The position numbers were made by a program, and so were the translations under genes. Of a stretch of DNA of 64,000 bases, positions 1-64,000 are shown piece after piece; the first letter of the stretch is position 1, and each line of letters begins with the position of its first letter. This DNA is from Acinetobacter lwoffii. Lineage in GTDB: Bacteria > Pseudomonadota > Gammaproteobacteria > Pseudomonadales > Moraxellaceae. The notes beneath the pieces were generated by a model that saw only the letters and a list, made by a program, of their open reading frames with translations, made no database searches and was not told where the DNA came from. The DNA is taken from positions 2,613,702 through 2,677,701 of the forward strand of contig NZ_CP059081.1 in the NCBI RefSeq assembly GCF_015602705.1, read 5' to 3'.

Positions 1-1215
1 AAATATGAGTGCAAACAAACACTTTAACGACCAGGATTCAGGTTTTGTCACATCAGAATACCGTATTTCATGAGCTAATTAAACCTGTTGTGCGACAGGA
101 TTTTGAACAACTTGCTAAAGTACACCATGTTGGACAGAAATTTAGAGCGGCTTCCCGGTGGGATCAGTTTATTGCCATATTGATGTCTCAATTCTCTTGT
201 AGGCAAAGTCTGAGAGATATTCAATCCAATTTGGAGTGCCAACAGGAAAAGCTAAGTCATCTCGGAGCAAAGTCTATTCCCCGAAGCACGCTGGCACGAA
301 TCAATGAGCAGCAGCCTGCTGCCTTGTATCAACAGCTATTTTACAAGTTGCTTAAATACTATGAACACTCAAAAGTAGCTCATAAATTTCGCTTTAAGAA
401 TCCCTTGTATTCCTTGGATGCCAGTCATATTGACCTGTCGCTTTCCTTATGTGAATGGGCCAAAGTTCACGACTCAAAAGCCAGCATGAAACTCAGCATA
501 GGATTGAATCACAGCAATGATATTCCTGAGTTTGTTGCAGTTGAAAATGGCAAAGAAAATGACATGGTACAAGGCCGCAAATTCCAGTTTCCTGCTGGCA
601 GCATTGTAGTTTTTGATAAAGGCTATGTCGATTACCAATGGTATGCAAATCTGACTGCTCAAAACATTGGATTTGTCCCACGTTTTAGGCCTAAATCTGT
701 GTATCAGGTGATCCGGCAACATCCAGTGCTTGAATCCAAAGGTATTCTAAAAGATGAAACCATTCAGCTGAATAGCGCACATGCCCTAAAAAGAAAAGCC
801 CCAGTGTTAAGAAGAATTGAATATAGAGATCAGCAAAGTGGCAAGCACTTTAGCTTTCTCAGCAATAACTTTCATTTAGCCGCCTCCACCATTGCGGCGA
901 TTTATAAAGATCGTTGGAAAGTTGAGCTGTTCTTTAAGGCGATTAAGCAGAATCTCAAATTAAAAGCGTTTCTAGGCCGCAGCAGGAACGCAATTCAGAC
1001 ACAAATCTGGATTGCGATGATCGCCTATTTATTGGTGAGTTTCGCTCAACATTTAGGGAAAACAGGTTGGACAGTTCAACGTTTACTCAGAATAATTCAA
1101 GTGAATTTGTTTGAAAGAAGAACTTTAAAAGCTTTATTTTCACCCGATAAAATACCCATAAAACAAGAGGAAGCTCAAATGAGCTTCCTCTTGTGAAAAA
1201 TTGTGGGACAGCAAT
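1..1215 (+). mobile_element. IS4-family insertion sequence, left end outside the window
   Basis: The element is defined by its transposase gene at 9-1196. Only a few bases precede that gene, so the left inverted repeat lies outside the window or was lost. The right end cannot be fixed without the left repeat. It probably lies between the transposase stop and about 1215, because from about 1216 the sequence matches half of a chromosomal palindromic repeat seen intact at 37931-38009. No target duplication can be checked. Confidence 0.75.
9..1196 (+). CDS. IS4-family DDE transposase
   Basis: DDE transposase of about 395 residues. The N-terminal third resembles the DUF4372-type domain that precedes the catalytic domain in many IS4 transposases. 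Catalytic aspartates are visible in LDASHID and VFDKGYVD. The C-terminal YKDRWKVELFFKAIK fits the IS4 signature Y-(2)-R-(3)-E-(6)-K exactly. The first available start is GTG at 9; an ATG at 5 is in another frame and soon stops, so the true start may lie upstream of the window. A 14-bp perfect palindrome (1164-1177 with 1180-1193) covers the last codons just before the stop. The reading frame is otherwise open, so the transposase could be active. Confidence 0.85.
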   Translation: MQTNTLTTRIQVLSHQNTVFHELIKPVVRQDFEQLAKVHHVGQKFRAASRWDQFIAILMSQFSCRQSLRDIQSNLECQQEKLSHLGAKSIPRSTLARINEQQPAALYQQLFYKLLKYYEHSKVAHKFRFKNPLYSLDASHIDLSLSLCEWAKVHDSKASMKLSIGLNHSNDIPEFVAVENGKENDMVQGRKFQFPAGSIVVFDKGYVDYQWYANLTAQNIGFVPRFRPKSVYQVIRQHPVLESKGILKDETIQLNSAHALKRKAPVLRRIEYRDQQSGKHFSFLSNNFHLAASTIAAIYKDRWKVELFFKAIKQNLKLKAFLGRSRNAIQTQIWIAMIAYLLVSFAQHLGKTGWTVQRLLRIIQVNLFERRTLKALFSPDKIPIKQEEAQMSFLL

Positions 1216-1257
1216 GGGGGAATTCCTCCCTTTTTTAAAGAGAGGTTAGGAGGGATT
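1216..1257. repeat. Half copy of a palindromic intergenic repeat at the IS boundary
   Basis: The stretch starting GGGGGAATTCCTCCC and ending TTAGGAGGGATT matches the right half of the longer palindromic repeat at 37931-38009 (GGGGAATTCCCTCC ... GGGTGGATT). The left half is missing and is replaced by the IS4 element. The repeat runs up to the stop codon of the AraC-type gene. That the IS landed inside the repeat is an inference. Confidence 0.55.
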
Positions 1258-1258
1258 T

Positions 1259-2266
1259 TTAACGCTGCTTCCGCTTCCGATATTCCACTGGCGTTTCATT
1301 GGTCCAGCGTTTAAAGGCACGATAGAAGGTACTTGGCTCGGAAAAACCGGTCAGATAGACAATCCGCTCGACGCTCTCATTGGTACTCGCCAGCAAACGC
1401 TTGGCCAGACGACAGCGATAATCCGAGAGAATCTGCTGAAAGCTGGTATGTGCCTCACTCAGTTGTGTTCTCAAACGGCGTGGCGTGATGTTCAGCTGGG
1501 CTGCCACAGTTTCTAGCGTGGTTTCGCCACTCTCCAAAGTAGAGCCGATTGCACGACGTACTTCACCGACCAGATCATATCTTGCCAGTTCCTGTAGCTT
1601 TTCAATGGCCAGTTGCTCATGCAGCTGCAACAGCTCAGGTTCAGCCTGCCACAGCGGATATTCCAGGATAGTCGGATCGAAGTATAAACGAGTTTCTTTC
1701 TGACCTAGACTGACCGGACACTCATAAACCCGGAAGTATTCATCATCAGGTGCCCCTTTATAAAAATTAAAATCGATATAAATCGGCTCAAAACGCCCTT
1801 CGGTAATAAATTTAAAGAAACGCAGTACACCTGACATGGCACATTCAGTAAAATGACGATTGACCAGACTCTCAGCAAAAGGCTGTTCACCATTGGTTAA
1901 ATAGCAGCGATCATCTTCAATCACTAATTTGGCAGCAAAGGCATCGCTGATCAGTCGCTGATAAGCCAAAGCACGTTTCAGTCCCTCACCAAAATTTTCA
2001 GATGAAACAAACAGGTGTTCAATGACCTGACCACGATAAAGTGGCAGGTGCTCACCCAGATGCAATCCAATGTCCGGGTCCTTGCTGACTTCCTCTGCCG
2101 CCACCCAAAAGGCATATTGGGCACTCAGCGGGGTACGGTCATTGGCTTCCACCTGATTTAAAGCCACTCCTGCTTTGGTCAAAAGTTCTTCTGTTGGCAA
2201 CCCCGCACGACGAATCGCCTGATAGCCTAAACGCAATACGACTGATGCATCCGTTAGCTGACTCAC
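1259..2266 (-). CDS. AraC-family transcriptional regulator with arabinose-binding-type N-terminus
   Basis: Regulator of 335 residues. The N-terminal two thirds resemble the Arabinose_bd (PF12625) ligand domain of OruR/ArgR-like AraC proteins. The C-terminal 90 residues contain two helix-turn-helix units; the second has the AraC signature region VERIVYLTGFSEPSTFYRAFKR followed by TPVEYRK. The ligand is unknown and no obvious target operon adjoins it: upstream is infA in divergent orientation, downstream is the IS/repeat junction. The ATG at 2266 is preceded by AAGGAAGG-like sequence, a good ribosome binding site. Confidence 0.85.
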   Translation of the reverse strand: MSQLTDASVVLRLGYQAIRRAGLPTEELLTKAGVALNQVEANDRTPLSAQYAFWVAAEEVSKDPDIGLHLGEHLPLYRGQVIEHLFVSSENFGEGLKRALAYQRLISDAFAAKLVIEDDRCYLTNGEQPFAESLVNRHFTECAMSGVLRFFKFITEGRFEPIYIDFNFYKGAPDDEYFRVYECPVSLGQKETRLYFDPTILEYPLWQAEPELLQLHEQLAIEKLQELARYDLVGEVRRAIGSTLESGETTLETVAAQLNITPRRLRTQLSEAHTSFQQILSDYRCRLAKRLLASTNESVERIVYLTGFSEPSTFYRAFKRWTNETPVEYRKRKQR

Positions 2267-2434
2267 TCAAAAGCCTTCCTTGTATGTACTTCATTTATAC
2301 TTAAAAAGATTAATTTTAGATTAACTGTGATTGACCAAACTGACAACAGAAACAGGTGTCTTTTTAGTTAAAAAAATTATCGTGACAGTTCGCCTATTTT
2401 ACTGGCAGATGATCAGTCTAACGCCCGTTTCGTC

Positions 2435-2463
2435 TTGTATTTTACAAAAAAATTGACTATAAT
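2435..2463 (+). promoter_or_regulatory. Sigma-70 promoter of infA
   Basis: A perfect TATAAT at 2458-2463 is preceded by TTGTAT at 2435-2440 with a 17-bp spacer. The expected transcript start is near 2470, giving a short leader of about 30 bases before infA. Confidence 0.8.
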
Positions 2464-2497
2464 TTGCGCCTTTCCAATTTATTCATTCAGGTAGGCT

Positions 2498-2719
2498 ATG
2501 GCCAATAAAGAGGAACTCATCGAGTTCGAAGGCGTTGTCACCGAGACGCTTCCTAATACTATGTTCCGTGTACGTTTAGAGAACGGTCACGAAGTGATTG
2601 CCCACATCTCTGGTAAAATGCGTAAACACTATATCCGTATTTTAACTGGCGACAGTGTGAAGGTTGAAATGACACCTTATGATTTGACTAAAGGTCGTAT
2701 CACATATCGTGCACGCTAA
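2498..2719 (+). CDS. infA: Translation initiation factor IF-1
   Basis: IF-1 of 73 residues, an OB-fold protein that binds the ribosomal A site during initiation. The core ([40 protein letters not shown]) is nearly identical to E. coli IF-1 as I recall it, and the length is as expected (72 in E. coli). Start at ATG 2498, after CAGGTAGG. It is a single-gene transcription unit, with a strong promoter at 2435-2463 and a terminator at 2734-2758. Confidence 0.98.
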
Positions 2720-2733
2720 GTTTTAGCGCAAGC

Positions 2734-2758
2734 AAAAGCCACTTTTAGTGGCTTTTTT
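2734..2758 (+). terminator. Intrinsic terminator after infA
   Basis: Stem AAAAGCCAC (2734-2742) pairs with GTGGCTTTT (2748-2756) around a 5-base loop and is followed by a run of T. Confidence 0.9.
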
Positions 2759-2853
2759 ATTACTTGAATTATTTATCAATCAATAAAATAATTTGACACA
2801 GCCTTATAAATTCACGACTATTCATTGAATTAAAAATAACATGTATAAAAACA

Positions 2854-3234
2854 ATGAATATGAAATGCTTATCCCTACTTTCCAGCTTGTTTCTCGTTGC
2901 ATGCGCTACCGGCGGCAATCAGCATCTGCATCAGTCTCTACAACCTTATGTAGGTCAAACTGCCGCACAGGTTCGTAGCCAGCTTGATCTTCGTGCCATT
3001 GGATTCAAGACCTCCCAGCAACCGATTCAAACCACAGAATTTCTCAGCTACACTATTTTTCGGGATATGAATATTCCAATGGGAACGCCGAATATTAGTC
3101 AGAGCATTCCGATCGGCGCACCAATGCCGATGCCCTCAAATGGTGGTTATAACATTGAGATGAAATGCCAAATCTGGTTTGACTTGAAAGATGAAATTGT
3201 TCAGGCGATTCGCTTTACCGGTAGAGCTTGCTGA
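2854..3234 (+). CDS. Putative lipoprotein, paralogue of the next gene
   Basis: Small lipoprotein of 126 residues with no recognised function. A short signal peptide ends in a lipobox (LVAC, Cys near residue 17). The mature part shares an architecture with the product of 3379-3777: a (V/I)GQ...LDL..(I/L)G opening, a SYxxxR strand, a proline/methionine-rich loop, then GGY-(x)-(K/Q)CxI.F.LKD.I..A.R.TGR.C at the end. Two conserved cysteines in the tail could form a disulfide in the periplasm. The start is ATG 2854 or 2860; no strong ribosome binding site is visible. Confidence 0.8.
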   Translation: MNMKCLSLLSSLFLVACATGGNQHLHQSLQPYVGQTAAQVRSQLDLRAIGFKTSQQPIQTTEFLSYTIFRDMNIPMGTPNISQSIPIGAPMPMPSNGGYNIEMKCQIWFDLKDEIVQAIRFTGRAC

Positions 3235-3378
3235 GCTGTACTCATCGAGTTCAAAGCCTGTATCGGATTAAATCAGGGATCAACCTCACCACGCTAAACT
3301 TCTACCGTGTATCAAATCACAACAGTATTTTTGCATGGAATGCGCTTACACTCATTTTATTTGGTGTGAGGACAGCTC

Positions 3379-3777
3379 ATGAAGTTCACACTGATTTTAG
3401 TATGCTGTACAGCATTCAGTTTGCTTAATGCATGCAGCACCACCTCATCAACAACTGCGCAGCGTGATGCCTATTTACAACAGTTCATTGGGCAAAGCAG
3501 CCAACTGATCGATCAAACTCTGGATCTAAAACGTTTAGGTTACCAGCAGATCAGTGAGCCTGAACGCAGCGCAAAACAATTAAGCTATGTGGTACAACGC
3601 CCCATTACCATTCCTTTGCCTGTAGCGCAGTTTCCTGCCACAGGGACAGGCACTGTACCGATTCCAGTGTCAGCAAGCCCTGCCGGCGGCTATGACGTCA
3701 AATTGCAATGTAAAATCACCTTCTTACTTAAAGATAATATTGCGACCGCGGTACGCACCACAGGCAGAACCTGTTAA
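3379..3777 (+). CDS. Putative lipoprotein, paralogue of the preceding gene
   Basis: Lipoprotein of 132 residues with lipobox LNAC and a Ser/Thr-rich linker after the cysteine. The remaining sequence aligns by eye along its whole length with the product of 2854-3234, ending GGYDVKLQCKITFLLKD...TGRTC, so the two arose by tandem duplication. GAGGA stands 8-9 bases before the ATG. Function unknown. A shared terminator follows at 3807-3834. Confidence 0.82.
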   Translation: MKFTLILVCCTAFSLLNACSTTSSTTAQRDAYLQQFIGQSSQLIDQTLDLKRLGYQQISEPERSAKQLSYVVQRPITIPLPVAQFPATGTGTVPIPVSASPAGGYDVKLQCKITFLLKDNIATAVRTTGRTC

Positions 3778-3806
3778 GCGGTTTGGATTTGATATGCCCA
3801 TTATAA

Positions 3807-3834
3807 AAAACGCAGCTCAAGGCTGCGTTTTTTT
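3807..3834. terminator. Bidirectional intrinsic terminator between the lipoprotein gene and leuB
   Basis: Stem AAAACGCAGC (3807-3816) with GCTGCGTTTT (3822-3831), with A-run and T-run on the two sides. It can serve both converging genes. Confidence 0.88.
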
Positions 3835-3848
3835 GAATCGAAACAGGC

Positions 3849-4928
3849 TTAGTTCAATGCAGCAACGACTGCTTGACCCATTTCAACCGTACCGACTTTT
3901 TGCATGCCTTCAGACATAATGTCAGCTGTACGCAAGCCTTGATCCAAGACCTGACCTACTGCATCTTCAATCGCTTTAGCAGCGGCTTCTTCACGGAAGG
4001 TATAACGCAGCATCATCGCCACCGAAAGAATCGTTGCCAATGGATTTGCCAGGTTTTGACCCGCGATATCTGGTGCAGAACCATGACAAGGCTCATACAT
4101 GCCTTTGCCATTTTCATCCAGAGATGCCGATGGCAACATGCCGATTGAACCGGTCAACATCGCAGCTTCATCAGACAGGATATCACCGAACAGATTCGAG
4201 GTGACAATCACGTCAAACTGCTTTGGCGCACGCACCAGTTGCATTGCGGCATTGTCGACATACATATGCGATAAATTAATTTCAGGGTATTCGGCATCTT
4301 TCAGCGCAGTCACTGTCTGTTTCCACAGTTCAGTTACTTCAAGCACGTTGGCTTTATCCACTGAACACACTTTACCACCGCGCAAATTGGCCATTTCAAA
4401 AGCGACTTTGGCGATACGCTTGATTTCAGACTCTGAATAAACGTCGGTGTTATAGCCTTGCTTCTCGCCATTTTCCAGTTCACGAATACCACGTGGCTGA
4501 CCGAAGTAAATACCACCGGTCAATTCACGTACAATCAGAATATCCAGACCCGCTACGATTTCAGGCTTCAAACTTGAAGCATTAGCCAGTTGCGGATAAA
4601 GAATGGCTGGACGCAAGTTAGCAAACAGATTCAGTTCGCTACGCAATTTCAATAAACCACGTTCCGGACGGATTGAACGCTCAATCGTGTCCCATTTTGG
4701 ACCGCCTACGGCACCGAGTAAAATCGCATCGGCTTTTTTAGCCTGTTCAGAAGTCACGTCTGGATACGGTGAACCGTGCGCATCAATGGCTGCACCACCG
4801 AGTAAACCCTGTTCCCATGTCAAATCGAGATTAAATTTTTCATTTACACGAGTCAGCACCTGCTCTGCCGCTTTGACAATTTCAGGACCGATACCGTCAC
4901 CAGCTAAAATCAAAATTTGTTTAGACAT
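3849..4928 (-). CDS. leuB: 3-isopropylmalate dehydrogenase
   Basis: LeuB of 359 residues, which oxidatively decarboxylates 3-isopropylmalate to 2-oxoisocaproate with NAD+ in leucine synthesis. Visible family features are the N-terminal LAGDGIGPE, substrate-binding ERGLLKLR, the [13 protein letters not shown] region, and the signature [19 protein letters not shown] with metal-binding aspartates. Full length. It is last of the leuC-leuD-lipoprotein-leuB group, about 43 bases downstream of the interposed lipoprotein gene, so co-transcription is plausible. Confidence 0.97.
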
Positions 4929-4970
4929 GAGATTTTCCGTTTAAAACGTCAGATTCAGACCTGACAGAGG

Positions 4971-5534
4971 TTAAATTTTCTTTTCTACAAACTCTGCAAT
5001 CCCGGTGACTGCATTATAGGGTTTGCAAAAACGACGAATGGTTTTTTGCTCTTGTACCAGATCTACGCAAAGCGGATCCGGCGCCGAAGAATTTAATAAA
5101 CTGCTGCTACGCGCACTACGGTCACGAAACATTTTTAAGCTATAGCGGTTATTGGCCTGAAAACGATGGAATACATGTAAAGTTTCCGCTTTATCCTTAC
5201 TGATCGGATAAAAACGCACGACCAGTTCATGCTGTCCTGCCGGCACAGATAAATAAATCGGATTGGCCTGATTTAAATTTTTGGCCTGCAAGCGCACCAG
5301 TTTCTGCTTCAGCGCCTCATCACTGATGCGGCCATTGTCGGCGTTGACAATAATGGTCTGATTGAAGCGTTCGAACTGGCAATCCGGTGTCCCTGTACAA
5401 TAAATCAGGGCATTGCTTTTGCTCTCAGTACTTTCTTTGGCATGTTTGAGTTTCATCGTGTCGATGCTTTGACATGCAGTCAACAGCACCGATACTGAAC
5501 TTAAAGCAAGCCACTGTTTCCAATAATTCGCCAT
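4971..5534 (-). CDS. Putative lipoprotein inside the leucine gene cluster
   Basis: Protein of about 187 residues from the ATG at 5534; an upstream ATG at 5552 would add six residues in front of the signal peptide and is less likely. The N-terminus is a lipoprotein signal peptide with lipobox LTAC. The rest is soluble and has a basic C-terminus. I recognise no enzymatic motif. It lies between leuD and leuB on the same strand, so it is probably co-transcribed, but nothing in the sequence ties it to leucine synthesis. Confidence 0.75.
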   Translation of the reverse strand: MANYWKQWLALSSVSVLLTACQSIDTMKLKHAKESTESKSNALIYCTGTPDCQFERFNQTIIVNADNGRISDEALKQKLVRLQAKNLNQANPIYLSVPAGQHELVVRFYPISKDKAETLHVFHRFQANNRYSLKMFRDRSARSSSLLNSSAPDPLCVDLVQEQKTIRRFCKPYNAVTGIAEFVEKKI

Positions 5535-5621
5535 AATGTCTGTCTTACCCAATCAAAAAACTCAATAATCTTCCGATATTAGCAAGGGCATCGCAGTCAT
5601 GCCATGACAATTTTTACTGAT

Positions 5622-6272
5622 TTATCCATGAATTTCGGCAAATACCCAAGGACGCGATTGTTTGGTTTTTTCTTCATAGGCACGAATATCATCCGCTACC
5701 TGCAAAGTTAAGCCAATATCATCCAGACCATTTAACAGGCAATGCTTGCGAAATGGATCGACTTCGAACTTAAAGCTTTCACCTGTAGGGGTGCGAACTT
5801 CTTGTGCCTGCAAGTCAATAGTCAGTTGATAGCCTTCATCTGCCGCACATTCCTTAAATAACTGCTCAACAATATCTTCAGCCAAAATCACAGGCAACAT
5901 ACCGTTTTTAAAACAGTTATTAAAGAAAATATCAGCAAAGCTTGGCGCAATCACGGTACGGAAACCATATTCGCTCAAGGCCCACGGCGCATGTTCACGG
6001 CTAGAACCACAACCAAAGTTGGCACGTGAAATTAAAATAGATGCGCCCTGATAACGTGGCTGGTTCAAGACAAAGTCCGGATTGATCGGACGAACTGAAT
6101 TGTCCTGACCTGGATAACCTTCATCCAGATAACGCAATTCATCAAACAAATTTTCACCGAAACCGGTACGTTTGATCGATTTCAAAAACTGTTTTGGAAT
6201 AATTAAATCTGTATCGACATTGGCACGGTCTAAAGGTGCAACGATACCTTGTTCAACGGTATAAGCTTTCAT
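5622..6272 (-). CDS. leuD: 3-isopropylmalate dehydratase small subunit
   Basis: LeuD of 216 residues, the swivel-domain subunit that with LeuC interconverts 2- and 3-isopropylmalate. Recognisable stretches are [38 protein letters not shown] and [14 protein letters not shown]. The ATG at 6272 is chosen because TAGGAGC precedes it and because the family starts MKxYTVEQG; the reading frame stays open seven codons further up. It begins 21 bases after the leuC stop, consistent with an operon. Confidence 0.97.
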
Positions 6273-6293
6273 GTCTGTGCTCCTACGTACCAA

Positions 6294-7742
6294 TTAAAAT
6301 GAACGGACATCAACAAAGTGACCTGCGATCGCAGCAGCGGCTGCCATGGCTGGACTCACCAGATGAGTACGACCGCCATTGCCCTGACGACCTTCAAAGT
6401 TACGGTTCGAAGTCGAGGCACAATGCTCGCCTGGTTGTAACTTGTCAGCATTCATCGCCAGACACATTGAACAGCCAGGTTCACGCCACTCGAAGCCCGC
6501 CTCGACAAATACCTTGTCCAGACCTTCCGCTTCTGCCTGAGCTTTGACCAGACCAGAACCCGGAACCACCATCGCCTGTTTGATTGAAGATGCGACCTTA
6601 CGACCTTTGATCACTTCGGCTGCAGCACGGATATCTTCAATACGCGAATTGGTGCACGAACCGATAAAGACACGATCCAGTTGAATCTCAACCAAGGCCT
6701 GACCGGCATTTAAGCCCATATATTGATAAGCACGGTTCCAGTCATTGCGTTGTACATCGTCTTTGGCTTGTTCTAAAGTTGGTACTGCTTGAGACACTGG
6801 AATGACCATCTCAGGAGAAGTTCCCCAAGACACTTGCGGCTCAATTTCTTCACCTTGCAACACGACCACCGTATCAAAATATGCACATTCATCCGAATGC
6901 AATGTATTCCAGTACGCTACCGCCTGATCCCACTGTTCCGCAGTTGGCGCATAAGGACGACCTTTAACATACTCGATGGTTTTGTCATCCACAGCAACCA
7001 TACCCACGCGTGCACCGGCTTCGATCGCCATATTACACACGGTCATACGACCTTCAATCGACATGTCACGGAAGACCTGACCGCCAAATTCAATCGCGTG
7101 ACCAGTACCGCCTGCGGTACCAATCTTGCCAATAATGGCTAAGACCACATCTTTCGGTGTCACGCCCTGGCCTAATTTGCCATCAACGCGTACCAACATG
7201 TTTTTCATCTTCTTTTGAACCAGGCATTGGGTCGCCAATACATGTTCAACTTCGGATGTCCCGATACCATGCGCCAAGCAGCCAAAAGCACCATGGGTTG
7301 CTGTATGCGAATCACCACATACCACGGTCATGCCCGGTAAGGTCAAGCCCTGCTCCGGCCCAACTACATGCGCGATGCCCTGACGGATATCGTTAATATC
7401 AAATTCAACAATATTAAAGGTCTTGCAGTTATCATCCAAGGTTTGCACCTGAATGCGCGAGGTTTCATCTTCAATTCCGGCTACGCCCTGCTCACGCTCT
7501 TTTTTCGAGGTCGGTACGTTATGATCCGGTGTAGCAATGTTAGCGCTTAAACGCCATGGCTTGCGCCCGGCCAATTGCAACCCTTCAAATGCCTGTGGTG
7601 AGGTTACTTCATGCAACAGGTGACGGTCGATATAGAGTAAGGCAGAACCATCATCACGTTGCGTTACTAAATGGTCATCCCACAACTTGTCATATAGTGT
7701 TTTTGCATTTTGCTTTTGTACTGTTTGGGTCTCGCCTGCCAT
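6294..7742 (-). CDS. leuC: 3-isopropylmalate dehydratase large subunit
   Basis: LeuC, an aconitase-family enzyme with a [4Fe-4S] cluster. It carries [45 protein letters not shown] and GCSMCLAMN, where the cluster cysteines lie. The ATG at 7742 gives 482 residues and has GGAG about 9 bases upstream; an in-frame ATG at 7802 would add 20 unsupported residues. Compared with E. coli LeuC the N-terminus carries about a dozen extra residues before KTLYDKL. First gene of the leuC-leuD-x-leuB group. Confidence 0.97.
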
Positions 7743-7787
7743 GTCGATATACTCCACTGGACTGGGTAAATTCTTTCTCTGATTTTG

Positions 7788-7816
7788 ATTATATCGCTGC
7801 AATCACATAAATCTAA
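7788..7816 (-). promoter_or_regulatory. leuC: Candidate promoter of leuC
   Basis: On the minus strand a perfect TATAAT (7788-7793) has a weak -35, TTAGAT (7811-7816), at 17-bp spacing. A start near 7781 leaves a leader of about 40 bases, too short for a classical leucine attenuator. This rests on motif matching only. Confidence 0.45.
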
Positions 7817-8001
7817 TTTATCATTTTTATCAGTTAAAAAACTTTTTGGAATCTTTTAAAAGCTGAATCAAATCATGCTTTAGCTCTATTTCCATAAATC
7901 TAATTTTCCGATTAATTTATAAAAAATATTCGCTTTTACAAATCAAATGAGAATTATTATTATTTCTTCATCGACAGAGATTATTTTTAAGGAACTTCGA
8001 C

Positions 8002-8238
8002 ATGGCACATATTCAACGCTTTGTAGACAACAACCAGCGCATGTTCAAAAAGACCTTCAGCTACTACATTATGCATATTACAGTAGCGATGATTGTGGGT
8101 TACTTGGTGACTGGCAGTTTGACCATGGCCATTGCCTTAAGTTTATTAGAGCCAACGGTACAAGCAGTGGCTTTCTTCTTCCACGAAAAAATCTGGGAGG
8201 GTAATAACCAACAGCAGAATGAGGACATTACCGTCTAA
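8002..8238 (+). CDS. DUF2061 small membrane protein
   Basis: Protein of 78 residues with two hydrophobic helices (about 20-40 and 45-60) separated by a TGSLTMAIAL turn and ending in FFHEKIWEG. This fits the DUF2061 family of small inner-membrane proteins of unknown role. AAGGA stands 8 bases before the ATG. It is divergent from leuC and followed by its own hairpin terminator, so it is a single-gene unit. Confidence 0.8.
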   Translation: MAHIQRFVDNNQRMFKKTFSYYIMHITVAMIVGYLVTGSLTMAIALSLLEPTVQAVAFFFHEKIWEGNNQQQNEDITV

Positions 8239-8262
8239 ACTCTTCGGTCGAGGTTCCAGATG

Positions 8263-8293
8263 AAAGGCTGTTTTGAGAAAGGCAGTCTTTTTT
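8263..8293 (+). terminator. Intrinsic terminator after the DUF2061 gene
   Basis: AAAGGCTG (8263-8270) pairs with CAGTCTTT (8283-8290), one G-T pair, 12-base loop, followed by T. Confidence 0.65.
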
Positions 8294-8430
8294 AGTTTTT
8301 AAAATGCCAAGGCTTTGAAAATGTATAGTAATTCAGCACTGCAACATAGATAAGGTAATTTTACTTTGATTTATTCTTAAAATATAACAATAATAGATTT
8401 ACACATAAAAATTCTTTATAGGTGATTAAG

Positions 8431-9306
8431 ATGAATCTCGCAGCCTTTGAAGCCTTCGTGAAAGTCATGGAAACCGGTTCGATTTCTCTGGCCGCAGATC
8501 AGCTCTTCATTACCCAGCCTGCTGTCACCAAACGTATTCACAGTCTGGAAGAATACTTTGGGGTCAAGCTGTTTGAATCTGCCGGACGTGGCGTACAGGC
8601 CACCCACGCGGCACACTCCCTGTTGCCTAAAGTGAAAAACTGGCTGAATGAACTCGGGGATATTCATTATACCTTGAGCCATGAACAAGGTCAGGTACAG
8701 GGCAAACTGAAAATTGGTACCAGTCATCATATTGGCCTGCATCATCTGCCGAGTCATTTGCGCCGTTATGTCCAGGAATATCCGGACGTAACCCTGGATG
8801 TACATTTTGTTGATTCCGAGCAGGCGCATGAACAGGTGATTGCCGGCGATCTGGAACTGGCATTTTTAACCTTGCCGCCACGGGGTGATGCGCGTCTGAA
8901 TTATGTAACTATCTGGAATGATCCTCTGGTCTTTGTGGTGGCACCGTTTCATCCGCTGGCGCAGCAAAAAAATCTGTGTCTGGAAGATTTGCTCGACTAC
9001 CCGAGCCTGTTGCCCTCATCACAGACCTATACCTCGCAGATTACTTTGGCCGAGTTTGAAAAACAGGGTATTAAACCAAAAGTCAGTATGAGCAACAATC
9101 CACTGGAATCAATCCGGATGCTGGTATCAATTGGTTTGGGCTGGTCGGTACTGCCAAAAACTTTGGTCAATCATGACCTGCACCAGCTGGATATTAATCT
9201 GGAAATGAACCGTCGTTTGGGCATGGTCTGGCATCCCGGTCGTACTCAGTCCAAAGCAGCTCAGGCTCTGGTTCAGCTCATGCAGGGTGCCTCGCTGTCT
9301 ATTTAA
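8431..9306 (+). CDS. LysR-family transcriptional regulator
   Basis: LysR regulator of 291 residues from the ATG at 8431; AGGTG at 8420-8424 is the likely ribosome binding site, and the GTG at 8422 is too close to it. The N-terminal winged HTH is clear (SISLAADQLFITQPAVTKRIHSLEE), followed by a LysR_substrate domain with a CysB/CbbR-like effector fold. It lies near the leuCDB group but is separated from it by the DUF2061 gene and its terminator. A role in leucine control is possible but not shown. The effector is unknown. Confidence 0.85.
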   Translation: MNLAAFEAFVKVMETGSISLAADQLFITQPAVTKRIHSLEEYFGVKLFESAGRGVQATHAAHSLLPKVKNWLNELGDIHYTLSHEQGQVQGKLKIGTSHHIGLHHLPSHLRRYVQEYPDVTLDVHFVDSEQAHEQVIAGDLELAFLTLPPRGDARLNYVTIWNDPLVFVVAPFHPLAQQKNLCLEDLLDYPSLLPSSQTYTSQITLAEFEKQGIKPKVSMSNNPLESIRMLVSIGLGWSVLPKTLVNHDLHQLDINLEMNRRLGMVWHPGRTQSKAAQALVQLMQGASLSI

Positions 9307-9319
9307 GCCGTTCCTGAAC

Positions 9320-9348
9320 ATGCTGCATCCAAAACGGTGCAGCATTTT
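9320..9348 (+). terminator. Probable terminator after the LysR gene
   Basis: ATGCTGCA (9320-9327) pairs with TGCAGCAT (9338-9345), followed by a short T-run. Confidence 0.6.
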
Positions 9349-9456
9349 GTTACCTAAATACACCCCATCTGGCGATATCTTTCGAGTATTTTTAAGACAA
9401 TTCCATTCTTTTGCAGTGCAGAGGAATGCTTAAAACTATTCGATGGAGCCTGACGG

Positions 9457-11631
9457 ATGCAGCTCGATTCTCCCTTAAAATCCCACTCTCAAGATAAAAC
9501 AAATACAAGCAGCCTGTGGCTTTCGGCCAAACCGATGCTGCTGCCCACGCCGGCACTTGATTTTGCCGATGAACAGACTGCCCGGCACTGCCTGCGCGAA
9601 TATTTCCTGAACACCTTTGACACCTATGAACAACTGTTTGAATGCCTCAAACATGAAGATGCATTTTTCATCAAGCCGATTACTTTACGTCATCCGCTAA
9701 TTTTTTATTTTGCCCATACCGCCACTTTTTTTGTCAATAAACTGCTGCTCAGCAAGCTAATTAGCGAACGCGTAAATCCGCATTTTGAAAGTATCTTCGC
9801 GATCGGTGTAGACGAGATGAGCTGGGATGACCTGGATGAAGTGCACTATGACTGGCCCAGTGTGCAGGAAGTCCGTGATTATCGGCATCAGGTACGCGCC
9901 CTGATCCTGAACATCCTTGAACATGCTCCGCTAACTCTACCCTTAAACTGGCAAAACCCTTGGTGGACCATCATCATGGGCATCGAACATGAACGGATCC
10001 ATCTGGAAACTTCTTCTGTGCTGATCCGCCAGCATGCTTTGGAACATGTACGCCAGCATCCGCAATGGCGTGCCAATATTATTACCGGCATGGCCCCGGA
10101 TAATATTTTGCTGGATGTGCCGGAAGGCAAAGTGCATTTACAGAAAGATTTTAACCATCCATTTTATGGCTGGGACAATGAATACGGCCGGCATGAAGCC
10201 GAGGTTGCAGCTTTTGCAGCCTCCAAATATCTGGTATCGAATCAGGAATTTCTGGCCTTTGTCGAAGCTGATGGCTATCAGACCGAACACTACTGGAGTG
10301 AAGAAGGTCTAGGCTGGCTGCAATTTTCACAAGCTGCTCATCCCTGTTTCTGGCGCAAAACTGAATTGGGTTGGTCACTGCGACTGATGCTGGAAGAAGT
10401 GCCGATGCCTTGGGATTGGCCGGTAGAAGTGAATTATCATGAAGCCAAGGCCTTTTGTCAGTGGAAATCGCAACAGCTTGGAAAAACCATTCGCTTGCCG
10501 ACTGAAGATGAATGGTATCGCCTGTATGCCGTTTCAGACCTGGATCCAGATTTACAAAGTCCTGAACAGGCCAATATCGAGTTGAAATACGGCACCAGCT
10601 CCTGTCCGGTGGATCATTTCAAGCAGGGTGATTTTTACGATATTCAAGGCAATGTCTGGCAGTGGACTGAAACCCCGATCTATCCATTTCAGGGTTTTCA
10701 GGTGCATCCATTTTATGATGATTTCAGTACACCGACCTTTGACGGTCGCCATAACCTGATGAAAGGTGGCTCCTGGATTTCGGCGGGCAATGAAGCTTTA
10801 TATAGTTCCCGCTACGCCTTCAGACGGCATTTCTTTCAGCACGCTGGTTTTCGCTACGTCGCTTCTGATCAAGCATTGCAACATTTCCCTTCGCATTATG
10901 AAAGCGACCAGCTGGTCTCCCAATATCTGGAATTCCAGTATGATATCGAATATTTTGGTATCGCTAATTTTGCCAAAACACTGGTCGATCTGGCACAACC
11001 CTATTTTCAGCAAACGCCGTGCCATCGTGCCTTAGATATTGGCTGTGCTACCGGCCGCGCCAGCTTTGAACTGGCACGCTATTTTGATCAAGTGACCGGT
11101 CTGGACTTTTCTGCACGCTTTATTCAGCAAGCGGTCTATTTGGCTCAAGGCGACAAGGTACATTATCAGCTGCCGCTAGAAGGTGAATTAAGCGAAGAAA
11201 AAAGCTGTTCACTTGAAGATGTTACTTTGGATCAGTTTACATCTAAAACGGAATTTTTTCAGGCCGATGCCTGCAACCTGAAAGCACATTTTAGCGGCTA
11301 TGATTTTATTCTGGCAGCCAACCTGATTGACCGGCTGCATCATCCGAAAGACTTTTTATTGCAGATTCATGAGCGTATTAATATGAGCGGAATTTTAATG
11401 CTGAGTTCGCCTTATACCTGGCTGGAAGAACATACGGCGCGTAGCGAATGGCTGGGCGGTTTTCAACAGGATGGGGAAAACATCACCACCTTGGCCGGTA
11501 TGACCAGTATCTTAACCCAGCACTTTGAATTGGTGGCCGAACCTCAAGATGTGCCTTTTGTGATTCGGGAAACGGCCAGAAAGTATCAACACACGCTGTC
11601 ACAAGTCACGATCTGGAAACGGATTCGCTAA
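9457..11631 (+). CDS. ovoA: 5-histidylcysteine sulfoxide synthase/methyltransferase (ovothiol synthesis)
   Basis: Fused enzyme of 724 residues with the three-part OvoA layout. A DinB-like N-terminal domain carries the iron motif H-x3-H-x-E (H178, H182, E184 in GIEHERIHLE). A formylglycine-generating-enzyme-type sulfatase domain follows (about 215-480; TEDEWYRL, GNVWQWTET, KGGSWIS, HAGFRYV). A SAM-dependent methyltransferase is at the C-terminus (about 500-724; LDIGCATG with the glycine loop at 529-533). In this family the iron domain joins cysteine to histidine as a sulfoxide and the methyltransferase N-methylates the 4-mercaptohistidine to give ovothiol A. EgtB is the main alternative but lacks this C-terminal methyltransferase. 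A separate lyase would be needed and is not in the window. Confidence 0.88.
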   Translation: MQLDSPLKSHSQDKTNTSSLWLSAKPMLLPTPALDFADEQTARHCLREYFLNTFDTYEQLFECLKHEDAFFIKPITLRHPLIFYFAHTATFFVNKLLLSKLISERVNPHFESIFAIGVDEMSWDDLDEVHYDWPSVQEVRDYRHQVRALILNILEHAPLTLPLNWQNPWWTIIMGIEHERIHLETSSVLIRQHALEHVRQHPQWRANIITGMAPDNILLDVPEGKVHLQKDFNHPFYGWDNEYGRHEAEVAAFAASKYLVSNQEFLAFVEADGYQTEHYWSEEGLGWLQFSQAAHPCFWRKTELGWSLRLMLEEVPMPWDWPVEVNYHEAKAFCQWKSQQLGKTIRLPTEDEWYRLYAVSDLDPDLQSPEQANIELKYGTSSCPVDHFKQGDFYDIQGNVWQWTETPIYPFQGFQVHPFYDDFSTPTFDGRHNLMKGGSWISAGNEALYSSRYAFRRHFFQHAGFRYVASDQALQHFPSHYESDQLVSQYLEFQYDIEYFGIANFAKTLVDLAQPYFQQTPCHRALDIGCATGRASFELARYFDQVTGLDFSARFIQQAVYLAQGDKVHYQLPLEGELSEEKSCSLEDVTLDQFTSKTEFFQADACNLKAHFSGYDFILAANLIDRLHHPKDFLLQIHERINMSGILMLSSPYTWLEEHTARSEWLGGFQQDGENITTLAGMTSILTQHFELVAEPQDVPFVIRETARKYQHTLSQVTIWKRIR

Positions 11632-11651
11632 AGGTAAGGTCATAGTCTAAA

Positions 11652-11675
11652 AAAGCCAATCATACGATTGGCTTT
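11652..11675. terminator. Terminator between ovoA and the DUF2789 gene
   Basis: AAAGCCAATC (11652-11661) pairs with GATTGGCTTT (11666-11675) around ATAC. It sits between two converging genes and is flanked by A-run and a T-rich side, so it may work both ways. Confidence 0.8.
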
Positions 11676-11680
11676 ATATC

Positions 11681-11929
11681 TTATCCTTCACTGGTTGAAT
11701 TTTCATGCAAGGATTCATTGAGTTGATCTACCACAATCGCCCATTCGCCATCAGATGCTATTTTCTCGCTTAAAAATTGACGTTGTGCCTCTGACCAATA
11801 CGGCGCATCCAGTAAAGTCAGATCTTTATGTAATTGATGCTCGTGAATAAATGTTTCAATACCTTCTGCACTGGCATCCAAGCCAAGCTGCTGGAACAGA
11901 TGTGTCATACGTGGTCGAACGTGAGTCAT
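11681..11929 (-). CDS. DUF2789 family protein
   Basis: Acidic soluble protein of 82 residues, resembling DUF2789: a short N-terminal stretch, THLFQQLGLD, a helical IETFIHEH segment, then APYWSEAQRQFLSEKIASDGEWAIVVDQLN. No known function. The start at 11929 has AGGTATGAG upstream; the ATG at residue 8 is an alternative. The family assignment is from memory of the WSxAQxxFL...VVDQLN pattern. Confidence 0.75.
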   Translation of the reverse strand: MTHVRPRMTHLFQQLGLDASAEGIETFIHEHQLHKDLTLLDAPYWSEAQRQFLSEKIASDGEWAIVVDQLNESLHENSTSEG

Positions 11930-12090
11930 ATCTCATACCTCAGAATCTACTATTGTTATCATGTCCTGTTTTTCGAGCATAGCATGTCTGATTCAGCCGG
12001 ACTGTGAAAAAACATTAATATTCCATTGAGGAAAATAAAAAGCACAACCGAAGTTGTACTAAATAAATCACATGAATAAAGCTGGAATGC

Positions 12091-12741
12091 TTAGATGGAC
12101 CAGTCCTGTATTTCCCAGCCCTGTTCTTGGGCTAGAGTTTCCAAGCGATCATCCGGATTCACTGCAATCGCATGATCCGCATATTCCAGCAAGAAACGGT
12201 CATTAATCGAATCTGAATAGGCCCAAGACTCGGTTACATTGCGACCCTCCAGCCATTGTTCCAGACGCACCAACTTGCCTTGCTGATAGCATGCGGTATT
12301 GATGACTTTACCAGTATATTTACCATCAATGACTTCAGCATTGGTGGCAATAATTTCAGTAATTCCGAATTCACGAAAAATGGGGGCGGTAATAAAGTCT
12401 GAAGTCGCGGTAATGCCCACTAAGGTATGCCCTGCTTCATGGTGGCGCCCAATGGCTTTAAAACCTTCAGGACGCATTTGTGGACGAATGACTTTTTGCA
12501 TGAACAGTTGATGTAATTCAATCAAATAATCATTGTCATGTTGGGTTAGAAACTGGAACACAAATTCATTATAGGCATAAGGATCCAGCTCACCTTTTTT
12601 ATAATCGTCATAGAACTTGTCATTCATGGCGCGATGCTGAACTGGATCGACCAGGCCCTCACTGACCAAAAACTCTCCCCAAGAATGATCCGAATCCGTG
12701 TTTAACAAGGTGTGATCGAGATCAAATAGCGCCAATTTCAT
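12091..12741 (-). CDS. HAD-IB family phosphatase, probably histidinol-phosphatase-like
   Basis: HAD hydrolase of 216 residues, subfamily IB (SerB-like). Motif I is FDLDHTLL with the nucleophile and acid aspartates at the N-terminus; motif II is GITATSD; motif III/IV is YSDSINDRFLL. The helical cap lies at about 20-85. It is divergent from rppH, with ptsP next. The same trio occurs in pseudomonads, where I recall the equivalent gene (PA0335) being reported as a histidinol-phosphate phosphatase. That makes histidine synthesis the best guess; phosphoserine phosphatase is the main alternative. Confidence 0.8.
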   Translation of the reverse strand: MKLALFDLDHTLLNTDSDHSWGEFLVSEGLVDPVQHRAMNDKFYDDYKKGELDPYAYNEFVFQFLTQHDNDYLIELHQLFMQKVIRPQMRPEGFKAIGRHHEAGHTLVGITATSDFITAPIFREFGITEIIATNAEVIDGKYTGKVINTACYQQGKLVRLEQWLEGRNVTESWAYSDSINDRFLLEYADHAIAVNPDDRLETLAQEQGWEIQDWSI

Positions 12742-12923
12742 GAAAATACTCGTTAAAACTGAAATTTAAGAAAAAAATTGTAAATCTATCTCCGCTAGTC
12801 GATAGAAATTCGTTAAGATCATAGCAATTTTAACATTTTTAAACTTTGCTTTTTTCGAGTTGGATAACGAAATAATGCTCCCCGATGGCAAAGGCATAAA
12901 TTAAACAATTTTTAGGTAGCCAA

Positions 12924-13406
12924 ATGATCGACTCTGAAGGTTTCCGACCGAATGTCGGGATCATTTTGGCAAACGATGCTGGACAGGTTTTATGGGCAAA
13001 ACGCATTGGTCATAATGCATGGCAATTTCCACAAGGCGGGATCCAATATGGAGAAACCCCTGAGCAGGCACTCTATCGTGAGCTGAGAGAAGAAGTTGGC
13101 TTATTGCCCGAACACGTCCAGATAGTCGCGCAAACCAAAGGCTGGTTGCGCTATCGTTTGCCGCATCGATACATTCGTACGGACTCTGATCCGGTCTGTA
13201 TCGGTCAAAAACAAAAGTGGTTTTTACTCAAACTCACGGCCCCCGTTCAGCATATTCAGTTGAATCTGTCTGATCCGCCCGAATTTGATCAATGGCAATG
13301 GGTCAGTTACTGGTACCCACTCGGTCAAGTCGTGAATTTCAAACGTGATGTTTACCGCAAAGCCCTGGTGGAGTTGTGTCAGCAACTACCCCAGCAAAAA
13401 CCTTAA
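12924..13406 (+). CDS. rppH: RNA pyrophosphohydrolase
   Basis: RppH of 160 residues, which removes pyrophosphate from 5' triphosphate RNA and so starts RNase E-dependent decay. A complete Nudix box (G-x5-E-x7-RE-U-xEE-xG-U) spans residues 38-60, with the RppH-typical opening [11 protein letters not shown] and QFPQGGI before it and a WxW-containing C-terminus. It precedes ptsP, the common gammaproteobacterial arrangement, but a hairpin terminator lies between them. Confidence 0.96.
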
Positions 13407-13434
13407 AAAATCGCATAAATAATGCAGATTTTTT
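13405..13434 (+). terminator. Intrinsic terminator after rppH
   Basis: AAAAAATC-GCAT pairs with ATGC-A-GATTTTTT with one bulged base. It begins on the rppH stop codon, so ptsP probably also has its own promoter in the 60 bases that follow. Confidence 0.7.
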
Positions 13435-13495
13435 ACGCGGCTATTGTTATAAATAAACTTAATCACTGAAATTCTGAATAGACGGAGCAGACCTT

Positions 13496-15793
13496 ATGTC
13501 GAATATGCAACTGGACACCTTGAGACGTATTGTTCAGGAGATCAATGCGTCCACCAGTTTGCATGAATCACTCGACATTATGGTCAAGCATGTGGCCGAG
13601 GCCATGCAGGTTGATGTCTGCTCGATCTATCTCCTCGATGAACGCAATCAGCGTTATCTGCTCATGGCGTCTAAAGGCCTGAATGCAGAATCTGTCGGCC
13701 ATGTGTCTTTGCAGACCGGTGAGGGTCTGGTGGGCCTGGTTGGACAACGTGAAGAAATTGTCAATCTGGACAATGCCCCTAAACATGAGCGCTTCCTGTT
13801 TTTACCTGAAACCGGTGAGGAAATTTATAACTCCTTCCTCGGTGTGCCGGTGATGTACCGCCGTAAGGTCATGGGTGTACTGGTGGTTCAGAATAAAGAA
13901 TCACAGGACTTTTCTGAAGCTGCTGAATCCTTTCTGGTCACACTCTGCGCGCAGCTTTCTGGCGTCATCGCCCATGCCCATGCCGTTGGCAATATCGATG
14001 TATTCCGTAAGCCGAGCAACCTGCCCGCCTATAAAACCTTTCAGGGAGTTTCTGGCTCCGGTGGCATTGCCTTAGGTCGTGCAGTGATTCTGTATCCACC
14101 AGCAGATCTTGCCGCAGTCCCTGACCGTGAAGCGGATGACATTAGCGAAGAACTGGAGCTATTAGATAACGCCCTGAATTCAGTCCGCGAAGAAATTCAG
14201 TCGCTAGATGACAAAATGCAGGATGCGTTGATGGCCGAGGAACGCGCACTGTTTAGCGTGTTTTTGCGTATGCTGGATGAAAATGCCCTGCCTTCAGAAA
14301 TCAAGGCCTTTATTCGTGAAGGGCACTGGGCACAAGGCGCGGTGCGAATTGTCATTGACAATCATGTGGCACAATTCTCCCAGATGGAAGATGACTATTT
14401 ACGTGAGCGGGTGGCGGACTTAAAAGATCTGGGCCGCCGTATTCTGGCGCGTTTACAGGAAGCCGATGCCAGTCACCGTGAATTGACCGATGAAAGTATT
14501 CTGATTGGTGAGGAAATATCGACGGCTGCACTGGTTGAACTACCTGTAGATAAAATTGCCGCGATTGTCACTACCGAAGGCGCCATGAACTCGCATATGG
14601 TGATCGTGGCGCGTGCCCTTGGCATTCCCACCGTAGTCGGTGTAACCGAACTGCCAATCAATACCCTCGATGATGTGGAGATGATTGTCGATGCGCATCA
14701 GGGTCGGGTCTTTATTAATCCGCCACGTCGCCTGCGCAGTCGCTATAAAGAAATTCAAAAAGAAGAAGAACAGATTGCCAAAGATTTGCGTCAGTACGAA
14801 ACCAAAGATGCAATTACCCCGGATGGCGTCGCCGTAAAACTGTACGTCAACACCGGCCTGATGATTGATGTGGTGCGTGGCGTGCAGCGCGGTGCCAAAG
14901 GTGTCGGTTTATACCGTTCTGAAATTCCGTTTATGTTGCGTGACCGCTTCCCGGGCGAGGAAGAACAACGTGCGATTTATCGTCAGCAACTCAGTCATTT
15001 TGCCAATAAACCGGTGGTGATGCGAACGCTGGACATTGGTGCAGACAAAGACCTGCCGTATTTCTCGATTGAAGAAGAAAATTCGGCACTCGGCTGGCGT
15101 GGCATTCGTTTTACCCTGGATCATCCGGAAATTTTTTCTTCACAGATTCGCGCCATGCTCAAAGCCAGTATCGGACTGAATAACCTGCATATTCTGCTGC
15201 CGATGGTGACCAGTGTCAGCGAGGTCGAGGAAGCGCTCTATCTGCTGGAACGTGACCATGCGGCGATTCAAGAAGAAGAACAGGTCAAGGTAAATAAACC
15301 AAAACTCGGCATCATGGTGGAAGTGCCGAGTGTGCTTCATCAGATTGATGAATTTTCCGAACTGGTGGATTTCTTCTCGGTCGGCTCCAACGATCTGACC
15401 CAATATCTGTTGGCTGTGGATCGCAATAATCCACGGGTAGCCAATGTCTATTCACATTTACACCCTGCAGTACTGCGTGCCCTGACCCGTCTGGTGCAGG
15501 ACTGTCATCGTAATGAAAAACCGGTCAGTATCTGCGGTGAAATGGCGGGCGATCCGCTGTCTGCAGTTTTGCTCATGGCCATGGGCTTTAATACCCTGTC
15601 GATGAGTTCCAGTAATATTTTGCGGGTACGTAAAACCATTTGTCATGTTCCGATGAGTGATGCACAAGAATTGCTGCAACATGTGTTAAAAATGGACAAT
15701 CCGCTCATGGTAAAAAGCTGGTTAGAATATTATTTCAGAACCCATGGTTTAGGGGATATGGTGAAATCTGCATCACGTATGGTGAGTGCCTAA
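13496..15793 (+). CDS. ptsP: Phosphoenolpyruvate-protein phosphotransferase EI(Ntr)
   Basis: PtsP of 765 residues, first phosphotransferase of the nitrogen PTS. An N-terminal GAF domain (about 1-165) is followed by the PEP-utilising N-domain (about 180-290), the swivelling domain with phospho-accepting His367 (MNSHMVIVARALGIP), and the PEP-binding TIM barrel (DFFSVGSNDLTQYLLAVDRNN, ICGEMAGDP). Length and order match E. coli PtsP. GGAG 8 bases before the ATG supports the start. Its partners (NPr, EIIA-Ntr) are not in the window. Confidence 0.96.
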   Translation: MSNMQLDTLRRIVQEINASTSLHESLDIMVKHVAEAMQVDVCSIYLLDERNQRYLLMASKGLNAESVGHVSLQTGEGLVGLVGQREEIVNLDNAPKHERFLFLPETGEEIYNSFLGVPVMYRRKVMGVLVVQNKESQDFSEAAESFLVTLCAQLSGVIAHAHAVGNIDVFRKPSNLPAYKTFQGVSGSGGIALGRAVILYPPADLAAVPDREADDISEELELLDNALNSVREEIQSLDDKMQDALMAEERALFSVFLRMLDENALPSEIKAFIREGHWAQGAVRIVIDNHVAQFSQMEDDYLRERVADLKDLGRRILARLQEADASHRELTDESILIGEEISTAALVELPVDKIAAIVTTEGAMNSHMVIVARALGIPTVVGVTELPINTLDDVEMIVDAHQGRVFINPPRRLRSRYKEIQKEEEQIAKDLRQYETKDAITPDGVAVKLYVNTGLMIDVVRGVQRGAKGVGLYRSEIPFMLRDRFPGEEEQRAIYRQQLSHFANKPVVMRTLDIGADKDLPYFSIEEENSALGWRGIRFTLDHPEIFSSQIRAMLKASIGLNNLHILLPMVTSVSEVEEALYLLERDHAAIQEEEQVKVNKPKLGIMVEVPSVLHQIDEFSELVDFFSVGSNDLTQYLLAVDRNNPRVANVYSHLHPAVLRALTRLVQDCHRNEKPVSICGEMAGDPLSAVLLMAMGFNTLSMSSSNILRVRKTICHVPMSDAQELLQHVLKMDNPLMVKSWLEYYFRTHGLGDMVKSASRMVSA

Positions 15794-15835
15794 TACGGGA
15801 CTTTTTCCAGTCCCTCGACAGTGGTAAAGGTGGTT

Positions 15836-16336
15836 ATGGAATTTCTGGTCATCCTGTTCATGATTGTTGCGGTGTTCTATGTGGTCATTCTTGCACCGGC
15901 CTTGGCTGCCCGCAAAGAAGCTCATAATTCCGGTTCATCTTATATACGCCCCGCCAGCAATCGAGCAATGAGCTATGCCGATCGGCCTAAAATGACTCCA
16001 TTATTGGGCATTGAAATTTCGGCATCGCAACGGCGGCGTTTAGGCAGAGATGACCCCTCCGTCATTGCTGCCAGACTCTATCACCAACAAAAAGATCAAT
16101 TTGCCAGTTTTCAGCAGGCCAGACCACAGCCTCATTCCCCTCACCACAAAGCACCAGTGCAAAGCAAACTCAATAAATTCTTTAATGACTTAATCGCGGA
16201 TGAATCGACAACATCATCCCGGTATCCAAATCAATATTCGCAAACTCGTAACAACCGACCTGTCGCCCCGCTCTCTCCAGTTAAAACTAATCCTAAGCAG
16301 CCCCCACATCGTCCCCAGCCACCTTACAGACCTTAA
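15836..16336 (+). CDS. Membrane-anchored Pro/Gln-rich protein of unknown function
   Basis: Protein of 166 residues from the ATG at 15836, which is preceded by AAAGG. GTG codons at 15821 and 15830 would lengthen it slightly. One N-terminal transmembrane helix (EFLVILFMIVAVFYVVILAP) is followed by a basic, low-complexity tail rich in Pro, Gln, His and Ser (PQPHSPHHK, PPHRPQPPYRP). I recognise no domain. It is 42 bases after ptsP and could be co-transcribed. Its stop codon overlaps the stop codon of the converging small gene at 16333-16512 in a shared TTAA. Confidence 0.7.
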   Translation: MEFLVILFMIVAVFYVVILAPALAARKEAHNSGSSYIRPASNRAMSYADRPKMTPLLGIEISASQRRRLGRDDPSVIAARLYHQQKDQFASFQQARPQPHSPHHKAPVQSKLNKFFNDLIADESTTSSRYPNQYSQTRNNRPVAPLSPVKTNPKQPPHRPQPPYRP

Positions 16337-16512
16337 GCGGCCATTAAAAAAGGGCGATCTTCCATGGAATATCGCCCTTGTCTGTGCTTGTTGTAGCCAC
16401 GTTTTGAATTTTTCTTTCGATCTACAAAAACCTGGCTTTTGTTGACTTCATGCATGTGTTTTGCCACAAAATTGTGGATCACTACCTGCTCGGCTGTTTT
16501 TTTCTTGGCCAT
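16333..16512 (-). CDS. 59-codon basic protein gene with its terminator inside the coding region; ArfA-like candidate
   Basis: Translating the minus strand from the ATG at 16512 gives 59 residues: MAKKKTAEQVV..., a VNKSQVFVDRKKNSKRGYNK core, and a tail ending PFLMAA. The protein is very basic. It has its own TTGAAA-16-TATAAT promoter at 16550-16577 and a transcript start expected near 16542. A strong hairpin followed by T6 (16345-16379) covers codons 47-56, upstream of the TAA. Most transcripts should therefore end before the stop codon and be translated as non-stop messages. That design is known for arfA, which encodes a ribosome-rescue factor switched on when trans-translation fails. The sequence itself is not obviously E. 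coli ArfA, so function is inferred from gene design. Confidence 0.6.
   Translation of the reverse strand: MAKKKTAEQVVIHNFVAKHMHEVNKSQVFVDRKKNSKRGYNKHRQGRYSMEDRPFLMAA
16345..16379 (-). terminator. Intrinsic terminator located inside the 59-codon gene
   Basis: On the minus strand AAGGGCGAT pairs with ATCGCCCTT (16371-16379 with 16350-16358), and the inner TTCCATGGAA is self-complementary and extends the hairpin. Six T follow directly on the minus strand; the plus-strand side reads CTTGTCTG and lacks a T-run. Release should occur near 16345, about 10 bases before the stop codon at 16333-16335. Confidence 0.8.
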
Positions 16513-16549
16513 CTTGCTCTCTATATAATTTGGAGGAAGGAGTGAGATA

Positions 16550-16577
16550 ATTATAGGGCCGACTGACTAATTTTCAA
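16550..16577 (-). promoter_or_regulatory. Sigma-70 promoter of the 59-codon gene
   Basis: On the minus strand TTGAAA (16572-16577) and a perfect TATAAT (16550-16555) are separated by 16 bp. Transcription would start near 16542, giving a leader of about 30 bases. Confidence 0.75.
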
Positions 16578-16882
16578 GCATATTTGCCAATGCTTTTTCA
16601 AAAATAAAGCCCATTTAGCCAGGATTTTCTATATGCAAAAATGGGAGTTATAGCCAGAAAACACCCTTATTTCATTCATTATTTTTATGGGTTTCTTCAG
16701 CCCAACAAAACTCGATTAAAAAAACGTTTAAAATAAATCAGTTATAAAATTTATTTTAAACAATACTATTCACTTATTATTTTTATCCTTTGATAAAAAC
16801 ATATTATCGACTTAGATATTGTTATTTTCGTTTAATCCCATTCATTATTCGAGTTATTCAAAATATATAGAATTTGATATTA
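16578..16882. other. AT-rich spacer without a recognisable gene
   Basis: About 300 bases of AT-rich sequence between the small-gene promoter and the IS5 left end. I see no open frame with a ribosome binding site, and no RNA gene. Confidence 0.5.
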
Positions 16883-16900
16883 GATGTCTTTCATAAATCA
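16883..16900 (+). repeat. Left terminal inverted repeat of the IS5-family element
   Basis: 18 bp, matching the right end at 17 of 18 positions. It contains the stop codon of the second transposase frame (16898-16900). Confidence 0.85.
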
Positions 16901-17368
16901 TTTTTTACTCAGCTCCAAGTTGTAGATTCCAGCGATTAAATTGAATCTCAAACCAAGCCTTTTACCTCTATTTCGATAACGCTCAGCAAGAATTTTGAAG
17001 GTTTTCAGGCTGCCAAATACATGCTCAATTCCGATTCTTCTTTTATTGATTTCTTGATTATAGATTTTCAATTCAGGATCCAATTTACAGTGTCTTTTGG
17101 CTTTTAATGGCAACAGGCTATTCGGATACAACACATAAATCCCCTGATAGCCTTTATCTGCAAGGATAAAAGCCCCAAAAGGAATCTGGTTTAAATTGCG
17201 TTTGAACAACTCGAAATCATGCACTGCACCGCGACTGGTACATAAACTCATAATTTGCTGAGTTTTGTAGTGAATCATGGCCTGTACTTTAAAGGTATAG
17301 GTCTTTTTCTTGCCGCTATAGCTTTTCTTCTGTTTTTTTAGGTCTTTGGATTGGAATTTCCGTGGCAT
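16898..17368 (-). CDS. IS5-family transposase, C-terminal frame (OrfB)
   Basis: C-terminal half of a DDE_Tnp_4-type transposase. It holds the second catalytic aspartate in LADKGYQG and the glutamate in RRIGIEHVFGSLK. It has no convincing start of its own; the ATG at 17368 lies in the overlap with OrfA. Joining the two frames requires a +1 (or -2) change at a run of seven A (minus strand, 17333-17339). Dropping one A from that run would fuse them directly, so transcript slippage at the run could give full-length enzyme. Alternatively the run is an inactivating one-base insertion. Confidence 0.85.
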   Translation of the reverse strand: MPRKFQSKDLKKQKKSYSGKKKTYTFKVQAMIHYKTQQIMSLCTSRGAVHDFELFKRNLNQIPFGAFILADKGYQGIYVLYPNSLLPLKAKRHCKLDPELKIYNQEINKRRIGIEHVFGSLKTFKILAERYRNRGKRLGLRFNLIAGIYNLELSKK

Positions 17369-17762
17369 CCACGATCACAACATTCCAGTCGATGCCTTCG
17401 CCCTCGGGTAAATCTTTGGGTAAATTAAACAGATTGGACCGAATCAGGCAGTCTTCAACATGACGGACAATTCTTGAGGCTGTGGGCTCTGAAACCCCGT
17501 AACTCGTCGCAACGTGAAATAAGGTTCGGTATTCCCGCCAATAGCTCAGACAGAGCAGAACCTGATCCTCCAGGCTTAACTTGGGCGGTCTGCCTTTGGC
17601 AGAGACATGCTTCTGCAATTGCTCAACCATCAAATAGAAAGTTGACCATGAGATGCCTGTGTATCGCTTGAACTGAGGATCAGAAAGCTTGTTTGAATCG
17701 ATGTATTTCATCCGCAGATTATGCACGAATGCCAAGAAATCCGGAGTGCAAATATTAACCAA
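17316..17762 (-). CDS. IS5-family transposase, N-terminal frame (OrfA)
   Basis: N-terminal part of 148 residues with a helix-turn-helix region (GVSEPTASRIVRHVE) and the first catalytic aspartate near the end (VIVDATEIPIQRPKK). It runs out of frame shortly after the seven-A run and stops at 17316. The catalytic triad is split between this frame and OrfB, so neither part alone should transpose. Confidence 0.85.
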   Translation of the reverse strand: MVNICTPDFLAFVHNLRMKYIDSNKLSDPQFKRYTGISWSTFYLMVEQLQKHVSAKGRPPKLSLEDQVLLCLSYWREYRTLFHVATSYGVSEPTASRIVRHVEDCLIRSNLFNLPKDLPEGEGIDWNVVIVDATEIPIQRPKKTEEKL

Positions 17763-17778
17763 AAAGAAGGTCGTTTTT

Positions 17779-17796
17779 TGATTTATGAAAGAGATC
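17779..17796 (-). repeat. Right terminal inverted repeat of the IS5-family element
   Basis: 18 bp pairing with 16883-16900, one mismatch, followed by the TA duplication at 17797-17798. Confidence 0.85.
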
Positions 17797-18050
17797 TATT
17801 GTCACAGAGTGGAAAACCCGTTACTTTTTAAGAGTAACCATTTAATTTTCAACATTTTAAACTTTATTAAATTTAAAAATATTTTTTGAGTGAGCTCACT
17901 CAATTATACCCTGAATTCCGTTTTGTGCTGTAACACCCTTTATTTAAAGATATTGTAAATATAGCGAAACCTGATCTGATTAGCATATATCTCAATATTT
18001 TATGAATACTAGGTAAACGACATAAGATATTCAAAACTTGGAGAGGAAAG

Positions 18051-19571
18051 ATGAGCCAAGATTTTAAAAAATGCCCTGTCACCCACCTGACCACTGAAGC
18101 TGGTGCGCCTGTGGTCGACAACCAGAACAGTATGACGGCAGGTGCGCGTGGACCTTTGCTTGCTCAGGATTTATGGCTGAATGAAAAACTGGCCAACTTT
18201 GTCCGTGAAGTGATTCCAGAGCGTCGTATGCATGCCAAAGGTTCAGGTGCTTTCGGTACCTTTACCGTGACCAATGATATTACCCAATATAGCCGCGCTA
18301 AAATTTTCTCTGAAGTCGGCAAAAAAACCGAAATGTTTGCGCGTTTCTCAACGGTGGCAGGTGAACGTGGCGCAGCCGATGCAGAACGTGATATTCGCGG
18401 TTTTGCCTTAAAATTCTATACTGAAGAAGGCAACTGGGATCTGGTCGGCAACAATACTCCGGTATTTTTCCTGCGGGATGCCCGCAAGTTCCCTGACCTG
18501 AATAAAGCAGTCAAACGTGACCCGAAAACCAACAAGCGCAGTGCCACCAATAACTGGGATTTCTGGACACTCTTGCCTGAAGCTCTGCATCAAGTGACTA
18601 TTGTTATGTCGGATCGAGGGATCCCGACTGGTTACCGTCATATGCATGGTTTTGGCAGCCATACCTTTAGTTTTATCAATTCCCAGAATGAACGCTTCTG
18701 GGTGAAATTTCATATGCGTACCCAGCAAGGTATTCAAAACCTGACCGATGCTGAAGCTGCAGATTTGATTGCTAAAGATCGTGAAAGTAGTCAGACTGAC
18801 CTATTTGATGCCATTGAGCGTGGTGAGTATCCAAAATGGAAAATGTACGTTCAGATCATGCCGGAACTGGAAGCCGAAACAGTGCCTTATCATCCATTTG
18901 ACCTGACCAAAGTCTGGCCAAAGGGCGATTATCCACTGATTGAAGTCGGTGAATTCGAACTGAACCGCAATCCGGAAAACTATTTCCAGGATGTAGAACA
19001 GGCAGCCTTTGCACCAAGTAATCTTGTACCGGGCATCAGCTACTCACCGGACCGTATGTTACAGGCACGTTTAGTGAACTATGCCGACGCAGCGCGTTAC
19101 CGTGTTGGCGTGAATCATTCACAGGTTCCAGTCAATGCTGCACGTTGTCCTGTACATTCGAACCGCCGTGATGGTCAAGGCCGCATGGATGGCAACTATG
19201 GTTCATTGCCACATTACGAGCCGAACAGTTTTAGCCAGTGGCAGGAACAACCGGAATTCAGAGAGCCTCCACTGAAAATCACCGGTGATGCCGATTTCTG
19301 GGATTTCCGTGAAGATGACAATGATTACTTCAGCCAGCCACGCGCCCTGTTCAACCTGATGAATGACCAGCAGAAACAGGCTCTGTTTAATAACACGGCC
19401 GGAGCGATGGGTGATGCGCTAGATTTCATTAAATACCGTCACATCCGCAACTGTTACGCTTGCGATCCAGCTTATGGGCAAGGCGTTGCTAAGGCCTTAG
19501 GTATGACTGTAGCAGATGCCCAAGCAGCACGTGAAAGCGATCCAGCCAAAGGTTTGCCTAGCTTTCTCTAA
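18051..19571 (+). CDS. katA: Monofunctional haem catalase (small-subunit, clade 3 type)
   Basis: Catalase of 506 residues that disproportionates hydrogen peroxide. Active-site His61 is in [12 protein letters not shown], the distal Asn about 134 in [13 protein letters not shown], and the haem-ligand Tyr344 in [12 protein letters not shown]. The short length without a C-terminal flavodoxin-like domain fits clade 3. There is no signal peptide, so it is cytoplasmic. GGAGAGG precedes the ATG. The IS5-family element ends 254 bases upstream and reads away from katA. A terminator with a UUCG loop follows. Confidence 0.95.
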
Positions 19572-19592
19572 GCCAGTTTAGACATGTATAGA

Positions 19593-19615
19593 AACCACCT
19601 TCGGGTGGTTTTTTA
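19593..19615 (+). terminator. Intrinsic terminator after katA
   Basis: AACCACC (19593-19599) pairs with GGTGGTT (19604-19610) around a TTCG tetraloop, followed by T. Confidence 0.9.
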
Positions 19616-19666
19616 TTGCAGCATCAAGCACTATAGAAACAAGCTGGCACAAAAAGAAATACAACA

Positions 19667-20089
19667 ATGCATCCAAATATTGAAGACATCATTCAACAAT
19701 ACGACATCGTTTTATTTGATGCTGTTTGCGTGATCTGTAATGGCTGGGCACGGTTTTTGATTCAATACGATAAAAAGATTCAGTTTAAACTGGTCTCCGC
19801 CCAATCGCCTTTAGGTACAGCACTGCTCGAACATTATCAGATGTCTACTGAACATTACACCACCATGCTCGTCATTCAAGATGGCACACTCTATACGGAA
19901 TCGACTGCCTTGCTGAAGGTGCTGCAGCATCTCGGTTTTCCCTTTAATTTAATGAGCGCAGGTTATTTGGTTCCACATTTTATCCGAGATTTTCTGTATC
20001 GTGTGGTCGCTTTAAATCGTTACAAGCTATTTGGTAAAACCAAGTATTGCCTGATTCCATCCAGCGAAAATAAACGCCATTTTCTGTAA
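19667..20089 (+). CDS. DCC-family thiol-disulfide oxidoreductase (DUF393)
   Basis: Protein of 140 residues with the defining N-terminal DxxCxxC motif (FDAVCVICNGWARF) and the downstream S/A-TALLxxLxxLG segment (ESTALLKVLQHLGFPFN) of the DCC family. These are thioredoxin-like proteins thought to act in disulfide chemistry; the substrate is unknown. The DoxX-like gene begins 10 bases after its stop, so the two are probably co-transcribed. Confidence 0.85.
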   Translation: MHPNIEDIIQQYDIVLFDAVCVICNGWARFLIQYDKKIQFKLVSAQSPLGTALLEHYQMSTEHYTTMLVIQDGTLYTESTALLKVLQHLGFPFNLMSAGYLVPHFIRDFLYRVVALNRYKLFGKTKYCLIPSSENKRHFL

Positions 20090-20099
20090 GAAGCTGTTC

Positions 20100-20510
20100 G
20101 TGAATCCTAAACCTGTATTCCTACAACCACTGCGTACTATCCAGCTGACTTTGGTCATACTATGGCTCTATCAGGGACTCATTCCAAAAATTCTGTTCCA
20201 ATCACCCGCTGAAATCACAATCTGGCAAAATATGGGTTTTGAGCTGGGACTGGCCAAAGTCTTGGTTGGACTTTCCGGAGGATGTGAAATGCTATTTGGC
20301 TTATGCTTTCTGAAATGGAACCGGTCCATACTCTTGCATAGGTTGAATATTATCGGACTTGCTGGATTACTACTGCTGATTGCATTCACAGCCCCGTTGC
20401 AACTTACTGCGGCATTCAATCCTGTGGTAATGAATACCGCCATGCTGATGCTTTCTGTAGTGGCCATTCAACTCATCCAAGAGGAACAACAGGAAGTACT
20501 TAAACAATAA
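20100..20510 (+). CDS. DoxX-like membrane protein
   Basis: Integral membrane protein of 136 residues with four predicted helices (about 13-30, 50-75, 85-105, 110-130), consistent with the DoxX-like family. It uses a GTG start at 20100, the only start that keeps the first helix intact. DCC-DoxX-like pairs are a common arrangement. Its last 11 bases overlap the end of the converging hydrolase gene. Confidence 0.75.
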   Translation: MNPKPVFLQPLRTIQLTLVILWLYQGLIPKILFQSPAEITIWQNMGFELGLAKVLVGLSGGCEMLFGLCFLKWNRSILLHRLNIIGLAGLLLLIAFTAPLQLTAAFNPVVMNTAMLMLSVVAIQLIQEEQQEVLKQ

Positions 20511-21561
20511 TCCGTTTGCCTTCCCGTATGCAGTAAAACGGATTAATCAATTTGGAAGAATGCTTGATGATCTCATGCAACTCATGTTCCGGTGCATCCC
20601 GGTCTTCATCTGTGAGCTGAAAAGTACGGTAATGAATCGCCAGTGAACATTTGGCCTGCAAGTCATGATGGGCATGAAAGGCATCTTCCGGATTCATATG
20701 GATCGCGCGCATCAGTTCACGCGGTTCATACGCTCCTATCGGGAGTAAGGCAATTCGCGGTGCACCCAGACGTTTACGAATTTCTTTAAAATGTGAGGCG
20801 TAGCCACTATCTCCGGCAAAGAAACAATGTTCCTTGCCATGTAATAAAGAAAAGCCTCCCCAGAGTGCGCAGTTCTGATCGCGCATACCGCGCCCTGATG
20901 CATGTTGAGCCGGCGTATAGACAATCCGGATCTCTTCAAAAAAGGCATTTTCCCACCAGTCCATTTCATGCACAGTATAATGTTCTGGCAAATACCAGGC
21001 ATTACCCAGACCAGTATAAATCGGCATCTCAAAAGTGTTGTGCAGCCATTCCAGACTGGCCAGATCCATATGATCATAATGATTATGGCTGAGCAGTACC
21101 GCATCAATCTGGGGTAACTCATCCAGGGCAATGCCAGCCGGAATGACCCGCTGCGGCCCTGTGGAAGCCGAAGGACTGGCATATTCCGCCCAGACCGGGT
21201 CAGTCAGGAAATTATAGGGGCCGATCTGAATTAATGTGGTGGCGTGACCAATAAACCAGACTTGCCAGTCATCCAGAGCTGCATCTGGACGCTGCTGTGG
21301 CAATGCGCGCGGACGAGAAAAAAACTCGGCACGTTCCTCGTCAAGATTAACATTCCAGGTCTTGGATTTTCGGGTAATGAGCCATTTGTATAAATCAAAG
21401 CGACCGCGCGATAGAGAAGCATGCTCAAGATTACGAAACTGTTTTCCGTCGAAATGATCTGAATGCAGATACTCAAACACTGGCTTAGACCAGAGATGTT
21501 TCCAACTGGATTCCGTGATTAACTGGAATTTTTTAGTTTTGAGAAGATCTTGCATAAACAT
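20500..21561 (-). CDS. Metallo-beta-lactamase-fold hydrolase, UlaG/NAPE-PLD-like
   Basis: Protein of 353 residues. The zinc motif HxHxDH is visible as SHNHYDHMD, and later metal-binding histidines/aspartates lie in QHASGRG, FAGDSGY and IHMNPEDA. The pattern with WxGHAT(T)LIQIG in front fits the UlaG/NAPE-hydrolysing phospholipase D-like branch. Substrate unknown, possibly a phospholipid or lactone. No signal peptide is visible. The start at 21561 is followed by a second ATG at 21555. Confidence 0.8.
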   Translation of the reverse strand: MFMQDLLKTKKFQLITESSWKHLWSKPVFEYLHSDHFDGKQFRNLEHASLSRGRFDLYKWLITRKSKTWNVNLDEERAEFFSRPRALPQQRPDAALDDWQVWFIGHATTLIQIGPYNFLTDPVWAEYASPSASTGPQRVIPAGIALDELPQIDAVLLSHNHYDHMDLASLEWLHNTFEMPIYTGLGNAWYLPEHYTVHEMDWWENAFFEEIRIVYTPAQHASGRGMRDQNCALWGGFSLLHGKEHCFFAGDSGYASHFKEIRKRLGAPRIALLPIGAYEPRELMRAIHMNPEDAFHAHHDLQAKCSLAIHYRTFQLTDEDRDAPEHELHEIIKHSSKLINPFYCIREGKRIIV

Positions 21562-21961
21562 CCACTATTTATTATTCGCTATATGCAAGACAACAACCTC
21601 TTGAAATGGTCAAGCGGTGCATCTTTTAATGAGCATACAAACTAAAAACAGGCACACTACAACATAGTATGAAATCCGTCACAGAAAATCATGTATGTTT
21701 TTGTTATTTTTAGCAAAAAAATGGCATTTCATCGACCTTATGGCTGGCTGAAGCCTTGGATTATCTAGAAAAATATCGCTCGCGCCCTTCTGTCTAAAAA
21801 TACAAAATGATACTCAATATTTATAAGCCCATGCTGACAAAAGCATGTCTGCCCATTGATGATTTTATGATGAAATTCGCCATACCTCAGTATCATCACA
21901 TCAATTGTGCGAGAAAGGCAAGTTGAGATCAAAATACCAACCTCAAGCGTTTTTTAGATCT
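21562..21961. other. 400-base spacer without a supported gene
   Basis: AT-rich sequence between two minus-strand genes. A short plus-strand frame around 21829-21927 has no ribosome binding site and no recognisable product. The stretch could be decayed coding sequence, but I cannot identify a parent. Confidence 0.4.
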
Positions 21962-22897
21962 TTATACACGACCTTGAGTTCGTTCCAGCCATACGGCCTT
22001 GGTTTGGGGTTTCACAAATAAAGCAATAATTTCCGGGTGCAGCTGTTTAATCTGCGCTTCGATCCGGTTGACACAGGCTTCAATTTCATCAGAAGTTAAA
22101 TCATCTTTAAATTCCAGACTCAATGATGCAATGACTTGCTGAGCACCCATCTGCTCAGTCAATACCCCATTAGCACTAAAAACTGCCGCATCCTGTTGAG
22201 CAATGTTCAATACATCTTCACGCAGTTTTGGATCTGCCGTTTCACCCAGTAACAAACCTTTGGTTTCACGTGCCAGAAACCAGGCAGAAACCGCCAGAAC
22301 AATACCAATTAAAATCGATGCGGCACCGTCCAATTCAGGAATATTCAGTTGATGCGCCAGAAAGATACCGACCAGAGCAATCACCAAGCCGACCAGGGCG
22401 GCAGTATCTTCAAATAACACGGTAAAGGTCGTTGGATCTTTACTGTGTCGAAAGGCTTCAAAATATCCCAGATTTCCCTTTTGTTTACGAAAGGTTTTTA
22501 AAGCCACTGACCATGAAAATCCTTCAAAAAGAATCGCCAGACCCAGCACAATATAATTGATCAATGGATCCTGCATGACTTCAGGCTGAAGAATATGCTG
22601 TATCCCTTGATAGATGGACACAATCGCACCCAGGGCAAAAACCATCAGTGCCACAATAAAAGCCCAAAAATACAGTTCACGCCCATAACCAAAAGGATGT
22701 TTGGCATTTGCAGGTTTTTCTGATTTTTTCATGCCATACAACAGTAAAATTTCATTCAAGGTATCCACTACGGAATGAATTGCTTCACTGAACATGGCAG
22801 AACTATTGGTTATATAGGACGCAACAAATTTCACCAGCGCAATCGCCAGATTACCAAACAGGGCTGCATAGACTACGATTTTATTGGATTCAGACAT
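21962..22897 (-). CDS. Cation diffusion facilitator family transporter
   Basis: CDF antiporter of 311 residues that exports divalent metal ions from the cytoplasm. Six helices lie in the first 210 residues. Metal-site residues fall in helix 2 (SEAIHSVVDTLNEILL) and helix 5 (PELDGAASILIG), and GYGRELYFWAF and LFEDTAALVGL are typical. A cytoplasmic ferredoxin-like domain occupies the C-terminus. The pattern looks closer to the SLC30A9/ZNT9-like branch than to FieF. Substrate (Zn, Mn, Fe or Co) is not decidable here. Confidence 0.85.
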   Translation of the reverse strand: MSESNKIVVYAALFGNLAIALVKFVASYITNSSAMFSEAIHSVVDTLNEILLLYGMKKSEKPANAKHPFGYGRELYFWAFIVALMVFALGAIVSIYQGIQHILQPEVMQDPLINYIVLGLAILFEGFSWSVALKTFRKQKGNLGYFEAFRHSKDPTTFTVLFEDTAALVGLVIALVGIFLAHQLNIPELDGAASILIGIVLAVSAWFLARETKGLLLGETADPKLREDVLNIAQQDAAVFSANGVLTEQMGAQQVIASLSLEFKDDLTSDEIEACVNRIEAQIKQLHPEIIALFVKPQTKAVWLERTQGRV

Positions 22898-23045
22898 CCT
22901 GACACTGTCCTAAATAAGCTTGTGCAAGCTTGAATGATTTATGTATCAAAATCTTAATCATTTATTTTTGAAAGTTGTTTTACAAATTGTTGCTTAGTCG
23001 TGATCTCTCACGTTGTTGAATCACTTTACTCTCCACTAAAATAAT

Positions 23046-23069
23046 AAAAGGGCTTTCGCCCTTTTGGTT
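23046..23069 (-). terminator. Terminator after the EamA-family gene
   Basis: AAAAGGGC (23046-23053) pairs with GCCCTTTT (23058-23065) around TTTC; T-rich flanks occur on both sides. Confidence 0.8.
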
Positions 23070-23078
23070 TTTACAGTT

Positions 23079-23984
23079 TTAATGCTTGGAAAAATACTGC
23101 TCGCGCCACTCTTTCCAGAAATACATGATGATCCCGAACATCACCACAGCAATTCCCGCAAAAGCATGACTGCTGATAATTTCATGATTTAAGGTTGCTC
23201 CCAATACCAGAGCGATCACCGGCGTCATCACATTACTCAATGAAACGGTCGAAGCATTTAGACGGCGAATCAGCCAGAAATAACACAGCATTGCCACAAT
23301 CGAGGACATGATCATGGTAAATACGAAACCGATCATTGCCTGTGTGCTAGGCAACTGAGTCGGCATATGTTGCCAGATAAAGGGTACTAAAATGAGTGAA
23401 CCAGCTGCGGAGATCAGCAATGACCCCGTCGCTTGCGACATCGGACTCAAGGGGGCACTGATCTGTTTAACCCAGAAGATCGAGCTGATATAAGACACCA
23501 TACTGATCAGCATCAGCACTACACCCCAAGGATTGATCTTGCTGTCTGCCGAGTCGGCAAAAACAAAACAAAAACCGGCGACGGCCACTGCCATGCCGAG
23601 CCATTGCAGCCAGATCAGTTTATGGGTTTTTAAAATCATATGCCCGATTAAACCGGCGATCAGCGGTGAAAAACCAAAAATCAGTGCCATCAATCCTGAG
23701 GTCAGATAATTGGCCGCCAGATAAATAAACAGCTGCGCGCCGATTAAATTCAAACTGCCTGCCAGATAACTTTTCATTGAAGTGCGGTCAAAAGGCAGCG
23801 GGTCGCGCATGATTTTCAACAGGAACAACGCAATAATCGAGGCACCAAAATAGCGAATGATCAGCACCCACATCGGGTGAATCTCGGCCACGCTCCAGAC
23901 AATCGCCAGTGGCGTTGCCGCCCAGATCAGCACCAATAAAGCGTAAATACTTGCCGTGACCGGCAATGAAGATGAAGAACTCAT
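23079..23984 (-). CDS. EamA/DMT-family transporter
   Basis: Ten-helix drug/metabolite transporter of 301 residues made of two EamA repeats, with conserved motifs near the start (WAATPLAIVWSVAEIHPMW) and at the end of repeat 2 (NASTVSLSNVMTPVIALVLGA). The ATG at 23984 has AGGAG 6-7 bases upstream; an in-frame ATG at 24029 lacks one. Substrate unknown. It directly follows the hca operon terminator on the same strand and is probably a separate unit. Confidence 0.85.
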   Translation of the reverse strand: MSSSSSLPVTASIYALLVLIWAATPLAIVWSVAEIHPMWVLIIRYFGASIIALFLLKIMRDPLPFDRTSMKSYLAGSLNLIGAQLFIYLAANYLTSGLMALIFGFSPLIAGLIGHMILKTHKLIWLQWLGMAVAVAGFCFVFADSADSKINPWGVVLMLISMVSYISSIFWVKQISAPLSPMSQATGSLLISAAGSLILVPFIWQHMPTQLPSTQAMIGFVFTMIMSSIVAMLCYFWLIRRLNASTVSLSNVMTPVIALVLGATLNHEIISSHAFAGIAVVMFGIIMYFWKEWREQYFSKH

Positions 23985-24104
23985 AAGTCTCCTAAACGAG
24001 GCCAAGAAGTTCTGGATCAGCAACTTCAAAAATAGCGTATAGCGAATTCATGCTGAGATGAAGTTTTAATTTTTGATAAATTCATCAAGTTTCGTGCATA
24101 AAAA

Positions 24105-24131
24105 ACAGACCTATGCAAAACATAGGTCTGT
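24105..24131 (-). terminator. Terminator of the hca operon
   Basis: Minus strand: ACAGACCTATG pairs with CATAGGTCTGT (24121-24131 with 24105-24115) around a 5-base loop and is followed by a T-run. It lies about 20 bases after the hcaD stop. Confidence 0.9.
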
Positions 24132-24152
24132 CCCAAGATATCTCAATACGAC

Positions 24153-25385
24153 TTAAGCAATTTTGCGTAAGTCTTGCGCGATATCTAAATGTTTTTCAAC
24201 ATCAAACGCCGTATTTTTGCTGATCATTTTTTTCAAATGACGCATTTCTTTGGCTGCATTCACGGTAATCCCGCCAACGATCTGACCATCAGTCACACCG
24301 TACATCACGAATGAATTGTCTGCACCTTTGGCTGCATCCATTTCACCACGGATATGCCATTCAGCTGCGGCCATATCGCCGACAAACTGGAAGTTGATAT
24401 TCAGCTGATCCGTCCAGAACCAGGCCGGATTGGCTTTCGGATGTTCCACACCCATCACGTGACGCGCGAAGATGCCTGCCTGAAGGTTGGCATTTTCCCA
24501 GGTTTCCACACGGCGGTGATTGCCACAGTCACGTAACTGGGTCGCAACATCGCCCGCTGCATAAATATCAGCATTCGAGGTTTGGCAGTGTTCATTCACT
24601 TTGATCGCAACATCAACATCCAGACCTACATCTAGCGCAAGCTGTGCATTTGGCACGATTCCGATTCCGTAAACTACAGCATCAGCACGCAGTTCTTCAC
24701 CGCCTTCCAGCGTTACCACGACTTCTTCACCATCTAAACGGCAATCTGTAATCTTGGTTTCAAGACGCACATCGACCTGGTTTTGACGATGCTGCTCAAG
24801 CAGGAATTCGCTCAGGATACGTGGTGAACAACGGCCCATGACCATAGGACCCATTTCAATCACAGTCACCTGGCAGTCTTTGTAACGTGCCGATGATGCC
24901 AGCTCAAGACCGATCACACCACCACCGATCAGAATCAAACGACGGCCCGGTTGCAGCACAGGAACCAGCGCTTGAGAATCTTCAAGGTTACGCAGGGTAT
25001 AAACGTGTTTGCCCAAAGCATCGAAGTTCGGTAAACGGCGCGCTGCACCACCGGTTGCAAGAAGCAACTTGTCATAAGCAACAAGGTCACCATTTTGAAG
25101 CTCAACCGTTTTCGCCTCGGCATTGATTTTCACCACGCCATTGCCACGAATGGTTTCCACACCCAAATCTGCCAGTTTTTGTTCTGACAGAATTTCGATT
25201 TTGGTTTCCTCTGGCTTTAAGATCACGTCTTTAGACAAAGGCGGACGCTCATAAGGCAGATGTGTTTCATCACCCACCAAAATGATTTTGCCTTCGTATT
25301 TGTTGGCACGGAGTTCTAAAATGGCGCTAGCACCAGCTTGACCAGCACCGACGATAACGATGGTTTCGATAGCATTTTGGCTCAT
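24153..25385 (-). CDS. hcaD: 3-phenylpropionate/cinnamate dioxygenase ferredoxin reductase
   Basis: Flavoprotein of 410 residues that passes electrons from NADH to the HcaC ferredoxin. FAD motif VGAGQAGASAILEL at the N-terminus, NAD motif LIGGGVIGLELAS near 150-170, and the second FAD motif DIYAAGDVATQ near 280. The ATG at 25385 has AAGGA upstream and starts 11 bases after the mhpB stop; the longer frame to 25439 overlaps mhpB and is not supported. Last gene of the operon. Confidence 0.92.
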   Translation of the reverse strand: MSQNAIETIVIVGAGQAGASAILELRANKYEGKIILVGDETHLPYERPPLSKDVILKPEETKIEILSEQKLADLGVETIRGNGVVKINAEAKTVELQNGDLVAYDKLLLATGGAARRLPNFDALGKHVYTLRNLEDSQALVPVLQPGRRLILIGGGVIGLELASSARYKDCQVTVIEMGPMVMGRCSPRILSEFLLEQHRQNQVDVRLETKITDCRLDGEEVVVTLEGGEELRADAVVYGIGIVPNAQLALDVGLDVDVAIKVNEHCQTSNADIYAAGDVATQLRDCGNHRRVETWENANLQAGIFARHVMGVEHPKANPAWFWTDQLNINFQFVGDMAAAEWHIRGEMDAAKGADNSFVMYGVTDGQIVGGITVNAAKEMRHLKKMISKNTAFDVEKHLDIAQDLRKIA

Positions 25386-25396
25386 GGGTTTAATCC

Positions 25397-26359
25397 TTAT
25401 TTCAATTCTGCAGATACGATGCCGAAGCCCGCAATCCACTCACTAATATCTTCGTAGCAGTGAGTTGTCATTTCATACTCACCGACTTCATGTAATGCAG
25501 CAAAAGCAGCCATCCAGGAACGGACTTCCTGACCACCACGGCCACCCTCGACACGAATTTCAGCTTCCGTCATCGCTTCAATTGCAGCAAAGTCAGCTTT
25601 CTTGAAGGTTTCAAGCAATGCACAATCCCACTCAGGGTTCAACGGCACTGCAACAGATTTATCACCGGCAGCCAGTTTTTGACCTACTGCAATAATTTTT
25701 GCCTGACGGTTCTGGCGAGACTCTTCAGACGGGTTACGACCTGCAATCAGGAATTCTTCCACTTCAGGAGGAACCGAACCCATTTGCGGCGTTGGTGGAT
25801 CGTGTGACAGACCACCTGTACCCAGTACCAGTACACGTTCATTTTCCAGGTTCAATGACTTGATGAACTGACCTACTGCACGGCCCAAAGCCACTGTACG
25901 TTTAGTGGTTGGCATTGGTGTAGCCGCACCATTGATGAAAACCGGAATGGTTGGATAACGGTCGAGCTGACCGCCACACAGGAAATGCAATGGCTGAGTC
26001 ACGCCATGATCGGCTTGCATACGATATGAGTACGCAACATCCACACCTTCATCCAACACACGACGCACTAGATTAAGGGCTGTTTCTTCAGGCACATTAA
26101 TGTGGTCATTGTCTTTACCGTAATCCCAGTCCCCTGCTGCTTTGGCACGAATACCCACGCAGAAGCTTGGCATCAGGTCATAGAAGAAGCCATTAAAATG
26201 GTCTGGACCAAAAGTAATGATTAACGTTGGATTATAGTCTTCAACTTCTTTGGCAAGTTTGGCAAAAGCTTCACGAACGGCTTGTTCTTTATGCTTTTCT
26301 TGCGGTGAAGCAAATTCCATTAATGGGCTGTGCGACGCACAAATAAGTTTAACGGCCAT
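25397..26359 (-). CDS. mhpB: 2,3-dihydroxyphenylpropionate 1,2-dioxygenase (class III extradiol)
   Basis: LigB-type ring-cleavage enzyme of 320 residues, opening 2,3-dihydroxyphenylpropionate or 2,3-dihydroxycinnamate next to the hydroxyls. His118 (MQADHGVTQPL) and His186 (GTGGLSHDPP) correspond to the catalytic histidines known in E. coli MhpB; FGPDHFNGFFYDLMP and WIAGFG are also conserved. Unlike E. coli, where mhpB sits with the other mhp genes, here it is inserted between hcaB and hcaD in the dioxygenase operon. Confidence 0.94.
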   Translation of the reverse strand: MAVKLICASHSPLMEFASPQEKHKEQAVREAFAKLAKEVEDYNPTLIITFGPDHFNGFFYDLMPSFCVGIRAKAAGDWDYGKDNDHINVPEETALNLVRRVLDEGVDVAYSYRMQADHGVTQPLHFLCGGQLDRYPTIPVFINGAATPMPTTKRTVALGRAVGQFIKSLNLENERVLVLGTGGLSHDPPTPQMGSVPPEVEEFLIAGRNPSEESRQNRQAKIIAVGQKLAAGDKSVAVPLNPEWDCALLETFKKADFAAIEAMTEAEIRVEGGRGGQEVRSWMAAFAALHEVGEYEMTTHCYEDISEWIAGFGIVSAELK

Positions 26360-26429
26360 GAGAGACTCCAGAACGGAAGGTAGCCCAGAACAGGCTACCG
26401 AGTAAGTCCATTACATTTCAGACTGAATT

Positions 26430-27245
26430 TTATTCGTCAAAGAAACCTGCACGTGGTTGACGTAAACCACGAATACCCAGACCACATTCAGCGTTAATTA
26501 ACACACCGGTCAAAGGACGGTTGTTTTGACGAGATGCCAAGAGCACGTATGAACCCGTCATGTCTTCCGGTTCAGGCAAGAAGTTCAGTGGCATACCACG
26601 TGCAATTTTCTCAGGATCACGGGCATCCAGCAGACCCAGGTTTTCCTGACCCAATGATGCCGCACCTTTAATATTCACATTCATACCTGACGGTGCAACA
26701 GCGTTCACTCGTACTTTAGGCGCAAGTTCGTAAGCCAGTTCTTTCATAATCCCGACACCCGCATGCTTAGATGCAGTATATACAGGGCCTCCGCCAGCGG
26801 AGTACAGTGCCGAATTAGACAAAGTAAATATGATAGAACCTTCAGAAGCGATCAATGCATCTAGTGCAGCCTTCGCACCGAGAATCAGAGATTTGGTATT
26901 AATGCCCATAATCTCGTCAAAGGCTTTTTCCAGTTGCTCACCCGATGTATTGACGATATCTGCATAATGATCCCAGATACCGGCATTGCCAACGAAACAG
27001 TCAAGCTTGCCGAAGCGTTCAACTGTTGCGTTTACAGCACGGACATTGTCTTCATAGCTGGCCACATCACCTGCGATCGCAAGCACGCGGTCACCGAAAT
27101 GTTCTTTCAAAGCGTCAACTTTTGACTGTGAACGTTGAAGAACCGCAACTTGTGCACCTTCTTCCAGGAAACGTTCAACCAGTGCCCAGCCTAAGCCTGA
27201 ACCACCACCAGTGATGAGTGCAACTTCGCCCTGTAGCCAACCCAT
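26430..27245 (-). CDS. hcaB: cis-dihydrodiol dehydrogenase (SDR)
   Basis: Short-chain dehydrogenase of 271 residues that rearomatises the cis-dihydrodiol made by HcaEFCD to the catechol with NAD+. Cofactor motif TGGGSGLG near residue 13, NAG at about 87-89, catalytic Ser in SNSALYS and Y-x3-K in YTASKHAG. The C-terminus GLGIRGLRQPRAG resembles aromatic-diol dehydrogenases (BphB/HcaB). Two bases separate it from hcaC. Confidence 0.93.
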   Translation of the reverse strand: MGWLQGEVALITGGGSGLGWALVERFLEEGAQVAVLQRSQSKVDALKEHFGDRVLAIAGDVASYEDNVRAVNATVERFGKLDCFVGNAGIWDHYADIVNTSGEQLEKAFDEIMGINTKSLILGAKAALDALIASEGSIIFTLSNSALYSAGGGPVYTASKHAGVGIMKELAYELAPKVRVNAVAPSGMNVNIKGAASLGQENLGLLDARDPEKIARGMPLNFLPEPEDMTGSYVLLASRQNNRPLTGVLINAECGLGIRGLRQPRAGFFDE

Positions 27246-27247
27246 GC

Positions 27248-27574
27248 TTACTCTCCTGCCATCTCTACAAACAATTGGCCATCTTCAACAATCACTGGGA
27301 ATGTTTTGATTGGATCAGTTGCAGGTAGACACAATGCTTCACCTGTTTTTAAACAGAAACGTGCTGAATGCAATGGACATTCCACAGTACCGTCATCTTC
27401 AAGGTAACCTTCAGACATTGACGCATTACCATGACTGCATTTATCGTTCATAGCGAAGAATTCACCGCCATTGTTAAATACAGCAAGCGCTTCGATACCG
27501 TTTACGCCGCAATCCACTTTTAACGCTTCGCCTTCGTCTAATTCGTCAACTTGGCAAACAAAAATCTTATTCAT
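27248..27574 (-). CDS. hcaC: Dioxygenase Rieske ferredoxin
   Basis: Ferredoxin of 108 residues with a single Rieske [2Fe-2S] site: CSHGNAS and CPLHSARF give the CxH...CxxH ligands. It carries electrons from HcaD to the HcaEF oxygenase. Its start overlaps the hcaF stop by one base, indicating translational coupling. Confidence 0.94.
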   Translation of the reverse strand: MNKIFVCQVDELDEGEALKVDCGVNGIEALAVFNNGGEFFAMNDKCSHGNASMSEGYLEDDGTVECPLHSARFCLKTGEALCLPATDPIKTFPVIVEDGQLFVEMAGE

Positions 27575-28092
27575 TAGAAGAACACACTCAGGTTATGTGA
27601 GTTATAGGTAACTTGGTCAAGGGTGATCTTACGGTTGAAGATCTGGAAGCCCAGGCCGCCTTCAACTTTGCGAATCTTGTCATGACGTTTACCACAGTAA
27701 ATCGTAACGTCTTTCTCTTTCTGGGTACGGTACAGAAGGTATGTCATGTACACATCGTATTCGCCTTCAACTTCAGTTGGCTCAACAATCACGTTGCTCA
27801 CCATGTGAGTGGTACGTGATGGAGGCTCTTCAGCCCAAGCCATACCAGTTTCCAGACGAGCAACACGACGTTCTAAAAGATCTTTCGTATCATTGAATAC
27901 CCAAGTCGTAGGTGGTTCAACTGAACGACGACGGTCACGGGTTTGTGCGTTTGGTGTGGTACGTAGCGTGTAAGAAATATCTTCAGCTAAGGTATCCAAC
28001 CATTCGCGGAATTTCCAGTCGTCAAGCAGCTTTGCTTCGCGATACAGGAACTGACTAATTTGGTGATGAAGTTCTAAGCTGATTTGACTCAT
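27574..28092 (-). CDS. hcaF: 3-phenylpropionate/cinnamate dioxygenase small subunit
   Basis: Beta subunit of 172 residues, the same length as E. coli HcaF as I recall it. It is a non-catalytic cone-fold subunit of the alpha3beta3 oxygenase; typical segments are [44 protein letters not shown] and the [10 protein letters not shown]...LSVFF end. Overlaps hcaE by four bases. Confidence 0.94.
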
Positions 28093-29456
28093 TTCATAAG
28101 CTCCTTCTCATATTCGTCAGCTGCTTTTTCCACGTCTTCCCATTTTTCATGAATCAATAAATCTGCCCAACGGCGGTACATACCACGTGCTGCAGTTTCA
28201 GAGAAAATATAGTTAGTGATACCCGGGATACCATCTTCACGTACTTTCTCGTTACCTTTACCCATTTCCATAATGAGTTTGTTTTGACGCGCTTTGTAAC
28301 CACGTAAAACTTTTTGGATTTCGATCCAGTTTTCAGAGTCATCTTGCTCTAGGAAACCAGCAGGACCGAAGGCACGAGTTGCAGAACGTTCAAATGCTGC
28401 TTGTACATCTTCTGGCGCGTCCGCATCACAGATACAGAATGCCCAAACTTCAGTTTTGTTTGGACCACGTGGGTGCCATACACGAAGAGTCGCAGTACCG
28501 TTCAACCAAGACAATGTAGGGAACATGGTGTTGTGACCTGCAAGACGCAGCGCACGAGTTTCACCTAGGCGTTCTTTCACTTCTTCGTAAGTTTCGCGGA
28601 AGTAGTTTGCTACTTCACCATCAACCCATACGTTTGCGTCTGGTTTCTCTGTGAAGAAGAAGCCTGAACCGTGACCACGTGAACCGTATTGGATCGCGTC
28701 TTTCGCAGTTTCCCAAACTGGACGAGCAGTTTGTGCAGCACCAAGTTTTTTCGATGCTTCATCATCTGGTTTTGCGCCAAGGACTTGGATCGCAGATGCA
28801 TGAGAGAACAAGGCATGATACTGGTCAGATGCAAACTGTTCCGCTGCAAATTTCCAGTTACACTCGATTTCCCATTTGTGTACACCACCAATGATTTCAG
28901 TACCACCTGGACGACGGTCAACAACGCCATCTAAATACCAAGCGATATCGCCCATGTATTCTTCTAGATCAGGTGTGGTTTCATCCCAACAAGCGAATAC
29001 CAAGCCTTTGTAAGACTTCACACGATTCACTTCAACCAGACCCCATTGCTCTTTACATGCACCATGCGGGTAAGCACGCTCTTCAAGCGGGATATCTTTT
29101 AAAGAACCGTCAATGCCATATGACCAGCCGTGGTATGGGCAAGTAAATGCACGGGTATTACCACAGTCAGCGAAGCTCACACGCATAGAGCGGTGACGGC
29201 ACTGGTTTAAAAATGCTTTGATTGAGCCGTCTTTTTGACGTGCCACAATGATTGGATCTTCACCCATGTAGGTATTGAAGAAATCACCAGCCTTAGGAAT
29301 TTGGCTTTCATGGCAAAGGAATAACCAAGTACGACCGAAAACACGTTCGAGTTCTAATTCGTAAATGTCAGGATCTGTATAAATAGATGGCGTAATACGT
29401 CCATTTTGTGCATCGACTAAAGCATCGATTTCGCGCACATCAATTTTTCCACTCAT
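28089..29456 (-). CDS. hcaE: 3-phenylpropionate/cinnamate dioxygenase large subunit
   Basis: Catalytic alpha subunit of 455 residues. Rieske ligands C86, H88, C106 and H109 (CRHRSM..., CPYHGW). Mononuclear iron ligands H214 and H219 with bridging D211 ([10 protein letters not shown]). Long stretches match my recollection of E. coli HcaE almost residue for residue ([64 protein letters not shown]), so the substrate is very probably phenylpropionate/cinnamate rather than biphenyl or benzoate. AGGAGAG precedes the ATG. First gene of the operon hcaE-F-C-B-mhpB-hcaD. Confidence 0.95.
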
Positions 29457-29737
29457 GAAAAGCTCTCCTGTGACCTATCTTTGGCACAAAGTAATAGACT
29501 CAACTTTTCAACGATGATGGATTTGACAGCGTTTTTCGGGAAATATTTTTTTTGTTTCAATTAAGAGCTTAAAGCAATTATTAAGCACGTGAATTTTTAT
29601 ATTAAAACATCTATTAATCCCGCCAGAGCATTTAGTTTATGAATGGGAAAATAATCTTCACGACATAGTTGTTTATAGATTATACTTTGAGGAAATTATA
29701 GTAAGACATTTTTTGGATTACTCTTTGGGTTGATGAC
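29457..29737. promoter_or_regulatory. Divergent control region between hcaE and hcaR
   Basis: 281 AT-rich bases between the start codons of the operon and of its probable LysR regulator. LysR operators normally lie in such a region. I see several A/T-rich dyads around 29660-29700 but none clear enough to call an operator. Confidence 0.5.
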
Positions 29738-30646
29738 ATGGAATTACGACACCTTCGCTACTTTATCACCGTTGCTGAAGAGCTCAATTTTAGTAAGGCA
29801 GCACTTAAACTTTATACGGCTCAACCCTCACTTAGCCAGCAAATCAAAGACCTGGAAGAAGATGTCGGGGTAAAGCTACTCAACCGGACCAAACGTAAAG
29901 TAGAGCTGACCGAAGAAGGCGCCGTATTCCTGGAACAGGCCCGTCTCACCCTTACACAGGCGGACAAAGCCGTTGCCATGGCACGTCAGGTGTCACAGGC
30001 CAAACAGCAAATGCTCCGTATCGGTTTTGTACCGGTAGCCGAGATGAAAATCTTCCCCTATATCTTGCCAAATCTACGTGTACAGAACCCAGATTTAAAA
30101 ATTGAACTGCTCAGCCTGAACAACAATGAGCAGATGCGTTTGTTAAAAAAAGGTGATCTAGATCTGACATTTACCCGTCATAATTTCAATAGTGATGAAA
30201 TTGAAAGCCAGTTCGTGATTCGTGAACCGCTGATTTTTCTCCTGCCTAAAGATCACCCCTTAGCAAAATACGAAAGAATTCCTGTTAAAGCATTGAATGG
30301 TATTGATTTTATTATTCCATCAGCAGAGCAGTCCTTGACCCTGAACCAGGCTATTCTGGACTTTGCCAAAGCCAACGGCATTGAACTCAATATCGTGCAA
30401 AAGGCCGATAATATTTTATTTAATATCAACTCGATCGGAATGGGCCTAGGCTGTACCATTTTGCCTGGCTATATTGCACCACTAACCATGGATAATACCG
30501 TGATTCGTCCGCTGGACGTGGAGTTGCCCTATTTAGACCTGTATGTCAGCTACCATAAAAACAACAAATCCTATGTCGTGAGCAAATTTCTTGAGCTTTT
30601 GACCCGTGTGTTCTATCTGGATATTAACCGTAGCGAACAAAATTAA
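29738..30646 (+). CDS. hcaR: LysR-family activator of the phenylpropionate genes, HcaR-like
   Basis: Regulator of 302 residues. The N-terminus MELRHLRYF.TVAEELNFSKAALKLYTAQPSLSQQI is a LysR HTH close to E. coli HcaR and CatM-like proteins, and the effector domain has the IGFVP.AE and MGLGCTILPGY segments found in HcaR. Divergent orientation next to hcaE supports a role as activator responding to phenylpropionate or cinnamate. No clear ribosome binding site precedes the ATG. A BenM/CatM-type regulator is the alternative. Confidence 0.85.
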   Translation: MELRHLRYFITVAEELNFSKAALKLYTAQPSLSQQIKDLEEDVGVKLLNRTKRKVELTEEGAVFLEQARLTLTQADKAVAMARQVSQAKQQMLRIGFVPVAEMKIFPYILPNLRVQNPDLKIELLSLNNNEQMRLLKKGDLDLTFTRHNFNSDEIESQFVIREPLIFLLPKDHPLAKYERIPVKALNGIDFIIPSAEQSLTLNQAILDFAKANGIELNIVQKADNILFNINSIGMGLGCTILPGYIAPLTMDNTVIRPLDVELPYLDLYVSYHKNNKSYVVSKFLELLTRVFYLDINRSEQN

Positions 30647-30668
30647 TCCTATTTCTTCCCTGCATTAG

Positions 30669-30708
30669 GCATATGCCATTCAACTTGTGATAGGCATATG
30701 CTTTTTTT
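30669..30708 (+). terminator. Terminator after hcaR
   Basis: GCATATGCC (30669-30677) pairs with GGCATATGC (30693-30701), followed by seven T. Confidence 0.85.
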
Positions 30709-30982
30709 GTTTTATTATTTTATGCTTAAGAATCCATTTTTAATTCTATTTTATAATAAAGAATCTATTTCTGGCGCTTAAATTTGTCACTTGCCCTTGA
30801 CCCAAATTGTGTATTTTTAGCTCTAAATGTACTGCATTTACCACTTAAGTCTAATAAAGTTTCATTCGGATTTTTCTCAGTTTAAATAGCTCAAACCTAT
30901 AAAAATTATTAGATTTTTATATTTATTCAAATAAATGAGAATCAAACTCACTTAGGTGCGCTACCTTAAATATTTCCGATAT

Positions 30983-31012
30983 AAAAAAGGATGACCAAAG
31001 CCATCCTTTTTT
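30983..31012 (-). terminator. Terminator after mhpC
   Basis: AAAAAAGGATG (30983-30993) pairs with CATCCTTTTTT (31002-31012); on the minus strand the stem runs into T. Confidence 0.88.
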
Positions 31013-31027
31013 AAAACTGTATCAAAC

Positions 31028-31888
31028 TTATTTTACGCCGTGAACAGCCAGGTAGTTTTTGATCACAGTGTTGAACTCATCTGCTTTTTCAACTTGAGAC
31101 CAGTGACCGCATTGGCTGAAGATATGTGCATCAGCATTTGGCACGATGTTCAGGATGTCCCAAGTACGAGAAACCGGAATCACCACGTCTTGCGTACCAT
31201 GAATCAATAGTACAGGCACAGTAATGTCTTTCATTTTTTCGAAGTCTAATGGGAATTCGAAACGGTCACGGTCACGTGCGCCAACCACATCCATTAAACG
31301 ATTTGATGCATAGTCATTTGCAGCAGAAGCAAAACGTACTTTTACCAGTTCATCAGTAATCAGGTCTTTGTTTACGACAAACATAGAAAGGGTTTTCTTG
31401 ATTCCTTCTTCTGTAAGAACTGGGTTTGCGTGAGCTTTAAGTGCAGCTGTCTGTTTCGCACCGCCCGTACCCATAGACACGATACCCAAAATACGATCTG
31501 GATAATCCAATGCCATCTGGAATGCTAACCAGCCACCCAGAGAGTTACCGACCAACCAGGTTTTTTCGATACCCAAAGCATCTAGCGTACGGATCGCATG
31601 ATCTACCCAGGCACGGATACCATATTCAGTACCCGGTGCAACCACAGTTTGGCCATAACCAATGGTATCAATCGCGATACAACGCGCTTGCTCGCCAATT
31701 TGTGGTAGGTTTAACCACCAGTTTGCCGCGGCCGATACACCTGTACCTGAACCGTGTAAAAATAGAATAGGCGTACCTTCACCAATTTCGTGGTAATGGG
31801 TCAACTCGCCTTCAGCGGTTTCAATCCATTTGTCTTCTAAGCCAAAGAATGGATCTGTTTGATAGTCAGGGATTTGAACAGTGCTCAT
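31028..31888 (-). CDS. mhpC: 2-hydroxy-6-ketonona-2,4-dienedioate hydrolase
   Basis: Alpha/beta hydrolase of 286 residues that cleaves the ring-fission product to 2-hydroxypenta-2,4-dienoate and succinate (or fumarate from cinnamate). Triad Ser116 (GNSLGGW), Asp234 (HGTQDVVIP) and His262 (CGHWSQVE); oxyanion-hole HGSGTG at 45-50. Length matches E. coli MhpC (288). It stands alone between terminators, so it has its own promoter in 31889-32125. Confidence 0.93.
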   Translation of the reverse strand: MSTVQIPDYQTDPFFGLEDKWIETAEGELTHYHEIGEGTPILFLHGSGTGVSAAANWWLNLPQIGEQARCIAIDTIGYGQTVVAPGTEYGIRAWVDHAIRTLDALGIEKTWLVGNSLGGWLAFQMALDYPDRILGIVSMGTGGAKQTAALKAHANPVLTEEGIKKTLSMFVVNKDLITDELVKVRFASAANDYASNRLMDVVGARDRDRFEFPLDFEKMKDITVPVLLIHGTQDVVIPVSRTWDILNIVPNADAHIFSQCGHWSQVEKADEFNTVIKNYLAVHGVK

Positions 31889-32125
31889 ATTGCTTCCTCT
31901 TACAGTCTTTCGCTTGCGTGTCCCTCTATTTTCAAGAATTCGACGTCAAGTTGACTCATTAAAATGACTTGTGTACACCCTTATATTAACCGCTCAACCG
32001 CAGCAAACTGATACAAAATTACGATTGCACCCAACAAAATAGATATAATTTAAGTATTTGTTTTATATATTTTTTTATAAATTAAACCCTACATAAACTA
32101 AGGTTTTAACTGCATTCTTAAACCA

Positions 32126-32153
32126 AAAAGCAGCCAGAAGACTGACTGCTTTT
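32126..32153 (-). terminator. Terminator after the porin gene
   Basis: AAAAGCAG (32126-32133) pairs with CTGCTTTT (32146-32153) on the minus strand, 12-base loop, 15 bases after the porin stop. Confidence 0.75.
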
Positions 32154-32167
32154 AAAATATAGGGGTA

Positions 32168-33430
32168 TTAGAATTTATGGGTATAAGTGGTGGCGACACG
32201 GTATTCTTGCAGGTCTGGTTTTGCTGGATTGGCAAAATTCACATCAATATACATCGCCTGTACACCCAAACCTTTTAATTTACCTTCTGGCACAGTGTAG
32301 TTCACGATGGCATTCACTTCATCCGTATTGAAGTTCTGACCTTGATACGCCCCAGTACCTTTCTGATCATAACCTTTGAAATATACTGCTGTTGCGTTTA
32401 GGCCTTTTGCACCCATTTCAGAGAAGTCATAGCCATAAGAAACACTCCATGACTTTTCTTCTGGTGCGGTAAAGGTCGCTACCCCCCAGTTCGCCAGATA
32501 AGGCTGTGGCACCCAGCCACCCAATGTCGGGAATGCACTATCACCAAACATTTGCTGGTAACCCACACCTACGCTATGTGCACCATGATTCACTTTTGCA
32601 GCGACAGATAATGCCTGGTTATCGATCTCACCATACAGCTTGTCACCTGACTCCGAGTTATCGAAGTAACGGATATGGCTATCTAATTTGGTTTTTTCAC
32701 CAAGCGCAGTTTTGTAATTTACCCCCAGATAATGCTGTTGATAAATGTCTTGAACATCGGCATACCAGTAACTAGCACCTACTTCTTTCGTGAGTTGGTG
32801 ATCTATACCCGCAATCCACATGCCATCAGCTTCAGCACCCGTATCATAGAAACTTGGTGGAGCAAATTTAGTTAAATCACGGAACTGGTTGTCATAACGG
32901 TTGTTAATACCATCAATATACGCCAGAGTTAACTTGGTATCCTTAAGGTCTTTAGACTCTAACCAAGCGCCACTATAAGTCGTTAATAACTGACGGGATG
33001 GATCGAATACCAAGACTGGAGATACCGGCAATAACTCGCCGACTTTCAGCTCAGTTTGTGAAACTTTGGCTTTTAAGGTCGCGCCGACTTTACCGAAATG
33101 GTCTTTTGATTCTTTGCCATCGTGCGGTAAAACCCAGTCCGGATTTTTATCACGGCCATTGAGTTTGACTGCATGTTGCACCAGTACATCAGCACCGACC
33201 TGCACACCACCACCGATATCGTGATAACCCGATTTGGCATCCAGAGTCACGCCTTGTGACCAAGAACCCCAGTTACGTGATGAATAGTCATCTTGATACT
33301 GACGGTCTAGATAAAAGTTTTTAAATTTGAGTTGAACATTGCTGTCGTCAATAAAGTCTGCATTCGTTGCAGTTGTCCCTAAAGTTGCTGTCGCAGCAAG
33401 CATTGCAATCCATAAATTGTGACGACGCAT
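32168..33430 (-). CDS. OprD-family outer-membrane porin, probably for aromatic acids
   Basis: Outer-membrane protein of 420 residues with a signal peptide cut near TNA/D (about residue 24), many alternating beta strands and a terminal phenylalanine (TTYTHKF) as needed for BAM insertion. The opening FIDDSNVQLKFKNFYLDRQY and SWSQGVTLDAKSGY fit the OprD/OpdK family of substrate-specific channels. Its position inside the mhp genes suggests uptake of phenylpropionate or related acids across the outer membrane. It is its own transcription unit, between terminators. Confidence 0.87.
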   Translation of the reverse strand: MRRHNLWIAMLAATATLGTTATNADFIDDSNVQLKFKNFYLDRQYQDDYSSRNWGSWSQGVTLDAKSGYHDIGGGVQVGADVLVQHAVKLNGRDKNPDWVLPHDGKESKDHFGKVGATLKAKVSQTELKVGELLPVSPVLVFDPSRQLLTTYSGAWLESKDLKDTKLTLAYIDGINNRYDNQFRDLTKFAPPSFYDTGAEADGMWIAGIDHQLTKEVGASYWYADVQDIYQQHYLGVNYKTALGEKTKLDSHIRYFDNSESGDKLYGEIDNQALSVAAKVNHGAHSVGVGYQQMFGDSAFPTLGGWVPQPYLANWGVATFTAPEEKSWSVSYGYDFSEMGAKGLNATAVYFKGYDQKGTGAYQGQNFNTDEVNAIVNYTVPEGKLKGLGVQAMYIDVNFANPAKPDLQEYRVATTYTHKF

Positions 33431-33796
33431 GATGAGTTCCCCATTCAGCAGATAAAATCCATGCAGCCATCATGCGCAAGTCGGTTTAAATAAAAAATCC
33501 GACCACAGTATTAAGATTTTCTGCTTTCATCGGCCGATATTTCAGACCTCTCCTCAAGCAACCAATCGCTTAGATTTTAAAACGATTAATTAAAATAAAA
33601 AATTGACCAGATATTTAATTTATTTTTTGTTTTCTCTATTAATAAGCGCAATTTTTTTAAAAATATTGAGCCACTATTTTTTATTTATCATTTTTATGTT
33701 TAAGGAAAAAATTAAACTAAAATAATCTTCACATAACACTATAACTAAAATATCTGAGATCAGAGTTTTAATATATTATTAAAACTACTTCATAAT
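33431..33796. promoter_or_regulatory. Upstream region of the porin gene
   Basis: About 365 AT-rich bases between the mhpE terminator and the porin start, expected to hold the porin promoter. A short inverted repeat, GTCGG (33480-33484) with CCGAC (33499-33503), lies about 50 bases before the start. I cannot assign a promoter or operator with confidence. Confidence 0.4.
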
Positions 33797-33825
33797 AAAA
33801 AAGCATCCACTTTGGATGCTTTTTT
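33797..33825 (-). terminator. Terminator after mhpE
   Basis: AAAAAAGCATCC (33797-33808) pairs with GGATGCTTTTTT (33814-33825) around a 5-base loop. Confidence 0.92.
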
Positions 33826-33858
33826 ATTAGCCTTATTTTAATACGATTGCATTAAAAA

Positions 33859-34878
33859 TTAAGCTTGTAACTCACGCGCTTTAGACATGGTTAATGCCAG
33901 GTCTTCAATCATGTCTTCCTGACCACCAACCGTACCACGGCGACCAAGTTCCATCAGGATTTCACGCGCAGATACGCCATATTTCGCTTCAGCGCGTTTA
34001 GCAAACAACAGGAATGAAGAGTAAACACCGGCATAACCTAAAGTTGCCGCATCACGGTCGGCACGGATCGGGTTGTGCATCATTGGAATCACCAGATCTT
34101 CAGCAACGTCTTGTACTTTAAACAAGTCAACACCAGTGTCCATACCCATACGGTTTGCCACAGCGATAAACAATTCGAGTGGTGTATTACCCGCACCAGC
34201 ACCTAAACCTGCAGACGCCAAATCAACACGTACCGCACCTGCTTGAACCGCAGCAACAGTATTCGATACACCCATGCCTAAGTTGTGGTGACCGTGGAAA
34301 CCAAGCTCAATACTTGGATCCAAGTGTTGACGTAAGTGACCCACACGGTCGATCACGTCCTGCGGAAGCATATAACCCGCTGAATCTGTCACGTAAATAC
34401 AGTTTGCACCGTAAGACACCATCTTGTTTGCTTCTTCAAGCAATTTTTCAGGAGATGCCATATGCGCCAACATTAAGAAACCGACGGTGTCCATTTCTAG
34501 TTTACGTGCAGCGGTGATGTGCTGCTCAGAACAATCCGCTTCAGTACAATGCGTCGCCACACGCATGGTAGAGACACCAATTTCATGTGCCATTTTCAAA
34601 TGGTCAACCGTACCGATACCAGGTAAAAGCAATGCAGAAATTTTTGCATTTTTCATACGTGGCACAACAGCAGACAAATATTCTTCATCTGTTGCAGCAG
34701 CAAAACCGTAGTTCACTGATGAACCGCCAAGGCCATCACCGTGTGTTACTTCAATTAAAGGTACGCCAGCATCATCAAGTGCTGTTGAAATTGCAATCAT
34801 TTGCTCAACAGTCGTTTGATGGCGCTGCGGGTGCATACCATCACGTAAAGTCATATCATGAACAATAATCTTAGACAT
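33859..34878 (-). CDS. mhpE: 4-hydroxy-2-oxovalerate aldolase
   Basis: DRE-TIM aldolase of 339 residues that splits 4-hydroxy-2-oxovalerate to pyruvate and acetaldehyde. The N-terminal [16 protein letters not shown] carries the conserved metal/acid-base residues, [14 protein letters not shown] the metal-binding histidines, and [15 protein letters not shown] the family signature. It pairs physically with MhpF to channel acetaldehyde. The gene starts 12 bases after mhpF. Confidence 0.95.
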
Positions 34879-34890
34879 TTTGGTATTCCT

Positions 34891-35787
34891 TTAAGCTTCA
34901 GCGGTGTTGAACACGTGTTCTGCAAACATTTCTGCAGTACGTGCAGCTGCTGCAGTCATAATATCCAGGTTACCTGCATATTTCGGCAGGAAGTCACCCA
35001 GACCTTCAACTTCCAAGTAAATTGATACACGGTTGCCATCAAATACCGGACCATTTACCAGCTTGTAACCTGGTACGTATTTTTGAACTTCCTTGATCAT
35101 GGCATGTACAGATTCAGTAATCGCTGCCTGATCCGGCTCACCTTCTACTAGACAGTGAACAGTATCACGCATCATTAGAGGTGGCTCAGCCGGGTTAATG
35201 ATGATGATCGCTTTACCTTGTTTCGCGCCGCCGACTTTCTCAATGGCACCTGCAGTAGTACGTGTGAATTCATCAATGTTTTTACGCGTTCCCGGACCAA
35301 CCGACTTAGTCGATACGGTTGCAATGATTTCGCCGTATTCAACAGGTTGAACGCGAGAAACCGCAGCCACCATCGGAATCGTTGCCTGACCGCCACATGT
35401 CACCATGTTCACGTTTGGTACTTCGCCCGCTTGTAGTAATGCTTCAAGGTTGACTGGTGGTACACAAAATGGACCAATCGCAGCAGGCGTTAAGTCGATC
35501 ATCAACACGCCAAGTTCATTCAGCTTGCGGCTGTTTTCAGCATGGACATAGGCAGAAGTTGCGTCGAATGCAATTTTGATGTCATCAGCAATCACATGAG
35601 GAAGAAGACCATCAACGCCTTCAGCTGTGGTTTTTAAACCCATTTTCGCAGCACGCGCCAAACCTTCAGAAGTCGGGTCAATCCCCACCATCCAAACAGG
35701 CTCTAACCATTCGCTGCGTTGTAATTTATAAAGCAAATCCGTACCAATATTCCCTGGACCGATCATTGCACATTTAATCTTTTTCAT
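34891..35787 (-). CDS. mhpF: Acetaldehyde dehydrogenase (acetylating)
   Basis: CoA-acylating aldehyde dehydrogenase of 298 residues that makes acetyl-CoA from the acetaldehyde released by MhpE. Rossmann motif [11 protein letters not shown] near residue 8, catalytic cysteine in [12 protein letters not shown] (about residue 130), and the C-terminal [11 protein letters not shown] segment. Slightly shorter than E. coli MhpF (316), mostly at the C-terminus, with no core loss visible. 24 bases after mhpD. Confidence 0.95.
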
Positions 35788-35811
35788 GAATGTACTCTCT
35801 TGGAATCTTGA

Positions 35812-36609
35812 TTATTCAGCAGCGAATGCAGCGGTTACTGAACCGAAGCCTTCAATTTCAACTTTGAATTCATCACCTGGTTGCGCCACAACCATTAGAC
35901 CTAAAGCACCCGTCAAGATGATGTCACCTTTTAACAGCGGACGACCACGGCGTACCATTTCATCTGCCAGCCAAACAGCAGCATTCAATGGGTTTGCCAG
36001 ACATGCTTTACCCACGCCTTGAGAAACGACTTCCTCACCGCGCGTCATCACCATCTTGCAGTTCACAAGATCAAGTTTTTCTAACTTAACCGGCTGAGAA
36101 CCCAAGACAAATGCAGCAGAAGATGCGTTATCCGCCACAGTATCAATCAGGCTGATTTTCCAGTTTTCGATACGGCTATCGACCACTTCAATTGCAGGCA
36201 GTGCATAATCAGTTGCGCTGATAATGTCTGCATACGTGTGTTTTTCTTTGGTTAAATCCTGGTTAATCACCAATGCGATTTCTGCTTCAACTTTCGGCTG
36301 AATCAGAAGGCCAGCTGGAATTGCTTCACCATCGCCATAGGCCATGTCGGCAAATAACATACCGAAATCCGGCTGATCTACACCCAGTTGCGCTTGAACG
36401 ACTTTAGACGTCAAACCAATTTTACGACCCACCAGACGGCGACCTTCAGACAAAGCACGCTCGGTATTCACTTCCTGAACGGCATAGGCGATATCTACGT
36501 CAGCACTTTCACCGCCAAGTTCCGGGCGAATCGGTGCAATCGCAGTTTGTGATAATTCAGCGCTACGAAGTGCTTGTGCAACTGATTCAACAACAGCAGA
36601 ATTCGACAT
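35812..36609 (-). CDS. mhpD: 2-keto-4-pentenoate hydratase
   Basis: Hydratase of 265 residues of the fumarylacetoacetase C-terminal family, adding water to 2-hydroxypenta-2,4-dienoate. Conserved metal ligands fall in PKVEAEIALVI and AIEVVDSRI. The ATG at 36609 has AAGGA upstream and matches the family N-terminus; the frame is open to 36630. First gene of the mhpD-F-E unit. Confidence 0.94.
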   Translation of the reverse strand: MSNSAVVESVAQALRSAELSQTAIAPIRPELGGESADVDIAYAVQEVNTERALSEGRRLVGRKIGLTSKVVQAQLGVDQPDFGMLFADMAYGDGEAIPAGLLIQPKVEAEIALVINQDLTKEKHTYADIISATDYALPAIEVVDSRIENWKISLIDTVADNASSAAFVLGSQPVKLEKLDLVNCKMVMTRGEEVVSQGVGKACLANPLNAAVWLADEMVRRGRPLLKGDIILTGALGLMVVAQPGDEFKVEIEGFGSVTAAFAAE

Positions 36610-37016
36610 CAATGTTTCCTTAAACTGCAAAAATTAGGCTTATGCCGGGATCTAAGAGGGACAGAAAATATGGACATGATCAGGCTGATCATCCGCATGG
36701 ACTGCCTTTCTCAGAGCGAGCATAGGAATAAACAGTTTTAGGATGGGAAAAATCTGGCGTTTGTGCCAATAGTTATTTTATTTTTTGCTATAGCTATTAT
36801 CTATAAGAATAATTTATAAAAAATTAAATAAAACAAAATCTTATTGTTTAAAACACATCGTTATTTAGCAAAATAACTGCCATAATATGACCGAATAAAA
36901 TCAGTACAATTACGACTTTAGACTAAAAGATAAGAACCAGCGCTTAAATCTGCAGCATTCCCCAGCCAATTTAAACCGGGGAACTGCTTGTTTTTCATTA
37001 CAACCAAGATACTGGA
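36610..37016. promoter_or_regulatory. Spacer holding the mhpDFE promoter region
   Basis: About 400 bases, very AT-rich at 36770-36900. It must hold the promoter of mhpD. An inverted repeat TTCCCC/GGGGAA around 36958-36982 lies just beyond the gph stop but lacks a T-run. No gene seen. Confidence 0.45.
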
Positions 37017-37685
37017 TTAAACTGCTTGTTTCCATTGGACTTTAGCCAACAAAGCGCTATGCAAAGCAGCCACATCATCCACGATACAGACTGGATTAAA
37101 TTGTGCTAAAAGTTCAGGTTCATGCACACCATAACTTACCCCAACGCTTGGCATGGCAATATTTTGCGCCATTTCCAGATCATAAGACGTATCACCGACC
37201 ATAATCGCATGTTCAGCCTGCACACCGGTTTCCGCCAGAATTTCTTCTAACATGAGTGGATGAGGTTTAGAATGGGTTTCGCTGGCTGCGCGCGTACTCA
37301 CAAACAGCTCTTCACTGTTCGTCTGTTTTAATACACGATCCAGACCTTTACGGCTTTTCCCTGTGGCTACTGCCAGCTTCACGCCTTGCTGCTGTAAATC
37401 TGCGAGCATGTGCGCTACGCCTTCAAACCAGGAATCTCCTGATGAGTTGGCAACATAGTGATCGGAATAAGCCTGCAAAATATCCGTATGTAATTCTGGT
37501 ACTGTCGGGAATAAACGCTGTGCAACTTCAGGTAAACCCAGTCCAATAATACTTTTCGCATCTGCATCCGTTAACGGCTGCTGAAACTGCTGTGCGGCAA
37601 ACTGCAAACTCGCCACGATTTGACCCACTGAATCAAATAAAGTGCCATCCCAATCGAAAATGACCAATTTTACAGGTGAGTTCAT
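37017..37685 (-). CDS. gph: HAD-IA hydrolase, phosphoglycolate phosphatase-like
   Basis: HAD hydrolase of 222 residues. Motif I is FDWDGTLFDS, motif II VATGKSRKG, the conserved lysine region SKPHP, and motif IV MVGDTSYDLEMA. The cap domain is of the small helical C1 type. Gph-like enzymes dephosphorylate 2-phosphoglycolate, but the branch next to rluC is often only called a phosphatase of unknown substrate, so the symbol is tentative. It follows rluC on the same strand but is separated by a 346-base repeat region. Confidence 0.75.
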   Translation of the reverse strand: MNSPVKLVIFDWDGTLFDSVGQIVASLQFAAQQFQQPLTDADAKSIIGLGLPEVAQRLFPTVPELHTDILQAYSDHYVANSSGDSWFEGVAHMLADLQQQGVKLAVATGKSRKGLDRVLKQTNSEELFVSTRAASETHSKPHPLMLEEILAETGVQAEHAIMVGDTSYDLEMAQNIAMPSVGVSYGVHEPELLAQFNPVCIVDDVAALHSALLAKVQWKQAV

Positions 37686-37838
37686 AAAAGATTTCCTAGA
37701 TTTGATTCAGTCTTGAAGCCCTCTCCTACAAGGAGAGATTTTTTTTCATTCTTAAGCAAATGACTTTATTAAAAGAACCAATAAAGTCGAATTATCAATG
37801 AAGTTTTAATTCAACATTGCTCTTTAATAAGTAACGTT

Positions 37839-37920
37839 CCCTCTCCTGAACGAGTTTAAAGCACTGCTTTAAACGACGTGCAAGAAGGAGACTTGCTCAG
37901 TAGTGCTGCTTAGGGAGAGG
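37839..37920. repeat. Nested inverted repeat
   Basis: Outer arms CCTCTCC (37840-37846) and GGAGAGG (37914-37920) enclose a tight hairpin GTTTAAAGC (37854-37862) with GCTTTAAAC (37866-37874). Confidence 0.7.
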
Positions 37921-37930
37921 ATTCTTTCGA

Positions 37931-38009
37931 AATTTAATCTCCCCTAGCCCTCTTTAAGAAATAGGGGAATTCCCTCCTTTTTCAAAGGAGGGTGAGGGTG
38001 GATTAAATT
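37931..38009. repeat. 79-bp palindromic repeat unit with AATTTAATC ends
   Basis: Ends AATTTAATC (37931-37939) and GATTAAATT (38001-38009) are exact inverted repeats. Inside, CTCCCCTAGCCCTC and GAGGGTGAGGGTGG are partly complementary, and the centre reads GGGGAATTCCC. A half copy lies at 1216-1257. This has the layout of a REP-like or MITE-like unit. Confidence 0.75.
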
Positions 38010-38031
38010 TATTAAAAGAAAAAATAAGTCC

Positions 38032-38988
38032 TTATTGGGCAGCCGGTTTATCCGCTTTCTGCGCTCTTAACTGCGCCACCAGACTCTGCATATCTTCTGG
38101 CAATGGTGCTTCAATTGCTGGATAGCCCGGAATGTCCAGACGCATTGCATGTAAACACAAACGGCGTGGTTTTGGCCCACGATATTCTGTTTCATGCCCA
38201 TACTTTTCATCGCCTACTAACGGATGGCCAATACTCAAACCATGAACACGAATCTGATGGGTACGACCAGAAAGCGGAGATGCATATACCAGTGTGGCAT
38301 GCATAAAACGTTCCTGCACATTCCACTGGGTTTTAGACTCTTTACCTTCTTTCGGGGACACACAGACACGACGTTCACCATTGGCCAGCTCATAACGATG
38401 TAAAGGTGCATCAATCAACTGTTTATCCAGACTGACCTGCCCTTTTACCACAGCCGCATAGGTTTTTTTGATTTTATGTTCACGTAACATATCTTGTAAT
38501 GTTTTCAACACGCTACGCTTTTTAGAAATCATCACCAAACCGGAAGTATCACGGTCAATCCGGTGAATCAGTTCCAGATACTTTTTACCAGTCGCTGCAC
38601 GCAAGCCTTCAATCAGGCCATAGGCCACACCGCTACCACCATGCACAGCAATCCCGGAAGGTTTATTCACGACCATCAAACCTTCATCTTCATAAATCAC
38701 ACGGGCCAATAAGCCTTGTGCCACTTTGTCGGAAACAGGTGCAGCAGATTCATCTTTTTGTTCATAGCGAATCGGCGCAACGCGAATCTGGTCACCGATT
38801 GCGAGTTTGGTTTCTGCTTTAATGCGTTTTTTATTAACGCGAACCTGGCCTTCACGAATCAGACGATAGATACGGCTTTTTGGCACACCTTTCAGACGAC
38901 TAAACAGGAAATTATCGATGCGTTGTCCATCTTGATGTTCATCCACTTCAAACCAAGTGACGTTTTGCCATTGTTGCGTAGAATTCAT
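38032..38988 (-). CDS. rluC: 23S rRNA pseudouridine synthase RluC
   Basis: Protein of 318 residues that modifies positions 955, 2504 and 2580 (E. coli numbering) of 23S rRNA. An S4 RNA-binding domain (RIDNFLFSRLKGVPKSRIYRLIREGQVRVNKKR) is followed by the catalytic domain with the aspartate in HRIDRDTSGL and KTYAAVVKG, SGRTHQIRVH. The ATG at 38988 is preferred; the longer frame begins with TTG at 39006. It is divergent from rne, as often in gammaproteobacteria. Confidence 0.92.
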   Translation of the reverse strand: MNSTQQWQNVTWFEVDEHQDGQRIDNFLFSRLKGVPKSRIYRLIREGQVRVNKKRIKAETKLAIGDQIRVAPIRYEQKDESAAPVSDKVAQGLLARVIYEDEGLMVVNKPSGIAVHGGSGVAYGLIEGLRAATGKKYLELIHRIDRDTSGLVMISKKRSVLKTLQDMLREHKIKKTYAAVVKGQVSLDKQLIDAPLHRYELANGERRVCVSPKEGKESKTQWNVQERFMHATLVYASPLSGRTHQIRVHGLSIGHPLVGDEKYGHETEYRGPKPRRLCLHAMRLDIPGYPAIEAPLPEDMQSLVAQLRAQKADKPAAQ

Positions 38989-39754
38989 ACAGTTACTATG
39001 ACCCAAAAAATACTAAAATTGATTAAAAACTGATCACTTAGGTTATGCTTTACACAAGAAACATAAGCTTAGCCCATAGGCAGATGATGCAAGGTTTGAT
39101 ATAGTCAGCGCACGGAAACCATCGTTTGTGAGTAAAAGTTGAATCATTTCAGATTTTTCTGAACTTGATTGTTCAATTAAAGACTCACATGATACGGGAA
39201 GGTCCCCAAAGAATTATGCCACGCCGAAGGCTTATTATATCGGCAAACAAAGCAAACTGTTGCGTTTAATTGTACCTCAGGTACATAAATCAGTTTGTCT
39301 TAAAAAATATGTCGCCAACTTTGTTGGTTTTTAAACGTAAACTGATACACATCAGATTAGTCGCAACCTGAAGACGACTTCAGGCTACAGCGTTGATGCA
39401 TTGGATCTGCACAGTTTGTAAAGATACGACGACAATTCCGTATCAAGACACTTTCTATAAAGAAGGGATGATCTTCGAGCAATGTGACAGTGAAAGTTAC
39501 ACACATCCAATGCACCGCTCGTCCGCCAGTGAAGCGTTCAGGTGACTTTAATCCGTTTAAAGATTGAAGCCGTATTGCCATCATCAATACGTGAATCAAA
39601 AACCGAAGCCCATCTATATTAAATAGAGCTCGGTCATAAAAGACTCAAACCACAATGAAATTCATTGCAGATTTGAGCCATTGATCCGTGATGTGTGATG
39701 TTCGCTACGTGTATAGCGATTTTTTGCTGTGTATCACTATAAGGTGTTACACCC
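38989..39754 (+). promoter_or_regulatory. Long rne upstream region, probable structured 5' UTR
   Basis: 766 bases separate rluC from rne. A candidate promoter (TAGGCA 39077-39082, 17 bp, TATAGT 39100-39105) would give a leader of about 640 bases. Structure is visible: the hairpin CCTGAAG/CTTCAGG (39367-39384) and the ten-base pairing TGCATTGGAT (39397-39406) with ATCCAATGCA (39505-39514). RNase E controls its own mRNA through a long structured leader in E. coli; this may be the counterpart, though I see no sequence similarity I can vouch for. Confidence 0.55.
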
Positions 39755-42700
39755 ATGAAACGTATGTTGATTAATGCAACACATGCCGAAGAAATTCGCG
39801 TTGCACTTGTCACTGGTCAGCGTCTTTACGATTTTGATTTAGAAAATCGTACCCGTGAACAAAAAAAATCCAATATCTACAAAGGTCACGTGACTCGCGT
39901 TGAACCTTCTTTAGAAGCTGTATTCGTTGAATACGGTGCAGGTCGCCAAGGCTTCCTGTCAATGCGTGAAATCGCAAATTCATATTACAAAGCCGACCCT
40001 CGCCAAACTTCAAATATCCGTGAACTGATCACTGAAGGCACCGAACTTCTGGTTCAGGTGGAAAAAGAAGAGCGTGGCAACAAAGGCGCTGCCCTGTCTA
40101 CTTTTATCTCACTTGCTGGCCGTTATTTGGTATTAATGCCAAACAACCCGAAAGGTGGTGGTATCAGCCGTCAGATTTCCGGTTCAGTGCGTGAAGAACT
40201 GAAAGAAATGCTGGCAACACTGAACGTGCCACGTGGTATGAGCGTGATTGTGCGTACTGCCGGGATTGGCCGTTCACAAGAAGAATTGCAACTCGACTTA
40301 CAGCACTTGTTAGACCTTTGGGCACAAATCCAGAGCACGGCAAGTTCAGGCCCATCGCCAATGCTGGTACATCAGGAAGCGGGTGTGGTAACACGTGCCA
40401 TTCGTGACTACCTGCGTGATGATGTTGCTGAAATCCTGATTGACTCAGAACAAGCCTATAACGAAGCCTATAACTTCGTAAAAGCGGTAATGCCACGTCA
40501 GTTAGAAAAACTGAAAACTTATACCTTAAATGAACCTTTATTCGCGCATTTCGCGATTGAAAGTCAAATTCAAACCGCTTATGAACGTGAAGTAAAACTT
40601 CCTTCGGGCGGTTCGATCGTGATCGACCAAACTGAAGCTTTAGTGTCAATTGACATTAACTCAGCAAAATCGACTCGCGGTAGCGACGTTGAAGACACCG
40701 CGTTGAACACCAACATTGAAGCGGCAGAAGAAATCGCGCGTCAATTACGTTTACGCGATATCGGTGGCCTGGTGGTGATCGACTTTATCGACATGACCAA
40801 AGACCGCAACCAGCGTATGGTGGAAGCGAAGCTACGCGAAGCTACGCAAAGTGACCGTGCCCGTATTCAGTTCGGTCAATTGTCACGTTTTGGTTTGATG
40901 GAAATGAGCCGTCAACGTCTGCGTCCTTCTCTTGAAGAAGCGACTGGCTACGTTTGCCCACGCTGTCATGGCACCGGTATGGTCCGTGATCTTCGTTCTT
41001 TATCACTTTCGATTATGCGTAAAGTGGAAGAAATCGCGCTACGTGAACGTCATGGTGAAGTTCAAGTCGAAGTTCCAGTCGAAATTGCTGCCTTCTTATT
41101 GAATGAAAAACGTCACACCTTGGTCTATTTAGAACAGACTTCAAATGTACGTGTGACTGTGTTGCCTCACCCGCATCTGGAAACACCGCATTATGAAATC
41201 ACTTATAATGCCGAAGGCTTTGCACCAACCAGCTATGAACGTACTGAAGCAACTCGTTCAAGTGAAAAAGAGTTGGGCTATGAGTCATCTGAATGGCATT
41301 TAGAAGAAGAACATACGCATGCTGCTGCCCCAGCGCCTGCTCAACAGCAAAACAACGGCAGAAACAATAAACGCCGTAACCAGCAAAACCAAAATGCACA
41401 GCAAGCACCTGTTGCGCAACAAGCTCCTGCCCAAGCACAAGTTGCGGCTCCTGCATCTAGCCCATGTGCCTGGTTAGAAAACCTGTTTGTTCAAAAACAG
41501 GCAGCGACTATTGATCAATCGCGTACTGCCAACAATGCAGCTGCAGCAATTGAACAAATGATCAATGGCGGTGCGGTGAGCCGTGGTCAGTTCGGTCAAT
41601 TGTCTGCACCAGTGGCACAACCTGCGCCACAGCAAGTGTCTCAACCTGCTGCTCCGGCAAGCAGCAATGCCTACCTTGCACCATCGACTGTAGCGCAAAA
41701 ACAGGAACGTGATGCTGAGAAACCGGCAGAGCGTGATGAAAGAGCGCCGCGTCATAACAATAAAAAACCACGCAATCCGAAGCACAAAGAACCGCGTGAG
41801 CAGGTTCAGTCTGAAGCTTCCGCTCCTCAGCAACATCAGGTGCATGAAGAAGTGGTTCAGGTATCTCGTCAAGAGCAACGTCATGAAGCACGTGAAAACA
41901 AGCGTAATTCTCGCCGTCAGCATCACAATGAGCCATCTCAGCAAAATGATGTTCAAAACAATGAGCAACAGCCACAACAGGCAATGCCACGTCGTGACCG
42001 CCGTAACCAGCCACGTCAGGAACGTCCAAATCGCCACCGCGATCCAAGCGTGCTGAATGAGCAGGCTCAACAAGCAGCACCTGCAGTCGTTGAAGCGCCA
42101 GCAGTCAATGACAAACAGCTTCGTGTTGAGTTGGTCGATGCACCAAGTCAAGACGTGATGCCAACAGCCATGGTCGTGAATATTGACCAGGCGAAAAGCG
42201 AAATCGTGGCATTGAATGACAATGCTGCAGTTGTAACGCCAGCGGTTGAAGTTACTGCACCGGCAGATGCGCCAGTTGAAGAAGCCGCTGCTGAAAATGT
42301 AGTAGAAGCTGCACTGACAGCACCTGCTGAAGAAGTTGTGACAGCGGAAGAATCAAGTGCTGAAAAACCTCGTGCCAGCAACGATCCGCGTCAGCGTCGT
42401 CGTCAGCAACGTGAAGGACAGCCTCAACAGGCTACAGTTCAAAAGTTGACTCCGTCACAAGTACCAACTTTGGGTCAGTTCACTATTGGTAGCCTGATTC
42501 GCCATGTTTATGGTGAAGACTGCTCCGTACTGATTGAACAGTTTGGTTTATTGCCAACCTTCAACCGTGCTCTAGAGAAGTTCACAAAACAGTACAACGC
42601 GAGTCTGGTGGCTGCAGCAACGCCTGCCACAGAGAAAAAACCGGTCACCCGTGATGTTCAAGTGACCGTAGCCAAGGTTGAAGCAGAGCCTGCTCCAGTT

Positions 42701-43231
42701 CTGGACCTGACTCCACCAAAACCGGTGTCGGACAAACGTGTCGCAAACGATCCACGTGAGCGTCGCCGTCTGGCTAAGCAGGCTGCAGAACAGGCCCTAC
42801 AACAAGCCAAGCAACAGGCTAAAGTAGAAACAGCTCCGGCAATTGAAACTGCGCCAGAAGCACCTGTAGCAGCAGAAGCGCAAGCAGAGTCTGCTGAAGC
42901 AGCGGCAACTGAAACTCCAGTAGCCACTGAAATCGCTATTGAAGAAACCGTAAATGCTCAGCCAGCTGAACAAGCGACTGAAACGACGGCACCAGTAGAT
43001 GCAGCTCCTGCAGAAGCGGCTCCAGTCACTGAAGCTCAACCTGAAGATGCTGCGCCAGTTGAAGCAAATGCTGAATCAGAAGCTCCTGTTACAGAAGCCC
43101 AGGATCAGGCCGAAGTAACAACAGAGGACACTGAAGCCAGCGAAGCTGAAAAAGCGGAGAAGCAAGCTGCTCGTCCACGTCGTCCACGTGGTCGTCCACC
43201 GAAAAAAGCCAATACTGCAACTGAATCATAA
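39755..43231 (+). CDS. rne: Ribonuclease E
   Basis: RNase E of 1158 residues, the main endonuclease of mRNA decay and rRNA/tRNA processing and the degradosome scaffold. The N-terminal half holds the S1 domain (about 38-120), the 5' sensor and the DNase I-like catalytic site with Asp300 ([13 protein letters not shown]) and Asp343 (VVIDFIDM), plus the Zn-link C401-P-R-C404. From about 510 the protein is disordered: Gln/Ala/Glu repeats, arginine-rich RNA-binding blocks ([38 protein letters not shown]) and an RPRGRPPKK tail like an AT-hook. ATG follows AAGGTG. A strong terminator follows. Confidence 0.96.
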
Positions 43232-43253
43232 TTTGCTCAATTGCAGTCATCTA

Positions 43254-43288
43254 AAAAAACCTAGTCATTTCGATGACTAGGTTTTTTT
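43254..43288 (+). terminator. Terminator after rne
   Basis: AAAACCTAGTCAT pairs with ATGACTAGGTTTT around a TTCG loop (69-72 of 43200s), followed by T9. Confidence 0.95.
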
Positions 43289-43405
43289 TTGCTAGATTTA
43301 GTCAGAATAGGTTGATTGCACTAGTGTTTTAACGCTAAAAGATGGATAGCTCGTCTACTGTATATAAATTGAACGTATCGGATACGAAAAATAAATAGGA
43401 TTCTC

Positions 43406-45247
43406 ATGACCCAAATGAAACCACACGATCTGATTGGGATTGCAGATGTCGCTGCCAAAATCCCGGCTTTCTTGACCAAAGTGCCCAATTTGCTCACTGG
43501 TCTAAGACAGGCATATTTACGTACTCCGAACACACCGGCCGGCTTGGGTCTGGCTTTTGAAAAAGCAACCAAGCGAAACCCGGAAGGCATTGCCTTGCGT
43601 TTTGAAGAGCAAAGCTATAGCTATATTGCTCTCAATGCCTGGGCCAACCAGATTGCCCATTTCTATCTGTCCTTGGGCGCCAAGAAAGGTGATGTTGTTG
43701 CTGTCATGGTCGAGAACCGTCCTGAACTGATTGCCAGCGTGATTGGTCTGGCTAAACTGGGTGTGACCACCGCTCTGGTCAATACCTCTCAAGTCGGCAA
43801 AGTGCTGACGCACAGTATCAATCTGGTCAAACCGATTGCCCTGATTGTCGGTGAAGAATGTCGTCATGCAGTCAACGAAATTCGTAATGACCTGAATATT
43901 AGCAGTGACCGCTTGCACTGGTTTGCAGATCAAAATACTCAAGCCGATCCGGGTCAGGCACCTGAAGGCTTTATCAACCTGGCTGAAAAAACCGATCTCT
44001 CCCCTAAGTTCAATCCATCGACCACCCATTCAGTGCAGGACAAAGACGGGCTGTTCTATATTTACACCTCGGGTACCACGGGCCTACCTAAAGCGGTGAT
44101 CTTTACCAATGGCCGCTGGACGCTGGCTTATGGCACCTATGGGCATGTGCTGAATCTCAATAAAGATGATGTGATGTACTGTACCCTGCCGCTTTATCAT
44201 GCCACAGGCATGGTGGTGTGCTGGTGCGGTGTCATTGCAGGGAGCAGCACCCTAGCCATTCGCCGTAAATTTTCGACCTCTTCTTTCTGGAAGGATGTGC
44301 AAAAATTTGATGCCTCTGCGATTGGTTATGTCGGTGAGCTGTGCCGCTATCTGATGGATGCTCCCCCATCTGAACTGGAAAAAGGCCACCGCGTGACCAA
44401 GATGATTGGGAATGGGATGCGCCCGAATATCTGGGATAAATTTAAATCCCGTTTTGGCATTCAGGAAGTGCTGGAACTGTATGCATCCAGTGAAGGCAAT
44501 GTCGGCTTTAGTAATATTTTCAATTTTGACAACACCGTCGGTTTCTCACCAACACCCTATGCGATTATTGCCTTTGATAAAGATAAAAATGAGCCGGTAC
44601 GAGATGCTAAAGGGCATTGCAAACGGGTGAAAAAAGGCGAAACCGGTTTATTAATTGGTAAAATCACCCGTCGTTCACCCTTTGATGGCTATACCGACCT
44701 GGAAAAAAACAAGTCAGTGATCATGCAGGATGTATTTACAACAGGTGATGCTTACTTCAATACCGGAGATCTGGTGCGCAATATCGGCTTCCGTCATGCG
44801 CAATTTGTCGATCGTCTGGGTGATACTTTCCGCTGGAAAGGTGAAAATGTTTCCACCACTGAAGTTGAAAACATGCTGACCGAGTATGACAAAATCGTTG
44901 AAGCGGTGGTGTATGGTGTAGAAATTCCCAATACCAATGGTCGTGCCGGCATGGCCGCGATTACCCTGAAGCCCGATGTAAAATTGGATGACACCGATTT
45001 AGCCGCCATGGCTGCTTGCTTTAAAAAATGCTTGCCGGCTTATGCGGTACCGGTATTTTTACGTATACAACAGCAGGTTGAAACTACAGGCACCTTTAAA
45101 TACCAGAAAAATAAATTGAAAGAGCAAGCATTTGATCCGAGTAAAACCGATGAATGCCTGCTGGTGTTATTACCAGGTGCAACGGCATATTCCAAGCTCA
45201 CCGCAGAGATTTTTGCCAATATCCAGGCCTATCAATATCGCTTCTAA
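43406..45247 (+). CDS. Very-long-chain/FATP-type acyl-CoA synthetase
   Basis: Adenylate-forming enzyme of 613 residues that activates fatty acids with ATP and CoA. The P-loop-like motif FIYTSGTTGLPKAV lies near 215-228, ELYASSEGNVGF near 353, and the hinge/FATP motif GDLVRNIGFRHAQFVDRLGDTFRWKGENVSTTEVE near 450-485. This places it in the FATP/FadD6-like branch rather than E. coli FadD. AGGA precedes the ATG. Stands alone between rne and the tRNA genes. Confidence 0.87.
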   Translation: MTQMKPHDLIGIADVAAKIPAFLTKVPNLLTGLRQAYLRTPNTPAGLGLAFEKATKRNPEGIALRFEEQSYSYIALNAWANQIAHFYLSLGAKKGDVVAVMVENRPELIASVIGLAKLGVTTALVNTSQVGKVLTHSINLVKPIALIVGEECRHAVNEIRNDLNISSDRLHWFADQNTQADPGQAPEGFINLAEKTDLSPKFNPSTTHSVQDKDGLFYIYTSGTTGLPKAVIFTNGRWTLAYGTYGHVLNLNKDDVMYCTLPLYHATGMVVCWCGVIAGSSTLAIRRKFSTSSFWKDVQKFDASAIGYVGELCRYLMDAPPSELEKGHRVTKMIGNGMRPNIWDKFKSRFGIQEVLELYASSEGNVGFSNIFNFDNTVGFSPTPYAIIAFDKDKNEPVRDAKGHCKRVKKGETGLLIGKITRRSPFDGYTDLEKNKSVIMQDVFTTGDAYFNTGDLVRNIGFRHAQFVDRLGDTFRWKGENVSTTEVENMLTEYDKIVEAVVYGVEIPNTNGRAGMAAITLKPDVKLDDTDLAAMAACFKKCLPAYAVPVFLRIQQQVETTGTFKYQKNKLKEQAFDPSKTDECLLVLLPGATAYSKLTAEIFANIQAYQYRF

Positions 45248-45331
45248 GTACTGAAGTTGCCTATTTTTTGTTTAGATAAAGCATAATTGTTGTATTTATA
45301 ATCAAACATGGGCAACTTTGTTATTTTTTGC

Positions 45332-45359
45332 TTGCGCTGAAATGAGATCTTGCTACAAT
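45332..45359 (+). promoter_or_regulatory. Probable promoter of the tRNA-Lys cluster
   Basis: TTGCGC (45332-45337), 16 bp, TACAAT (45354-45359), then a GC-containing discriminator ACGCTCC as usual for stable-RNA promoters under stringent control. Confidence 0.6.
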
Positions 45360-45442
45360 ACGCTCCATCAAACAAAGTGGTGCTTTAAGCTATTTAGCTT
45401 GACTTGCACTGCACATTCAAACCAAGTTTGAATGATGGTTCA

Positions 45443-45518
45443 GGGTCGTTAGCTCAGCTGGTAGAGCAGCGGACTTTTAATCCGTTGGTCCCGCGTTCGA
45501 ATCGCGGACGACCCACCA
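45443..45518 (+). tRNA. tRNA-Lys (anticodon TTT), copy 1
   Basis: 76 bases including encoded CCA. Acceptor arms GGGTCGT and ACGACCC pair. D-loop AGCTGGTAGA, anticodon loop CTTTTAA giving anticodon TTT, T-loop TTCGAAT. Confidence 0.98.
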
Positions 45519-45537
45519 CTTATTTGATATTTTTGAT

Positions 45538-45613
45538 GGGTCGTTAGCTCAGCTGGTAGAGCAGCGGACTTTTAATCCGTTGGTCCCGCGTTCGAATCGC
45601 GGACGACCCACCA
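45538..45613 (+). tRNA. tRNA-Lys (anticodon TTT), copy 2
   Basis: Identical to copy 1, 19 bases downstream. Confidence 0.98.
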
Positions 45614-45688
45614 TCTTCCGAAAGGATCACGTAAAAGTACACCACACTCTTGCGTCATAAAAATGGTCATCATCATTTTTATTCCTCA

Positions 45689-45764
45689 GGGTCGTTAGCT
45701 CAGCTGGTAGAGCAGCGGACTTTTAATCCGTTGGTCCCGCGTTCGAATCGCGGACGACCCACCA
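45689..45764 (+). tRNA. tRNA-Lys (anticodon TTT), copy 3
   Basis: Identical to copies 1 and 2, 75 bases after copy 2. One precursor transcript for all three is likely. Confidence 0.98.
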
Positions 45765-45946
45765 TTCTTTCCTTAGAATGTCTCCCTGATTTCCCTTATT
45801 ATATTTTAATTAAATTGCGATGTTTTGGTCGTGTATTTCTGCGCCCAGATTTTAGGCTCACACGTTCCCACAACTTGCCTTTATTGTCTAATCTAAACAG
45901 TATTTGAATTAAGCTTTCTACCAGATCAGCCGATTTTTATCGGGTA

Positions 45947-46636
45947 TTATTCTTGAATATGAAAGGACGTGTCTTTGACCAGTTCATAGGCTTTCGAAGG
46001 TGCCGGATAGCCGCGATCAAATAATTCCCGGTTGGTTTTTTCTTTTTCACTATAGATTTTTTCCAGATTCATGACTAAGTGATTTGAATCTTTAATCTTA
46101 TAGTAAAAGCTCGCCCCTTCTTTACGATTCACTACTATATCGGTACGCTCAGGATTGATAAACCAGCGGTCTTTACGGTAGGTGATATTGTGAGCGGTGC
46201 TATTTTTGGTATTATCAATAAATACCTTCCCATACTGCAAAATGCTGCGATGCACCGTACCGTCCGGTAGTAAAGTCAAAATAAATTCTGCCTTACCTTC
46301 AGTACAGGGCGCAAAGCGGCCATCACAATCGATTTCAGTATGATAGCGGCCAATAAATGCTTTAGCATCCTCTGGCACAGTGCGAGGGTTTAAATCAGCT
46401 TCTACCGGAACAGTCGCCTGCCCTGCGACCTGAGTTAAGGATTTGGCGCTGACAGTCACTACATCGGCCTTCGTATTGGCAGTGGAAATTTTAACGTCCT
46501 CTTCTGAGGTCGCCTGACCTTCCTGTTCAGGTTTGACTTGCTGCTGATCACAAGCCTGCAAAATCACCATACTCCCCAACACCAGGCTACATTTAAAAAA
46601 ACTGCTTAATGTACAACGTGATACATCCAATTTCAT
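45947..46636 (-). CDS. Putative lipoprotein
   Basis: Protein of 229 residues from the ATG at 46636; the frame extends to 46705 but the extra residues spoil the signal peptide. Lipobox LQAC at about residue 28-31, then an acidic linker (EQEGQATSEEDVK) and a C-terminal domain of about 130 residues starting near AFIGRYHTEIDCDGRFAPC with two cysteines. The second half resembles the NlpE-like idea of an adduct-sensing barrel (FIGRYHTEIDCD...CTEGKAEFILTLLPDGTV), but this is weak. Function unknown. Confidence 0.75.
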   Translation of the reverse strand: MKLDVSRCTLSSFFKCSLVLGSMVILQACDQQQVKPEQEGQATSEEDVKISTANTKADVVTVSAKSLTQVAGQATVPVEADLNPRTVPEDAKAFIGRYHTEIDCDGRFAPCTEGKAEFILTLLPDGTVHRSILQYGKVFIDNTKNSTAHNITYRKDRWFINPERTDIVVNRKEGASFYYKIKDSNHLVMNLEKIYSEKEKTNRELFDRGYPAPSKAYELVKDTSFHIQE

Positions 46637-46879
46637 TTTTAACAAACCTAAATAGGAAACATGGCGAGCAAAAAGCACCCAGCAAAGCTGATGAACTTTA
46701 CACAAGAGTTCAATAGAATTTTCACTATGTTAGTAGCTCTTAGATCTGGTTTTAATCTTTATTAACATTACTTAACGATTTTATTTGTAATCAGCACTTT
46801 AAAAAGTTTAAGTAAACTCCATTTCTTTAAGTATGGATCCATTTTAGGATTCAAACTTATTTTTAATCAGGAGATTTTA

Positions 46880-47155
46880 ATGGCCAATGTTGGTTTATAT
46901 CGCTCTAACCGCTCAAACATGATTGCAGGTGTAATGGGTGGTATTGCTGAACGTTTTGGTTGGAACGCAAATTTATTACGTCTGATTTTTGTGGTGATTT
47001 CAATCATGAGTGCCGCATTCCCGGGTATTTTGGTTTATCTGGTGTTGTGGTTAATCATGCCGAAAAAACAGTACAGAATTGATCATGACAGCGTTCATCA
47101 ACCTCAGGGCTATCAAAATCCCGTGCGTACAGTAAATCAGGATAAACGCTATTAA
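46880..47155 (+). CDS. PspC-domain membrane protein
   Basis: Protein of 91 residues whose N-terminal 65 form a PspC domain: LYRSNRSNMIAGVMGGIAERFGWNANLLRLIFVV followed by a second hydrophobic stretch ending LVLWLIMPKK. PspC domains occur in phage-shock envelope-stress proteins; stand-alone copies like this have no assigned job. AGGAG precedes the ATG. It is a single gene followed by its terminator. Confidence 0.85.
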   Translation: MANVGLYRSNRSNMIAGVMGGIAERFGWNANLLRLIFVVISIMSAAFPGILVYLVLWLIMPKKQYRIDHDSVHQPQGYQNPVRTVNQDKRY

Positions 47156-47244
47156 GCCATACAGTCATTTTTAACAAGCGTTCTTAACCAGTTTCATCGC
47201 AGAGCTTCCTCTTTCACCCCGGTTAAATGGGATGAAATTTTGAT

Positions 47245-47281
47245 GCCACGGTAATTTCCCCAAGTTATCGTGGCTTTTTTT
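47245..47281 (+). terminator. Terminator after the PspC-domain gene
   Basis: GCCACG (47245-47250) pairs with CGTGGC (47269-47274), extended by a weaker inner stem, followed by T7. Confidence 0.8.
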
Positions 47282-47385
47282 GCCTATCTTTTTTGTTATT
47301 TCTTTGCTGTATTACAGCTTTTCACTTTCTTTCTTAGTTGAATTCACGATAAGTTCAAGATTCCAATTTTTGAAATGGATTTCAC

Positions 47386-48171
47386 ATGACTCAGGCAGAA
47401 TGGATGATGCTGTGGCTCTGTGCCTTAGCAGCCTTGCTGCATGGTTTAAGCGGCTTTGGCTTTCCCATGATGAGTACGGCTGTTCTGTCCAGTGCATATC
47501 CGCTTAGTATCGCGGTTACGCTTGTCATTCTGCCCTGCCTGCTGCTGAATCTGATCATGCTGAATGCCGATCCTACGCATAGTCTGTTGAATAGCATTGG
47601 CTATTATATAAAACGCTATTGGCCACTAATGCTTAGTAGCCTGATCGGCAGTGTACTCGGGGTCAAACTGTTACTTTGGCTAAATGAGGCTTATTTAAAA
47701 CTGTTATTAGGTCTAGTAATCATATTTTATGTCTTGGACCAATTACGGGCACGGCCTTTGCAAGTTAGTCCGCATATTTCCAGTATGCTCTGTTTTGGTT
47801 TACTGGCCGGCATTATTGGAGGGGCGACCAATGCCATGGCACCTTTTCTGATGATGTATCTGATGAGTTGCCAACTCTCTAAAACAGCTATTGTCATTAT
47901 CAGTAATCTCAATTTCATTGCCGGCAAACTGATCCAGCTGGTTTTACTGTTTCCAATTCTGATCACACTGGAAACCCATCAACAGCATATTCTGATCGGG
48001 ATAAGCTTATTCGCCCTTGCTGGTGTCTGGATTGGAGGCAAAATACGCCATCGTTTATCTCAGCAGCACTTCAAATGGATTGTCCTGGCTTTACTTCTGG
48101 GTTTGGGCTTGTATGCTCTCTGGCAAAGTGCTGGATTATTGCAACAATCTGGTTATAGTATCTTTAAATAG
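47386..48171 (+). CDS. TauE/SafE-family permease
   Basis: Membrane protein of 261 residues with about eight helices arranged as two repeats, each with a Gly/Pro-rich turn (GLSGFGFPMMSTAVL; GGATNAMAPFLMMYL). This is the TauE/SafE layout, whose members export sulfite or sulfoacetate. Substrate here unknown. The ribosome binding site is weak. The DASS transporter gene follows 82 bases later, but no shared pathway is evident. Confidence 0.82.
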   Translation: MTQAEWMMLWLCALAALLHGLSGFGFPMMSTAVLSSAYPLSIAVTLVILPCLLLNLIMLNADPTHSLLNSIGYYIKRYWPLMLSSLIGSVLGVKLLLWLNEAYLKLLLGLVIIFYVLDQLRARPLQVSPHISSMLCFGLLAGIIGGATNAMAPFLMMYLMSCQLSKTAIVIISNLNFIAGKLIQLVLLFPILITLETHQQHILIGISLFALAGVWIGGKIRHRLSQQHFKWIVLALLLGLGLYALWQSAGLLQQSGYSIFK

Positions 48172-48253
48172 GATATTTTTTAAGCAAAACAAAATTACAA
48201 ATTTAAAGCTAATATAAAAAATGATGTAAATAAAAATCTTGCAAGGAGAGCAT

Positions 48254-49666
48254 ATGACTCAGACCAACCTAGCTACCCCGACCAATGCCATGCCCAAAGG
48301 GCTGCTTAAAGGCTGGATTCTTATTTTTGTCGCAGCCATTGTAGCCTATGGCTTATATCTTTACCTGCCCTATGACCAGAATGCCAATAAAGGACTGGCA
48401 CTTTTAGCCTTTATCGGTATTTTATGGCTGACTGAAGCCATTCATATCACGATTACAGCTTTACTCGTCCCTGTGATGGCAGTATTACTGGTCATGCCAA
48501 TGGCCTCTGGTGAAGAACTGGTTCCGATTACCACGCAAGCCGCTTTGGCCACTTTTGCCGATCCTGTCATTTTCCTGTTTTTTGGTGGTTTTGCGCTGGC
48601 AACGGCGTTGCATATCCAGAAACTGGACCGGAAAATTGCCATGTGGATCATCTCCATGTCCAGAGGGCATCTGGGTATTTCTGTACTAGCGATTTTTGTG
48701 GTGACAGCGCTTCTGTCCATGTGGATTTCCAATACGGCGACTGCTGCCATGATGCTGCCTTTGGCTCTGGGTTTGCTTTCACATCTGGATGTCAGCAAGG
48801 ATCGTAAAACTTTTGTCTTTATCCTGCTCGGCATTGCCTATTCGGCCAGTATTGGCGGACTGGGCACCATGGTCGGTTCCCCTCCGAATGCCATTGCCGC
48901 CAAGGCCCTCGGCTATGATTTTGCCGACTGGATGAAAATCGGCTTGCCGATGATGTTCATTATTCTTCCCGCCATGCTGGTCAGTTTATATCTGGTACTA
49001 CGTCCAAAACTGAATCATAAAATACAATTTGCGACCGAAGATATTCCTTGGACCAGAACCCGTATAGCCACCATGATCCTCTTTCTTTGTACTGCAATTG
49101 CCTGGATTTTCAGTAAAAAATTCACTGAAATTTTTGGTATTTCCCAGCCGGATACCTGGATTGCAATTTCGGCTGCCTGTATGGTTGTGATTCTGGGTAC
49201 CGCAAGCTGGAAACAGATTGCAGAAAATACTGATTGGGGGGTGTTATATCTATTTGGTGGTGGTCTGACCTTGAGTGCCATTCTAAAGGATTCAGGCAGT
49301 TCGCTGGTACTGGGTCAAACTCTGGCCAATGCCTTTGGTGATACCTCCCCGCTGATGATTATTTTTGTAGTCGCTACTTTTATTATCTTCCTGACTGAAT
49401 TTACCAGTAATACCGCTTCGGCTGCCCTGCTAGTACCAGTATTTGCCGCAATTGCGGATCAGATGGGAATGCCCAAAGAAATTCTGGTGATTGTCATTGG
49501 CATTGGCGCCTCGTGTGCCTTTATGCTGCCGGTAGCGACTCCGCCAAATGCGATTGTCTTTGGAACCGGTCATATCCAGCAAAGCGAAATGATGAAAGTC
49601 GGTTTTGTACTGAATATCATGTGTATCTTTATTATTTCACTGTTTATTTACTGGTTCTTTATTTAA
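48254..49666 (+). CDS. DASS/SLC13-family anion transporter
   Basis: Sodium- or proton-coupled carboxylate transporter of 470 residues. Two SNT-type signatures mark the substrate sites: WISNTATAAMMLPLALG and TEFTSNTASAALLVPVF, each near a GxxPPNAI loop (GSPPNAIAAKALG; ATPPNAIVFGTG). It is likely to carry dicarboxylates, and sulfate is possible. AAGGAG with 5-base spacing fixes the ATG at 48254. Confidence 0.9.
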   Translation: MTQTNLATPTNAMPKGLLKGWILIFVAAIVAYGLYLYLPYDQNANKGLALLAFIGILWLTEAIHITITALLVPVMAVLLVMPMASGEELVPITTQAALATFADPVIFLFFGGFALATALHIQKLDRKIAMWIISMSRGHLGISVLAIFVVTALLSMWISNTATAAMMLPLALGLLSHLDVSKDRKTFVFILLGIAYSASIGGLGTMVGSPPNAIAAKALGYDFADWMKIGLPMMFIILPAMLVSLYLVLRPKLNHKIQFATEDIPWTRTRIATMILFLCTAIAWIFSKKFTEIFGISQPDTWIAISAACMVVILGTASWKQIAENTDWGVLYLFGGGLTLSAILKDSGSSLVLGQTLANAFGDTSPLMIIFVVATFIIFLTEFTSNTASAALLVPVFAAIADQMGMPKEILVIVIGIGASCAFMLPVATPPNAIVFGTGHIQQSEMMKVGFVLNIMCIFIISLFIYWFFI

Positions 49667-49696
49667 TCATTAAAGTTTTTAAGCATTACACCACCC

Positions 49697-49722
49697 ACAA
49701 AGCACACTCCGGTGTGCTTTGT
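49697..49722. terminator. Hairpin after the DASS gene
   Basis: ACAAAGCACAC (49697-49707) pairs perfectly with GTGTGCTTTGT (49712-49722) around TCCG. No long T-run follows, so it may be a weak terminator or an RNA-stabilising stem. Confidence 0.6.
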
Positions 49723-49843
49723 CGTATTATTCGCCTATATTTTGAATTTTCTCCTCATCAAAAATTTGTATGCTTTTAAAAATGATAAAGATAAAGTCCC
49801 TATATTAAAAACAGCAAAAAGTGGCAAACACATAGTAGACAGG

Positions 49844-50080
49844 ATGTTTCACTTAATCTCTCAACCGATCCAGAATTCCCCTTGGAAAATGACATTTAAA
49901 CTCGCGCTTGCACCTCTGATCATAGCTGTAATTTTATTCCCTTATGCGCTATTTCATGAAGCCAGCTCTGGGATTTTCTCCATTTTCAAGAGCCTGTTTT
50001 CAGCGCTTTTTATTAGCTTTTTTGTCTGCCGATGGTACTATTTTTATAGCTTTCTCAGCTGGCAGGCCGACCAGATCTGA
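49844..50080 (+). CDS. Small membrane protein of unknown function
   Basis: 78 residues from the ATG at 49844 with two hydrophobic stretches (KLALAPLIIAVILFPYALF and IFKSLFSALFISFFVCRWYYFY). The frame is open back to a GTG at 49712, but that lies inside a hairpin and yields an unlikely lead sequence. AGG is directly before the ATG, so initiation support is weak. I do not recognise the family. Confidence 0.45.
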   Translation: MFHLISQPIQNSPWKMTFKLALAPLIIAVILFPYALFHEASSGIFSIFKSLFSALFISFFVCRWYYFYSFLSWQADQI

Positions 50081-50117
50081 TTAGGCATGGTCGTTTATAT
50101 TCTATATTAATCCAGCT

Positions 50118-51227
50118 TTAAGCTTTCATTTTAAAATGATTCAGTTCCTGATTTAGTGCGGCAATCATATCTGCCCGGCTGATAATTCCCACCAATTGCT
50201 GCTCGCTCACCACCGGAATATAGTTGAAAGAACGCTCGACAAAATAAGGCACCAGATCCTGAATGGGTTGTAAAGGCTGCACTGTGATCACCTTACGGGT
50301 CATGATATGTTTAACCTGATGTTCCCAGCTACTGCGCACATCGGCAGCGCGCTTGAACCATTCCACCACCTGATACATTGCCAGTGTACCGACCAGTTGT
50401 TCATCGGCATTAACGACGGGCAGGCTCATCAGGTTCATCTGCTTGAACTTGTCCAATGCGTGCTGGATATCATCATTTTCATGCAGGGTTGCCACATCCT
50501 TCGTCATAATATCCTGGCAGCTAAATTCATGCACCGCACGCGCATTGGCCCGGTTTTGTGCCTCCAGAATAATTTTTTGCAGGTCATATTCACTGATGTC
50601 CAGCAGCTCAGTGCGCTGGTCCAGCACTTCCTGAATATCCTGCGGTTGAATGGTAACTTTCTGGGTCGGCGTCGGATCCTTGGAGCGGGTATTTAACTGG
50701 GCTTGCTGCGGATAATCCTTGCCAATCACCCGGTTAAAGACAATCGCAATCACCATCAGCAAAATTGAATTGAGCAGCACCGGATAAAATACAAAGGTAT
50801 AACCGAGTTCATGCACCGGTTGGCCACCCAGCACGGCGGTAATGGCCACGGCGCCACTCGGTGGATGCAGGGAATCCGTGGTCATCATCAGGACAATCGC
50901 CAAGGCCACGGCTACACTAAAAGCCTCAGTCGGACTAGCTATGAATAAAGCGCAACTCACGCCAATCACCGCAGCAATGGTATTGCCAACCAGAATATTC
51001 CAGGGCTGTGCCAGAGGACTGGCCGGCACCGCAAACAGCAATACCGAGGATGCACCCATCGGTGCGATATACCAAGCTTCAAAATCCCCCAAAATCCATA
51101 AGCTCAACAAGGACGAAACTACCAAACCCAATAGTGCTCCAGCTCCGCAGAGCAAACGGTCTTTGAGTGGAAGGACTTTGAAATTCGGTTTTAAGGTATT
51201 GAGCCAGTCGAGATGGGAGTGAAACAC
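50118..51227 (-). CDS. HPP-family membrane protein with paired CBS domains
   Basis: Protein of 369 residues. An N-terminal four-helix HPP domain carries the motif LHPPSGAVAI (about 120-130) and PMGASSVLLF. Two CBS repeats occupy about 235-365 (SCQDIMTKDVATLHEND..., VKHIMTRKVITVQPLQPIQDL...). Stand-alone HPP proteins have been linked to nitrite transport in chloroplasts and cyanobacteria; in this CBS fusion the role is unproven. CBS pairs usually sense adenine nucleotides. Confidence 0.85.
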   Translation of the reverse strand: MFHSHLDWLNTLKPNFKVLPLKDRLLCGAGALLGLVVSSLLSLWILGDFEAWYIAPMGASSVLLFAVPASPLAQPWNILVGNTIAAVIGVSCALFIASPTEAFSVAVALAIVLMMTTDSLHPPSGAVAITAVLGGQPVHELGYTFVFYPVLLNSILLMVIAIVFNRVIGKDYPQQAQLNTRSKDPTPTQKVTIQPQDIQEVLDQRTELLDISEYDLQKIILEAQNRANARAVHEFSCQDIMTKDVATLHENDDIQHALDKFKQMNLMSLPVVNADEQLVGTLAMYQVVEWFKRAADVRSSWEHQVKHIMTRKVITVQPLQPIQDLVPYFVERSFNYIPVVSEQQLVGIISRADMIAALNQELNHFKMKA

Positions 51228-51471
51228 AGTGCGCCTGATCTTATTGTTTATAGATTTTGGGCATTATAGAACCAAGCCCGATGAAAGGCATCTGTGTTTT
51301 ACATCTTTTCACCATTCGCGAATACATGCTTTTTAAAACAATATTTCACTCAGGTTAAAACATTCATCCTGCTTTTTATAGAATGATCACGTCATCACCG
51401 ATAGTCATTTGCATAGAAAAATCCTTTTTACCATGCTGCTTAAATCGTTGTTCAAAAATTTTTAAAACAAC

Positions 51472-52278
51472 CTAATGGCTCATTTCAGGTTGAATCAGCG
51501 GCTGGATTTTTAACAGTTCGACCTGACCATAATAAGTTGAAAATGCCACATCTCCGGCATCGACTCCAGTGCCAATCCGAATAAGATTTTCGACCGGCGC
51601 CAGACGGGTCGGATCAAACTGTACCCATCCACCATCTAAATAGGCTTCAAAAATGGCATGAAAGTCAGGTAAAAACTTTTCAATTTCTACATAACCGACC
51701 ACCATGCGTGCCGGAATTCCCAAGGCACGGCACAGCGCAATGCCTAAATGGGCAAAATCACGGCATACGCCTGCGCGATGCACCAGCACATCTGTGGCAG
51801 TGGTGAACTGGTCAGAACTCCCCGACACATAAAAAATATTGTTATAAATCCACTGTTCGATCGCTTTGACCCGCGTATAGCCCGGTGTCATCCAGCCAAA
51901 TGAGCGTTTCGCCATTTCCAGTAATAAATCTGAATTGCAATAACGGCTGGCCAGCAAATAAGGCAAGACTTCATCGGGCAGCTCAGGAATGGCTACTTCT
52001 TTCAGACCTTGCTGAAGCTCAAGAGAGAGACTCGGTTGACGAACCACTGTCGCCGCATAATTCAGCTCAAAAGCGTCACAGGGTTCAACCTGTAGCCGAA
52101 CATGACGATTTTGATGCTGCGCATCCTGAAATTCATGCCATGTCACAGGCAGGTTAAAGCTGAGTTGTTCTCCGAGAATCTTCTGATCGGAATGATGTGC
52201 CGCCTGAAGCATAAAAATAAATTCTGTCGGTTGCACGACCTTGTATTTTAAATGGCATTGAATTTGGTAAGTGGTCAT
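51472..52278 (-). CDS. Transglutaminase-like cysteine protease
   Basis: Protein of 268 residues with the transglutaminase-core triad Cys172 (HRAGVCRDFAHLGIALCRALGIPAR), His207 (DFHAIFEAY) and Asp222 (WVQFDPTRL). An N-terminal beta-rich domain (about 1-100) precedes it, as in the bacterial transglutaminase-like family with a Bact_transglu_N-like domain. No signal peptide. Probably a peptidase or amidase; substrate unknown. Confidence 0.85.
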   Translation of the reverse strand: MTTYQIQCHLKYKVVQPTEFIFMLQAAHHSDQKILGEQLSFNLPVTWHEFQDAQHQNRHVRLQVEPCDAFELNYAATVVRQPSLSLELQQGLKEVAIPELPDEVLPYLLASRYCNSDLLLEMAKRSFGWMTPGYTRVKAIEQWIYNNIFYVSGSSDQFTTATDVLVHRAGVCRDFAHLGIALCRALGIPARMVVGYVEIEKFLPDFHAIFEAYLDGGWVQFDPTRLAPVENLIRIGTGVDAGDVAFSTYYGQVELLKIQPLIQPEMSH

Positions 52279-52526
52279 GAAGTTCCTTATTTTTAAGCAT
52301 TATTATATTGCGTGAATATTAAACTAATTTGAGGATCGCAATCGTATGAAATCCGTTGAACTTTATGATTCTCCGGTTAACAGCATGTCATACATCTGGT
52401 TTATTCCTGATTTTTAGATCGGCCCGTATCGACCAGCCAAGCTAAAAATGCAGTAAGACTCTAAATACCGCGTATCTTTATAAGCCTGTTTTATTTTTTT
52501 CAGAAAAGTATCCCCACATTAACCCT
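52279..52526. other. Spacer upstream of the glyQ promoter
   Basis: About 250 bases with no convincing gene. I looked for a glycine riboswitch and saw none of its conserved core. Confidence 0.5.
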
Positions 52527-52555
52527 TTGCCACTCCCCTGCAAAGTCCTTATAAT
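52527..52555 (+). promoter_or_regulatory. Sigma-70 promoter of glyQS
   Basis: TTGCCA (52527-52532), 17 bp, perfect TATAAT (52550-52555). Start near 52562, leader about 30 bases. Confidence 0.85.
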
Positions 52556-52591
52556 TGAGCACAATTTTTCTCTAATTTTAAGTGGATGACC

Positions 52592-53575
52592 ATGAGTCGC
52601 GCCATATCGCATATTGATACCTTCCAAGGCTTAATTCTTGCCTTACAAACTTACTGGGCGGAGCAAGGCTGCGTCATTTTGCAACCTTATGATATGGAAA
52701 TGGGTGCAGGGACATTCCACACTGCGACTTTCCTTCGTGCGCTGGGTCCTGAAACCTGGAATGCCGCTTATGTCCAACCATCACGTCGTCCGAAAGATGG
52801 CCGTTATGGTGAAAACCCGAACCGTTTGCAACATTATTACCAATTCCAGGTTGTGCTTAAGCCAAACCCGGACAACATCCAGCAGCTTTACCTAGACTCA
52901 TTAAAAGCGATCGGTATTGATCCTTTAGTTCACGACATTCGTTTCGTAGAAGACAACTGGGAATCTCCAACACTGGGTGCTTGGGGCTTAGGTTGGGAAG
53001 TATGGCTCAACGGTATGGAAGTGACTCAGTTCACTTACTTCCAGCAAGTCGGTGGTGTTGAATGCTACCCAGTCACCGGCGAAATTACTTACGGCCTTGA
53101 GCGTCTTGCCATGTACTTGCAAGGTGTAGACTCAGTTTACGATCTGGTTTGGACCAAAGGTCAGTTCGGTACGGTGACTTATGGCGATGTGTTCCATCAA
53201 AATGAAGTGGAACAATCGACCTATAACTTCGAATATGCCAACGTTGAAAAAATGTTTGAATTGTTCGATTTCTACGAAGCTGAAGCAACACGTTTGATCG
53301 AAGCGAAACTTCCACTTCCTGCATATGAGCAAGTCGTGAAAGCATCACACAGCTTCAACTTATTGGATGCGCGTGGCGCGATTTCTGTGACTGAACGTCA
53401 GCGTTACATTTTACGTGTACGTACATTGGCACGTTCTATTGCGACCAGCTATGTAGCAGCACGTGCGGAACTTGGTTTCCCAATGGCTGAACCTGCATTA
53501 CGTGATGAAGTGTTGGCACAATTAAAAGCGCAAGTTGAAGCAGAAGCGAAAGAAGCAAACAAGGAGAGCAAATAA
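52592..53575 (+). CDS. glyQ: Glycyl-tRNA synthetase alpha subunit
   Basis: Class II synthetase alpha subunit of 327 residues that charges tRNA-Gly together with GlyS. Motif 2/3 and core stretches match E. coli GlyQ as recalled: [85 protein letters not shown]. The ATG at 52592 has AGTGGA at 7 bases; the ATG two codons upstream sits directly on that site. The stop overlaps the glyS start by one base. Confidence 0.97.
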
Positions 53576-55644
53576 TGTCTAAACATACCGTTTTGTTCGA
53601 ATTGGGTTGTGAAGAACTTCCACCAAAAAGCCTGAAAAAATTACGTGATGCACTACATGCAGAAACCGTTAAAGGCTTAAAAGATGCTGGCTTAGCGTTT
53701 GATTCGATCGAAGCTTATGCAGCACCGCGTCGTCTTGCACTTAAAATCGTCAATGTTGATGCTGCACAAGCAGACACACAAAAACGTTTTGACGGCCCTG
53801 CCAAACAGGCAGCCTTTGATGCTGAAGGCAACCCGACGAAAGCACTTGAAGGCTTTATGCGTGGTCAAGGCATCACGGTTGATCAAGTATCAACTTTCCA
53901 AGCAGGTAAAGTTGAAAAAGTATGCTATTTAAAAGATGTCAAAGGTCAAAGCCTTGACGTTTTATTGCCACAAATTTTACAAAATGCATTGGATAATCTT
54001 CCAATCGCAAAACGTATGCGTTCTGCGGCAAGCCGTACTGAATTCGTACGTCCTGTGAAATGGGTTGTGTTGTTGAAAGACAACGATGTGGTTGATGCAA
54101 CAATTCAAGACCACAAAGCAGGTAACGTGACTTATGGCCACCGTTTCCATGCACCTGAAGCAATCACTTTAGCGCATGCAGACGAATACTTAGCGAAGTT
54201 AAAAGCGGCTTACGTTGTAGCGTCTTTTGAAGAGCGTCAAGCCATCATCGATCAACAAGTCAAAGCACTTGCTGATGAAGTGAATGCCATTGCAATTGTC
54301 CCTGCGGATCTTCGTGACGAAGTGACTGCACTCGTTGAATGGCCTGTTGCGCTTCGTGCAAGCTTCGAAGAACGCTTCCTTGCTGTTCCTCAAGAAGCAT
54401 TGATCACCACGATGCAGGACAACCAGAAGTACTTCTGCTTAGTGAACGCTGACAATAAACTTCAACCTTACTTCATTACTGTGTCAAACATCGAGTCGAA
54501 AGACCCGACACAAATTATTGAAGGTAACGAGAAAGTGGTTCGTCCACGTTTGTCAGATGCTGAATTCTTCTTCTTACAAGATCAAAAGCAACCGCTTGCA
54601 TCTCGTAAAGAGAAACTTGCAAACATGGTATTCCAAGCTGAATTGGGTACGCTTTGGAACAAGTCTGAACGTATTGCGAAATTGGCTGTAGCACTTGCGC
54701 CTATTACAGGTGCAAAAGCGGAAGATGCTGAAAAAGCGGCGCTTCTTGCAAAATGTGACTTAACTTCTGAGCTTGTGGGTGAATTCCCTGAACTTCAAGG
54801 TATTGCAGGTACTTACTACGCACGTCTTGAAGGTGAAAATGCGGAATTGGCTGAGTCTTTAGGTGAGCAATACTTACCTAAATTCGCAGGTGACGTTTTA
54901 CCGAAAACCAAAACTGGTACAACCATTGCTCTTGCGGATCGTTTAGATACGCTCACAGGTATTTTCGGTATTGGTCAAGCGCCTACAGGTTCTAAAGACC
55001 CATTTGCACTACGTCGTTCTGCAATTGGTATTTTGCGTCTTGTGACTGAAAACGAGCTTGATGTTTCAATTGAAGATTTGATCAAACTTGCACTTGCTGC
55101 TTATGGCGATGTATTGAAAGATCACGACAAGACTTTGGCAGATGCTGTTGCATTCCTTGAAGGTCGTTACCGTGCGAAATACGAAGATCAAGGTGTTGCT
55201 GTTGATGTTATTCAAGCGGTTCAAGCCTTGTCACCAAAATCTCCGCTTGATTTTGACAAGCGTGTAAATGCGGTGAATCACTTCCGTGCATTGCCTGAAG
55301 CTGCTGCACTTGCTGCTGCCAACAAACGTGTTGCTAACATTCTTGCCAAAGAAGCTGCACCTGAAGGTGCTGTGGTTGAAGCAAACCTGGTTGAAGATGC
55401 TGAAAAAGCGTTATTCGCTGAACTTGCGAAAATCACGCCTGTGGTTGAGCCGTTATTTGCTGCCAAAGACTACACTGCTGCATTGTCTGCACTTGCCGCA
55501 CTTCGTGCCCCAGTTGATGCGTTCTTTGACGGTGTAATGGTGATGGCTGATGATGCTGACTTGAAAGCAAACCGTTTACGTATGCTTGCTCAGCTTCGTG
55601 ACTTATTTACCAAAGTTGCAGATATTGCTGTATTGCAGCACTAA
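53575..55644 (+). CDS. glyS: Glycyl-tRNA synthetase beta subunit
   Basis: Beta subunit of 689 residues, needed for tRNA-Gly recognition. Recognisable stretches are [81 protein letters not shown] and the C-terminal anticodon-binding-type domain. It starts within the glyQ stop (TAATG), so the subunits are translationally coupled. Confidence 0.97.
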
Positions 55645-55668
55645 GTCTTAAATTATTTTAATTTAAGC

Positions 55669-55697
55669 AAAACCCCGCTATAAGTTAGTGGGGTTTT
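55669..55697 (+). terminator. Terminator after glyQS
   Basis: AACCCCGCTA pairs with TAGTGGGGTT (one G-T) around a 5-base loop, followed by T6. Confidence 0.9.
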
Positions 55698-55810
55698 TTA
55701 ATTGATTTTTTAAGTGGATAACTCATAATTTTTAATCAACCCATAAAAAATACAAGATTTTTCTTGTCACTCTTGGCAGTTGTGACACATCTAAAAGCAG
55801 GAAATTAAGA

Positions 55811-57022
55811 ATGTTAAATACATGCATTGAAGCAGTGGATTTACTATTAGATGCAATATATTCAACAGGTGAAAGACACCAACTACTATCTGAGTTCGGG
55901 ATTCACGAACCTAATAGCCCTATTTGGTCTAATACAATTGGCACATCAATCTATATTAGAAATGAAAAAACGTATTTAAAAGCTGTTTTTTACATTAAAC
56001 AAAATGGTGTCCCTTATCTATCAGAACTCCCAATATCAAAATTAAAAAGCCAAGTAACTCAATTCCTAATAGAAAATTTCTGGTACATCCGAGATGGTGA
56101 GTTTTCTCGTAATCCTAATTTATCTTACAAACTGCAAATCCCTTGTGATGCAAAATTGCAATTAGCTAAGGCACTATTGACTTCACCACTTTTTAAGGCA
56201 ACTCAGAAAATTTTTCTATACCCATTTAATTCAATTCATACCGAAAGTAACTTACGGCTACAGAATTTTTTCATTGTAAATAGCTCTAACCTAAGTCTTG
56301 AAGATTTAAACATTTCTAGTAGCTACTCCCAACAATTTAATTTTAATTACTATCCTAGTCTTATTGACAATCAAATCAACCAAAAGAGAATATCAACATG
56401 GATTGGTATTTATGCTCCAACCGAGGAAATTTCTCAACGAATTTTATATGCCCTTCTCGGTGTAATTTCTTTATTTGAAGACTCAGAAAAAAGGTATTGC
56501 TTTAATGGCGAACCTAAAGATTCTGGATGCTCCTACTTTCCAGACGATTATCAATATACTTGTAAAGAGACAGTAGATTTACTACCAAGCTTATATTTCA
56601 AATTAAAAATTGGTAATGAACTGTCAATTCATTTAAACAATATCTCTAATTTTATGAGCTCTATAAATAATGAAAGCGAAAGATATATTTTAGCGTTAAC
56701 CAATTTTTATAAAAGTTGGTTTGAGCAAGAAGCTGGCCAATATAGAACTCTTTGTACTTGTATTGAATCCTTGATTGAAGACACTAGAACTAAGAGTTCC
56801 CAAAAATTTAAAAATTTATGTCTCCAATATTCAAATAAATTTGATTCCAATCAACTTAGTCATTTGCTAAACATTAGAGGCTCTATTGTTCATGGAAAAG
56901 CCCCTCACCTATCTGATAGTTCATATTATGATTCTTACTTAGAAACCTATTTATCAGAACCTCTAACTGACCTTTTAAATATTGTCGAAATAGTTTTAAA
57001 AAGTCATATTTTTAGACAATAA
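55811..57022 (+). CDS. AT-rich HEPN-like (ApeA-type C-terminus) protein, candidate defence gene
   Basis: Protein of 403 residues, unlike its neighbours in base composition: codons are strongly A/T-ending and the gene is visibly richer in A+T than glyS or the next gene. The N-terminal 290 residues show no domain I recognise. The last 110 residues are helical and contain R356-G-S-I-V-H361, an R-x4-H motif of HEPN ribonucleases, preceded by an acidic helix (CIESLIEDTRTKSSQKFKNL) typical of the ApeA-like HEPN domain. HEPN proteins of this kind cleave RNA and some stop phage infection. AGGA 8 bases before the ATG. No antitoxin or partner gene adjoins it. The defence role is an inference. Confidence 0.65.
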   Translation: MLNTCIEAVDLLLDAIYSTGERHQLLSEFGIHEPNSPIWSNTIGTSIYIRNEKTYLKAVFYIKQNGVPYLSELPISKLKSQVTQFLIENFWYIRDGEFSRNPNLSYKLQIPCDAKLQLAKALLTSPLFKATQKIFLYPFNSIHTESNLRLQNFFIVNSSNLSLEDLNISSSYSQQFNFNYYPSLIDNQINQKRISTWIGIYAPTEEISQRILYALLGVISLFEDSEKRYCFNGEPKDSGCSYFPDDYQYTCKETVDLLPSLYFKLKIGNELSIHLNNISNFMSSINNESERYILALTNFYKSWFEQEAGQYRTLCTCIESLIEDTRTKSSQKFKNLCLQYSNKFDSNQLSHLLNIRGSIVHGKAPHLSDSSYYDSYLETYLSEPLTDLLNIVEIVLKSHIFRQ

Positions 57023-57127
57023 AGAATCGAATATCGAGAACACTTTAGTCCTTCACTTTAATCCTATAGCCAATTTTCACCCAATTCCCTATACTCAAAC
57101 TAACAACACTCAACAAGAAAGAATCAT

Positions 57128-57517
57128 ATGAAATTTAAAACACTCATTCTGACTGGTCTTGCGAGTATCGCAGTTACAGCTTGTACATCTGCACCCAAAA
57201 TCCCACAGCTTCAGGTTGGCGTCTTACAGGAAGTCCAAAACCTCGAAGTGGTTCCAGCTACGACCAACAACAAGGCAAAACTGACCAAATTCCTCGACAA
57301 ATGCGTGATTGAATTTACCGGCGATATTGGCAATAACCGTGTCATTGAACAATGGTCATTTAAAGGTATGACTCTAATCGATGCCGGCTCAGCGACTTTC
57401 CAGCGCGACGGTACTAGCACTGCACAAAAATTTGACCTGCACGATGCAGGCGTACAAAAGAACTTTGTCAGCTTACGCGAACATTTCGCCAAAGATGCCC
57501 TGACACAATGTGACTAA
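57128..57517 (+). CDS. Putative lipoprotein
   Basis: Lipoprotein of 129 residues with signal peptide and lipobox VTAC (Cys19). The mature part has two further cysteines (DKCVIEF and the final TQCD) that may form a disulfide. I recognise no family. Base composition returns to that of the core genes. AAGAAAG stands upstream of the ATG. Confidence 0.75.
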   Translation: MKFKTLILTGLASIAVTACTSAPKIPQLQVGVLQEVQNLEVVPATTNNKAKLTKFLDKCVIEFTGDIGNNRVIEQWSFKGMTLIDAGSATFQRDGTSTAQKFDLHDAGVQKNFVSLREHFAKDALTQCD

Positions 57518-57524
57518 AAAAATC

Positions 57525-57555
57525 GCCTTGTTTCTAGTCTAAGAACAGGGCTTTT
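57525..57555 (+). terminator. Terminator after the lipoprotein gene
   Basis: GCCTTGTT pairs with AACAGGGC (57525-57532 with 57544-57551, one G-T pair), followed by T4. Confidence 0.75.
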
Positions 57556-57746
57556 ATTTTGCTAAAAATCAATTCGACACTTGGGCTAATTTCTACTGCC
57601 CTTTCTTTAAAAATTACAATATTTCGGCACAGATCCACCTGAAAGCTCTGCACTCTTCACAGGATATTCATTGTTTTTGGCCCATTATCCGTTACACTGA
57701 AAAACAAACTCAGACCGCACTTAGACGAATTCGAGGTCGATCCATA

Positions 57747-58220
57747 ATGAATATCAAAACCCCAATTATTTTAACGACAGCTTTAATGCTTTCTGTTCCA
57801 GCATTCGCACAAACCACGACTCAGTCTGCTAAACCGGTTAAGCCTTATGGTGAAAATCCGAACCTGCTGCATGTCTTTGCTTATAAAGCACAGGAAGGCG
57901 TGATTAATACTGCTGAGAAAGTCGGTGAAGCAACGGAAAAAGGCATTGCCAAAATCAAGCCGGGGGTAGACCGGGCCTGGAGCAATACCAAATCTGCAAC
58001 CTCTGATACACTGCAAAAAGTAGATCAGGGTGCAACTCAGGCAGCCCAACAAACCGGTCAGAAGATCCAGCAGACCAAAGAAGTCTGGCGTGGAAATTCA
58101 CAACAGGCACCTATCGTGCAGCAGCCTTTAAGCCAATCGAGTGCGACGCAAAACCCAAATACACCACAGACTCAACCCCAGTCAGGATCAGCTACCAGTT
58201 ATGCGGTAACCGATTTATAA
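57747..58220 (+). CDS. Secreted low-complexity helical protein
   Basis: 157 residues with a classical signal peptide cut after AFA (about residue 21). The mature N-terminal part (GENPNLLHVFAYKAQEGVINTAEKVGEATEKGIAKIKPGVDRAW) forms 11-residue-like amphipathic repeats of the kind seen in LEA-like or apolipoprotein-like proteins. The C-terminus is rich in Gln, Ser, Thr and Pro. Probably periplasmic; function unknown. Confidence 0.75.
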   Translation: MNIKTPIILTTALMLSVPAFAQTTTQSAKPVKPYGENPNLLHVFAYKAQEGVINTAEKVGEATEKGIAKIKPGVDRAWSNTKSATSDTLQKVDQGATQAAQQTGQKIQQTKEVWRGNSQQAPIVQQPLSQSSATQNPNTPQTQPQSGSATSYAVTDL

Positions 58221-58243
58221 AAAAAGCCCGTGATGGGCTTTTT
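58221..58243. terminator. Terminator after the secreted protein gene
   Basis: AAAAAGCCC (58221-58229) pairs with GGGCTTTTT (58235-58243), loop GTGAT. It lies between converging genes and has A- and T-runs on its two sides. Confidence 0.9.
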
Positions 58244-58285
58244 TAATTTTTAGAAAATAAAACTATTACCTTGTATCGACGCGAC

Positions 58286-59242
58286 CTATGAATTGACCTG
58301 TCGAATCGGCCGACCCTGTTTAAATGCTGCTACATTTTCGACCATTTGATCCACAATGCGTTGCCGTGCATCAACACTGCCCCAGGCATTATGCGGCGTC
58401 ACAATCAGGTTTGGGATTGTTGCATCGAGTAGGACATTGCCTTCTTTCGGTGGCTCCACCGTTAAGACATCAGTCGCTGCACCAGCAATCTGACCCTCAC
58501 GCAGCGCCTGCGCCAAGGCTGCTTCATCGACAATACCACCACGCGCACAGTTAATTAAAAATGCGCTTGGCTTCATCGCTTCGAGTTCAGCATGACTGAT
58601 CAAATGTCGAGTGTCTTCAGTAAGTGGACAATGCAGACTGAGAAAATCAACTTGAGCAAGCAACTCGGTAAATGGTACACGGGATGCATCTGCTGGACGG
58701 TTTGGCAGCGCGGCAATGAGAACTTTCATGCCAAAAGCTTCAGCCAGTTTCGCCACCGCATGGCCCAGTTCACCATAACCGACAATGCCGAGGGTTTTTC
58801 CGGCCAGCTCGACAATTGGCGCATCCAGCAAACAGAACTGACTGGCTTTTTGCCATTCGCCTTGTTGTAGCGCACGTTGATAAGACAGAAATGAAGTGGC
58901 CAGATTGAGCATTAACATTAAAGTATGTTGCGCAACCGCAGAAGTACCATAGGCCTGACAGTTACAGACCACAATGCCGCGTGCTTTGGCCGCCGCAAGG
59001 TCGACATTATTGGTGCCGGTTGCAGAGATTAAAATGAGTTTGAGTTGAGGGCATTGCTGAATCGTAGCTGCATCGATCATCACCTTATTCGTAATGATAA
59101 CATCGACATCAGCTACACGGGATGCAATCTCGGCAGCCGAGGTCGCCGGATACAAAACCAGTGGATCAAATGCTGCATGCAGTGCCTGAAAGTCTAAATC
59201 CTGCTGGTCTAAAGAAGCATAGTCTAAATAAACGGCTTTCAT
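58286..59242 (-). CDS. D-2-hydroxyacid dehydrogenase, hydroxypyruvate/glycerate type
   Basis: NAD-dependent enzyme of 318 residues. Rossmann motif GIVGYGELGHAVAKLAEAFGMKVL, substrate-side TEDTRHLISHAELEAMK, catalytic Arg in NCARGGIVDEAALAQAL and catalytic His in VTPHNAWGSVDARQRIV. The N-terminal GTNNVDLAAAKARGIVV and A-x-x-T-LML pattern fit glycerate dehydrogenase (HprA)-like enzymes, but other 2-hydroxyacids are possible. ATG at 59242 with GAGGGA upstream; the frame extends nine codons further. Confidence 0.88.
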   Translation of the reverse strand: MKAVYLDYASLDQQDLDFQALHAAFDPLVLYPATSAAEIASRVADVDVIITNKVMIDAATIQQCPQLKLILISATGTNNVDLAAAKARGIVVCNCQAYGTSAVAQHTLMLMLNLATSFLSYQRALQQGEWQKASQFCLLDAPIVELAGKTLGIVGYGELGHAVAKLAEAFGMKVLIAALPNRPADASRVPFTELLAQVDFLSLHCPLTEDTRHLISHAELEAMKPSAFLINCARGGIVDEAALAQALREGQIAGAATDVLTVEPPKEGNVLLDATIPNLIVTPHNAWGSVDARQRIVDQMVENVAAFKQGRPIRQVNS

Positions 59243-59331
59243 GGCTGTTCCCTCAATCCTGTTTGACAATTTATGTCTGTCATTTAAAACAAGTCATTGA
59301 GTCTTTTCAACCCGTTTCCAGCCTGATGCAA

Positions 59332-59529
59332 TTAATCCAGCGGTTTATCCATATGATTACGTAGTGACTTGCGGATACGATACACCACATACACGGACAG
59401 AATAATCATAAAGATGATGGACGCACTGACCATGATCACTGCAGGATGCACAGTTTCTGCATGTGCCAGATTAGGTAGAATCAAACCGAAGATAAAACAT
59501 ACTTGCATCATCCGAGTCGCTTGCATCAT
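59332..59529 (-). CDS. Small membrane protein with signal peptide
   Basis: 65 residues from the ATG at 59529, which has AAGGGG 6 bases upstream; the longer frame to 59601 lacks this. A signal peptide (about 1-24, ending LAHA) is followed by one transmembrane helix (VIMVSASIIFMIILSVYVVY) and a basic tail (RIRKSLRNHMDK). It should sit in the inner membrane with its C-terminus in the cytoplasm. Not recognised. Confidence 0.6.
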   Translation of the reverse strand: MMQATRMMQVCFIFGLILPNLAHAETVHPAVIMVSASIIFMIILSVYVVYRIRKSLRNHMDKPLD

Positions 59530-59654
59530 AGAGATCCCCTTCTTCGTTTCAACCATCGGGAACGATATAATTGGTTTATTATTTATACCTCTTATCTCCA
59601 TATTATGCCAAGCTCATCACAATTCAAGTAATTGTTTTTTATAAAAATTTTTAG

Positions 59655-60926
59655 TTAATTTATCTCGCTGTGCGTCACAAACTGCGTATTTTTGTCACTA
59701 TCGTCGATAAAAGCAGCAGCCCCATACTCATTGGCACTCAGATTCAGCTGCTTATAGCTAAACATATAAAAATCGCTATAACGCTTCATTAAAATCGGGT
59801 GCATGCCCAGACTAAGCTCATCCTGTTCCTTGATCAGTTTCATGATGTGCCGGTCATTCATCACCACCAGATAACGTTCATCATTCAGGTTAATGCTTAA
59901 TAAACCATTACCTTTGGCATAAATCGGAATCAGGAATTTATGGTTCAGGGCAATTGCACCTTCTGCATAACTTTCGATTTTATGGCTGATGACATTAAAT
60001 ACCAGACCATGCCCATACTGGTCTAACAGCAACTGACGATTTTCCTGCGGCAAATTCACATGAATGCCGAGCTTGAGCAGGTCATGCTGATCGACCTGTT
60101 TATTGCGCAAAAGTTCCCGCAAAATAACCTGTTTCTGGCTGGCATCAAAAAACTGGTTATCCAGTTGCAGATCATTATTTTTCAGAATGTGTCCCAAGGC
60201 CATGCGGTGCCGTGGCAAGACATTTTCGATCACCTTGCGGTAGTAGAACTTGCTGTTTTTCTTGACCCGACGCATTTTCTGGTAGAAATAACTTGGCTCA
60301 TATTCATGCACCAAAAAGTCATAGAGCAATTCGGAACTAGCCAAAACTGCGATCGCATCATGTCCGGTAAAAGGCAAATGCAGCACATGATGATGCGGAA
60401 TCAGCGCCTCTAATTTCAGATAATGGGCCCGATCTTCGGCACAGTAAGGATCATAGACAATAATATATTCGCAGGCGTTGTCGATATCTTCGACTGCAAC
60501 CCGCATATTTGTATTCAGCTCTGGCTGATAGAACATGTTATAGCGGGCATCATGTACATCTTCCGGATCAATCGAATATTGCGGCACCATCGCCACCACC
60601 CGTTGCACGCCCAAGGCACGGGAATATTTGATCGCGGCATAGCCACCCATCGAACCGCCATACGCGATACGCTGCTGAAACGGCGCAATCAAATCTGCGA
60701 TGGCTTGCAACATGTTCCACATGGAACCTTGCGGAAACCAGGATTTATGCTTGGGCATAATACCAAGCACATTAAACTCGAATTTCGCCAGTGACTTTTC
60801 TGCATTGATGTTGAGGCCCTTGGCACGGGTAATCAAATCGCCAAATGAAAAAATCAGTTCTGAAGAAGATCCCGGCATAAAAATCGCGCGTATATGTTCA
60901 TCTTCAAAAACAATCTGCTTGTCCAT
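59655..60926 (-). CDS. Alpha/beta-hydrolase-fold protein of unknown role
   Basis: Protein of 423 residues from the ATG at 60926; a TTG at 60974 would add 16 residues but has no ribosome binding site. A nucleophile elbow GGSMGGYAA gives Ser92, with plausible partners Asp159 (VYDPYCAED) and His189 (LPFTGHDA), so the fold and triad are intact. The last 190 residues are an additional domain without a recognised motif. Such N-terminal domains occur next to surface-polysaccharide or glycan genes, but none lie here. Function unknown. Confidence 0.65.
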   Translation of the reverse strand: MDKQIVFEDEHIRAIFMPGSSSELIFSFGDLITRAKGLNINAEKSLAKFEFNVLGIMPKHKSWFPQGSMWNMLQAIADLIAPFQQRIAYGGSMGGYAAIKYSRALGVQRVVAMVPQYSIDPEDVHDARYNMFYQPELNTNMRVAVEDIDNACEYIIVYDPYCAEDRAHYLKLEALIPHHHVLHLPFTGHDAIAVLASSELLYDFLVHEYEPSYFYQKMRRVKKNSKFYYRKVIENVLPRHRMALGHILKNNDLQLDNQFFDASQKQVILRELLRNKQVDQHDLLKLGIHVNLPQENRQLLLDQYGHGLVFNVISHKIESYAEGAIALNHKFLIPIYAKGNGLLSINLNDERYLVVMNDRHIMKLIKEQDELSLGMHPILMKRYSDFYMFSYKQLNLSANEYGAAAFIDDSDKNTQFVTHSEIN

Positions 60927-61039
60927 AACTTTCCCATGCTGGTAAATCGAACCCTTCCACAACAATTCAGTCAATGAACGCTGTCAAAAAAGTGAATATG
61001 CTATTTTATATCGATCAAAAAGATTAAAAAGCGCAAAAT

Positions 61040-61816
61040 ATGACACAATCATTACATCCTGCAGCAAAACGGGGTTTTAGTGCGTCGGCTGAGCTCTATC
61101 AGCAAGTGCGTCCCGATTATCCGGCAGAAATCAGCCAGTGGCTGAGTGAAACGCTGGCTTTGCCTGCAGATGCGCATCTTTTGGATTTGGGCAGCGGCAC
61201 CGGCAAGTTTATCCCCTATTTACGCCCGCTCAGTAAGCACATTATCGCGATTGATCCTGTCCCGGAAATGCTGGCTCAATTACAACAGGCGCATCCGGAC
61301 ATTCATACTCTTGAAGGCGTTAGCCATCAACTTCCCCTGCCTGATCATAGCCTGAATGCGGTATTTTGTGCACAGTCATTTCACTGGTTTGCCGATTCTG
61401 CTACCTTACAAGAATTAGATCGGGTACTCAAACCGCAGGGTTATCTGGTGTTAATTTGGAATCAGCGCGATACTCGGATCGACTGGGTTCAGGCCTTGGC
61501 CGATTGTATTGCCCCCTTGGAAGGCGATACGCCGCGCTATCATAGCGGCACCTGGCGCGAGGTCTTTGCACAGCAAACGCTATTTCAGCCCTATGCAGAA
61601 ACCACAATGACCCAGCAACAGCATGGCAGTGTCGAGCAGGTGGTATCCAAGCGGCTGCTCTCGACTAGTTTTATTGCAGCCATGCCTGAACAGCAGCAGG
61701 CACAGTTAAAACAACAATTTGAACAGATCATCCAGCAATATACAGCCAAAAGCGCAGAGGAAATGATCGATTTTCCTTATGTCACCCATATCTATGTGTT
61801 CAAGAAAAGTAATTAA
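61040..61816 (+). CDS. Class I SAM-dependent methyltransferase
   Basis: Methyltransferase of 258 residues, Methyltransf_11 type: motif I LLDLGSGTGKFIPYL near 47-60, acidic IAIDPVPEML for the ribose, and FCAQSFHWFAD/LDRVLKPQGYLVLIWNQRD for motifs II-III. Substrate unknown. Divergent from the hydrolase gene, 16 bases before the next gene, which may share its transcript. Confidence 0.85.
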   Translation: MTQSLHPAAKRGFSASAELYQQVRPDYPAEISQWLSETLALPADAHLLDLGSGTGKFIPYLRPLSKHIIAIDPVPEMLAQLQQAHPDIHTLEGVSHQLPLPDHSLNAVFCAQSFHWFADSATLQELDRVLKPQGYLVLIWNQRDTRIDWVQALADCIAPLEGDTPRYHSGTWREVFAQQTLFQPYAETTMTQQQHGSVEQVVSKRLLSTSFIAAMPEQQQAQLKQQFEQIIQQYTAKSAEEMIDFPYVTHIYVFKKSN

Positions 61817-61831
61817 AAACAGGAGGCGATC

Positions 61832-62419
61832 ATGCATAAAATACCAGGAATGACACGAACGCTGTTGTTCGCTGCGGCCATGCTGCTGATGGCATGTGAC
61901 CAGAAAACGACCGAAACTCCGACTGAAGCGACAACAGATAATACGGCTTCAGATCAAGTCATGCAGGAACTGAAAACCGAGCCACTGAAAGACTTCCCTA
62001 AAACTGCCGATGATCCGCATGATATTGCTGCATTGACGGATTATGAACAGCGCTTTCAGGAAATGAGCAGCGACTTGGAAAAAGAATTAAACAGCATGCG
62101 CGATGATGAAAATATGACAGAAGAATTTGTCCAGCAACGTCAGCGTGATCATGTCCAGTCAGCATTGAATATGTTGAAGGCTTTAGAACTAAAAACCGAA
62201 CAGGGCCGTTATATTCAGGGCTTGATGTATCAATACTGGGAACATCAGGATAAATTACTCAATACTCCCAAGACTCAAGCTACGCCCGTGAATGAAGCCA
62301 GTGAGAATGTAAAGGGTCTGGGGAAATATCTACACGCCCAAGAACAGCTGGAACGCTGGCGTTCGCAATATCCAGATCTCGCCAAGAAAGAACCCGCTTC
62401 CCGGCAAGTCAAGGAATAA
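61832..62419 (+). CDS. Putative lipoprotein
   Basis: Lipoprotein of 195 residues with lipobox LMAC (Cys about 24), a Thr-rich linker, and a long charged helical region (about 60-120; YEQRFQEMSSDLEKELNSM) that could form a coiled coil. AGGAGG precedes the ATG, a consensus ribosome binding site. Function unknown. Confidence 0.78.
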   Translation: MHKIPGMTRTLLFAAAMLLMACDQKTTETPTEATTDNTASDQVMQELKTEPLKDFPKTADDPHDIAALTDYEQRFQEMSSDLEKELNSMRDDENMTEEFVQQRQRDHVQSALNMLKALELKTEQGRYIQGLMYQYWEHQDKLLNTPKTQATPVNEASENVKGLGKYLHAQEQLERWRSQYPDLAKKEPASRQVKE

Positions 62420-62555
62420 TCTAGGATGCGAGAATGGCACACAGCTTAGATCAAATACAAAAATAATCTAAGCTGAACTGGCAGCTTTAAAATAGCGTGG
62501 ATGAGCAAGACCTATTCTGCTGAGCCTGAATCTCAGTATAAACACCAGAAATAAT

Positions 62556-63755
62556 TTAATCTGCTGTCAGAAACTGATGCACACCCTCACCTGCCGCGCG
62601 ACCTGTGGCAAAACAGGCAGTCAGCAAATAACCACCCGTCGGTGCATCCCAGTCCAGCATTTCTCCGCACAGAAATACATGCGGATTGGATTTTAATTGT
62701 AGCTGTTCTGATAACATTTCACGCTTGACACCACCTGCACAGCTAATCGCTTCTTCAATCGGGCGAAAACCTGCGAGTGGAAGGGTCAAATGTTTAATTT
62801 TTTTAGCTAATGCAGCAGCATCTTGCCATACCGCTTTGGCTACCAATTCTCGTACTAAGGCCGCCTTGGCACCGTCCAATCCGGCTTTACGCCAGAGATT
62901 AGTTAAAGATTGCTTCTTACTTGGCTGTAATTTTTGCGTAAGCTGTTCAGTGCTTTGATTTGGGAATAAGTCCAGATGCAGCTGCATCGGCTGTCCTTGT
63001 TTTAGTTGCTCGCGTAAGCCACGACCCTGCTTATAGATCAGGCCGCTTTCCAGACCATAATGACTAATCACGATATCGCCGATGGTCTTTTCACCTTGAC
63101 CACCCCATGCCTCAACCCGCTTTAAAGGTTGACCAAAGACCGGTTGCATAAACCGAGACCACGGATATTCCACCCCGGCATTACTGGCTTGAAATGGCTC
63201 AATTTCGTCCGGCTTTAACCAAGCTTGCCATGCCCCATCGCTGCCCAACGCTGACCAAGACACTGCACCACAAGCCAGAATAATGGCATCAAAATATTCA
63301 GTGCGATGTTCATTATTTTTCAGATCATGCAGCTCAAGCTGTTGCTGCTGCAACTGGCTGACTTTATGCCGGTAATGAAACTGAACGCCATCACTGGCTA
63401 AACGTTTGAGCCAGGCACGCAGTAAGGGCGCGGCTTTCATCTCTGTGGGAAATACCCGGCCAGACGAACCGATATAAGGTTCAATACCGAGCTGTTTCAT
63501 CCAGTCTTGAATCCAGAGCGCATCCCAGCGTTTGATCCAGGGAGACAACCACTCCACCTGATCATAACGTTGTACAAACTGTGGCACAGGCTCGGCATGG
63601 GAAATATTCAGACCGGTTTTGCCTGCCATCAGGAATTTACGCGCAGCAGACGGTTTTTGCTCATAAACATGCAGCTCATAATCAAACTGACTGAGCACTT
63701 CTGCTGCCATTAAGCCTGCGGGGCCTGCGCCCACAATAGCAATGCGTTTGCTCAT
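62556..63755 (-). CDS. BaiN/TIGR03862-type flavoprotein
   Basis: FAD-dependent protein of 399 residues of the HI0933/BaiN-like family. N-terminal dinucleotide motif AIVGAGPAGLMAAEVL, then RKFLMAGKTGLNISH, GRVFPTEMKA, and the C-terminal LCGEMLDWDAPTGGYLLTACFATGRAAG. Members are likely oxidoreductases; the substrate is not known. ATG at 63755; the frame extends to 63809 over the next gene's end. It begins four bases after the stop of the upstream partial gene. Confidence 0.85.
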   Translation of the reverse strand: MSKRIAIVGAGPAGLMAAEVLSQFDYELHVYEQKPSAARKFLMAGKTGLNISHAEPVPQFVQRYDQVEWLSPWIKRWDALWIQDWMKQLGIEPYIGSSGRVFPTEMKAAPLLRAWLKRLASDGVQFHYRHKVSQLQQQQLELHDLKNNEHRTEYFDAIILACGAVSWSALGSDGAWQAWLKPDEIEPFQASNAGVEYPWSRFMQPVFGQPLKRVEAWGGQGEKTIGDIVISHYGLESGLIYKQGRGLREQLKQGQPMQLHLDLFPNQSTEQLTQKLQPSKKQSLTNLWRKAGLDGAKAALVRELVAKAVWQDAAALAKKIKHLTLPLAGFRPIEEAISCAGGVKREMLSEQLQLKSNPHVFLCGEMLDWDAPTGGYLLTACFATGRAAGEGVHQFLTAD

Positions 63756-63759
63756 CTGA

Positions 63760-64000
63760 TTATTCCGAGACGGTGGCATTCTGCCCTTGCAAAGGCTGGA
63801 AATCATCAAAACGTGTCACATAAGTTTCAGGCTTGCTGATGATCAGTTGCTGGCATAGTTCACCGCGCTCCAGATATTTAATTTCAAAATGGGTACGCGC
63901 CGAATCTGCAGCAATCACTTCTTTGACAAAAGGTAGCTTCCAGAGCTCTTGCACCTGTATTTCTGCTTCTTCGATATAGGCAGGAATATTACTGGCCAAA
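63760..64000 (-). CDS. C-terminal part of an unidentified protein, truncated by the window edge
   Basis: The last 79 residues of a minus-strand frame that runs off the right end. The fragment (ELWKLPFVKEVIAADSARTHFEIKYLERGELCQQLIIS...) has no motif I recognise. It lies four bases upstream of the flavoprotein start and is probably co-transcribed with it. Confidence 0.55.
   Translation of the reverse strand, partial: LASNIPAYIEEAEIQVQELWKLPFVKEVIAADSARTHFEIKYLERGELCQQLIISKPETYVTRFDDFQPLQGQNATVSE

What the first reader, a model, noticed from the sequence alone, without database searches (positions are those of the whole stretch)
16333..16577. Small basic gene whose intrinsic terminator precedes its stop codon: a built-in non-stop message
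Seen: a 59-codon minus-strand gene with a good promoter (TTGAAA-16-TATAAT), and a strong hairpin plus T6 that ends about 10 bases before the TAA. Known: arfA of E. coli and relatives is made from non-stop mRNA, by RNase III cleavage or an internal terminator, so that its rescue factor accumulates only when tmRNA fails. Inference: this is a Moraxellaceae arfA equivalent or another protein under the same control. The product is basic, fitting a ribosome-binding role, but is not clearly homologous to E. coli ArfA by eye.
Basis: partly seen in the sequence, partly recalled or inferred. Interest (0 to 1): 0.8.

Follow-up and report, generated by a model that had tools for sequence, protein, structure and literature searches.

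The report
Self-limiting candidate ribosome-rescue gene in Acinetobacter
A tiny, unstudied bacterial gene ends its own message before its stop codon in every one of the dozens of Acinetobacter relatives checked, the signature of a backup protein that frees stuck ribosomes only when the main rescue system fails, and unlabelled relatives of it occur in methane-eating bacteria and in many phages.

Summary
The 59-codon minus-strand gene (16333-16512) has a hairpin (16350-16379) and T6 that end 10 nt before its TAA. The protein belongs to Pfam PF23876 (DUF7230), a family with no known function and no paper in the library searched.

The arrangement is a conserved trait. A terminator lies wholly inside the ORF in 42 of 42 named Acinetobacter-lineage loci, against 0 of 117 control ORFs from the same DNA. 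The stem shows compensatory changes, beats synonymous recoding, and sequence conservation stops at the predicted transcript end. The variable tail beyond it is uncharged, hydrophobic and usually ends in Ala or Cys, resembling the degradation tail of read-through E. coli ArfA. Relatives in Methylococcales and other gammaproteobacteria instead carry long RNase III-like stems at or over the stop. Acinetobacter has tmRNA but no ArfA or ArfB was found.

Best explanation: a non-stop-mRNA-controlled backup ribosome-rescue factor that works like ArfA/BrfA but is not detectably homologous to ArfA (hhalign probability at most 2.3%, no Pfam ArfA match). The control is strongly supported by sequence; the rescue activity is inferred. 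Relatives also occur in many phages, mostly without the internal terminator.

The parts
16333..16512 (-). DUF7230 (PF23876) gene, 59 codons, basic product; candidate non-stop-controlled ribosome-rescue factor
   Evidence: Pfam E 5.7e-16, 58.8 bits against cut-off 27; single copy in own genome
16572..16577 (-). -35-like hexamer TTGAAA
   Evidence: consensus match only
16550..16555 (-). -10-like hexamer TATAAT
   Evidence: consensus match only
16360..16482 (-). Conserved DUF7230 core, residues 11-51, including N14, V16-A17-K18, D31 and K42-H43
16384..16389 (-). Codons of the near-invariant Lys42-His43 pair, comparable by eye with the Lys-His that contacts 16S U534 in BrfA and ArfA
   Evidence: for conservation; for the BrfA/ArfA contact. 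The correspondence is inferred.
16350..16379 (-). Terminator hairpin inside the reading frame (outer stem AAGGGCGAT/ATCGCCCTT)
16346..16351 (-). T6 run of the terminator; predicted transcript 3' end at about 16343-16347, before the stop codon
   Evidence: the end position is inferred from terminator anatomy
16336..16347 (-). Codons 56-59 (LMAA): read-through tail, non-conserved in sequence, hydrophobic, ends in AA
16333..16335 (-). TAA stop codon, 10 nt beyond the T run

Best explanation
The gene encodes a DUF7230-family protein whose message is cut short by an intrinsic terminator inside the reading frame, so ribosomes reach the mRNA 3' end around codons 54-56 without meeting a stop. While tmRNA-SmpB works, the nascent protein is tagged and degraded. 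The few transcripts that read through give a full-length product with a hydrophobic, Ala/Cys-ended tail, which is probably degraded too. When tmRNA is overloaded or absent, the truncated basic protein accumulates. [quoted passage not shown] Supported by sequence evidence: gene geometry, its conservation, covariation, tail bias, and absence of ArfA/ArfB in the genomes searched. Inferred: actual termination in vivo, tagging, rescue activity, and release-factor partner.
For: Terminator wholly inside the ORF in 42/42 named Acinetobacter-lineage loci against 0/117 control ORFs in the same loci, and hairpin before the stop in 9/9 genus loci from the separate whole-genome sample, one with a degraded T tail. 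Stem covariation: 8 two-sided changes in 3 pairs, 0 of 500 shuffles as high on cells paired, double-change cells, pair types or score. Synonymous recoding of the hairpin codons matched the observed stability in 0-11 of 1000 trials for 19 of 20 variants and 49 of 1000 for one. Residue entropy is low through the Arg-Pro-Phe codons and jumps to 2-3.3 bits directly after the T run. Tails: 23/36 distinct tails end in Ala/Cys against 20/132 control tails (p 2.7e-8) and 5/78 tails from the other two frames of the same DNA (p 1.5e-10). In E. coli ArfA the full-length product has a hydrophobic C-terminus and is unstable, and two added C-terminal aspartates stabilise it (PMC3989581). Non-Acinetobacter relatives: perfect stem of 12 bp or more at or over the stop in 8/9 against 0/32 controls, the longest 31 bp. 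tmRNA present; ArfA 0/19 genus genomes; ArfB over cut-off 0/119.
Against: No transcript, protein or genetic data. No detectable sequence homology to ArfA and no match to ArfA or BrfA chains in the PDB profile search. The KGKGS motif of ArfA is absent. More divergent members (L013, L014, L015, L020, L107), the Vibrio megaplasmid copies and most phage copies show no non-stop hairpin, so the control is not universal to the family. In some marine phage contigs the motif is part of much larger proteins, which is odd for a stand-alone rescue factor. 49 of 119 genus genomes lack the gene and must cope in another way.
Confidence: 0.75

Rival explanations
1. Same non-stop control, different job: tmRNA capacity is used as a sensor to control a small basic protein that is not a rescue factor, for example a ribosome- or RNA-binding stress protein.
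For: The sequence evidence establishes control rather than biochemical activity. Phage copies mostly lack the control, and in some contigs the motif sits inside large proteins, so the core may have a more general RNA- or ribosome-binding role. The predicted structure has no confident fold (pLDDT 63, pTM 0.21).
Against: The characterised genes found in the papers read with a terminator or RNase III site before the stop, arfA and brfA, both encode rescue factors (PMC8012679, PMC6881298). DUF7230 occurs in sampled genomes without ArfA, and 0/9 well-scoring non-Acinetobacter genomes have ArfB over cut-off against 137/274 in the class.
Confidence: 0.17
2. An ordinary terminator whose hairpin happens to overlap the gene end: read-through is frequent and the normal product is the full 59 aa with its stop codon.
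For: ptsP or, in the lwoffii group, a 171-aa ORF converges on this spot, so the hairpin could be a terminator squeezed between convergent genes.
Against: 42/42 against 0/117 controls. The hairpin stays fixed in the frame while the stop lies anywhere from 26 to 53 nt beyond its centre. On the plus strand the hairpin is followed by TTGTCTG, a poor T run. Methylococcales and other relatives keep a long stem at the same place with a different sequence and different neighbours.
Confidence: 0.05
3. A divergent true ArfA: DUF7230 and ArfA share ancestry and DUF7230 is an ArfA subfamily. (This can hold together with the best explanation.)
For: Same size, charge, gene control and tail character. Weak hits L019, L021 and L107 have N-P-x-A-K-x-V-R-x-P-x-F-R, which looks like a mixture of both. 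By eye the spacing between ArfA Phe25 and the His of its Lys-His pair (20 residues, E. coli sequence from memory) equals that from position 23 (Phe in most relatives, Val in most Acinetobacter) to His43 here.
Against: hhalign probability 0.4-2.3%. None of 14 members match PF03889, with reporting up to E = 10. KGKGS is absent.
Confidence: 0.2

Closest known systems
ArfA (YhdL), PF03889, beta- and gammaproteobacteria
   Same: Short basic protein; terminator or RNase III stem before the stop; read-through tail hydrophobic and often ending in Ala/Cys (13 of 22 reference tails); expected to be repressed by tmRNA.
   Different: No detectable homology; no KGKGS motif; next to ptsP in Acinetobacter and mnmG in Methylococcales rather than mscL (mscL neighbourhood of E. 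coli arfA: general knowledge).
BrfA (YqkK), Bacillus subtilis
   Same: Intrinsic terminator inside the coding region; shown to be held down by trans-translation (PMC6881298); has a Lys-His pair in the mRNA channel.
   Different: Largely restricted to Bacillus. The DUF7230 profile search of PDB sequences found no BrfA chain. Direct alignment with BrfA was not made.
ArfT, Francisella tularensis
   Same: About 40 aa, basic; stand-alone phage DUF7230 copies are 36-60 aa and, like arfT, mostly lack an internal terminator.
   Different: arfT has no terminator or RNase III site before its stop (PMC6299226). Sequence relation to DUF7230 was not tested.
ArfB (YaeJ)
   Same: Serves the same cellular need.
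   Different: Has its own GGQ hydrolase domain; DUF7230 has none. Not found over cut-off in 119 Acinetobacter genomes.
DUF7230 (PF23876) and PHROG 1359
   Same: The window protein matches both.
   Different: Both are catalogued as unknown function; no paper in the library searched mentions DUF7230.

Membership tests
DUF7230 (PF23876) | Pfam score over the curated cut-off | tested here: met
   58.8 bits against 27
ArfA (PF03889) | Pfam ArfA profile match | tested here: not met
   No match for the window protein or 13 relatives; no ArfA in own genome
ArfA (PF03889) | Profile-profile similarity | tested here: not met
   hhalign probability 0.4-2.3%; small alignments limit power
ArfA (PF03889) | KGKGS motif in the C-terminal half | tested here: not met
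   Absent from the window protein and from the members shown in alignments A1, A3, A5 and A6
Non-stop-controlled rescue factors (ArfA/BrfA-like, functional class) | Terminator or RNase III-type stem before or over the stop codon, conserved | tested here: met
   42/42 Acinetobacter-lineage loci by terminator, 8/9 other gammaproteobacterial loci by long stem; absent in more divergent members
Non-stop-controlled rescue factors (ArfA/BrfA-like, functional class) | Hydrophobic read-through tail acting as a degradation signal (described for ArfA) | tested here: inconclusive
   Sequence character met; degradation itself not testable here
Non-stop-controlled rescue factors (ArfA/BrfA-like, functional class) | Protein held down by tmRNA and rising without it | not testable with these tools
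   tmRNA gene present; needs a mutant
Non-stop-controlled rescue factors (ArfA/BrfA-like, functional class) | Release-factor-dependent peptide release on non-stop ribosomes | not testable with these tools
   Needs an in vitro assay
BrfA | Sequence similarity to BrfA | not tested
   No BrfA sequence was fetched; PDB profile search gave no BrfA chain up to E = 10
ArfT | Sequence similarity to ArfT | not tested
   ArfT sequence was not fetched; its gene lacks the internal terminator
ArfB | GGQ peptidyl-tRNA hydrolase domain | tested here: not met
   No GGQ and no such domain in the 59 aa

The most novel reading that the evidence does not exclude
DUF7230 is an additional, independently evolved family of release-factor-dependent ribosome-rescue proteins shared between gammaproteobacterial chromosomes and large phages. 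Chromosomal copies are locked behind non-stop messages made in two different ways (terminator, or RNase III stem). Phage copies have mostly shed the lock and may supply always-on rescue during infection, in some marine phages as a segment of a larger protein.
Probability: 0.35. Interest if true: 0.87.

Novelty: new member of a known kind. Interest (0 to 1): 0.76.

Why it matters
Alternative rescue factors decide whether tmRNA is dispensable, and tmRNA is pursued as an antibiotic target. No ArfA or ArfB was found in Acinetobacter genomes here, and no paper on an Acinetobacter backup was found in the library searched. If DUF7230 is that backup, 70 of 119 genus genomes have it and the rest appear to have none of the three families searched. 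This predicts species-level differences in tmRNA essentiality that can be tested directly. It would also give a function to a Pfam domain of unknown function and to PHROG 1359, and would point to phage-borne ribosome rescue.

Tried and rejected
ArfA membership: rejected on Pfam and hhalign. NCBIfam gave no hit. Rfam gave no relevant RNA in the region. PDB profile search gave nothing useful. Ordinary convergent-gene terminator: rejected (position fixed in frame). A divergent copy hidden at the ptsP locus in Acinetobacter genomes that lack the gene: none seen in 12 genomes. Non-stop control as a universal family trait: rejected, since 62 distinct viral copies had no internal terminator by the same criterion and stems no longer than controls; jumbo phages of the Munch/GAP32/BF group keep a 10-bp hairpin at or near the stop. 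First viral scan with the window protein alone found nothing; the phage record search and a phage-based alignment did. Literature searches for DUF7230, Acinetobacter rescue and phage-encoded rescue found nothing on point.

Full report
WHAT IS THERE. The minus-strand ORF 16333-16512 encodes a 59-residue basic protein, pI 10.4. The hairpin AAGGGCGAT-ATTCCATGGAAG-ATCGCCCTT occupies 16379-16350, its T6 run 16351-16346, and the TAA 16335-16333. A transcript ending at the T run would stop within codons 55-57 and lack a stop codon. The fold z-score is -3.2. The promoter-like TTGAAA-16-TATAAT is present, but such sites are not rarer in shuffles and the promoter is not strongly matched in most other species sampled.

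WHAT THE PROTEIN IS. It is a clear member of Pfam PF23876, DUF7230, 58.8 bits against a cut-off of 27. It also matches PHROG 1359, unknown function. It does not match ArfA. NCBIfam has no model for it, and no paper in the library mentions DUF7230. The window protein is identical to those of three A. lwoffii genomes (L084-L086), so the window most likely comes from that species or a very close one.

THE TERMINATOR BEFORE THE STOP IS CONSERVED. In nine genus genomes from the family sample (the window's own among them) the hairpin lies before the stop in all nine, one (L007) with a degraded T tail. A scan of named genomes gave 51 loci: 42 Acinetobacter-lineage loci (one labelled only Moraxellaceae) and nine other gammaproteobacterial loci. 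With one fixed criterion (stem of 8 or more, dG of -11 or lower, T-rich tail, ending before the stop, within 100 nt) the terminator lies inside the ORF in 42/42, and in 0/117 control ORFs from the same loci. The hairpin sits at a fixed codon position while the stop lies 26-53 nt beyond its centre.

THE STEM IS UNDER SELECTION AS A STEM. Across 20 distinct hairpins three pairs show changes on both sides in eight cells, and no shuffle of 500 reaches the observed cells paired, double-change cells, pair types or covariation score (related sequences inflate such numbers). Some double changes alter the protein: the Arg codon CGC becomes the Leu codon CTC where the opposite arm changes CGA to AGA, and G-C becomes A-U in L060 with amino-acid changes on both arms. 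Recoding the same amino acids with genomic codon usage gave an equally stable hairpin in 0-11 of 1000 trials for 19 of 20 variants and 49 of 1000 for the last.

CONSERVATION ENDS AT THE PREDICTED MESSAGE END, BUT THE TAIL HAS A CHARACTER. Per-residue entropy is mostly under 1 bit through the Arg-Pro-Phe codons and 2-3.3 bits immediately after the T run. The tails cannot be aligned, yet 34 of 36 distinct tails end in Ala, Cys, Ile, Leu, Val or Phe, 23 in Ala or Cys, and they carry almost no charge. Controls: 20/132 unrelated ORFs and 5/78 tails from the other two frames of the same DNA end in Ala or Cys. In E. coli, full-length ArfA is unstable, which is ascribed to its hydrophobic C-terminus, and two C-terminal aspartates stabilise it (PMC3989581). 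My reference ArfA set shows the same bias, 13/22. The simplest reading is a double lock: non-stop message plus unstable read-through product. Species are related, so the p-values overstate independence.

OUTSIDE ACINETOBACTER THE SAME END IS REACHED IN A SECOND WAY. Methylotuvimicrobium, Methylomonas, a Crenotrichaceae MAG, a Lysobacterales MAG and other gammaproteobacterial MAGs carry long stems before or across the stop: 17 bp (L046, L047), 18 bp with the stop in the 3' arm (L048), 31 bp (L050), 14 bp (L052), 17 bp (L053). L061 has a terminator. Stems of 12 bp or more occur in 8/9 against 0/32 controls. Except for the terminator in L061 and a T-rich stretch after the L050 stem they lack T runs, which suggests RNase III substrates, as in E. 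coli arfA; cleavage is inferred. More divergent members (L013, L014, L015, L020, L107) show no such structure.

GENOMIC CONTEXT. The genome has tmRNA. ArfA was found in 0/19 genus genomes and ArfB over cut-off in 0/119 (the weak hits lie mostly in 350-370 aa frames, the size of RF1/RF2). DUF7230 is in 70/119. No sampled genome in the family or class sample had both ArfA and DUF7230, but numbers are small. Nine non-Acinetobacter genomes with good DUF7230 scores (36 bits or more; seven genera) have no ArfB over cut-off, against 137/274 in the class. Three genomes with borderline DUF7230 hits (G145, G360, G455) do have ArfB. In Acinetobacter the gene is convergent with ptsP, with a small extra ORF between them in the lwoffii group; in Methylococcales it lies next to mnmG (gene names by eye). 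Twelve genus genomes without it have nothing similar at the ptsP site.

MECHANISM. Supported by sequence: the gene is built to make a non-stop message, this has been kept by selection, and a second degradation-like feature protects against read-through. Inferred: tmRNA tags the product; the truncated protein accumulates when tmRNA fails; it rescues non-stop ribosomes with a release factor. The near-invariant Lys42-His43 resembles the Lys49-His50 of BrfA whose contact with 16S U534 is shared by ArfA (PMC6881298). The spacing of 20 residues from ArfA Phe25 to the His of its Lys-His (E. coli sequence from memory) equals that from position 23 here; this is an eye-level lead, not a test. AlphaFold gave no confident fold (pLDDT 63), which would fit a factor that is unstructured when free but proves nothing.

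RELATION TO KNOWN FAMILIES. It works like ArfA and BrfA in gene control. It is not filed as ArfA: Pfam, hhalign and the KGKGS motif all fail. A distant common origin is not excluded; weak hits such as L019, L021 and L107 look intermediate.

PHAGES. tblastn of the window protein finds 38 phage records at E 0.01 and 42 at 0.05, among them Cronobacter GAP32 and S13, Pectobacterium CBB, Salmonella Munch, Serratia BF, Aeromonas Aeh1, Escherichia 121Q and Xanthomonas XbC2; ten copies tested, nine from phages and one from a Vibrio megaplasmid, score 43-67 bits for DUF7230. The depositors of phage Munch annotated a terminator inside this CDS (36837-36861 in 36711-36863). A viral-contig scan found 156 relatives; of 62 distinct copies examined none has an internal terminator by the same criterion. 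In several marine contigs the motif is part of proteins of 168-587 aa. Phage copies thus mostly lack the lock.

CONFIDENCE. Hairpin before the stop as a conserved feature: about 0.97. Non-stop control: about 0.88. Ribosome-rescue function: about 0.75.

Noticed in passing
Phage records, e.g. L108 2501-2653 (Salmonella phage Munch), L109, L110, L112, L116-L119; viral contigs L137-L216: DUF7230 is widespread in large and T4-like phages, annotated as hypothetical; near topoisomerase gp52 and an anti-sigma factor gene in some (L114, L117). Mostly without non-stop control; Salicola phage SCTP-2 (L119) has a terminator 57 nt before the stop.
   Followed up: partly
L150, L151, L154, L156, L162, L192, L195, L199, L209, L210, L214-L216: In marine phage contigs the DUF7230 motif is embedded in proteins of 168-587 aa, several with a repeated CWDGYKxVGxKKKxGKxVPNCVP-like motif; nature of these proteins not determined.
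   Followed up: no
L105 4001-4144; L106 4001-4144: Vibrio parahaemolyticus and V. vulnificus megaplasmids carry a 47-aa DUF7230 copy, with no gene listed there for V. parahaemolyticus, and without an obvious hairpin at the stop.
   Followed up: partly
L019, L021, L107: Short ORFs with features of both DUF7230 and ArfA (N-P-x-A-K, P-x-F-R, V-V-x-D); two of the three genomes also have ArfB. Possible bridge between the families.
   Followed up: no
49 of 119 genus genomes (e.g. G528, G529, G531, G538): Acinetobacter genomes without DUF7230 and without ArfB over cut-off: either tmRNA is essential there or another backup exists.
   Followed up: partly
ArfA loci L022-L024, L027-L045: Read-through tails of reference ArfA genes are also biased to end in Ala or Cys (13 of 22), a feature shared by both families.
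   Followed up: partly
16887-17792: Insertion sequence with 14-bp inverted ends TCTTTCATAAATCA and two overlapping transposase ORFs (16898-17368 and 17316-17762, DDE_Tnp_4 and HTH_Tnp_4), just upstream of the DUF7230 gene; suggests a frameshift-expressed transposase.
   Followed up: partly
15821-16336: A 171-aa ORF of unknown function converges on the DUF7230 gene; the two stop codons overlap in one TTAA. A similar ORF lies there in the related loci L084, L090 and L094; in other Acinetobacter loci ptsP itself is the neighbour.
   Followed up: partly
20500-21561: A 353-aa minus-strand ORF has a terminator-like hairpin 43 to 6 nt before its stop (dG -11.3, tail TTGTTTAA).
   Followed up: no
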